Of a stretch of DNA of 33,357 bases, positions 1-33,357 are shown piece after piece; position 1 is the first letter of the stretch; every line of letters starts with the position of its first letter. The notes beneath the pieces were generated by a model, which did no database searches, was not told where the DNA came from, and saw nothing but the letters and a program-made list of their open reading frames with translations. Source of the stretch: Cenarchaeum sp. SB0675_bin_21. GTDB taxonomy: Archaea; Thermoproteota; Nitrososphaeria; Nitrososphaerales; Nitrosopumilaceae. The DNA lies in the NCBI GenBank assembly GCA_009843815.1, contig VYCS01000037.1:1-33357 (forward strand), read 5' to 3'. The position numbers were made by a program, and so were the translations under genes.

Positions 1-704
1 CAAAGATACTGTCTGCTAAAAATAATAATACACATGAAGATTATGTAGAAAAGTTATACAATACGCTAACCAAAGGGGATTTGGATGGCAGTATGGCCAT
101 ATATAATAAGACCATAGTCCAATGGCGAAGATTTGATGTATTCTTTGAAAGAGTATTACGGCCCGTATTATACAATATAGGGCAGAGATGGGCAGATGGC
201 ATACTAGATGTGGCTACTGAGCATATAGCCAGCAACACAGTACAGAGTATGATAAGAGTAATACAGAGTAGGGCAAATCGTAAACCAAATAATATTAGTG
301 TAATATTGTGCATGCCGGCCGGCGAGGAACATAAAATTCCCTCTGACATATTAGAGACTTTTTTGGTAAGTAAGGGGTACAAGGTGTATAATCTAGGATC
401 ATTGCCTGCAACAGACCTATTGGGATATATCTATAGAAATAGACCAGATATTATATTTATTACTGCAAGTCTACGGGACAGTATAAACCCAACCAAAAGT
501 CTCTTTAGAAAGATCGTTGAGCAGTTCGACGTACCCGTGATAGTAGGAGGCTATGCGTTCTCAGATTATATGGATTTGTCACTCTCCAGAGTACCGGCCA
601 TAATCAAGTGTGCTCTTGAATTTGTAAATAATAAAAGAGAGTGTTCGTATGTTGAATGCTGTCCAGAATTCATTACAAATCTCAAACATACTAATAAAGT
701 CTGA
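1..704 (+). CDS. Cobalamin (B12)-binding-fold protein, 5' end outside window
   Basis: The reading frame is open from base 3 through 704, so the gene starts upstream of the window; the TTG at 81 is not a convincing start because the frame before it reads as protein. The first ~75 visible residues resemble the helical cap domain that precedes B12-binding domains (KGDLDGSMAIYNKTI, then RWADGILDVATEHIAS). From about residue 95 of the visible part a Rossmann-like domain follows, with CMPAGEEHKIPSDI at the place of the family's ExHxxG loop; the histidine that ligates cobalt is present but the glycine is proline. Proteins of this layout are usually CarH/LitR-like regulators or corrinoid carriers, with an N-terminal HTH in the regulators. 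That part is not visible here, so the regulator role is inference. It ends convergently with the transaldolase gene. Confidence 0.7.
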   Translation, partial: KILSAKNNNTHEDYVEKLYNTLTKGDLDGSMAIYNKTIVQWRRFDVFFERVLRPVLYNIGQRWADGILDVATEHIASNTVQSMIRVIQSRANRKPNNISVILCMPAGEEHKIPSDILETFLVSKGYKVYNLGSLPATDLLGYIYRNRPDIIFITASLRDSINPTKSLFRKIVEQFDVPVIVGGYAFSDYMDLSLSRVPAIIKCALEFVNNKRECSYVECCPEFITNLKHTNKV

Positions 705-754
705 TATTTATCGGAACTGGTAAGAAATGGGCCGGACCACCCAATGCTGCCAAG

Positions 755-772
755 TTATGCAATTACGCATAA
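755..772. terminator. Small perfect hairpin between convergent genes
   Basis: TTATGC at 755-760 and GCATAA at 767-772 form a perfect 6-bp stem with a 6-nt loop. It lies in the 86-nt gap between two convergent stop codons (704 and 791). The position suggests a shared 3'-end signal, but archaeal termination is mainly T-rich-tract based and there is no long T run here, so the role is a guess. Confidence 0.3.
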
Positions 773-790
773 ACTCTAAGTTATTGATAA

Positions 791-1444
791 TCACTTTTGT
801 GACTCTTGTAAGAGTCTCCAATCAGACAAAAAGCTGTCCAAACCAATATCAGTTAATGGGTGCTTGATCATCTTGTCTAGCACGTTTGGTGGCAGTGTAA
901 CTACATGAGCCCCCAAGCGAGCTGCCTCAACTACATGTAATGGGTGCCGGACACTGGCAACTAGCACCTGTGTGTCAAAGTCGTAATGTCGGAATATCTC
1001 CAGTATTGTACGAATTAAATCCATACCGTCATGACCTATATCATCTAGCCTGCCTATAAAGGGAGAGACATACTTGGCTCCAGATTTGGCAGCCAACACT
1101 GCCTGATTGGCAGAGAATATCAGTGTAACATTAACAGGTATATTTCTAGATGAGAGTGTTTGACATGCATGAAGGCCATCAGGAGTCATGGGAACCTTTA
1201 CCACCACATTATCACCTGTCCTGTATAGATTCAGGCCTTCCTGAACCATCTCTTCATACTTGGTGGATACAACCTCTAGACTAACATCACCATCTATCAT
1301 GGATGTTATCTGCCTCATAACACTGTCTGGGTCTTGCCCCTCACGAAACAGCAATGAGGGATTGGTGGTTATACCATCAAGCAGACCCATGTCATTGAAG
1401 CGACGAATCTCATCTATATTTGCGGTGTCTAGAAAGATCTTCAT
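791..1444 (-). CDS. tal: Transaldolase (TalC/fructose-6-phosphate aldolase-like)
   Basis: This 217-residue protein has the length of the short TalC/MipB transaldolase family. It starts MKIFLDTANIDEIRRF and continues with GITTNPSLL, both hallmark motifs of the family's TIM barrel. VVVKVPMTPDGL holds the Schiff-base lysine at about residue 83, and the later NVTLIFSANQA and YVSPFIGRLDD motifs are also present. It should transfer dihydroxyacetone units between sugar phosphates in the cytosol (non-oxidative pentose phosphate pathway); fructose-6-phosphate aldolase activity cannot be excluded from sequence alone. The start ATG overlaps the stop of the preceding transketolase C-half gene by 4 nt (ATGA), showing translational coupling in one operon. 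Confidence 0.9.
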   Translation of the reverse strand: MKIFLDTANIDEIRRFNDMGLLDGITTNPSLLFREGQDPDSVMRQITSMIDGDVSLEVVSTKYEEMVQEGLNLYRTGDNVVVKVPMTPDGLHACQTLSSRNIPVNVTLIFSANQAVLAAKSGAKYVSPFIGRLDDIGHDGMDLIRTILEIFRHYDFDTQVLVASVRHPLHVVEAARLGAHVVTLPPNVLDKMIKHPLTDIGLDSFLSDWRLLQESQK

Positions 1445-2394
1445 CTTACAAGTTCTCTGACTTGCTTGGTAATATTAATGGATGACAGACCATGCTGCGC
1501 CAACAACTCAGGTACCTGCGCATCACGCGCAGACTCACCAAATGTATCGTTCACTCCCACTCGCCTCACTATAACAGGATACGATGATGAGACCGACTCT
1601 GCCACTGCAGAGCCCATGCCGCCAATTGTATTGTGTTCTTCACATGTCAGTATACGTCCGGTATGACGTGCGGCCTGCTCAAGTGTGATATCATCAATGG
1701 GTTTTATCGAGAATACATCCAAGACCTGACAGCTTATGCCTTCTTTATGTAGTGTGGATGCAGCCTCTAGAGCCATAGCAACTGTGATGCCACATGCAGC
1801 AATGGTACAGTCTGAGCCATCTCGCAGAATTGTAGCCTTTCCGGGAAGTATATCACAGTTGTCATCATATACCATGGTGGTCTTTGAGCGGGCCATTCGC
1901 ATGTAAAATGGACCATATACTTTGGCCATGGTATGTGTTAGGGAGTATACCGATGCAGAGTCGGCCGGGACCAGTACTGTAAAGTTGGGGATGGCGCGCA
2001 TTATGGCAATATCCTCAAGTTGTTGGTGTGAGCCACCATCGGCTCCAACCGAGAGGCCACCATGGGATGCTACAAGTTTCACATTGAGACCTCGTCTGTC
2101 ATCTCTTGTGGGATATGCCACATTATTGCGAATTTGATCAACTGCGCGACCAGGAAGAAATATCGCATATGTGCTGGCAAACGGTATCTTGCCCGAGTAT
2201 GCCAATCCGGCAGCCATGGACACCATATTTCCTTCGGCAATTCCCACGTTGAACAATCTATCAGGAAATTCGCGGCCAAAGCCGGCAGTCTTTAAAGAGT
2301 CGGTGGTATCCGCACCTAGTACGACCACATCATCATTGTCCCGCCCTATCTCAAGTAATGCCCGGCCATACTCGGTGCGCATATCTGGCGTCAC
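1441..2394 (-). CDS. Transketolase, C-terminal half (separate subunit)
   Basis: The protein carries the pyrimidine-binding and C-terminal domains of transketolase: LGADTTDSLKTAGF, then FNVGIAEGNMVSMAAGLA with the catalytic glutamate that activates thiamine diphosphate, GLSVGADGGSHQQLEDIA, and a C-terminal domain with LTCEEHNTIGGMGSAVAE. It lacks the N-terminal diphosphate-binding domain, which is supplied by the upstream gene, as in archaea with split transketolase. I place the start at GTG 2394 because it overlaps the upstream stop as GTGA. A GTG at 2406 and an ATG at 2382 are alternatives. The product, about 317 residues, should pair with the N-half at 2391-4058 to form an active cytosolic enzyme moving two-carbon units between ketoses and aldoses. 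Confidence 0.88.
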   Translation of the reverse strand: MTPDMRTEYGRALLEIGRDNDDVVVLGADTTDSLKTAGFGREFPDRLFNVGIAEGNMVSMAAGLAYSGKIPFASTYAIFLPGRAVDQIRNNVAYPTRDDRRGLNVKLVASHGGLSVGADGGSHQQLEDIAIMRAIPNFTVLVPADSASVYSLTHTMAKVYGPFYMRMARSKTTMVYDDNCDILPGKATILRDGSDCTIAACGITVAMALEAASTLHKEGISCQVLDVFSIKPIDDITLEQAARHTGRILTCEEHNTIGGMGSAVAESVSSSYPVIVRRVGVNDTFGESARDAQVPELLAQHGLSSINITKQVRELVR

Positions 2395-4058
2395 AATACA
2401 CCACACTCCTGCGCAATCTGATGCAATACATTATGCTGCTCTCCAACTTCATGTAGTGCAATCCAATTATTTACCATATCAGAACCTCCCAGTATGTGCG
2501 CCCTGTGTAACAACATTCTACGGCGAGCGTATGATATACTATTTTTGATATCATCAATTGCTCGTCTCATATCAGGTTGCCCCACCATGGAGCTGCCACC
2601 CACAAAGACGCGGGCGCCATCATCAAAGCAGTCTGCGACATTTGATACATTTACGCCACCATCAGCCTCCACTACACCATTAAAGCCCATCTTATTTAGT
2701 GATTGAATTACGTCTCGGGTCTTTTTGTGTGATTCAGGTATGTAACTCTGACCCGAATATCCGGGAACCACAGACATCACTATAACTTGGTCTAGTGTGG
2801 GTACAAACTCTTTTAGCCATACAGGCAGAGACGTTTTGGGGTTTATTGCTATGCCCACACCAACACCAACACTCCTCAGATAGTCGTGTATCTCACCAAA
2901 CTCCGATACATTACATGCTTCAGCATGGACAGTTATTATGTCACTGCCGGCTTCAGCGTACCTCTTTACATGTTTTACAGGTTCAGATATCATTAGATGT
3001 GAGTCAAAGGGTATATCAGTTAAAGGACGGAGTTCTTTTAGTTTTTCATGATCAAAGGTAACGACAGGAACAAAGGCACCATCCATCACATCCATATGTA
3101 TGTAATCAGAACCAGCCTCATCACAACGTTTTACCTCCAAGTCCAGGCGAGTCATATCACCAGCAATAATTGATGGTGCCACCAAACTCTGGGACTTTAA
3201 TTCATCAAGTATTATTGGAACCATTGATTTGGAGGGCGCTTTGCCATGCCATTTGGGGTTATCCTCCATGTGTTGCACGCCCTTGCCTTTTACGGTTCTA
3301 GATATTATTATGGTGGGCTTCCCAGATATCCTTTTGGATTCAGTGATGGCAGAGTCTATCTGCTCTATACGGTGGCCATCAACCTCTATCACATGCCAGC
3401 CAAAGGCGCGCCATTTATCAGAGGTTCGCCACGCAGTGGGATCTCCTCTGGCCGCAACAGGGTCAGAACTTTTAGTCGCGGCATCAAGTGGCATAACTCC
3501 TTCCGTATACGAGTCTTGCTGGACGTAGTTTCTATCTAAGATTACCGTTAGGTTATCCAGTTTGAACTTTGCTGCGGTCATGGTCGCCTCCCATATCTGC
3601 CCCTCGTTGGACTCTCCATCGCCAACCACAGTATATATGCGACTGCTCAATCCATCTAGGCGCGCAGCAAGTGCCATACCTACTGAATATGACAGGCCAG
3701 TACCTAATGAACCCCCACAAAATTCCACACCAGGACATTTCATATCAGGGTGTCCTTGTAGTCTGCTACCCAAGGAGCGGAGCGTCTCTACTTCAGACTC
3801 CTGTATAAATCCAGATATGGCCAAATGGGAGAAGAGTCCAGGTGCTGCATGACCCTTGGATAATACCAGTCTGTCCCTATCTTTCCAGAGTGGATTGTTA
3901 GTATCATATGTCATATGTTTGTAGAATAGGCAACCTAGTATCTCAGCCATGGAGAACGAGCCACCCGGATGTCCAGAGCCGGCCGCGGCAGTAGCCCTGA
4001 TGACTAATGCTCGAGCCTTTAGTGTGTTGCGTCGAATGATACTATATCTAGAATCCAT
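2391..4058 (-). CDS. Transketolase N-half fused to ribulose-phosphate 3-epimerase
   Basis: Residues 1-280 are the thiamine-diphosphate-binding half of transketolase: AAAGSGHPGGSFSMAE with H30, VLSKGHAAPGL, and the GDG...N motif at 146-151. Residues 291-510 form a complete ribulose-5-phosphate 3-epimerase barrel: VAPSIIAGD, YIHMDVMDGAFVP (H321, D323), FDSHLMI (H354), VMSVVPGYSGQSYIPES and VEADGGVN (D467). The epimerase interconverts ribulose-5-P and xylulose-5-P, the substrate of transketolase, so the fusion joins two consecutive steps. A ~45-residue helical tail of unknown role follows. No stop or frameshift separates the halves. The gene is first in the operon with the transketolase C-half and transaldolase. 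ATG 4058 lies about 24 nt after an AT-rich TATA-like box. Confidence 0.9.
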   Translation of the reverse strand: MDSRYSIIRRNTLKARALVIRATAAAGSGHPGGSFSMAEILGCLFYKHMTYDTNNPLWKDRDRLVLSKGHAAPGLFSHLAISGFIQESEVETLRSLGSRLQGHPDMKCPGVEFCGGSLGTGLSYSVGMALAARLDGLSSRIYTVVGDGESNEGQIWEATMTAAKFKLDNLTVILDRNYVQQDSYTEGVMPLDAATKSSDPVAARGDPTAWRTSDKWRAFGWHVIEVDGHRIEQIDSAITESKRISGKPTIIISRTVKGKGVQHMEDNPKWHGKAPSKSMVPIILDELKSQSLVAPSIIAGDMTRLDLEVKRCDEAGSDYIHMDVMDGAFVPVVTFDHEKLKELRPLTDIPFDSHLMISEPVKHVKRYAEAGSDIITVHAEACNVSEFGEIHDYLRSVGVGVGIAINPKTSLPVWLKEFVPTLDQVIVMSVVPGYSGQSYIPESHKKTRDVIQSLNKMGFNGVVEADGGVNVSNVADCFDDGARVFVGGSSMVGQPDMRRAIDDIKNSISYARRRMLLHRAHILGGSDMVNNWIALHEVGEQHNVLHQIAQECGVL

Positions 4059-4076
4059 ATCTGGAATACCGGTTAA

Positions 4077-4088
4077 AATTAATAAAAA
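4077..4088 (-). promoter_or_regulatory. TATA-like box of the pentose phosphate operon
   Basis: On the minus strand the sequence reads TTTTTATTAATT, centred about 24 nt upstream of ATG 4058. That spacing fits a leaderless archaeal transcript starting at or next to the start codon. Confidence 0.45.
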
Positions 4089-4104
4089 TCTATATTTTTA
4101 TGCA

Positions 4105-5409
4105 CTATGGAGATGTCATAGAGTTATCATCTATGTAATAGCCTGCACCGAATATGAGGTCGTCATACAATACAAGCCATGTGCGCTTACTCTGATCCAT
4201 ACCAGTAGTGGGATGTGCAAATGTGTATTCTACCCACGTACCATCATTGTTTTGCAGATCAGCGATAATCTCGTCAACAGGTCGGTCGGCATCAGTTAGG
4301 GCAATGGAAGTTGCGCCCACTCTATCAGGGTTTGCACCATGTGCCAGAACTGTATAATCTGCAGGGCTCAGAATGAACGGGTAATTAGGATCCCCTGTCG
4401 TACGCGTGTTGATATTGTTTATTGTATCAGCTGGATACAGTGCATGCACTCGAACAAGTTCATTAACTACATTTTGAACAGTGGATTCATTAGTTAATGA
4501 GGTTCTTACGGCAAAGTAGTAGTCGCCAGAGGATTTGAACCAGCCACGATCATAGAACAGTACATTGGTTGGGTCGGTTGGATCCGGTACCGGATAGCTA
4601 ATCCAGACACCATCAGTTTGTGTCTGTAATAGTTCAATTAAATATTCTGCAGGAATTGCAGCTTGATTAAGCACCGCATTTGCATCTATGCCGATATATT
4701 GAGGAGCAGTACTATGAGCCACAAGAGTCAGACTCTCTTTGTCTACAACAAATACCGAAACATCTGTGTATAATGAGCCTACAGACTCGTTGATATACTT
4801 GAGTATGGCATCGCCGCGGACATCATACTGCGCAATTATTTCATCCATTACCTCTGCATGACGGTTTTCACCATCAATTGATTCAGAAGATTCCACAATT
4901 ACTTTTCCAACAGCCCATGGGTGAAGAACACAGTGGTAGGGATACTCTCCGGGAGTATCAAATGTAAACTCAAACTGATCTCCTGGATTGACAAAGCTGT
5001 CCAGTACACCATCAGGATGTGGATTAAGAGCGGTGACTGTGTGAATTAGAGAGTCTTCATTAACCCACGCAACTGTATCGCCCGGACTTATTGTGACAGT
5101 ATTGGGGTCAAAGCAGTCATCAGTAACTTGACAGTCAGGGAGTAGTGACCCCTCAACCATAGTTACTATTGTTGGCGGATCATGTTCCAAAACCTCCACA
5201 TGCTCAGTCGATATAGTACAGTCTGAGCCATCAAGGCCAAAGACCAACGATATAATATCATCTGTGGTGTCACCATATACAGTACATGCAATTGTAAGAA
5301 TAAAGCTTGGCATCTCATTGCTCATCATCTCCTGTGCTAGAACAGTAGGAGTCGATACGAACATAATTGCCAGTCCAGCTACAATTACTGGTAAAGTAAA
5401 TTTATTCAT
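4105..5409 (-). CDS. Secreted cupredoxin plus Cache-like sensor-domain protein
   Basis: ATG 5409 is chosen because it begins a signal peptide (MNKFTLPVIVAGLAIMFVS, cleavage near VLA-QE) and has a TATA-like box 24 nt upstream; the frame before it is only read-through. Of 434 residues, about 75-172 form an amicyanin-like cupredoxin: H123 (LIHTVT) and C160/H163 in YPYHCVLHPW. The axial methionine expected three residues after the second histidine is alanine (A166). From ~180 to the C-terminus lies a region resembling one or two Cache domains (SVFVVDKESLTLVAHS; PADYTVLAHGANPDRVGATS; FGAGYYIDD). No C-terminal membrane segment is seen, so it is probably exported or surface-associated. A role in extracellular copper or redox-linked ligand sensing is inference. 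Confidence 0.8.
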   Translation of the reverse strand: MNKFTLPVIVAGLAIMFVSTPTVLAQEMMSNEMPSFILTIACTVYGDTTDDIISLVFGLDGSDCTISTEHVEVLEHDPPTIVTMVEGSLLPDCQVTDDCFDPNTVTISPGDTVAWVNEDSLIHTVTALNPHPDGVLDSFVNPGDQFEFTFDTPGEYPYHCVLHPWAVGKVIVESSESIDGENRHAEVMDEIIAQYDVRGDAILKYINESVGSLYTDVSVFVVDKESLTLVAHSTAPQYIGIDANAVLNQAAIPAEYLIELLQTQTDGVWISYPVPDPTDPTNVLFYDRGWFKSSGDYYFAVRTSLTNESTVQNVVNELVRVHALYPADTINNINTRTTGDPNYPFILSPADYTVLAHGANPDRVGATSIALTDADRPVDEIIADLQNNDGTWVEYTFAHPTTGMDQSKRTWLVLYDDLIFGAGYYIDDNSMTSP

Positions 5410-5427
5410 TAGGAAATCAATGCAATG

Positions 5428-5438
5428 TATATTTAAAA
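5428..5438 (-). promoter_or_regulatory. TATA-like box for the cupredoxin-Cache gene
   Basis: The minus strand reads TTTTAAATATA here, centred 24 nt upstream of ATG 5409 and in the short gap after the cdvC stop (5462). The gene therefore probably has its own leaderless transcript rather than depending on the cdvC operon, and the box supports the chosen start. Confidence 0.55.
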
Positions 5439-5461
5439 GTCTTTTCAGAATCTTTTTGCAG

Positions 5462-6661
5462 CTACAGGGCGCGGAACTCCTCGCTCCATCGATGATGCGC
5501 CATGACCATCTCTTGAGAGACACTAGGTTTGCGGCGGGATGCTATTTGATGAAAGTCATCAAGAGTCAAATTCCGGGGCTTTTGTAGATCTTCACCCTCC
5601 ACAGGATCCCTATAATCAGGTGACTCGAATAGTTCATGCACAGTCTTTAGCTGGGCGCCCTGACATACATCACGTATATCACTAGCGCTATACCCATCAA
5701 AGAGACGAGATAATTCCTCAGGGCGAATGGAAGAGTCCGTATGCAAGTCTTCTGTATATTGCCTAAACAGAGATACTCGTGCTTGCAAGTCTGGTAGAGC
5801 CACGTATATTCTCTTTTGGAATCGTCGCAAGAATGGCCAATCCAATGTCCAAGGCTTGTTGGTGGCGCCTATAACGTACAGCATTAGGTCGTGGCCTTTA
5901 CCATTTACACCATCCATCTCAGTTAGAAACTGGTTCTTTGTGCGCACCTCACCGCCCACTTCACTGCTTCGAGAACCCAAAAGAGAGTCCACCTCATCGA
6001 CAAACAATATCACAGGTTTATTCTCCTGTTCAGCGTGTTTACGAGCTATTCTGAATATCTTTGAGACATTCTTCTCAGCCTCACCAAGCCACTTACTCAT
6101 CATAGCCGAGGCATCTACGTTTATGAAGTATCCATCCATCTCACTGGCGGTGGCGGCAGCTAGCATGGTCTTGCCAGTTCCAGGTGGGCCATACAACAAC
6201 ATTCCTTTCGGCCAACCTAGTGGAAATAGATCCGGTCTTTTGGTCGGATATATTATAGATTCACGTAGGGCACTCTTGGCATCTTCAAGTCCAATCACCT
6301 CGGCCCAAGTAATGTTGGGCTTTTCGTGCATTATCAGCTCTTCAAAGTTATTCGCTTCTTCTTGCCGCTGTATAGATGTTCTTTGATCCTGCGCACTAGA
6401 GCCGGGGTCCACAGCCGGTTCGAGTTTTCTGTTGTTTTGGAGTAGTGTGATTCTATTGTAGTATGACTGGCACCTATCTTTGTATATTGGATTCAGCTTA
6501 CTGCCAGGATACAACTCTATCAATTTTGCCAGTGATGCTATGGCTTTTTGGTAGTTGGCGACTGCCATTCCTCTAGCACCCTGAGAGTCAAATCGTATAG
6601 CATCAGAGGCATATCTACTAGCATTATTCTCTAATTCTTGAGGAACAGTGCTCATTACCAT
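5462..6661 (-). CDS. cdvC: CdvC, Vps4-like AAA+ ATPase of the ESCRT-III cell-division system
   Basis: The 399-residue protein has the Vps4 layout. An N-terminal three-helix MIT-type domain (about 8-80, AIRFDSQGARGMAVANYQKA) is followed by a linker and one AAA+ module with Walker A GPPGTGKT at 158-165, Walker B ILFVDEVDSL around 217-226, a pore-loop region MMSKWLGEAEKN, and arginine-finger region WPFLRRFQKRI. In archaea with Cdv division, CdvC uses ATP to remodel and disassemble CdvB (ESCRT-III) filaments at the division site; its MIT domain binds short motifs in CdvB tails. The start is ATG 6661 or ATG 6655; the latter overlaps the preceding stop by one base. It is last in a three-gene operon with two small helical proteins. 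Confidence 0.92.
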   Translation of the reverse strand: MVMSTVPQELENNASRYASDAIRFDSQGARGMAVANYQKAIASLAKLIELYPGSKLNPIYKDRCQSYYNRITLLQNNRKLEPAVDPGSSAQDQRTSIQRQEEANNFEELIMHEKPNITWAEVIGLEDAKSALRESIIYPTKRPDLFPLGWPKGMLLYGPPGTGKTMLAAATASEMDGYFINVDASAMMSKWLGEAEKNVSKIFRIARKHAEQENKPVILFVDEVDSLLGSRSSEVGGEVRTKNQFLTEMDGVNGKGHDLMLYVIGATNKPWTLDWPFLRRFQKRIYVALPDLQARVSLFRQYTEDLHTDSSIRPEELSRLFDGYSASDIRDVCQGAQLKTVHELFESPDYRDPVEGEDLQKPRNLTLDDFHQIASRRKPSVSQEMVMAHHRWSEEFRAL

Positions 6662-7092
6662 TCTGTTATATCTTGTAGGTTATAATTTACATTGTCAACT
6701 TTCTTTTCACTTTTGGTAAAGTTTTTTGAACTTTTCTCATCAAGAATGTTTTTTATTGATTCGCCGCATATGGAGAGCTGTACTTCTTGTATGCGCTTGC
6801 ATGATATCTCATTGTTCACCATTATATCATTTAATTCAGTATTGACAGATACTATACCGTCAGCAGCCTCATGCATTATATCACCTAAACTCTCTAGAAG
6901 GTGCAGCATCTCTCTTTGACTCTGATACTTTAGCAGTAGTGATTCTAAATGAAGCAGTACATCAGATACGTCGTCTAGTTCAGTGTGAGACATCTTTCTT
7001 ATTACAGAATGGTTTATGTTCAACGAGTTTATTGTCAATCGAAGTTGGCGTATCCGCTCAGCATCAGTACGTAAGTCTGTAAATTGTGTCAT
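6655..7092 (-). CDS. Small helical protein in the cdvC operon
   Basis: This 145-residue protein has no recognised enzymatic motif. It is rich in leucine, glutamate and lysine, with heptad-like stretches (VSDVLLHLESLLLKYQSQRE, MLHLLESLGDIMHEAADGI), so it is probably largely helical or coiled-coil, with a polar charged C-terminal tail. Its start ATG (7092) overlaps the stop of the upstream gene by 4 nt and its stop overlaps the cdvC start, so all three genes are translationally coupled. The helical character and partner genes make a filament or adaptor role in Cdv division a reasonable inference, possibly as a diverged ESCRT-III-like protein, but the similarity is weak. Confidence 0.7.
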   Translation of the reverse strand: MTQFTDLRTDAERIRQLRLTINSLNINHSVIRKMSHTELDDVSDVLLHLESLLLKYQSQREMLHLLESLGDIMHEAADGIVSVNTELNDIMVNNEISCKRIQEVQLSICGESIKNILDEKSSKNFTKSEKKVDNVNYNLQDITEW

Positions 7093-7568
7093 TGTGGTAT
7101 TGTGGTAAAGTTAGGATATAACTTTCTAATCTTCTTCTCTGCCATCATACGAGACTTCTTTATCATATCTTCAGATCTAGTTCCCGAATACTTTATGTCA
7201 ATACGTCTCAATAGTGCAGAATCCATAGATACACTTCCCAAGTGCACTGCCAGCTCACACAGCGTATTATTACAATGGGGAAACTCAGAGGAGAGCTGGA
7301 CTCCCACTGCCCGTAATACACCAATGGTTGGTGGCACATTGTTTGGTATTTGGTCCATGCCACGAATGCTCTCTAAAGCTTGTCTAACCTTGGCGAGGGC
7401 CTCCATACAAAACATTATGGTGTACTGGCGCTTTATCAGAGAGTATTTTGTATCACCATCCTTCTCTGCATCAATACCACACCTTTGTAGTGTATCCATG
7501 ACATCACGTAATAGTTGCTTAGAGTAGTTCAGTCGTGGTGCTAGTGCAACTTGTTGTATAACGCTCAA
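7089..7568 (-). CDS. ESCRT-III/CdvB-like small protein, first gene of the cdvC operon
   Basis: The 159-residue protein has no catalytic motif. The central part (CMEALAKVRQALESI, then PPTIGVLRAVGVQLSSEFP) follows the order of conserved positions I recall for thaumarchaeal CdvB/ESCRT-III proteins: an ALE(x)I helix, a P-T-I-G-L-like helix, a leucine helix ending at a proline, then another helix. The basic first helix of normal ESCRT-III is shorter here. Start TTG 7568 is the only option because the preceding codon is TAA, and a TATA-like box is centred 27 nt upstream. The operon also encodes CdvC, whose MIT domain acts on ESCRT-III, so the assignment is consistent in context. The homology is from memory, without an alignment. 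Confidence 0.6.
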   Translation of the reverse strand: MSVIQQVALAPRLNYSKQLLRDVMDTLQRCGIDAEKDGDTKYSLIKRQYTIMFCMEALAKVRQALESIRGMDQIPNNVPPTIGVLRAVGVQLSSEFPHCNNTLCELAVHLGSVSMDSALLRRIDIKYSGTRSEDMIKKSRMMAEKKIRKLYPNFTTIPQ

Positions 7569-7591
7569 TTATACATAATTGTACAATACAA

Positions 7592-7599
7592 CATATATC
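7592..7599 (-). promoter_or_regulatory. TATA-like box of the cdvC operon
   Basis: The minus strand reads GATATATG, centred about 27 nt upstream of the TTG start at 7568. It supports a leaderless transcript and the unusual TTG start. It lies in the divergent intergenic region shared with the TrmB-type gene. Confidence 0.5.
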
Positions 7600-7723
7600 A
7601 AAACAGAGTAACTGCGCAATCATTAACCATGGTGACAGTGTGGTTTGGTACAAGCAATTTGAGCTATATGTTAAGAAATTTAGCTGTTGTGGTTTAACAG
7701 TTATCTTTGTGGTGAAGTGAATA

Positions 7724-8863
7724 ATGAGTATGGATAAATCATTGACGGTTAGTCTAGAAGAGTTCGGCCTTAGTCAGTATGAGGCTCGGGCATATTTTAC
7801 AATGATATCAAAGGGGCCCGTATCAGCAGCAGAGCTATCATATTATTCAGAGATTCCGCGCACAAAGGTGTACTCCACATTAGAGAAACTGCGCAAGAAG
7901 AATCTTGCCACCACATCAGATACAAAGCCGATAATGTGTGCTGCAGTGGCTCCGGAGGAAGCCTTTGACTCTACAATACAAGATCAGATAAACCGTGTCA
8001 ATGCCATGAACTCGCTGGTGTCCAGTTTAAAGACTGTCAATGATGAATGTCGGAAGAGCCGCGGAGTTGAAGAGAGGAGATATCAACAGTTGTCTACAGG
8101 AAACATAATCTCAGAGTTGCACAGAATAATCGATGGTGCAAGTCATAGTATCGACCTGATAGTAAGTCAACGCAGCTATATAACTGAGAGTCGTAAACAG
8201 ATAGTTGCTGCAAATCGTCGCGGGGTTTTGGTGCGTATAATACTTCCATTAATAGAGGCGAATGCCGAGGGGGACGGCATACTCCCGGGTGGTGCTCAGA
8301 TTCGTACAATCACACATGATTACAACTATGTTGTAGCCGATGGTGGCAACATACTGATACTGAACCAATTTGGGGGCGGAGAGGTGTTAACTATGGCAGA
8401 TGGCATAATGCATAATTTATCTGCGCTCTTCAAATACCTCTGGGATAATAGCATACAGGCAGATGAACTATTAGATTTAAACAGTACCGAGTCCAAAGAT
8501 GCCTATACAGCCATATCCATACTAAAAGAGTCCAGCTTATCTGTTTCATTGCAGGCTGCAATGGCAGCTAAGATCCCTGCATTGGCAGATCTCTTAGAGT
8601 TTGGTGGTGTTCCCATATATTCACGAACGCTCAATGATCTAGTCGAGTTAGCTTCAACAACTTTAAAGATAATGGGTTATGGTATAGCAAAATTAGACCC
8701 AAGTAATGGCACCATACACTTAAAGTCCAAAGATAACAACGGTCATGCCCTATCTTGGGCACTAATACTAGAGGCATACCTACAGAAGCATGGGTATGGT
8801 ACACGAATTATACAACACGGAAAGTCAAAGAAAATACACATTCGTCTAGAGAAGGCGGTCTAA
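7724..8863 (+). CDS. TrmB-family transcriptional regulator
   Basis: The 379-residue protein begins with a winged HTH of the TrmB type: about residues 10-70 read LEEFGLSQYEARAYFTMISK, then VSAAELSYYSEIPRTKVYST, the recognition-helix region. A short coiled-coil linker (80-115) and a phospholipase-D-like TrmB effector domain follow (IISELHRIIDGASHSIDLIV; GVLVRIILPLI; DGGNILILN). The last ~130 residues form an extra domain I do not recognise. TrmB proteins in archaea bind sugars or other small molecules and control metabolic genes. The target here is unknown; the divergent cdvC operon and the nearby pentose phosphate operon are only neighbours. ATG 7724 or ATG 7730 could be the start; a weak TTTAAC box lies about 28 nt upstream. 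Confidence 0.85.
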   Translation: MSMDKSLTVSLEEFGLSQYEARAYFTMISKGPVSAAELSYYSEIPRTKVYSTLEKLRKKNLATTSDTKPIMCAAVAPEEAFDSTIQDQINRVNAMNSLVSSLKTVNDECRKSRGVEERRYQQLSTGNIISELHRIIDGASHSIDLIVSQRSYITESRKQIVAANRRGVLVRIILPLIEANAEGDGILPGGAQIRTITHDYNYVVADGGNILILNQFGGGEVLTMADGIMHNLSALFKYLWDNSIQADELLDLNSTESKDAYTAISILKESSLSVSLQAAMAAKIPALADLLEFGGVPIYSRTLNDLVELASTTLKIMGYGIAKLDPSNGTIHLKSKDNNGHALSWALILEAYLQKHGYGTRIIQHGKSKKIHIRLEKAV

Positions 8864-8916
8864 ATTATACGGCACACTATCTTGACTAAAACTACCAGAT
8901 ATTCCATATACGGTGA

Positions 8917-8926
8917 CTTTATTAAG
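8917..8926 (+). promoter_or_regulatory. TATA-like box of the truncated gene
   Basis: CTTTATTAAG is centred about 26 nt upstream of GTG 8948, the spacing of leaderless genes elsewhere in this window. It suggests that the short frame that follows was once a normal gene. Confidence 0.4.
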
Positions 8927-8947
8927 CATCCATAATTAAAGCACGCT

Positions 8948-9070
8948 GTGAGCGGTATGCCTGTAATTGAGTCTGAAGAATCATCGGATTACAAGCGCAT
9001 ACTGGTTGCGGGTGTGTTGGGCAGCACAAGGTCAGGCGGTGTGAACGCTCTTGTTTATTCAGAGCGGACG
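8948..9070 (+). pseudogene. Truncated 5' gene fragment ending at the tnpB element
   Basis: From GTG 8948 (in frame with ATG 8957) the sequence reads as convincing protein for ~41 codons (IESEESSDYKRILVAGVLGS, then ALVYSERT). It then runs into the terminal inverted repeat of the tnpB element at 9071 and stops at 9092-9094 within it. A TATA-like box sits at the expected distance. No obvious continuation is found past the other end of the element (10682 onward): two frames stop within five codons and the third is AT-rich and unconvincing. I read this as the N-terminal remnant of a gene broken by the element or by a deletion beside it. The family is not recognised. A genuine 45-48-residue peptide that borrows the repeat for its stop is the alternative. 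Confidence 0.45.
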
Positions 9071-9093
9071 GGTTCCTCCCGCAAAGTCGGGTG
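9071..9093. repeat. Terminal inverted repeat, 3' (right) end of tnpB element 1
   Basis: These 23 bases (GGTTCCTCCCGC, then AAAGTCGGGTG) are the exact reverse complement of 10659-10681. CCCG 9078-9081 and CGGG 9088-9091 can pair. In tnpB orientation this is the end of the putative omega RNA, after which a guide would begin at 9070 and run leftward. Confidence 0.85.
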
Positions 9094-9220
9094 ATGTCAC
9101 ATCACCACGCGGGATAGTCTGTCGGCCCAGTTGCTCCAGCAACCCTGTATGAGTGGGGTGGGATCGAGTATTACATCCACACCACGACGGACTTCGCCCA
9201 GACTGGTCGAAACCTTACGA
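9071..9220 (-). ncRNA. Putative omega RNA of tnpB element 1 (5' limit approximate)
   Basis: TnpB elements produce a guide scaffold from the 3' end of tnpB through the right end of the element. Here two adjacent stem-loops fit that position: GGTGATG/CATCACC (9090-9106, stop codon in the loop) and CCCG/CGGG (9078-9091), which compete for two bases. A guide would start with CGTCCGCTCTGAATAAAC, minus strand from 9070 down. The upstream limit of 9220 is only a guess from typical scaffold length; no promoter or processing site was identified. Confidence 0.35.
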
Positions 9221-10647
9221 CCATACCGGGATACGGCGCTTGTTCGCCGTATGTTCTCCACTGCGTTGACGTCACGATCTACGCCAACTGTACGGCAGTG
9301 GGTGCAGTCTTTTTTATGATAAGTTCCAGTTAGTGGGGTTCTGCATGCAGCGCAGAACTTGGATGTGTTGTGTGGACGCATATGTAGTGCCTCCGCCCCC
9401 AAAAATTGGGACTTTTCATAAATTAAATTCGATGCCTTTCGCATCATGGCAGAATATAATCTGCGACGCAAGCTGCGTCCAAACTTTCCCCCCTTCTGCC
9501 AATTATACGATATATGGGTTAAATCCTCCAACATAACCAAACACCCGGATTGTGCGGCCCACTGTGCTATACATAATGCTATTACGTTCAGCACGTGTTC
9601 GTGGCGGCGCATGGCTTTAGTCACCCTGTGTTTTTTATCATTCTTTTTTGACTTTGTGTGGTTATGCTGTATGTTTAATATGCATTTATTCATCTGCCAC
9701 TTTATCTCGGCGGCCTTCTTGTGTTTGCCCTCCCTCTTGAGTTTCTTGTATCTGCGTTTGAGTTTGCCATATAGTTTGGGACCGCCATGTGTGACTTGTT
9801 GCCTTTCTCTGCGCTCCTCTTTCTTGTGTACAACGCGCCTTCCGGTACGTGCCGCATATGTGATATTATCATGTATACGTGTATACGTATTGTTTGCATC
9901 CTCAGTCTTTGCCTCCTCAATGGCCTGTATGGTATTAGATAGATCAAACCGTACCATCGTGTTTTTATCACCTACGGTGATGTTCTTTTCATTAATATCA
10001 ACGCCAATCACATCTTTTGGTGTGCCGCCCACATACCCCACATCCGTAAGTAGTTCAATAATCTCCGACTTGCCGTATGGGTGGGGTTTTTCAACCTTGG
10101 GCACTTTGTTGTAATATGTTATCGTATATATGGTTGGCGTGATCCACAACTCACCTAGTTCATTTTGTCCTATTCTGCGTACCACATCTGAAGAGACGGG
10201 AATTGCTATCATATGTGGATATTTTGATGAGCCAACATTTGCAACAGCCATATATCCACCCGCTATCGGATTCAGCCTCCAATCTTGGTTTTTCAACTTT
10301 ACAACCGGATTACGAAAGACGGGCTCAGACACCTTCATGCCCTGCGCAGTCTTTGTATTGTACGTTTTATGGGCGGCAACCCCGTCCCGTATGGCGGTCT
10401 GCGTTATGGATGAACGTACTTTGGGGTCAGGATCGCGCATTGTACTATACATCAATGCATTAACACCATAGGTATCCTTCCCCGTGTTATTTGCTATAAT
10501 GTACGCCACTTCTGCCACCTTCCTGACATGCCCAAACACATGCCACATATCCAAATTTTTTGCGTATGGACGTGTTACTGCCCTGCTATTTTTTACTGAT
10601 GACACTATACAGTACGGTTCAATGGTGTATTTAACATCATCTAACAC
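9097..10647 (-). CDS. tnpB: TnpB, RuvC-like RNA-guided nuclease (element 1)
   Basis: The 516-residue protein has an intact RuvC-like core: D217 in VIGVDINEKN, E374 in VMLEDLTHI, and aspartates 457/459 in VGVDRDVNAVENI. A zinc ribbon with C432, C435, C448 and C451 lies between the last two motifs. A highly basic helical stretch fills ~270-345. TnpB proteins bind an omega RNA made from the 3' end of their own gene and cut DNA next to a short TAM; they help the element persist rather than catalyse transposition. It is longer than the usual ~400 residues because of a ~200-residue N-terminal part. The start is GTG 10647. The TGA stop (9097-9099) forms the loop of a 7-bp hairpin (9090-9106). No frameshift is seen, so it may be active. 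Confidence 0.9.
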   Translation of the reverse strand: MLDDVKYTIEPYCIVSSVKNSRAVTRPYAKNLDMWHVFGHVRKVAEVAYIIANNTGKDTYGVNALMYSTMRDPDPKVRSSITQTAIRDGVAAHKTYNTKTAQGMKVSEPVFRNPVVKLKNQDWRLNPIAGGYMAVANVGSSKYPHMIAIPVSSDVVRRIGQNELGELWITPTIYTITYYNKVPKVEKPHPYGKSEIIELLTDVGYVGGTPKDVIGVDINEKNITVGDKNTMVRFDLSNTIQAIEEAKTEDANNTYTRIHDNITYAARTGRRVVHKKEERRERQQVTHGGPKLYGKLKRRYKKLKREGKHKKAAEIKWQMNKCILNIQHNHTKSKKNDKKHRVTKAMRRHEHVLNVIALCIAQWAAQSGCLVMLEDLTHISYNWQKGGKFGRSLRRRLYSAMMRKASNLIYEKSQFLGAEALHMRPHNTSKFCAACRTPLTGTYHKKDCTHCRTVGVDRDVNAVENIRRTSAVSRYGRKVSTSLGEVRRGVDVILDPTPLIQGCWSNWADRLSRVVM

Positions 10648-10658
10648 ACATCAACCAA

Positions 10659-10681
10659 CACCCGACTTTGCGGGAGGAACC
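10659..10681. repeat. Terminal inverted repeat, 5' (left) end of tnpB element 1
   Basis: This is the exact reverse complement of 9071-9093. Read in tnpB orientation it matches the left end of tnpB element 2 (29453-29475) at 20 of 23 positions. The tnpB start codon (10647) lies only 11 nt inside it. Confidence 0.85.
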
Positions 10682-10752
10682 AGCATCTGTAATATGTAGG
10701 CCAGAATTCTCAGTGTTTATTATATCGAATTATTTTGATTATACAGAATTTA

Positions 10753-11142
10753 TTAATTTTGTAAACGTTCCAAACTTACAATTGAAATACTCAGCGTCAC
10801 AAGACCCTTTACGGATATAATGTTCAACAGACTGCCCAGTATATTAAAGGAGTCAGATGATGCGGTCTGGGCCACAATATGTAGACCGCCAAACTCTTTG
10901 CTAGGTCCCAGCATCATCACTGATAGGTATGGTACAACATCATGTTGTATATTGGCTTTTATTCGGTACGAACGACTATCCTCCAAGTATACATTTCCGC
11001 GGGCAGTGGGTCTGCGAGCTGGAGTATCAATCTGTATCACATCAACATCCTCCAAGGTATATTGTACATCATTTAGAGTTAATGTATATCTGGTGGCATC
11101 ACTCTTCAGGTCACGTAATATGGACTCTAATGCAATGGTCAC
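10753..11142 (-). CDS. Hypothetical protein, 129 aa
   Basis: This family is not recognised. The protein begins with a short helix (IALESILRDLKSD) followed by alternating hydrophobic/polar strands (RYTLTLNDVQYTLEDVDVIQ, SYRIKANIQ, PYLSVMMLG) and ends with a hydrophobic segment (NILGSLLNIISVKGLVTLSI) that could be a buried helix or a weak membrane segment. GTG 11142 is the start: an AT-rich TATA-like box lies about 21-25 nt upstream and no other start fits. It stands alone on its strand and ends 72 nt from the tnpB element 1 boundary. The coding look (conserved-type composition, promoter) supports a real gene. Confidence 0.6.
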   Translation of the reverse strand: MTIALESILRDLKSDATRYTLTLNDVQYTLEDVDVIQIDTPARRPTARGNVYLEDSRSYRIKANIQHDVVPYLSVMMLGPSKEFGGLHIVAQTASSDSFNILGSLLNIISVKGLVTLSISIVSLERLQN

Positions 11143-11156
11143 GTATTATGTAGAAT

Positions 11157-11169
11157 ATAATATAATATT
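11157..11169 (-). promoter_or_regulatory. TATA-like box of the 129-aa gene
   Basis: The minus strand reads AATATTATATTAT (13 nt), 15-27 nt upstream of GTG 11142. It supports a leaderless transcript from a GTG start. Confidence 0.45.
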
Positions 11170-11236
11170 GAATCTTTAGTTTTTTGGTCGCATGTGAAGA
11201 TACCCATATATCAGATAAATTACTGTTGTATGTGAT

Positions 11237-11258
11237 GATTCCTCGCCCAAAGTTGGTG
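11237..11258 (+). repeat. Degenerate solo copy of the tnpB-element terminal repeat
   Basis: GATTCCTCGCCC followed by AAAGTTGGTG aligns with the element 1 end (GGTTCCTCCCGC, AAAGTCGGGTG) at about 18 positions with one single-base deletion. No matching inverted partner or tnpB remnant was seen nearby, so it may be the scar of a lost or decayed element, or a chance match in a short sequence. Confidence 0.45.
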
Positions 11259-11565
11259 TTGAACTAAATTGTACAATATAGATGGTGAGAAAAGAACCAC
11301 ATGGTGTTTTTGGACACATTTTTGACAAATACCAGCCATAACAGAATACAGTACGACGTGTCTAATTGGTTTGGATGTGTGTTGTTGTCATTGTTTGATG
11401 GATATCTCTGATTACTAGTTTCAGTTCTTCTTGGGGCGACATAATGTACTGCTAAAATTGTATTTTGGATCAAAATTAGAAGATTTAGTCAACTGTAAAA
11501 ATATAGTAAATTGTTTGAAAAGTCGCTAACCATACATAAACTCTAATTAATGCAGTGTATAACGT

Positions 11566-12018
11566 ATGAGCATGATTGATGAGAGATTAAAGGAGTTAAA
11601 CATTACATTGCCAAACCCTCCTCAGCCGGCCGGCGCTTACACACCAGTTACAATATCAAAGAATCTAGCGTTTGTCTCAGGTCAAGTTCCCATGCAGGAT
11701 GGTGCCGTCATATACAAGGGGGTTGTAAATGATGCCAACATCGATATGGCAAAAGAGTCCGCCAAGTTGTGTGCCATCAACATACTGGCTCAGTTGCAAA
11801 AGAAGGTAGGTCTAGATAGGGTTCAGAAATTTATTCGCTTAAGTGGATTTGTAAGGTCAGACCCTGACTTTACAGCACATCCACAGGTCATTGATGCAGC
11901 ATCCAATCTCATATTTAGTGTGTTTGGTGAGAGGGGCAGACATACCAGAGTAGCGGTGGGAACAATTAGTTTGCCGTTGGGCTCAATGACTGAGATAGAT
12001 GCAATAGTGCAAATTTAA
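11566..12018 (+). CDS. RidA-family (YjgF/YER057c/UK114) protein
   Basis: The 150-residue protein matches the longer RidA-like subfamily: LPNPPQPAGAYTPVTI and LAFVSGQVPMQDG near the N-terminus, and RHTRVAVGTISLPLGSMTEIDAIV at the C-terminus. R128 in HTRVAVG aligns with the arginine that binds the substrate carboxylate in RidA, and E143 lies in the usual acidic position. RidA enzymes hydrolyse reactive enamine/imine intermediates released by PLP enzymes to ketoacids and ammonia; more distant Rid subgroups have other or unknown roles, and this one is not a canonical short RidA. It is a single cytosolic gene, convergent with the DHH phosphoesterase gene. The start may be ATG 11566 or ATG 11572. 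Confidence 0.85.
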   Translation: MSMIDERLKELNITLPNPPQPAGAYTPVTISKNLAFVSGQVPMQDGAVIYKGVVNDANIDMAKESAKLCAINILAQLQKKVGLDRVQKFIRLSGFVRSDPDFTAHPQVIDAASNLIFSVFGERGRHTRVAVGTISLPLGSMTEIDAIVQI

Positions 12019-12134
12019 CAGAATTTTGTGTAACTGTTTCACTTTTTGAAGTTGAGCGTGCGTAACATCTCTGCCAAGTGTGTGTATTTAGATCATCCCC
12101 AGTATTGCCCAGAAGTGATTGTCAGCCATACAAG

Positions 12135-13157
12135 TTAGAATGACTCGCCCAATCTTTCGTTGAGGGTTCGAAGAAACGCCTTCATCTGCTTCTTTGGTAT
12201 TAAAGCACCACACGCCACAGCATGACCTCCACCGGTACCATCAAAGTCAGCGGCCAGTGAGCTTACAATACGACCCAAATGTACATTCAAGTCAGGCGCA
12301 CCTCGAATAGATATAGCGTAGGCACCCTGCTCAATACGCTCCTTATAGGCCACACCCACAGGTTTACCCGAGAATCCCAGTACAAAGTTAACTGCACCAC
12401 TAGCACCAGTATCAGTCATCTCCATGTGAGCCAAATTACGCATCTTTTTGTAGCCTTGACGTACACGACTCATTGTATCAGCCAAATATCCCACTTGAAG
12501 CTGGGCATTCTCATAGGCATTCGGAATTTCATGTGGAAACTTAAGTTCAGTTAGTTGATCCACCAGATATAGTAGATATTCAGTATCCTTCTGATGACCC
12601 ACTATATTATACGTCAAGACGGTGGCACTTATCAGGGCGAACTGTCGATCATACTTCTGAAGCAATTTTGCTGCCAGAGGATTACTGTCCATATAGTCAG
12701 TGATGGCTGCGCATGCGGCAATAAATGATGCACCCTCAGGTAGTCTCCTCTCGTATTTGTGGTATACCTGCACTGCTGTGCACTCGTCAGTACTATGTAT
12801 CACGTTAACACCCATATCAGCTAGCTTGGTCACTATGTCAGGCCGTATATCATGATGGTCCACATATGTAACTCGCACATGGCGACGACGCAGTGTTGCC
12901 ATCACATCTACAAACTCAGCCTCATTCTTCTTACTCAAACCCAGATCACATATGTGTAAAACTTTGAGTGAAAGATCCTCAGATATCTCTTTAAGTTTTG
13001 ACATTTGGCCCACATAATCTACCAAAATGGGCTCGGCGCCTGTAGCTTGCCGTACTAAGGCAGCAGATCCAAGACCATCCAGGTCTTCTTTGTGTGATAT
13101 ACAGACCAAGCGGGTTTTTTTCACCGATCCCATAAAGCACCTTTTACAATCTCCCAT
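12135..13157 (-). CDS. DHH/DHHA1 family phosphoesterase
   Basis: The 340-residue protein has DHH motifs I to III: CISHKEDLDGLGSAAL (H22, D25, D27), HICDLG (D71) and YVDHHD (99-103), the metal-binding active site. It closes with a DHHA1 domain bearing DFDGTGGGHAVACG at about 304-317, which binds nucleic acid ends or small nucleotides. Relatives are RecJ-like exonucleases, NrnA nanoRNases and cyclic dinucleotide phosphodiesterases. The short single-module layout resembles NrnA/archaeal DHH proteins more than bacterial RecJ, but the substrate cannot be decided from sequence. The start is ATG 13157, about 24 nt after a TATA-like box, or ATG 13133. It is a single gene, divergent from the citrate synthase gene. 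Confidence 0.87.
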   Translation of the reverse strand: MGDCKRCFMGSVKKTRLVCISHKEDLDGLGSAALVRQATGAEPILVDYVGQMSKLKEISEDLSLKVLHICDLGLSKKNEAEFVDVMATLRRRHVRVTYVDHHDIRPDIVTKLADMGVNVIHSTDECTAVQVYHKYERRLPEGASFIAACAAITDYMDSNPLAAKLLQKYDRQFALISATVLTYNIVGHQKDTEYLLYLVDQLTELKFPHEIPNAYENAQLQVGYLADTMSRVRQGYKKMRNLAHMEMTDTGASGAVNFVLGFSGKPVGVAYKERIEQGAYAISIRGAPDLNVHLGRIVSSLAADFDGTGGGHAVACGALIPKKQMKAFLRTLNERLGESF

Positions 13158-13176
13158 TTAAACGGCTGTGTTCCAC

Positions 13177-13184
13177 AAATATAT
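13177..13184 (-). promoter_or_regulatory. TATA-like box of the DHH gene
   Basis: The minus strand reads ATATATTT, centred about 24 nt upstream of ATG 13157, consistent with a leaderless transcript and with the chosen start. Confidence 0.5.
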
Positions 13185-13462
13185 GCCACAAAATATCAAA
13201 TAGAGAGTAGCATCGGACGCTTCATAGAAGGTTGATACAAGAGCCCACCAGACTCTTAGCAGAGGGTGTTCGCTGGTTTCATCGTCAGTATCTCCGGTTA
13301 TGCACCATGTTTGCCATATCGCCATACTGGCGTGCGCTCTAATATTCACTCAAAAAAGATCAAACAGCATCAAGTAGGCGCTTCATCTGCGTATCATGTG
13401 TCATATCCTAAAAGTTGTAGAATTTTAGGTACCTTGATACCTCCCTAAAAAATTCTCTGAAA

Positions 13463-13473
13463 TATTATATAAT
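13463..13473 (+). promoter_or_regulatory. TATA-like box of citrate synthase
   Basis: TATTATATAAT is centred 25 nt before ATG 13493, one of the clearest archaeal TATA boxes in the window, and indicates a leaderless mRNA. Confidence 0.6.
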
Positions 13474-13492
13474 CCAATACAGATGGTTATTC

Positions 13493-14674
13493 ATGGGAGA
13501 TTCAAATGAGATGGAGACTAAGAATATTGGCCTGCGGGGAATCAAGGTAGCAGATACCCGCATATCAGACATTAATGGCATGGAAGGCAAGCTGATATAC
13601 CGCGGATATAACATACTAGACTTAACAGAGAACTCCAACTATGAGGAGACAGCATATCTCTTACTGCATGACAGACTACCATCCATGAAAGAGATGAGGC
13701 AGTTTAAATCCATGATCTCGAACGCTAGATTCATACCAAAACAGATGCAAAAGAATATGGGAAACTGGCGTAAGGATGCAGATCCCATGGATATGTTGCA
13801 GGCCTTTGTGGCTGCTTTGGCCGGATACTACGATGAAGAGTTCTCCAGTAAGGAGTCCAGTTACGAGAGGGCCATAAACCTCATAGCCAAAGTACCCACC
13901 ATAATAGCCAGCTGGCAACGCATACGAAACGGTATGAGTATTATTGATCCGGATCCCACACTAAGTCATGCGGCCAACTTTCTATACATGATGTCGGGTG
14001 AAAAACCCGACAAGGAGGTTGAAAGGATATTTGATGTATGTCTCATACTGCACGCCGAGCATACCTTTAACGCATCCACCTTTACGGCAAGACAGGTTGC
14101 ATCCACACGTGCCCACATGTACTCGGCGGCCAGTGCCGCCATCGGCGCGCTCAGTGGCGAGTTACATGGGGGGGCCAACTACGAGGTGATGAAGATGCTA
14201 CTAGAGATAAACCACATAGACAAAGCCGAATCATGGATTAAAGAGAGGGTAGACACGAATCAAAGGGTCATGGGAATGGGCCATGCCGTATACAAGACAT
14301 TTGACCCGCGCGCCCAAGTACTAAAAGACATGTCAAGACAGTTGGCCGCAAAGACTAAACAACCATGGTTTGCCATAACAGAGAAGGTCGAAGAGGCCAC
14401 AATAGCCGAGATAAAGAGAAAAAAGAACATGGATATATATCCCAATGTGGACTTATACAGCGCCTCCATATACTACATGCTGGACATACCCATGGATTTG
14501 AACACGCCCATATTCGCCATATCGCGCGTGGCGGGGTGGGCCGCACACGTCATAGAAGAGAAGTTTGCCGAGGCAGCTCCAAAGCCCGCACTGTACAGAC
14601 CAAAGGCAGTATATGTGGGCAAGGACTGTGGTCCTGACGGATGCGAGTACAAGCCAATCAATCTTCGTGCATAA
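13493..14674 (+). CDS. gltA: Citrate synthase
   Basis: The 393-residue protein is a full-length archaeal/Gram-positive-type citrate synthase. Recognisable parts are the N-terminal KVADTRISDINGMEGKLIYR, NASTFTARQVASTRAHMYSA, GELHGGANYEVM with a catalytic histidine near residue 225, MGMGHAVYKTFDPRA with a second histidine near 263, and PNVDLYSASIYYMLDIP with the catalytic aspartate near 322. It condenses oxaloacetate with acetyl-CoA in the TCA cycle; 2-methylcitrate synthase is a close relative that sequence alone does not exclude. The last 20 residues (YVGKDCGPDGCEYKPI) carry two cysteines in an unusual tail. A TATA-like box at 13463-13473 supports ATG 13493. A short RNase H-like gene starts 4 nt downstream, so the two may be co-transcribed. 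Confidence 0.93.
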   Translation: MGDSNEMETKNIGLRGIKVADTRISDINGMEGKLIYRGYNILDLTENSNYEETAYLLLHDRLPSMKEMRQFKSMISNARFIPKQMQKNMGNWRKDADPMDMLQAFVAALAGYYDEEFSSKESSYERAINLIAKVPTIIASWQRIRNGMSIIDPDPTLSHAANFLYMMSGEKPDKEVERIFDVCLILHAEHTFNASTFTARQVASTRAHMYSAASAAIGALSGELHGGANYEVMKMLLEINHIDKAESWIKERVDTNQRVMGMGHAVYKTFDPRAQVLKDMSRQLAAKTKQPWFAITEKVEEATIAEIKRKKNMDIYPNVDLYSASIYYMLDIPMDLNTPIFAISRVAGWAAHVIEEKFAEAAPKPALYRPKAVYVGKDCGPDGCEYKPINLRA

Positions 14675-14677
14675 AAG

Positions 14678-15061
14678 ATGATACATGAGTTATACATTGA
14701 TGGTGATGCATACCACATATCATGGGCCATACGTACTGACCAAAAAAACATCATGCAACGTCGTAACCAAGCAAGCATATATCGTGGAATAGTATCAGAG
14801 ATTCAAGCCAAATTTATGGCGCTTCATGTAGGATTATTTTGGGGAATTGGTGTCTTTGCCATTAAGAAAGGTGATCATGTAAACATGATGATAGACAGCA
14901 AAGACATGGTTCCGTATCTTGTAGATGGCACCAATGACAAGTTCATAGGGCACCGTATACGGTTTGTAAATTTATTGATAGAGCAGAAAGAGCTGACCGC
15001 CAACATAAGCAGTATAGAGCCTACACAAAATATTGCTTTATTACAAAATACAGATGTATAA
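14678..15061 (+). CDS. Short RNase H-like fold protein
   Basis: In this 127-residue protein three spaced acidic motifs follow the RNase HI order: D8 in ELYIDGDA, E41 in IVSEIQAKFMAL, and D73 in VNMMIDSKDMVPYLVDG, the last resembling the tDSxxvxxxl strand-helix of RNase H. The glycine-rich loop after strand 1 is missing, and the C-terminal part with the fourth acidic residue is not recognisable, so it may be a shortened or inactive relative. RNase HI removes RNA from RNA-DNA hybrids. It begins 4 nt after citrate synthase and ends 18 nt before a DNA methylase, on the same strand. The assignment is by eye from motifs. Confidence 0.55.
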   Translation: MIHELYIDGDAYHISWAIRTDQKNIMQRRNQASIYRGIVSEIQAKFMALHVGLFWGIGVFAIKKGDHVNMMIDSKDMVPYLVDGTNDKFIGHRIRFVNLLIEQKELTANISSIEPTQNIALLQNTDV

Positions 15062-15078
15062 TTATAATCCGGTAATAC

Positions 15079-17736
15079 ATGTATAATTATATAATGAGTA
15101 TATTTGACTCGGCACTAACAGATACATTACAGAGGTATTTAGATCTTCAAGAGTATAAGGGCAGTATTGTAACAGCATCAGACTATAATAAAATAAATTA
15201 CATATCCAAAAGTCTCATAAATGACAACACCAAGACGGTCATATCAGTTATAATTCCGCAGAATATGCAAAATAACACATATGATGCCATAGTAGAGAGA
15301 CTAGAATCAAACCAGATAATACAATACGCCATATACCAAAAGGTTGGCAAAGACGTATACCGACTCCCCCACTCGGATAAACATTTCATATCTGGAGACA
15401 TACATAATTTGGTGGCTAGTATATCAACACTAGAAGAGGATACCAACAAGATAGTTCAGAGTTCAATTAGGGCCGTTCGTGCCTCTGCAGATAAATTGCA
15501 GACTGAGCACCAAAAAAATATAATTAAAAAAACAGTACAAAAATCATGGTTAGGTGCCTCACAGTCTGCATCTTTGATATTATTCAGTGGAATTCTCATG
15601 CAGCAACACTTATCAAAATATAGAGACGACATACCGCCACTAAACAGTGTTGCAGATGCTACATCAGTATTAAAAACTTGGAAGCATATAATTAATTTAA
15701 AGCAGTTTGATATATTCAAGCCGCCTACAGATATTCTAGACCTGTTGGTCGCCGAATCCATCACATCTGCCAATAATACACTACAACCGTTAACTGATGC
15801 AATAATAAATACAAAAGATACTCCAAAATCCACCATCAATGCAGGTATGACACTGCTTCCGTACATCTCTGATGATAGAAGTACTGCTGCAGAGTACTAT
15901 ACAAGGGATGCCATAGCCGAGATGCTGGCATGTCTCACAATAAAAGAGGCCATACACGATATGGACTATTTCAGAGAACATAAAATAGCTGATTTGACGT
16001 GTGGGACCGGAGCCCTGTTGAGGGCCGGATATCGCCGCATGCGGTCACTGCATCAAAGATATCATGGTTTGAGCGGCATGGCAGAGCTGCGTCATGGCGC
16101 CTTAAACGGAGGACTGGTGGGTATAGACATATCCCCTGTGGCGACATATTTGGCAAGCGTATCACTGCTTCTTACAGATGATGAATGGTACAACCCATCT
16201 GGTATAACGCATGTAGGGGTTGGCGGACCCGCCGGCATGACAGGTGCAATCGAATACATCACAGGACAAGAACATCCCAATACAGGTGATGAACAGACAG
16301 ACATCCCCCGTATACCAGACAAATCCATCGACTACATATTGATGAATCCGCCATATTCAAGATCACGAAACGGGCAGGCATCCTTTGATGTGGCAAATCT
16401 CACAGAGGCCGAACGAAGTGCCTGTCAGGCCCGCTGGGAAGGCCTCATACGCACATATCCAGCAAAGAAGGTGGCAGGCATGGCACCTACCTTCATCATA
16501 ATTGCATCCAAAAAAATAAAAGATTATGGACGAATTGGTTTTGTACTCCCAATAACGGCGGCATTTGCCGAGGCATGGGCAGAGACTCGAAGGTTCATAC
16601 AGTACAACTACACAGAGATAATTGCTATAACCATCAGTTCTGGTAAGTCACTCTCGCATGGTACCCACCTTACAGAGATGCTGCTTATAGCCACCAAGAC
16701 GCCGCAACCAAAAGAGAGACCATCAAGCATCTACTGTGTTACACTAAACAAGGCACCCGCCACCCCACCAGAAGCAGGTGAGATGGCAAGAGCAATACAA
16801 GATTCGTGCAATAGCACATCAAACTTATCATGGCAGATACAACTAGGTGACACTATAGGAAGTATGTACAAATATGATGCAAAGCCCGGCCAACCATGGA
16901 GTCCTCTAGGTGTGAAAGATTCAGGTGTGGCATTATTTACGGACTTGCTCATACAAGGTAGGTTCCGCAAGATAGATGGTACAATAATGCCCATCAACAT
17001 ACAGATGGCTCGCATACAGGACATATTCTGTATAGGGCCAACGCACCACATAATAGGACACACCAAGGGCAGCTCGCCAATGGGTGCCTTTGAGCTGCGC
17101 AAAATTGATGATGGGCATACGCCAAAGGATGATGCACATTATTCATTGTGGAACGTTAGTAAGAGTCAGGATAGATTAATCATATCGCCGACACACTACG
17201 GCATTCCCATGGGTAGAGTAGATAATATCACACAACACAACACAACCCTATTTTACAACCGCAGATTGAGTTGGAGTGTGAACGCACTATTGGGTGCCAC
17301 CACTAAAGACAAAATCATGGGCGGTAATGGATGGCTGGGTCTAGGACATTCCGATGTACGAATACTAAAGGCTGCAGCCTTGTGGTTTAACTCTACATTA
17401 GGTTTAATGACACATTGGTCGCAAGCATCCCGGAGCGAACCGGGACGGGCTACCGCTCAAGTAAAGGCCATAAAAAACATACCATGTCCAAGATTTGATA
17501 CACTAGATGACTCTACATTGTGCATGGTGGCCAAATTCTTTGATCAAGTATCATCATCAGCGATGTTGCCTGCCTGCTACGCGCATATAGATAAGACCAG
17601 ACACATGATAGATGATGCCATCTCTGAGATGCTAAAAGTATCTAATGATACAATTAAAGATATACGTCTACAGTTTTGCCAAGAGCCCACCATACACAAT
17701 TATGCCAAAAAACCTCTAGAGGCATTAAACCAATAA
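15079..17736 (+). CDS. Large N6-adenine DNA methyltransferase (type IIG/type I M-like)
   Basis: The 885-residue protein has a helical N-terminal region of ~270 residues, then a gamma-type N6-adenine methylase core: IADLTCGTGALLRAGYRRM near residue 303 binds S-adenosylmethionine, and YILMNPPYSRSR near 420 is the catalytic NPPY motif. A long C-terminal region (600-885) probably recognises the DNA target; ALWFNSTLGLMTHWSQA, then GRATAQVKAIKNIPCP is typical of the specificity part of such enzymes. No PD-(D/E)xK nuclease motif is obvious in the N-terminal part, so it may be an orphan methylase, or a restriction partner may lie elsewhere. Start ATG 15079 or ATG 15094; a 13-nt direct repeat (15054-15066 and 15079-15091) surrounds the start. 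Confidence 0.85.
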   Translation: MYNYIMSIFDSALTDTLQRYLDLQEYKGSIVTASDYNKINYISKSLINDNTKTVISVIIPQNMQNNTYDAIVERLESNQIIQYAIYQKVGKDVYRLPHSDKHFISGDIHNLVASISTLEEDTNKIVQSSIRAVRASADKLQTEHQKNIIKKTVQKSWLGASQSASLILFSGILMQQHLSKYRDDIPPLNSVADATSVLKTWKHIINLKQFDIFKPPTDILDLLVAESITSANNTLQPLTDAIINTKDTPKSTINAGMTLLPYISDDRSTAAEYYTRDAIAEMLACLTIKEAIHDMDYFREHKIADLTCGTGALLRAGYRRMRSLHQRYHGLSGMAELRHGALNGGLVGIDISPVATYLASVSLLLTDDEWYNPSGITHVGVGGPAGMTGAIEYITGQEHPNTGDEQTDIPRIPDKSIDYILMNPPYSRSRNGQASFDVANLTEAERSACQARWEGLIRTYPAKKVAGMAPTFIIIASKKIKDYGRIGFVLPITAAFAEAWAETRRFIQYNYTEIIAITISSGKSLSHGTHLTEMLLIATKTPQPKERPSSIYCVTLNKAPATPPEAGEMARAIQDSCNSTSNLSWQIQLGDTIGSMYKYDAKPGQPWSPLGVKDSGVALFTDLLIQGRFRKIDGTIMPINIQMARIQDIFCIGPTHHIIGHTKGSSPMGAFELRKIDDGHTPKDDAHYSLWNVSKSQDRLIISPTHYGIPMGRVDNITQHNTTLFYNRRLSWSVNALLGATTKDKIMGGNGWLGLGHSDVRILKAAALWFNSTLGLMTHWSQASRSEPGRATAQVKAIKNIPCPRFDTLDDSTLCMVAKFFDQVSSSAMLPACYAHIDKTRHMIDDAISEMLKVSNDTIKDIRLQFCQEPTIHNYAKKPLEALNQ

Positions 17737-17862
17737 TATATGGTCATGTCGCTCCAAAAACCACAAATAAAACATCACTCACATCGCCAGTATAATCTTA
17801 CAGTAGTCATACAGTTGTATAGTCACACCAATGTATTTCTCACTAACCACACAGAACTATAG

Positions 17863-17870
17863 ATATATTT
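17863..17870 (+). promoter_or_regulatory. TATA-like box of the uvrBAC operon
   Basis: ATATATTT is centred about 27 nt before ATG 17893, fitting a leaderless transcript that begins the three-gene uvr operon. Confidence 0.5.
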
Positions 17871-17892
17871 TGGAAAAAATGCGCCAAGAGAT

Positions 17893-19830
17893 ATGGAATG
17901 CTTCAAGCTAAAGTCAGAGTTTGAGCCCACAGGTGACCAGCCACAGGCAATTACAAAACTTGTACAGGGTGCCAAAAAAGGCGACACGCAGACACTGCTT
18001 GGCGTAACAGGAAGTGGTAAAACATTCACCGTGGCCAATGTAATAGAGAGAAGTGGTAAAAATGCACTTGTCATATCGCACAACAAGACATTGGCGGCGC
18101 AGCTATACTCGGAGCTGAAACATTTTTTCCCAAATAATAATGTGGGATACTTTGTATCATTCTATGACTACTACCAGCCTGAGAGTTACATAGCCCAAAC
18201 AGATACGTACATTGAAAAAGACACTCGGAGAAACGATGTGATAGAGAAGATGCGCCTGGAAGCCACCGCCATGCTACTCTCGGGACTTCCCACGGTCATA
18301 GTGGCGACAGTGTCCTGCATATACTCACTGGGGAATCCACAAGACTGGAAGGATCTGGCCATAACCATAAACGTCAACATGAAACTATCAAGAGATGCGC
18401 TTGTGCGCAAACTCATGGATGCACGTTACGAGAGGAACGATACTGAAGTGGCGCCAGGTAACTTTCGCGTAAAGGGAGACACGATTGATATCAGTCCAGC
18501 ATACACCAGTGACATGATAAGAATATCATTATTTGGCGATGTAGTAGAGAAGATATCTGTACGAAATCCCATCACCATAAAAGAAGTGTCACAGTTGCCT
18601 CAGATTACAATATATCCGGCCAAACACTACCTAACTGCCAAGGATAGGCGCGAAGAGGCCCTAAAGACCATAAGAGAAGAGCTGGAAGACAGGTTGGAAC
18701 AACTCCCAGAATTAGAGAGGCAGCGATTAAAGAACCGGACACAGTACGACATGGAGATGATAGAGGAGATAGGATACTGCTCGGGTATAGAGAACTACTC
18801 TAGACACTTTGATGGACGAATACCAGGAGAGAAAGCATTCTGTCTACTGGATTTTTTTGGTGATGACTTTCTACTGGTCATAGACGAGTGCCACGTAACA
18901 CTACCACAATTGCACGCCATGTATAAAGGAGATCGCTCTCGTAAACAACAGTTGATAGATTATGGTTTCAGACTGCCCAGTGCTTATGACAATAGGCCAC
19001 TAAAGTTTGAAGAGTTTGAGTCATACATGAAGAATACATTGCTGGTGTCGGCAACTCCAGGCTCGTACGCCCGCAACGTATCCAGCTGTGTGGTGGAGCA
19101 ACTTGTAAGACCCACTGGTTTAGTCGATCCTCCCGTAGAGGTCAGACCAACAGAAGGCCAGATGGATGATATAATACAGGAGATAAATGTACGTGTAAGT
19201 CGCTCCGAGCGCACGCTCATAACCACGCTTACAAAGCGCATGGCCGAAGACTTGGCAGAGTACCTATCAAAGAAGGGTGTGCAAGTGCGATACATGCACT
19301 CTGAGATAGAAGGACTGCAGAGAACCGAGATAATACGCCAGTTGCGACTTGGTGAATTTGATGTTCTAGTGGGGATAAACCTGTTACGGGAAGGGTTAGA
19401 CATACCCGAAGTGTCTTTAGTTGCCATACTAGATGCGGACAAGGAAGGTTTTCTGCGCAACTACACCAGTCTGATACAGACATTTGGAAGGGCATCCCGA
19501 AATTCCAATGGTGCCGTAATAATGTATGCGGATACAGTTACCGATTCAATGCGCCAAGCCATGGAAGAGACTCAGAGACGGAGGGAACGCCAACTACAGT
19601 ACAACAAGAAACACAACATAACACCCCGCACAATATCAAAGCCAATTCCGGAAGCGACCACCAAGCATGAAGAGGTGGACGTATCAAAGTCCAACTCTGA
19701 CATACGCAAGAGAGTAATTGAGCTGGAGACTGAAATGAAGATATGTGCAGACAGTCTGAACTTTGAGAGAGCAGCAGAGTGTAGAGACCACATAGCAGAG
19801 TTGGAGCAGGAGTTAAAGAGGCGTGGCTAA
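17893..19830 (+). CDS. uvrB: UvrB, excinuclease ABC subunit B
   Basis: This 645-residue protein is the usual UvrB length and domain order. It has Walker A GVTGSGKTFTV at 37-47, the damage-verifying beta-hairpin YYQPESYIAQTDTYIEKD, Walker B LLVIDECHVTLPQ around 327-339 (the bacterial norm is DESH, here DECH), helicase motif VI near FGRASRNSNGAVIMYAD, and a C-terminal UVR motif (LNFERAAECRDHIAELE) that contacts UvrC. UvrB receives damaged DNA from UvrA, verifies the lesion and recruits UvrC in nucleotide excision repair. The family is bacterial in origin and found in mesophilic archaea, implying old lateral transfer. The stop overlaps the uvrA start by 8 nt. Confidence 0.97.
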   Translation: MECFKLKSEFEPTGDQPQAITKLVQGAKKGDTQTLLGVTGSGKTFTVANVIERSGKNALVISHNKTLAAQLYSELKHFFPNNNVGYFVSFYDYYQPESYIAQTDTYIEKDTRRNDVIEKMRLEATAMLLSGLPTVIVATVSCIYSLGNPQDWKDLAITINVNMKLSRDALVRKLMDARYERNDTEVAPGNFRVKGDTIDISPAYTSDMIRISLFGDVVEKISVRNPITIKEVSQLPQITIYPAKHYLTAKDRREEALKTIREELEDRLEQLPELERQRLKNRTQYDMEMIEEIGYCSGIENYSRHFDGRIPGEKAFCLLDFFGDDFLLVIDECHVTLPQLHAMYKGDRSRKQQLIDYGFRLPSAYDNRPLKFEEFESYMKNTLLVSATPGSYARNVSSCVVEQLVRPTGLVDPPVEVRPTEGQMDDIIQEINVRVSRSERTLITTLTKRMAEDLAEYLSKKGVQVRYMHSEIEGLQRTEIIRQLRLGEFDVLVGINLLREGLDIPEVSLVAILDADKEGFLRNYTSLIQTFGRASRNSNGAVIMYADTVTDSMRQAMEETQRRRERQLQYNKKHNITPRTISKPIPEATTKHEEVDVSKSNSDIRKRVIELETEMKICADSLNFERAAECRDHIAELEQELKRRG

Positions 19831-22618
19831 ACTTATAGTGCGGGGCGCTAGGCATCACAACCTCAAAAACATAAATGTCGAGCTCCCAAAGAACCGTCTT
19901 TTGGTGATAAGCGGTATGTCAGGTTCTGGCAAGTCAACACTAGCCTTTGATATAATATATGCCGAAGGTCAACGCCGATACGTCAACTCGCTCACCGCAT
20001 ATGCAAGACAGTTTTTAGACATAATGGACAAGCCAGATGTTGATACCATGGAGGGATTGGCGCCGGCTATAGCCATACAACAAAAGACGACCAGCAGCAA
20101 CAAGCGCTCCACTGTGGGGACCGTAACCGAGATATACGACTATCTTAGACTGCTATACTCAAGGGTAGGCACACCGCTATGTCACAGATGCAAACGCGAG
20201 ATATCCAGTCAGTCAGTGGAGACCATCTGCGACTCCATACTAAAGGAGTTTGCAGGTTCGGACATACTTGTTTTAGCCCCCCGTGTACAACACAAAAAAG
20301 GCACTCACACCAACATCATAGCAAGTGCCATATCAGATGGATACTCTAGAATTCGCATAGACGGTACAATATATAATTTGGATGATGATATACCGCCCCT
20401 AAACCGGCAGCAGTGGCATGACATACAGATAGTTGTAGACAGACTTGCAGCTGTAAAGGCAGAGCGTTCCAGACTGTTTGAGAGTGTGCAGACCACAGTG
20501 GATGCATCAGATGGCAACATAATGGTACAGTCAGATAAGAAGACCGGACTATATTCACAGCATAATTCCTGCCCATACTGTGGCATAACCATGGGTGAGC
20601 TGGAACCGCGGGTATTCTCGTTCAACTCGCCCATGGGTATGTGCAACAACTGTACCGGATCCGGTCTTGTAACCGACTTTGATCCTGACCTGATAATCCC
20701 AGACAAAACAAAGAGTATTCGAGAGGGCGGACTGCATCCGTTTACTGAGGAGACACCTCCCCCCATATGGGACCAGCTTAACCTGCTGTGTCATAGACAT
20801 GGGCTTGATGTGGACACGCCACTGAAGGACTTGACCAAGACTCAATTGAAGCATCTGCTATACGGTAAAAAAGATCAGACACGGTCGACATTTGATGTAT
20901 TCAGGAGAGATTATGCCACAGAAGGGGTCATCGGGATCATGCGTCACATAATAATGTACAGTAACAGTCATATCAAAACAAGTTTTAAGAGCAACTACAT
21001 TCGTGAAGCGGCATGTCCTGCATGCAATGGGGCAAGACTACGCCCAGAGCCACTATCCGTGCACATATCTGGAAAGAATATAGTTGATGTCTGCGATATG
21101 TCTATACAGGAATGCCAAAGGTTCTTTGATAGTATTACACTGAACCCCACTCAGGCATACATAGCAAAAGACATACTAAAAGAGATAAAGAGTCGGCTGG
21201 AATTTTTAGATACTGTAGGTTTATCATATCTGACACTGAGTCGCCGCAGTACCACATTATCTGGAGGAGAGTCACAACGCATACGGCTGGCAACTCAGAT
21301 AGGATCCAGACTGACAGGAGTCCTATACATATTAGATGAACCCACAATAGGACTGCATCAACGAGACAACAGTAGACTGATAGAGACACTCAAAAAGTTA
21401 CGCGATCTGGGAAATACAGTAATCGTTGTCGAGCATGACGAGGAGGTCATACGTAGTTCAGACTGGTTGGTAGATTTGGGTCCCAAAGCAGGAGTGCATG
21501 GCGGCGAGGTCATCTTTGAGGGGACCGTAAAAGATATGCTAAATGATGCAAACTCCATCACAGGCAGATATATACGCGGAGATACGCGCATAAAAATAGA
21601 CAAAAAGGTGCGTAAACGTCACAGCGAATTGGTCGTACAGGGCGCCTGCCAGAACAACCTCAAGAATATAGATGTCAAGTTTCCCTTGGGCATGTTGGTG
21701 TGTGTAACTGGCGTATCAGGTTCGGGCAAATCTACTTTGGTTAATACAATACTATACAATGAGTTAAAGCGTCAACTGGTTGGAGGGAGTAATAAATCTG
21801 GCTTGCATGGCAAGATCCAGGGTACTGAAGACATAGACAGTGTCATATCAATAGACCAATCACCCATAGGCAGAACGCCACGTTCCAACCCAGCCACATA
21901 TATAGATGCCTTCAAGCCCATTCGGGACATATTTGTAAAGACGCAGTTAGCCCGAAGTCGGGGCTATACACCAGGACACTTTTCGTTCAACGTACAGAAA
22001 GGAAGATGTGCCGAATGTGAGGGAAGTGGTCTGCGTCACATACAGATGCAGTTTCTAGCAGATGTATATGTCAGGTGTGATAAGTGTCGTGGCAAACGCT
22101 TTGACTCACAGATACTGCAAGTACGATACCGGGGCAAGAACATATACGACATACTGGACATGACTGTAGATGAAGCAGTAGACTTCTTCAAGAATCATAG
22201 GGCAGTGTACACCAAGCTTCATACCTTGCAGCAGGTAGGCTTGGGATACCTAAAGCTAGGCCAGTCCTCAAAGACGCTCTCTGGAGGTGAGGCGCAGCGC
22301 GTAAAGTTGGCCAGTGAGTTATCCAAGAGGGAGACGGGTAAAACAATATACCTGTTAGATGAGCCCACAACAGGTCTACATTTTGCAGATGTCGATAAAC
22401 TATTAGATGTACTCAACGAGTTAGTAAACAGAGGAAATAGTGTCATCATAATAGAGCACAACATGGATGTCATTGCAAATGCAGATTGGATCATAGACAT
22501 GGGCCCCGAGGGTGGAGATGAGGGCGGCACAATAGTTGCTCAAGGCACCCCTCAGCACGTATCCCAAACATCCACACATACAGGCAAATATCTTAAAAAG
22601 ATGTTAAAAGTTGTATGA
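19823..22618 (+). CDS. uvrA: UvrA, excinuclease ABC subunit A
   Basis: This 931-residue UvrA has both ABC ATPase modules: Walker A GMSGSGKST near residue 31 and GVSGSGKST near 637, signature motifs TLSGGESQRIRLA and TLSGGEAQRVKLA, and Walker B regions YILDEPTIGLH and YLLDEPTTGLH. Zinc modules are visible as CPYCG...CNNC and CAECEGSG...CDKC. UvrA dimers scan DNA for bulky lesions and load UvrB. The start is GTG 19823, inside the end of uvrB; this is the only position giving the standard N-terminus LIVRGARHHNLKNI. The end overlaps uvrC by 8 nt. All catalytic motifs are intact. Confidence 0.97.
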   Translation: MAKLIVRGARHHNLKNINVELPKNRLLVISGMSGSGKSTLAFDIIYAEGQRRYVNSLTAYARQFLDIMDKPDVDTMEGLAPAIAIQQKTTSSNKRSTVGTVTEIYDYLRLLYSRVGTPLCHRCKREISSQSVETICDSILKEFAGSDILVLAPRVQHKKGTHTNIIASAISDGYSRIRIDGTIYNLDDDIPPLNRQQWHDIQIVVDRLAAVKAERSRLFESVQTTVDASDGNIMVQSDKKTGLYSQHNSCPYCGITMGELEPRVFSFNSPMGMCNNCTGSGLVTDFDPDLIIPDKTKSIREGGLHPFTEETPPPIWDQLNLLCHRHGLDVDTPLKDLTKTQLKHLLYGKKDQTRSTFDVFRRDYATEGVIGIMRHIIMYSNSHIKTSFKSNYIREAACPACNGARLRPEPLSVHISGKNIVDVCDMSIQECQRFFDSITLNPTQAYIAKDILKEIKSRLEFLDTVGLSYLTLSRRSTTLSGGESQRIRLATQIGSRLTGVLYILDEPTIGLHQRDNSRLIETLKKLRDLGNTVIVVEHDEEVIRSSDWLVDLGPKAGVHGGEVIFEGTVKDMLNDANSITGRYIRGDTRIKIDKKVRKRHSELVVQGACQNNLKNIDVKFPLGMLVCVTGVSGSGKSTLVNTILYNELKRQLVGGSNKSGLHGKIQGTEDIDSVISIDQSPIGRTPRSNPATYIDAFKPIRDIFVKTQLARSRGYTPGHFSFNVQKGRCAECEGSGLRHIQMQFLADVYVRCDKCRGKRFDSQILQVRYRGKNIYDILDMTVDEAVDFFKNHRAVYTKLHTLQQVGLGYLKLGQSSKTLSGGEAQRVKLASELSKRETGKTIYLLDEPTTGLHFADVDKLLDVLNELVNRGNSVIIIEHNMDVIANADWIIDMGPEGGDEGGTIVAQGTPQHVSQTSTHTGKYLKKMLKVV

Positions 22619-24185
22619 AGTTATAGACACTAAAAACATACCCCAGCATCCTGGCATATACATAATGAAGGATGAGGACGATACAATAATCTACATCGGA
22701 AAAGCAAAAGATCTAAAACGACGGGTTCGCTCATACTTTAATCGCACACAAGACTACAAGACTGCCAGACTAGTGGAGAGCATACATGCAATAGAGTACA
22801 TACTGACAGATACGGAGAGTGAGGCTTATCTGTTAGAGTCAGGTATGATAAAGCGACACCGGCCAAAATTTAACATTGAGTTGAAGGATCAGGAGAGATA
22901 TACCTATCTGAAGGTGACCGATGAGCAGTATCCACGTCTGGTGGTGGCGCGGCGAAGTCGCACAGGTCATTTTTTAGGAAGAGGAGATGTGTATGGGCCA
23001 TTTGTATATGGAAGCTCAAAACTGCTCACCATAGGAACCTTGCGAAAATCCTTCAAGATACGCACCTGCAAGAAGCTGCCAAAGAAGGTATGTCTAGAGT
23101 ATCATCTGGGAAATTGTGAGGGGCCCTGTGAGTTTGTTGATGCGCAAGAGAGATACAAAACGCATGTTGAAGATTTGAAGGGTGTGCTAAAACATCCGAA
23201 CCAGTCTGAAGCATTTACAGACAAATTACGGGTCGAGATGACAGAAGCCGCAGATATGCGGCAGTTTGAGCGGGCTCGGGAGATTCGGGACACGTTACAG
23301 CGGTTGGGGAGTCTGCAGTACGAACAAAAGATGTCCACCATATCCAAAGACGATGAAGAGTTCTTTGGAGTTCGCATACACGACATGACCGCCACAATAA
23401 TGAATTTTAAACTCGTGGCGGGCGTAATTAGGGACAGTGACAAGTTCACCTTTGAGACCATAGGAGATAACAATCTGGGAAACTTTATCTTTCAATATTA
23501 TAGCACTCATCCCATTCCAGATTTTATAATATTGAGTGAGATGCCTCCAGAGCGTGACGTACTAGTCCAGTTGTTATCTCAGCAGGCAGGCCACTCCATA
23601 GACATTATAACTCCGGATACTCCCATGCGGCACAGCATGATAAAACTGCTCTTGAAGAATATAGATTCTGGCCTTTCTACGAACCTACATGCAGAGCTGC
23701 AACAAGCCCTCAAACTTACAAGTTCGCCTAATATTATAGAGTGTTTTGACATATCGAATCATGGTACCGAGTTTGCTGTGGGCGCCATGTCATGTTTGGT
23801 GGACGGTAAACCTGAAAAATCCAGGTATAGACGATTTCGCATAAAGACCGTCTTGGGCCAAGACGACTACTCAATGATACACGAGGTGGTACTCCGACGG
23901 TATAAACGGTTAAAGAAGGAGGGCGGCATAATGCCAGACTTGGTACTGATAGATGGTGGCAAGGGTCAACTGAGTAGTGCAGTTGCAGCCTTACAGAAGG
24001 CAGAAGTGATACTGCCTTGTGCATCATTGGCCAAAGAGAATGAGGAGGTATACGTACCAGGTACATCAGAGCCCATCATTATGCCATCAAACAGCGTCTC
24101 TCTACACATACTGCAATATGCCAGAGATGAGGCTCACAGGTTTGGTGTTGCGTATAATAATGCAATACGACGCTCTAAACTATAG
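22611..24185 (+). CDS. uvrC: UvrC, excinuclease ABC subunit C, lacking the C-terminal HhH domain
   Basis: The GIY-YIG nuclease domain starts at once (IPQHPGIYIMKDEDD, TIIYIGKAKDLKRRVRSYF), followed by a cysteine cluster region (CEGPC), a UVR motif (MRQFERAREIRDTLQRL) and the RNase H-like 5'-incision nuclease (IIECFDISNHGTEFAVGAMS, VLIDGGKGQLSSA, LHILQYARDEAHRFGVAYN). The product is 524 residues against ~600 for bacterial UvrC, and ends directly after the RNase H-like domain, so the tandem helix-hairpin-helix DNA-binding domain is absent. No frameshifted HhH is found downstream. TTG 22611 must be the start: an in-frame TAA (22605-22607) precedes it and the next ATG is inside the nuclease domain. 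It cuts DNA on both sides of a lesion bound by UvrB. Confidence 0.94.
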   Translation: MYEVIDTKNIPQHPGIYIMKDEDDTIIYIGKAKDLKRRVRSYFNRTQDYKTARLVESIHAIEYILTDTESEAYLLESGMIKRHRPKFNIELKDQERYTYLKVTDEQYPRLVVARRSRTGHFLGRGDVYGPFVYGSSKLLTIGTLRKSFKIRTCKKLPKKVCLEYHLGNCEGPCEFVDAQERYKTHVEDLKGVLKHPNQSEAFTDKLRVEMTEAADMRQFERAREIRDTLQRLGSLQYEQKMSTISKDDEEFFGVRIHDMTATIMNFKLVAGVIRDSDKFTFETIGDNNLGNFIFQYYSTHPIPDFIILSEMPPERDVLVQLLSQQAGHSIDIITPDTPMRHSMIKLLLKNIDSGLSTNLHAELQQALKLTSSPNIIECFDISNHGTEFAVGAMSCLVDGKPEKSRYRRFRIKTVLGQDDYSMIHEVVLRRYKRLKKEGGIMPDLVLIDGGKGQLSSAVAALQKAEVILPCASLAKENEEVYVPGTSEPIIMPSNSVSLHILQYARDEAHRFGVAYNNAIRRSKL

Positions 24186-24216
24186 AATATACATGTAAAA
24201 ATAAGAAAAAGAGTTT

Positions 24217-24858
24217 TTACTCGACTATTACACTGCCAATCATCCAAGGATGTACGAGACAGAAGTATGGATATGTGCCAGGCTCTTCAAATGTATGTGA
24301 AAAGACTGTACCTCCCATAACAAGACTACTATCAAAGACGCCACTAGGCCCATCTTGAGGAGACCCAGAAGTTACAGTGTGGGCAGCAACATCATTATTC
24401 ACCCAGTTTACTGTATCACCCACCAGAATAGTAAGGTATGAGGGTTGAAAGCATGTATCATCTAGTTCGCAGCCCGGAACAGATGTTCCTTCAGGAGTTA
24501 TTACATCCCATGCGAGAGGGCCTACAGGGACCTCTTCAATGATTTCAGATTCTATCTCTTCAGGCATGGCATCATCGGCTGCCTCTTCAGGTACAGCAGC
24601 ATCGGCTGCCTCTTCAGGTACAGCAGCATCGGCTGCCTCTTCAGGCATGGTATCAGACTGTTCTCTTACCTGTGCTGCATCATCCGCAAAGGGATCATTG
24701 GTAGCAGTACTTGTGCTGGGTGCTGAGGAGGTGGTTGGCATAGCAATAGGCGCATCAATTGATGGAAGTTGGTTTGACGTCCCTGCAAATGCAATTGCCA
24801 CTGCAACTGCAGCAATTCCAATCGACCATCCAATCGCAGCTTTATCTACACTTGACAT
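24217..24858 (-). CDS. Membrane-anchored amicyanin-like cupredoxin with PEEAADAA repeats
   Basis: The 213-residue protein has one N-terminal membrane segment (9-26, IGWSIGIAAVAVAIAFAG), then a Ser/Thr/Pro-rich linker, an acidic repeat region (71-99, three 9-residue units of the type PEEAADAAV) and a C-terminal cupredoxin (~113-213). All type 1 copper ligands are visible: H160 in AAHTVTSG, and C200, H203 and M206 in YPYFCLVHPWMIGSV, with amicyanin-like spacing. An added cysteine pair (C130, C136) also occurs in the cupredoxin at 4105-5409. It probably faces the outside of the cell and carries single electrons; such blue-copper proteins are abundant in ammonia-oxidising archaea. The partner is unknown. 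It is convergent with uvrC (31-nt gap). Confidence 0.87.
   Translation of the reverse strand: MSSVDKAAIGWSIGIAAVAVAIAFAGTSNQLPSIDAPIAMPTTSSAPSTSTATNDPFADDAAQVREQSDTMPEEAADAAVPEEAADAAVPEEAADDAMPEEIESEIIEEVPVGPLAWDVITPEGTSVPGCELDDTCFQPSYLTILVGDTVNWVNNDVAAHTVTSGSPQDGPSGVFDSSLVMGGTVFSHTFEEPGTYPYFCLVHPWMIGSVIVE
24574..24645 (-). repeat. 27-nt tandem repeat in the cupredoxin linker
   Basis: Units start at 24574, 24601 and 24628, with period 27 nt. The first two are identical as read and the third matches for 18 nt. They encode the (PEEAADAAV)n acidic linker, a region where copy number probably varies between strains. Confidence 0.85.
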
Positions 24859-24880
24859 TTACAGAATTAGTATTGCAGGC

Positions 24881-24889
24881 ATAAATAAT
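24881..24889 (-). promoter_or_regulatory. TATA-like box of the membrane cupredoxin gene
   Basis: The minus strand reads ATTATTTAT, centred about 27 nt upstream of ATG 24858, fitting a leaderless transcript. Confidence 0.5.
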
Positions 24890-24925
24890 GTTTTGGCAGT
24901 TTTTAAAAAAATGTGTTTGTATACA

Positions 24926-25071
24926 CTACCTTCCCACGTATGCAAGGAGCTCAAGCGAGTCATATTCATCAACACACAAGGATTCGGACAGGTACTTTTT
25001 TGGTGCATATTGTTACATGTAATGCCGTACGACTCGACTTTTATTCCTAGTTTTCCTCTGAGCTGAGTCAT
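24926..25071 (-). pseudogene. Possible frameshifted small gene
   Basis: From ATG 25071 the minus strand reads TQLRGKLGIKVESYGITCN, a protein-like start, with a TATATA sequence about 30 nt upstream. In the next frame, from about 25009 to the TAG at 24926-24928, it reads YAPKKYLSESLCV followed by DEYDSLELLAYVGR, also protein-like. Joining the frames near 25010 would give a ~48-residue protein. Neither frame alone is convincing to its end, and the first frame runs on through the promoter of the cupredoxin gene. I read it as a small gene broken by one frameshift, or a sequencing error. The family is unknown. Confidence 0.3.
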
Positions 25072-25275
25072 ATCACGATTCAGCACGGATTTAATCTATA
25101 TAGTTCCAGCTTCCTGTGATATACTCAATCGTTCTAGAGATTCATTTTGGAGTCTGGCCAACATCGCCTAGAATGCCAGTATCTTTTGGGACTCTTCTTC
25201 AATTAATAGGAGACTATATTGATAAGTAAGCACGTCGTGATGCATACAATCCCACACCAAAACCGCTAAAAAAAT

Positions 25276-25284
25276 CATATATTA
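25276..25284 (+). promoter_or_regulatory. TATA-like box of the four-Cache gene
   Basis: CATATATTA is centred 25 nt before ATG 25305, consistent with a leaderless transcript. Confidence 0.55.
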
Positions 25285-25304
25285 GTGGATTCTCATTAGA
25301 TATT

Positions 25305-27089
25305 ATGAAGAGTGTATTTTTGGTGGCGGCAATATCCATAACACTGGCCATCACCTTGGCAGAGGCGCAGATAGATGACTACCCCATATGTCAGAGTGAC
25401 TCTATGACTAATGATTCTGGACTTAGCGATTATGATCAAACGCGCCAAATCTTAGCACAGCAGATGCTAGACAGGGCCATAGAGGCGTTTGCACTCGACC
25501 CGACAACTGCCATGGCACAGATACAGGATACGGCAAATCCCCTATACCATGATGGTGAGTTGTATGTCTTTATGTTGGATATAAACGGCACCATAGTGGC
25601 TCACGGCATCACTCCGGATCTTGTGGGGGTTAGCACCTATTCACTCATTGACATTCGGGGCACCAATATTGGCGATATCTTGAATGAGAGCCGTTCACCA
25701 TATGGCAAGTGGGCGGAGTATTGGTGGCCCAATCCGGCTACTGAGACCAATGATCCAGAGATAAAGATAACATGGACAAAGACATATGGGAACTATCAAT
25801 TTGCGGTTGGCATGTATCCGGGTACTACCAGTATGGTGAAACTAGATGATGTAGATGGGCAGACCAAGAGGATAATCTATCAGATGGTGGATAATGCCAT
25901 AGATGCATTTGTAGCCGACAAGGACTCTGCCATAGCGGCCATTCAAGATCCCACAAACTCGCTATATCATGATGGGGAACTGTACGTCTTTGTACATAGT
26001 CATGCTGGAAAGATAGTGGCGCATGGAACCATGCCCGAACTTGTGGGCGTAGATAGTTACTCCTTTACAGATACGCAGGGTACCAATCTTGGCGAACTCA
26101 TATTGGATAATAGATCATCGTATGGAAAGTGGTATGAATATTGGTGGCCCAGTCCGGCCACTGAGACCGATGAGGAGGAGAGAAAGGTTGCCTGGGTAAA
26201 GAGCCACGCAGGCCACATCTTTGGTGTGGGCACATATCCAGATGCTGGTCTTGTTCAGAGGGTAGCGCTGTCTATGGAAGATAAGGAACGCCAAGAGGTA
26301 GCTTGGCAGATGGCTACCAACGCTGCCGAGGCATTCGAAGCAGATCCAACCTCAGCCACAAGCGCCATACAAGACCCTGATAACAACTTGTATCATGATG
26401 AAGAACTATACGTAACTGTGCTGGACAGTGACGCAGTTATAGTTGCACATGGTGTCAGCCCAAATTTGGTGGGGACAGATCTCTTTGCGCTCAACGATAC
26501 CCGGGGCACTAACTTTGGTGGTATATTCATTGAGAATCATTCGCCGTACGACAAATGGGTGGAGTATTGGTGGCCCAATCCGACTACTATAACAGACGAG
26601 GGAGAGTTAAAGGTGGTCATCATGGTGGATCGTGGCGAACACACCTTTACAGTTGGCACATACCCAAAGATGGAAGGTACGTGTATGATTGATACAGATG
26701 AGTCTGAGAAGCGACGGATTGCAAAGGCCATGGTGGAGAAGGCCATTGCCGCGTACTCCAAGGATCCTGTTTCTGCCAGCAAGGCCATAGCAGATACGAC
26801 AAACCCACTGTATCACGATGGAGAGTTGTATGTCGTTGTAGTTCACATAAATGGAACCATGGTTGCTCATGGTGCCACGCCAGATCTGGTGGGCGTCAGT
26901 AACTACGATCTTGTTGATGTACAAGGTACTAACATGGGAGAACTCTTAATGGAACATCCATCACCATACGGCCAATGGCTGGAGTACTGGTGGCCCAATC
27001 CGGCTACTGAGACAGATGAGGCGGAAAGAAAGATCAGTTGGGCCAAGTCCAGCTCCAGCCACGTCTTTGTAGTGGGACTTTACCCGTAA
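25305..27089 (+). CDS. Secreted protein of four tandem Cache-like sensor repeats
   Basis: A signal peptide (1-22, ending LAEAQ) is followed by four homologous units at about 45-172, 185-312, 328-454 and 468-594, period ~140. Each has a helix (MLDRAIEAFALDP), then LYHDGELYVF..., a VAHG..P.LVG.. motif, D..GTN.G, SPYGKWxEYWWPNPAT and a final FAVGxYP strand. This is the pattern of Cache-type ligand-binding domains, usually found singly or doubly outside the membrane in chemoreceptors and kinases. Here there is no transmembrane segment, HAMP or signalling domain after them, so the 594-residue protein is probably exported and free or bound to the surface layer. Binding of small carboxylates or other solutes is an inference from the family. 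Confidence 0.85.
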   Translation: MKSVFLVAAISITLAITLAEAQIDDYPICQSDSMTNDSGLSDYDQTRQILAQQMLDRAIEAFALDPTTAMAQIQDTANPLYHDGELYVFMLDINGTIVAHGITPDLVGVSTYSLIDIRGTNIGDILNESRSPYGKWAEYWWPNPATETNDPEIKITWTKTYGNYQFAVGMYPGTTSMVKLDDVDGQTKRIIYQMVDNAIDAFVADKDSAIAAIQDPTNSLYHDGELYVFVHSHAGKIVAHGTMPELVGVDSYSFTDTQGTNLGELILDNRSSYGKWYEYWWPSPATETDEEERKVAWVKSHAGHIFGVGTYPDAGLVQRVALSMEDKERQEVAWQMATNAAEAFEADPTSATSAIQDPDNNLYHDEELYVTVLDSDAVIVAHGVSPNLVGTDLFALNDTRGTNFGGIFIENHSPYDKWVEYWWPNPTTITDEGELKVVIMVDRGEHTFTVGTYPKMEGTCMIDTDESEKRRIAKAMVEKAIAAYSKDPVSASKAIADTTNPLYHDGELYVVVVHINGTMVAHGATPDLVGVSNYDLVDVQGTNMGELLMEHPSPYGQWLEYWWPNPATETDEAERKISWAKSSSSHVFVVGLYP

Positions 27090-27290
27090 TCATCTACATT
27101 CCAAATTAGTGGCGCTCTCTACTCTCAACCGTACAGACAGACCAAAGACACTTTACCAAACTGAGTTATTCATATTACTAGCTGTGTGTAGTATCACGTG
27201 TTTTTGTTCAAATTTTGTTGATTGACAGATGTTTGTGGTTTACTCTAGATATATAGCAACATCCTTTAAGGTTGTGAACATCATTACTAT

Positions 27291-28070
27291 GTGAAGGTGT
27301 ATATCGTTCTTGGAATATTTGCAGTATTCGCTGCCATAACATTAATGGTGCCCCAAGCATGGGCAGATGTTACCATACAGAACGATCGTGCCTATGTTGG
27401 TCATGATGGTTCTCTGCACATAGTAGGCGAGGTGTTTAATGATCTTGAGGTCCCCCTAGGCCGTGTCAGTGTGGAAGCCACCATATACGACATGGACGGT
27501 AAAGAGTTATTGACTACTGAAGGGTGGTCGCTAATAAACACAATAATGCCAGGCATGAAAGGACCTTTTGATATTGTGGTGTATAAGCCGGGCATGAGCG
27601 ACATGGTCGATTATTCCCTATCTGCAAAGTACTCCATACATGCTCCAAAGAGTCAAGTTATTGATGTTACATCAGCAGAGTTAAAGAGAAGTAGTCAGGG
27701 CGATCTCTTCATAACTGGTACCATAGTCAATAGAGGCGATATTACCGCTAATATGATATCCGTGGTTGCCACAATATATGACAGAGATGGTAATGTAGCA
27801 ACAGTTGCCCGCGCACCATCAGAACTAGACCATTTACGAGCAGAACATCAAGGAGTCTTTGTAGTATCAGTACCAGAGAAAGACCAAACATTAGAGATAG
27901 CGCACTATACATTAGTAGCAGAGTCAGAAGAGTATGCAGCAGTGCCCGAGTTTCCCCTAAGTACATCGCTAATACTAGCGATATCACTGATAGCATACAT
28001 TATGCTAAATAGACATCCATCCATGTCGATTATTACAAAAACCCCAGACGCTGAAAGGTATCCATCGTAA
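27291..28070 (+). CDS. Exported FxLYD-like protein with PEF-type C-terminal sorting signal
   Basis: The 259-residue protein has a signal peptide (1-25, IVLGIFAVFAAITLM then PQAWA-DV), two FxLYD-like beta-sandwich repeats (~28-117, LHIVGEVFNDLEVPLGRVSV; ~125-215, LFITGTIVNRGDITANMISV), and a C-terminal VPEFPLS motif followed by a hydrophobic helix and a basic end (MLNRH). This tripartite tail resembles PEF/PEFG-CTERM signals processed by archaeosortases, so the protein is probably displayed on the cell surface. A 25-residue tail after the basic end is unusual for that signal. Start GTG 27291 precedes the signal peptide directly; a CTTTAAG box lies ~24 nt upstream. Its 3' end overlaps the convergent gene by 38 nt. 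Confidence 0.78.
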   Translation: MKVYIVLGIFAVFAAITLMVPQAWADVTIQNDRAYVGHDGSLHIVGEVFNDLEVPLGRVSVEATIYDMDGKELLTTEGWSLINTIMPGMKGPFDIVVYKPGMSDMVDYSLSAKYSIHAPKSQVIDVTSAELKRSSQGDLFITGTIVNRGDITANMISVVATIYDRDGNVATVARAPSELDHLRAEHQGVFVVSVPEKDQTLEIAHYTLVAESEEYAAVPEFPLSTSLILAISLIAYIMLNRHPSMSIITKTPDAERYPS

Positions 28071-28476
28071 AGGATAGTTCAGCGGCCAAGTCTTTCTTGT
28101 CCAAACGTATAGGTTTACGAAATCGTATGGGGAGTGTCATGGTGAGCATATCCTGATCAGTATGTGAAATTCGGATTACATGGAATGGTGGGTTTTTAGA
28201 TAGAATGTAGTTATACCATCGCGCAAATGATCTGTTGACCTCCTCAAGTCTGGATTTCAGCGTATGTACATCTATACTTAGGTCTGCATCAAACAGATTA
28301 AATTTTATCATTGGGACGACAAGAAAGCCTCCGGGTATAGCGTGCTTTTTTTTAAGCATCAATTCAATTTCATCATCATCTGCATGCTCACCGTATTGGG
28401 GATCAAAGTATCCAGCGATACGTTTTTCTGAATCAAATATGCGAAAATATGTCTCATCCTGATCCATGGTCCACAT
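28033..28476 (-). CDS. Hypothetical protein, 147 aa
   Basis: This family is not recognised. The protein is mixed alpha/beta with balanced charged residues, no signal peptide and no membrane segment, so it is probably cytosolic. Visible parts are FRIFDSEKRIAGYFDPQYGE, a helix HTLKSRLEEVNRSFARWYN, and a strand-rich end (FHVIRISHTDQDMLTMTLPI). The start may be ATG 28476 or ATG 28467. It lies 89 nt downstream of rps11 on the same strand, and its last 38 nt overlap the 3' end of the convergent FxLYD-like gene. The composition looks like a true protein in this frame and not in the others. Confidence 0.65.
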   Translation of the reverse strand: MWTMDQDETYFRIFDSEKRIAGYFDPQYGEHADDDEIELMLKKKHAIPGGFLVVPMIKFNLFDADLSIDVHTLKSRLEEVNRSFARWYNYILSKNPPFHVIRISHTDQDMLTMTLPIRFRKPIRLDKKDLAAELSFTMDTFQRLGFL

Positions 28477-28565
28477 TATGAAGACTCTAGTTGAACTACA
28501 TTAGAGTTTAACCACAGATATAGGACATATTGACAACTCAAGAAACAGTTCTAGAGACAAACCTG

Positions 28566-29384
28566 TTAGACTCGTCTTCCGCGTTTTCCGCCTTTCTTCC
28601 TAGTGGTATCATGAGGAATTGGTGTGACATCATCTATACGACCTATACGGAATGCGCCCAGTCCAGAATCTGGATCATCATCTTTGTTTGATGTGGCCCT
28701 TGCCAGTGCCCTAATGGCTGCCTGCGCACCAGGTCCTGGAACTCGAGAGCCCACGCCGCCAACCGCACGGACGCGAATGTGAAATCCTGTAAATCCTCTA
28801 GCGCGTGCAACATCTACCACCGCATTGGCTGCCTTCATGGCGGCAAATGGGGATGACTCATATCTATCTGCATTAGAGTGCTGTCCGCCAGAGCTTATGG
28901 CTATAGTTTCAGCACCCGTAAGGTCAGTCAAATGTATTATTGTATTGTTAAAACTACTAAAGATGTGGGCTATGCCCCATTTTTCAGGTTTATCAGCTAT
29001 AACTGCAGGCTGTCCATCGCCAAAGTCATCATCAAGTCTTCCATCTGCGATCATAGCATCAATTTTAGCACGCGCCTCCTCGGATAATTCACGGGGTTTT
29101 TTTGGGTCGGGTTCTGCAGCATCATCGGACTTTATACCCGAATCCTTGCTCAACTGGTCTGTCTCAATGTCAGCATCACTAGGTTCTGCAGCATCATCGG
29201 ACTTTATACCCGAATCCTTGCTCAACTGGTCTGTCTCAATGTCAGCATCACTAGGTTCTGCAGCAGACATATCAGGTTCAATCACATCATCAGGTGTTGG
29301 GTCAGTTGCCGGTTCTGCAGTCGCATCCAAGTTTGCGTCTGTTTCAGTGACAGAATCAGTTACATCCGTCTCCACGTTTTCCAT
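28566..29384 (-). CDS. rps11: 30S ribosomal protein S11 with long acidic N-terminal extension
   Basis: The C-terminal ~130 residues are a normal archaeal S11 core: [69 protein letters not shown] and the basic end. S11 binds 16S rRNA in the platform of the small subunit. The first ~130 residues are a very acidic, Asp/Glu/Ser-rich, probably disordered extension containing two perfect copies of a 24-residue unit (begins [18 protein letters not shown]). Usual archaeal S11 is about 130 residues long, so this 272-residue form is twice that. I choose ATG 29384; GTG 29396 is possible. A TATA-like CATAATTG lies about 20-33 nt upstream of the two candidates. tnpB element 2 ends 56-68 nt upstream of the start. 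Confidence 0.9.
29110..29253 (-). repeat. Perfect 72-nt tandem duplication in the rps11 extension
   Basis: Units 29110-29181 and 29182-29253 are identical as read, and a 12-nt start of a third copy follows (29254-29265). The length is a multiple of three, so the frame is kept and 24 residues are duplicated. Lack of any difference suggests a recent duplication. Confidence 0.92.
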
Positions 29385-29444
29385 GTCTTTGCTCACATCG
29401 GCAGTCAAGTAACAATTATGCCAATATGGGTTTAAAAAACATTG

Positions 29445-29452
29445 GGAATTGC
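29445..29452. repeat. Left 8-bp direct repeat flanking tnpB element 2
   Basis: GGAATTGC ends at the base before the left terminal repeat (29453) and is identical to 30967-30974. Confidence 0.7.
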
Positions 29453-29475
29453 GATTCCTCCCGCAAGGACGGGTG
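29453..29475. repeat. Left terminal inverted repeat of tnpB element 2
   Basis: The sequence is GATTCCTCCCGC, then AAGGACGGGTG. CCCG and CGGG inside it can pair as a hairpin. It matches the element 1 left end (10681 to 10659, minus strand) at 20/23. Confidence 0.75.
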
Positions 29476-29529
29476 CTATGTATCACACCTCAACTATCTT
29501 TTTAAGCATGTAGACCGTACTGTACGTCA

Positions 29530-30924
29530 ATGGTACTGCGCACATACACATTCGGCGTTAGATTCCGTAAAGGGTTCAAGAAGGAGATGTTGGCCAGACA
29601 GGCCGGCATGGACAGGTACGTGTATAACAAACTATTGGAAACCTTCAAGGAGGAGTACCGTCGAGCTGGGAGGGTCAACACTACGCGTGGTAGGATAAAC
29701 GCGTGGTATACGGACTTGCGCAACCATTCAGGTCCGCGTTGGATGCGTCAATCCATATCCGGGGTGACGCGCCAAATATTACATGACTTGGGCAGGCATT
29801 ATGACCAATATGTGGAAACAGAGAAGCTGAAGGCTGTCAACATCAAACCTAAGGCGGAGTTTGGTGAACCGCACTTTAAGAAATATGGAGGTCACATCTC
29901 CATCCCGTTTACAATAACGCATGATGGCACTATTGGTCAAGCGCGCTTCACCGATACACGTACAATCAAGATAGCCAAGATGGGCGAGGTTAAACTGTCG
30001 CGGGAGTTTCCCGTCTTGAATTACCGATACAAGACGGCCCAACTGTTTCAACTACCGGATGGCGGGTGGAGGATTACCATATCCTGTGATATACCCGATG
30101 AGAAGCCAACCGTGACGGAACCGACTGTTATTGGTATAGACCGGAATGTCGGTAATGTGGCCACACCTGACTGTGTGATGATAATACCCGAAAAGGTGGC
30201 ACGCCGCATGAACAACGCCGAAAAAACAGCCTCTAAGGCACAAAAGATAGCGTCACGCAGGCAGAAACCCGACTATACGAATCGTAAACCTGGTTCTCGA
30301 CGGTGGGTGAAAGCCGCTAAGAGGGCTGCCAAGAACAAACGCAAAGCTGCAAACATTCGAAAGACCACCGCGCATAAAATATCACGCGTTATATCGGACA
30401 GCACCACACATGCAGCCTTTGAGAAACTTCCTATACAAAACATGGCAAAGTCCGCCAAAGGTACGGAAGAAAACCCCGGCAAAAACGTTGCGCAGAAATC
30501 TGGTCTCAATAAGGCCATCCTGGAGCAGTGCTGGGGGCTGTTGGCATTACTGTTGGCGTACAAGTTGGCTGGAGAGATAATTTGGGTTGCGGCAGCGTAT
30601 ACAAGCCAACGGTGCTACTCGTGCGGTTATACACATAAGGATAACCGAGATGGTAGAAAGTTCTTGTGTAAAAAATGTGGCTACACGTATCATGCCGACT
30701 GTAATGCGGGCTCAAACATAGAGGATGGGGGGCTAAAAAAGTTGGGCTCAGAGGCCATGCATGGTCAACTAAACTTACGAAACTTGCCGGACAATACCGG
30801 CAGCACCCATGTTAAGGGGCGTCTGGACGTGGAGGGTTCTTGCGTTAGCTCCCCTGAGAAGCGTCAAGCACAGATCGGGGAACGAGATGCTCTATGCACC
30901 GTCGTCCTCTGGCGTGACGTGTGA
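29530..30924 (+). CDS. tnpB: TnpB, RuvC-like RNA-guided nuclease (element 2)
   Basis: The 464-residue protein is a canonical archaeal TnpB. It has an N-terminal domain with RTYTFGVRFRKGFKKEML and YNKLLETFKEEYRR, RuvC motifs with D204 (VIGIDRNVGN), E298 (HAAFEKLPIQNM) and D390 (YHADCNAGSNI), and a zinc ribbon C362, C365, C380, C383. All key residues are present and the frame is intact. The last ~65 residues (GLKKLGSEAMHGQ onward) lie beyond the RuvC core, where the gene sequence doubles as omega RNA. It is not closely similar to TnpB of element 1, whose N-terminal half is unrelated by eye. The start is ATG 29530. The enzyme cuts DNA complementary to the guide adjoining the right end, next to a TAM, favouring retention of the element. 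Confidence 0.92.
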   Translation: MVLRTYTFGVRFRKGFKKEMLARQAGMDRYVYNKLLETFKEEYRRAGRVNTTRGRINAWYTDLRNHSGPRWMRQSISGVTRQILHDLGRHYDQYVETEKLKAVNIKPKAEFGEPHFKKYGGHISIPFTITHDGTIGQARFTDTRTIKIAKMGEVKLSREFPVLNYRYKTAQLFQLPDGGWRITISCDIPDEKPTVTEPTVIGIDRNVGNVATPDCVMIIPEKVARRMNNAEKTASKAQKIASRRQKPDYTNRKPGSRRWVKAAKRAAKNKRKAANIRKTTAHKISRVISDSTTHAAFEKLPIQNMAKSAKGTEENPGKNVAQKSGLNKAILEQCWGLLALLLAYKLAGEIIWVAAAYTSQRCYSCGYTHKDNRDGRKFLCKKCGYTYHADCNAGSNIEDGGLKKLGSEAMHGQLNLRNLPDNTGSTHVKGRLDVEGSCVSSPEKRQAQIGERDALCTVVLWRDV

Positions 30925-30966
30925 TGTATTGTGGATGCGGGAACCCCCGTGCTTGCAGTAGGAACC
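30820..30966 (+). ncRNA. Putative omega RNA of tnpB element 2 (5' limit approximate)
   Basis: By analogy with TnpB systems the scaffold should run from the end of tnpB to the element end. A CGGG-AACC-CCCG hairpin (30938-30949) and the inverted repeat close it, and the guide would begin at 30967 (GGAATTGCACCAATAATA). The 5' limit is a guess from typical length. Confidence 0.35.
30944..30966. repeat. Right terminal inverted repeat of tnpB element 2
   Basis: The reverse complement of this stretch begins GGTTCCTACTGCAAGCACGG and aligns with the left end at 18 of 23 positions. It overlaps a small hairpin (CGGG 30938-30941, CCCG 30946-30949) typical of IS200/IS605-type right ends. Confidence 0.65.
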
Positions 30967-30974
30967 GGAATTGC
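30967..30974. repeat. Right 8-bp direct repeat flanking tnpB element 2
   Basis: GGAATTGC begins at the base after the right terminal repeat (30966). It would also be the first eight bases of the TnpB guide. Confidence 0.7.
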
Positions 30975-30990
30975 ACCAATAATAATCTGC

Positions 30991-31314
30991 TCACATTCGC
31001 TGCTTGTCCAGTTTTAACTCTACATTACAGCCCCGAGCATGTAGGTACTCTTGCATAAATTTTGTAAACTTTTCATCAGAACTGCCCCAGCGATATTGGC
31101 CTATCATATCTGCAAATCGTTGCTCAATCTTCTGTTGTAGGTCAGCCTTGAATACCATACTAAAAAACGTCCAACCAAGTTTAGATGTGGGTTCACTAAG
31201 AGCATATCCATTATAGGCCGATAACAACGACTCCATTTGGGACATGGCCTTCTTTAAAAGAACGACATCAGTAGCATAATCTTTTGTGCCCACTTGTAGT
31301 ACAGCCTGGCTCAA
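30991..31314 (-). CDS. Hypothetical protein, 107 aa, last gene of the rtcB operon
   Basis: This family is not recognised. The protein is probably all-helical, soluble and cytosolic, with TKDYATDVVLLKKAMSQMES, a hydrophobic segment LGWTFFSMVFKADLQQKIEQ and a C-terminal part DEKFTKFMQEYLHARGCNVE. Its ATG (31314) overlaps the stop of the PDCD5-like gene by 4 nt (ATGA), so it is translationally coupled to it. The stop lies 17 nt from the 8-bp repeat flanking tnpB element 2. Coupling suggests a role with the DNA-binding protein or with RtcB, which is inference from position only. Confidence 0.7.
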   Translation of the reverse strand: MSQAVLQVGTKDYATDVVLLKKAMSQMESLLSAYNGYALSEPTSKLGWTFFSMVFKADLQQKIEQRFADMIGQYRWGSSDEKFTKFMQEYLHARGCNVELKLDKQRM

Positions 31315-31688
31315 GGTTTTTTACCACTTAGTTTATCCGATAGAGATATGGTTTTCCCATCTTTTACCACATTTATACGCGTATTCATGCGCAGAGACAA
31401 TCCAGAAAGAGCAAAAACACGCATCAAGTCTCCACCATCGAGTTTGTGATCTAGATTGCCAGAAGATATAATCTTGGCCAAACCAGATACTAATATAGGG
31501 GTTTGGGAGGGAAACTGTCTCTCGGCAGTCTCTAGTACCTCAAGTCCTCTATATCCCAACATTGATACTACAATCTCTCGGGGTGATGGCTCACCGCCTG
31601 TATCTGCGGGATGATGTTCCTGGGCATGTTGTTGCATCTCAGCCAGTCTTTTGGACATTAGCCGGTTCAGCTCAGCATCATTGCTCAA
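31311..31688 (-). CDS. PDCD5-like DNA-binding protein
   Basis: The 125-residue protein has an N-terminal charged helix (ELNRLMSKRLAEMQQHAQEH), then a compact helical domain (REIVVSMLGYRGLEVLETAE; QTPILVSGLAKIISSG) resembling the three-helix core of archaeal PDCD5/TFAR19-type proteins, and a C-terminal strand region (NTRINVVKDGKTISLSDKL) that is not part of typical PDCD5. Archaeal members bind DNA non-specifically; the precise function is not established. It is coupled by 4-nt overlaps to rtcB upstream and to orf107 downstream. The family call is from general motif memory and moderate; a different small helical DNA-binding family is possible. Confidence 0.6.
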   Translation of the reverse strand: MSNDAELNRLMSKRLAEMQQHAQEHHPADTGGEPSPREIVVSMLGYRGLEVLETAERQFPSQTPILVSGLAKIISSGNLDHKLDGGDLMRVFALSGLSLRMNTRINVVKDGKTISLSDKLSGKKP

Positions 31689-33127
31689 CCTTTGATCACC
31701 CCAATAGGAACTAAGCGGGCCACCTTTGTGGCAATGCCCAGCTTGTGAGAGACTTCAACCACTGCATCTACATCCTTGTATGCCTGAGGAGATTCTTCAA
31801 CTATACCATTACCGGTAGCCGACTTTACAAATATGCCCTGCTCATTCAAAGATTGACGAATGCCTGACTCAGTATAACTTCGGCGAGCCTTGGATCGAGA
31901 CATAACCCGTCCAGCACCATGTGCTGTAGAACCAAAACTAAGTCCCATGGATGCAGGACGGCCCAATAAAACCCAGCTGGAAGTTCCCATCGAACCAGGT
32001 ATCAATACAGGCTGACCCACAGAGCGGTATCTAGATGAAACCTCAGGCGCATCTGCTGGAAATGCCCTTGTTGCACCCTTACGATGTACCACAACTTTGC
32101 GATTGCGTCCATCTATATTATGTGTCTCTATTTTAGCGATGTTGTGCGCAACATCATATACCATATCCATGTCCAAGTCCGACTCGCTCTGGCCAAATAC
32201 TCGCTCAAATGACTTACGGGTCCAATGGGTGATCATTTGTCGATTACTCCATGCAAAATTAAGTGCTGCAAACATTGCTTTGCGATAAGATTCACCCTCA
32301 TCAGATGTGATGGGTACGCATGCCAGTTCCTTATCCTGCAGTGCTATGTCATACTTGGTCAGTGCCCTCTCGGATATTCGCAAGTAATCGGTACATACCT
32401 GGTGTCCAAATCCTCGGGATCCGCAATGTATCAATACTGTGATGGTATCCTTCTTTAGACCCATAAGCTGGGCCGCTTCTTCATCGTAGATTTGATCTAC
32501 CTTCTGAACTTCTAAAAAGTGATTGCCAGAGCCTAGACTTCCTAGTTGTGGGGCGCCTCGTTTCCGTGCACGATCAGATACAGAGTTAGGGTCTGCACCG
32601 GCAATACACCCACTCTCCTCACACACATCAGCATCACCAATAGAACCATATCCGTGATCAACTGCCCAATTTACGCCTCGTACCAGCACCTCATCTAACT
32701 CGGAATGAGATAGTTTTCTTGTTCCTTTGGAGCCTACGCCGGAAGGTATTGTATTAAAGAGATCAAAGACCAAATCCTTTAGTTGTGGTCGTAATTCACT
32801 CTCGGTCAGTTCACTGCGCAACAGTCGTACACCACAGTTTATGTCATAGCCTACACCACCAGGACTTATCATGCCCTCTTCGACATCCATAGCAGCCACA
32901 CCGCCCACTGGAAACCCATATCCCTCATGGCCATCAGGCAAGACTACACCATGACTTAGTATTCCGGGCATGGATGCAACATTACATGCCTGGCGCAGTG
33001 TACGATCATGTGACATTTTTGATAAAAGTGAATCAGTTGCGTATATCCGAACTGGAACTTTCATGTCGCCAGACGGTTCAATTATGTACTGACCATCTTT
33101 GGTTTTTTTGGGAGTCCTGCTAGACAT
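31685..33127 (-). CDS. rtcB: RtcB, RNA-splicing ligase
   Basis: The 480-residue protein is full-length RtcB with all metal and guanylylation residues in place: D95 and C98 in GYDINCGVRLL, N202/H203 in SGNHFLEV, H234 in LIHCGSRGFGH, H328 in YDVAHNIAKIE, and H403 in AHGAGRVMSRSKA, the histidine that takes GMP. RtcB joins tRNA exon halves after intron removal, using GTP and manganese to ligate a 2',3'-cyclic phosphate to a 5'-OH end; it can also repair broken RNA. The usual activator archease is not in this window. It begins at ATG 33127 and is the first gene of a three-gene operon joined by 4-nt overlaps. Confidence 0.96.
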   Translation of the reverse strand: MSSRTPKKTKDGQYIIEPSGDMKVPVRIYATDSLLSKMSHDRTLRQACNVASMPGILSHGVVLPDGHEGYGFPVGGVAAMDVEEGMISPGGVGYDINCGVRLLRSELTESELRPQLKDLVFDLFNTIPSGVGSKGTRKLSHSELDEVLVRGVNWAVDHGYGSIGDADVCEESGCIAGADPNSVSDRARKRGAPQLGSLGSGNHFLEVQKVDQIYDEEAAQLMGLKKDTITVLIHCGSRGFGHQVCTDYLRISERALTKYDIALQDKELACVPITSDEGESYRKAMFAALNFAWSNRQMITHWTRKSFERVFGQSESDLDMDMVYDVAHNIAKIETHNIDGRNRKVVVHRKGATRAFPADAPEVSSRYRSVGQPVLIPGSMGTSSWVLLGRPASMGLSFGSTAHGAGRVMSRSKARRSYTESGIRQSLNEQGIFVKSATGNGIVEESPQAYKDVDAVVEVSHKLGIATKVARLVPIGVIKG

Positions 33128-33171
33128 TTTAAATCGTCAATATTCATTCAATTGACAATTTAAACTGTTGG

Positions 33172-33357
33172 TTATAGAATAAACTTTGTGGTAACCTTTG
33201 CGCCCAATGCCTCACCTATACTTTGGCATGTTTGACCAAACATTATGTATGGTAACTCTCTTTGGTTACGCTTTATTGTAATTGACAGACTATTATCATC
33301 AAATTGTACATAGGAGTTAGCATCTGTAGTAATTAACAGATCACACAACTCCAAAAT
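33172..33357 (-). CDS. Hypothetical protein fragment running off the right edge
   Basis: The minus-strand frame is open to the last base of the window and ends at TAA 33172-33174. About 61 codons are visible, including SYVQFDDNSLSITIKRNQRE and QSIGEALGAKVTTKFIL. The TTG at 33354 is probably not the start. The product is small, mixed alpha/beta, and not recognised. It lies 44 nt upstream of rtcB on the same strand. Confidence 0.5.
   Translation of the reverse strand: MLELCDLLITTDANSYVQFDDNSLSITIKRNQRELPYIMFGQTCQSIGEALGAKVTTKFIL

What the first reader, a model, noticed from the sequence alone, without database searches (positions are those of the whole stretch)
9071..10681. Second tnpB element bounded by a perfect 23-nt inverted repeat, with the stop codon in a hairpin loop
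The ends 9071-9093 and 10659-10681 are exact reverse complements, and the element contains only tnpB. The tnpB stop codon forms the loop of a 7-bp hairpin (9090-9106) that abuts the end hairpin, a plausible compact omega RNA 3' structure. Perfect repeats with poor flank agreement (4/8) suggest either no target duplication or a rearranged flank.
Basis: partly seen in the sequence, partly recalled or inferred. Interest (0 to 1): 0.6.

Follow-up and report, generated by a model that had tools for sequence, protein, structure and literature searches.

The report
TnpB elements with DDE-transposon ends
In a sponge-symbiont archaeon, genes for the RNA-guided nuclease TnpB sit in small transposons with the inverted ends and 8-bp target duplications of an IS6-like transposon, unlike known bacterial and archaeal TnpB elements, and the motif the nuclease should recognise lies just outside the duplicated target, which points to natural RNA-guided homing on an unfamiliar transposon chassis.

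Summary
In detail: 9071-10681 is a tnpB-only element with a perfect 23-bp terminal inverted repeat, and its stop codon lies in a hairpin loop. Copies elsewhere in this Cenarchaeum genome and in a congener show what it is. It belongs to a family of TnpB elements with DDE-transposon hallmarks: shared GGTTCCTCC(C)GCAA ends and 8-bp target duplications (11 of 18 two-ended copies perfect, 3 more 7/8), confirmed by empty sites in a congener. An unrelated TnpB family (window 29453-30966) and short deletion derivatives share the ends. The genome has no Y1 or serine TnpA. The same ends bound an abundant IS6/IS240-like element in a congener. This copy lacks a duplication, most likely through an adjacent rearrangement. 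Directly 5' of the duplicated target, outside the element, all 14 family-A ends carry NTA and 9 of 11 family-B ends carry TTG; 39 ends of the IS6-like element without tnpB mostly do not (5 NTA, 3 TTG). This is where a TnpB TAM must lie in the empty site if the guide starts at the right end. Best reading: non-autonomous IS6-like elements moved in trans, with TnpB-guide RNA homing favouring insertions beside a TAM. Geometry is shown; nuclease activity and homing are inferred.

The parts
9071..10681 (-). Non-autonomous tnpB element (copy A1 of family A), 1611 bp
   Evidence: Boundaries agree with nine other two-ended family-A copies in the genome
10659..10681 (-). Left terminal inverted repeat (tnpB 5' side), GGTTCCTCCCGCAAAGTCGGGTG
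   Evidence: shared with family B and with the IS6-like element of a congener
9071..9093 (-). Right terminal inverted repeat (tnpB 3' side), CACCCGACTTTGCGGGAGGAACC; predicted end of the guide-RNA scaffold
9097..10647 (-). tnpB, 516 aa, GTG start, TGA stop; RuvC-like D217, E374, D457/D459 and a Cys zinc-ribbon region conserved in five intact copies; dN/dS between copies 0.18-0.29
   Evidence: Pfam TNB 26.2 bits vs cut-off 26.3; sibling copies match guided_TnpB at 7e-10
9071..9155 (-). Predicted omega (right-end) RNA scaffold core, ~85 nt, overlapping the tnpB 3' end
   Evidence: The only 3' segment kept in all 15 right ends incl. derivatives without tnpB; stems GUUGC/GCAAC, UCCCGCA/UGCGGGA, GGUG/CACC
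9090..9106 (-). Hairpin GGTGATG-TGA-CATCACC with the tnpB stop codon in the loop
   Evidence: Sequence; shorter GGTG..CACC form in other copies
9051..9070 (-). Predicted guide segment of this copy (CGTCCGCTCTGAATAAACAA)
   Evidence: Inference: guide starts at the first base past the right end, as in IS200/IS605 TnpB
10682..10689 (-). Left 8-bp flank CAGATGCT (half of the lost target duplication)
   Evidence: Position of the duplication in other copies; here only 4/8 agreement with the right flank CGTCCGCT
10690..10692 (-). Candidate TAM, TTA
   Evidence: NTA in 14/14 family-A left flanks at this position
8957..9070 (+). Open frame cut off by the element (MPVIESEESSDYKRILVAGVLGSTRSGGVNALVYSERT...), no continuation on the other side: sign of a rearranged flank
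   Evidence: Sequence; no other copy found by DNA search in the three genomes; no Pfam match
29453..30966 (+). Related element B1 with a distant TnpB (464 aa), same type of ends, perfect 8-bp duplication GGAATTGC, TTG directly upstream
   Evidence: empty site in G245
29442..29452 (+). TTG + GGAATTGC: candidate TAM and left target duplication of B1

Best explanation
The element is a non-autonomous transposon with IS6/IS240-type ends that carries tnpB and its guide-RNA end instead of a transposase. A SWIM-DDE (IS6-like) transposase acting in trans inserts it and makes an 8-bp (rarely 9-bp) target duplication. The ~85 nt at its right end, overlapping the end of tnpB, form the scaffold of a guide RNA whose guide is the duplicated 8 bp plus the flank beyond. 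In an empty copy of the site this protospacer is complete and directly preceded by a TAM (NTA for family A, TTG for family B); in the occupied site the right junction has the repeat end (AACC) where the TAM should be, and the left junction has TAM plus only 8 matching bases. So TnpB should cut only empty alleles, and repair from an occupied sister copies the element (homing, retention). Shown: ends, duplications, empty sites, shared ends with the IS6-like element, the TAM-like motif and its rarity at IS6-like insertions, tnpB under purifying selection. Inferred: transposition in trans, guide-RNA expression, cleavage, homing.
For: Two-ended copies: 11/18 perfect and 3/18 7-of-8 duplications. 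Empty sites in G245 with a single copy of the duplication for B1 and B2, and single-copy CTGATT at the A7 site. No Y1 (PF01797) or serine (PF00239) transposase in the 99.6%-complete genome, with working controls. Same ends bound ~40 ends of an IS6-like element in G246, one nearly complete copy 893 bp long, whose C-terminus is 56-66% identical to three SWIM+DDE_Tnp_IS240 proteins of this genome. A remnant of such an element with the same end lies at C41:18808. B7 and B8 are chimaeras: IS6-like end plus family-B right end. NTA 14/14 (A) and TTG 9/11 (B) directly 5' of the duplication vs 5/39 and 3/39 at IS6-like ends: Fisher 5e-9 and 4e-6; A vs B differ at -1, p 3e-5. No other offset shows it, and there is no mirror motif on the right side as a symmetric DDE target preference would give. 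The motif stays adjacent to the duplication when that is 9 bp (A11, B8). Copies without an intact tnpB (A8, A9, B6-B8) keep both the right-end RNA segment and the motif. dN/dS 0.18-0.29.
Against: No RNA data; fold energies no better than shuffles and almost no covariation in the consensus fold. The IS6-like transposase assignment of the G246 element rests on fragments; its single near-complete copy has an N gap and a frameshift, and no intact autonomous copy with these ends was seen in the window's genome; the three intact SWIM-DDE genes there have no recognisable ends. B5 and B11 carry TTA, not TTG. The TAM was noticed in the same copies used to count it, and the control comes from a congener. 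The A7 empty site has TT-, not TTA. AlphaFold of this TnpB failed (pLDDT 32).
Confidence: 0.72

Rival explanations
1. TnpB is only a passenger; the NTA/TTG motif is an insertion preference of the transposase that moves these elements.
For: DDE transposases can have target preferences; IS6-like ends in G246 show a slight excess of TTA/TTG (6/39).
Against: Families A and B share nearly identical terminal repeats but differ at -1 (p 3e-5); chimaeras B7/B8 with an IS6-like left end have the family-B motif; no mirror motif on the right; the IS6-like element itself mostly lacks the motif; dN/dS about 0.2 argues tnpB is not inert cargo.
Confidence: 0.13
2. TnpB-RNA recognises the TAM and actively steers the DDE transposase to insert right behind it, rather than insertions being filtered afterwards.
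For: Motif in 23 of 25 left flanks; survival alone would need roughly a 90-fold advantage of TAM sites over the ~4% expected (my estimate from the frequencies). The top-strand cut is directly 3' of the motif in 8- and 9-bp cases.
Against: The guide of an element matches its old site, not a new target, so steering would have to be guide-independent; no precedent that I know of.
Confidence: 0.1
3. An IS200/IS605- or IS607-type tnpB element whose terminal repeat is only the usual end hairpin, with the real transposase missed.
For: The right end can fold into a short hairpin; most known tnpB-only elements are put there.
Against: 8-bp target duplications with empty sites; no Y1 or serine transposase; identical ends on IS6-like elements.
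Confidence: 0.04

Closest known systems
TnpB of IS200/IS605 (e.g. ISDra2; incl. tnpB-only IS1341-like)
   Same: RuvC-like TnpB; right-end RNA segment overlapping the tnpB 3' end; guide expected from the right flank; homing/retention logic (PMC10278001, PMC11870625)
   Different: Those elements lack terminal inverted repeats and target duplications (stated for tnpB-only elements in PMC3627910); their TAM abuts the left end. Here the TAM is 8-9 bp away, outside a duplication, and no Y1 TnpA exists in the genome
IS6/IS26 family (IS240-type DDE)
   Same: 8-bp duplications, GG tip and internal CAAA in the terminal repeat, ~0.8-0.9 kb autonomous element, short derivatives, loss of duplications by intramolecular replicative events (PMC7986276)
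   Different: Carries tnpB instead of a transposase; the review lists a single passenger-bearing member (ISDsp3) and no tnpB; the SWIM-bearing transposase is unusual and the ~20-bp end lacks the cTGTt motif
Fanzor1/Fanzor2 elements of eukaryotes
   Same: TnpB relatives inside DDE or other transposons with terminal repeats and duplications; in Chlamydomonas CRe-1/2/3 the duplication follows a TTTT motif (PMC3627910, PMC10711439)
   Different: Eukaryotic; other transposase superfamilies; here prokaryotic TnpB on an IS6-like chassis, with two TnpB lineages sharing one set of ends

Membership tests
TnpB (RNA-guided nuclease family) | TnpB/Cas12f-type profile match | tested here: met
   Pfam TNB 9e-6 (26.2 vs 26.3 bits); sibling copies guided_TnpB 7e-10, Cas12f2 2e-8
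TnpB (RNA-guided nuclease family) | RuvC D-E-D residues | tested here: met
   GVDIN (D217), LEDL (E374), VDRDVNA (D457/D459) invariant in five copies; assignment by eye
TnpB (RNA-guided nuclease family) | Guide-RNA-directed cleavage | not testable with these tools
   Needs expression and assay
IS200/IS605 | Y1 transposase in the element or genome | tested here: not met
   PF01797 absent from the genome, control rings
IS200/IS605 | No terminal inverted repeat, no target duplication | tested here: not met
IS607 | Serine recombinase | tested here: not met
   PF00239 absent
IS607 | Insertion at GG without duplication | tested here: not met
   GG is part of the conserved end; 8-bp duplications
IS6/IS240 (ends and target) | 8-bp target duplication | tested here: met
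IS6/IS240 (ends and target) | Terminal repeat with GG tip, cTGTt and caaa motifs | tested here: inconclusive
   GG tip and CAAA present, cTGTt absent (sequence vs PMC7986276)
IS6/IS240 (ends and target) | Same ends on an element encoding an IS240-type transposase | tested here: met
   G246 element and C41 remnant, fragments homologous to SWIM+DDE_Tnp_IS240 proteins; no intact full-length copy seen
IS6/IS240 (ends and target) | Transposase in the element itself | tested here: not met
   Only tnpB; so a non-autonomous derivative at best, not an IS6 element proper

The most novel reading that the evidence does not exclude
TnpB with its right-end RNA takes part in target choice of an IS6-like DDE transposase, so that insertion happens directly behind a TAM: a TnpB-assisted DDE transposition system in archaea.
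Probability: 0.1. Interest if true: 0.93.

Novelty: new variant of a known kind. Interest (0 to 1): 0.72.

Why it matters
In known bacterial and archaeal elements the TAM and the transposase target are the same or overlapping motif, so insertion sites cannot tell what TnpB itself contributes. Here the chassis has no such motif, two TnpB lineages share it, and each has its own motif at the site. That separates the two causes in nature, gives TAM predictions for two TnpBs without an assay, offers a natural test of homing/retention selection, and gives a prokaryotic counterpart to the eukaryotic habit of Fanzor riding on DDE transposons.

Tried and rejected
IS607 reading (GG target): rejected, GG/CC belong to the inverted ends and 8-bp duplications exist. 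IS66-like transposase as the mover: a fragment lies beside one end in G246:C54, but other IS66-like genes of the genus have no such ends. Rfam: no match. Solved structures: no significant match for the 516-aa TnpB. AlphaFold: useless at six sequences. hhalign A vs B: only the zinc-ribbon/RuvC-III end aligned, weakly. Viral contigs: no relative and no end.

Full report
Observation. The two ends 9071-9093 and 10659-10681 are perfect reverse complements (26 nt at 96%), and the element carries one gene, a 516-aa TnpB on the minus strand whose stop codon is the loop of the 9090-9106 hairpin. The stated 4/8 agreement of the 8-bp flanks is also right.

Copies. The window is contig C36 of a 1.61-Mb, 48-contig, 99.6% complete genome. 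The congener G245 holds a contig of the same length (4270 bp) and with the same match as the record of Cenarchaeum sp. SB0662_bin_33, so the organism is taken to be a Cenarchaeum, a sponge-symbiont archaeon. The same TnpB (85-91% identical) occurs in four further intact copies, plus split, truncated and internally deleted ones. The end sequence occurs 31 times in the genome with at most one mismatch and never as the reversed control. In 250 genomes of the family it is found only in the three genomes of this genus.

Two TnpB families, one set of ends. The other tnpB of the window, 29453-30966 (464 aa, 24% identical), has the same left end and a related right end. Lined up in the tnpB orientation, 18 two-ended copies (10 of family A, 8 of family B) show perfect 8-bp direct repeats in A3, A5-A10, B1, B4, B7 and B8, 7/8 repeats in A2, B2 and B6, and none in A1 (this finding), A4, B3 and B5. 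A11 in G245 and B8 read as 9-bp repeats. Empty sites in G245 (about 80% identical flanks) carry a single copy of the repeat for B1 and B2; the A7 site is single-copy with a slightly changed sequence. These are true target duplications.

Why this copy lacks one. At A4 the two flanks lie 4.1 kb apart on one G245 contig, with two long ORFs between them. At A1 the gap between the neighbouring genes is about 84 bp in G245 and about 301 bp, element excluded, here, and an open frame at 8957-9070 stops at the element without continuing on the other side. IS6-type intramolecular transposition deletes or inverts adjacent DNA and removes the duplication (PMC7986276). I infer a rearranged flank; the exact event is not resolved.

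What moves it. There is no Y1 and no serine transposase in the genome, with working controls. In G246 the same ends bound about 40 ends of a repeated element; the one copy with both ends spans 893 bp, with an N gap and a frameshift. Its pieces encode a protein with a SWIM-like cysteine region, a middle part and a C-terminus (YHNYIRPHAGIGGKTPAEAAGI...) homologous to three SWIM plus DDE_Tnp_IS240 proteins of the window's genome. A remnant of the same C-terminus beside the same end lies at C41:18808. B7 and B8 join such an IS6-like end to a family-B right end and still have their duplications. So an IS6-like transposase acting in trans is the best candidate. No intact autonomous copy with these ends was found here, and the three intact transposase genes have no recognisable ends.

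The motif outside the duplication. Directly 5' of the duplicated target, on the tnpB strand, family A has TTA (9), ATA (4) or CTA (1): 14/14 NTA. Family B has TTG in 9 of 11, TTA in B5 (no duplication, flanks unreliable) and in one contig-end copy (the A5 and B8 rows are shifted by one base in print and were read in register). At 39 ends of the IS6-like element in G246 the same position is NTA in 5 and TTG in 3. Fisher p is 5e-9 for A and 4e-6 for B, and A differs from B at -1 with p 3e-5. No other offset in the 20-nt flank comes near this, and the right side of the duplication has no mirror image of the motif. The counting set is also the set in which the motif was noticed, the control is from a congener of different base composition, and both ends of one IS6-like copy may be counted; the effect is far larger than these caveats. 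TTG is present in the empty sites of B1 and B2.

Reading. In IS200/IS605 the guide starts at the first base past the right end and the TAM is the sequence before the left end. Here, because of the duplication, the empty site reads TAM-target(8)-flank. The guide would be target(8)-flank, so the TAM must lie before the left duplication, where NTA/TTG is found. In the occupied site neither junction is a full target: the right one has AACC instead of a TAM, the left one only 8 matching bases. The nuclease would then cut only empty alleles, the arrangement that gives IS200/IS605 elements their retention and drive (PMC10278001, PMC11870625). Derivatives without an intact tnpB (A8, A9, B6-B8) still keep the right-end segment and the motif, as expected if TnpB acts in trans on their RNAs.

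The right-end RNA. In 15 right ends the last ~85 nt are conserved, including derivatives where everything upstream differs. The consensus fold has a GUUGC/GCAAC hairpin and a UCCCGCA/UGCGGGA stem that uses the terminal repeat and encloses the stop-codon hairpin. Energies do not beat shuffles and covariation is minimal, so the structure is a proposal.

The protein. D217, E374 and D457/D459 in GVDIN, LEDL and VDRDVNA are invariant in five copies; dN/dS between copies is 0.18-0.29; sibling copies match guided_TnpB at 7e-10 although the window's own copy sits just under the Pfam cut-off. AlphaFold with six sequences was uninformative.

Known or new. A 2013 survey states that prokaryotic TnpB-only elements lack terminal repeats and target duplications (PMC3627910). 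DDE-type chassis for TnpB relatives are known in eukaryotes as Fanzor (PMC3627910, PMC10711439). The IS6 review lists one passenger-bearing member and no tnpB (PMC7986276). My searches of the open library found no report of TnpB on IS6-like ends, or in Cenarchaeum; subscription papers were not searched. I call it a new variant of a known kind.

Noticed in passing
whole genome G000: The genome carries some 20 further tnpB-like genes (C44, C12, C3, C38, C47, C15, C10, C18, C28, C34, C41, C8 and others) distant from both families, and no Y1 or serine TnpA at all; their ends and movers are unknown.
   Followed up: no
G000 C13:44684, C26:1793, C26:21808 (L095-L097): Three SWIM-zinc-finger plus DDE_Tnp_IS240 genes, 53-58% identical to each other, without recognisable terminal repeats; possible domesticated or trans-acting transposases.
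   Followed up: partly
window 28566-29486: Ribosomal protein uS11 ORF with a long N-terminal extension (uS11 begins at residue ~170) that contains a perfect 72-bp tandem duplication (29110-29253); the longest-ORF start overlaps the left end of element B1.
   Followed up: no
window 25305-27089: 594-aa ORF made of four ~420-nt repeats (62-71% identical to the first), no PHROG match.
   Followed up: no
window 24556-24672: 27-nt tandem repeat, four copies, within overlapping ORFs.
   Followed up: no
family-A left flanks, positions -9/-8 relative to the target: TA occurs at -9/-8 in 7 of 14 family-A flanks, besides the invariant TA at -2/-1; perhaps only AT richness, perhaps an extended motif.
   Followed up: no
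G246:C54 (L119/L161): IS66-like transposase fragment directly beside one copy of the shared end; looks coincidental or chimaeric.
   Followed up: partly
G000 C17:33842 and C12:41641: Further ends of the same type next to remnants of other tnpB genes, so more than two TnpB lineages may have used these ends.
   Followed up: no
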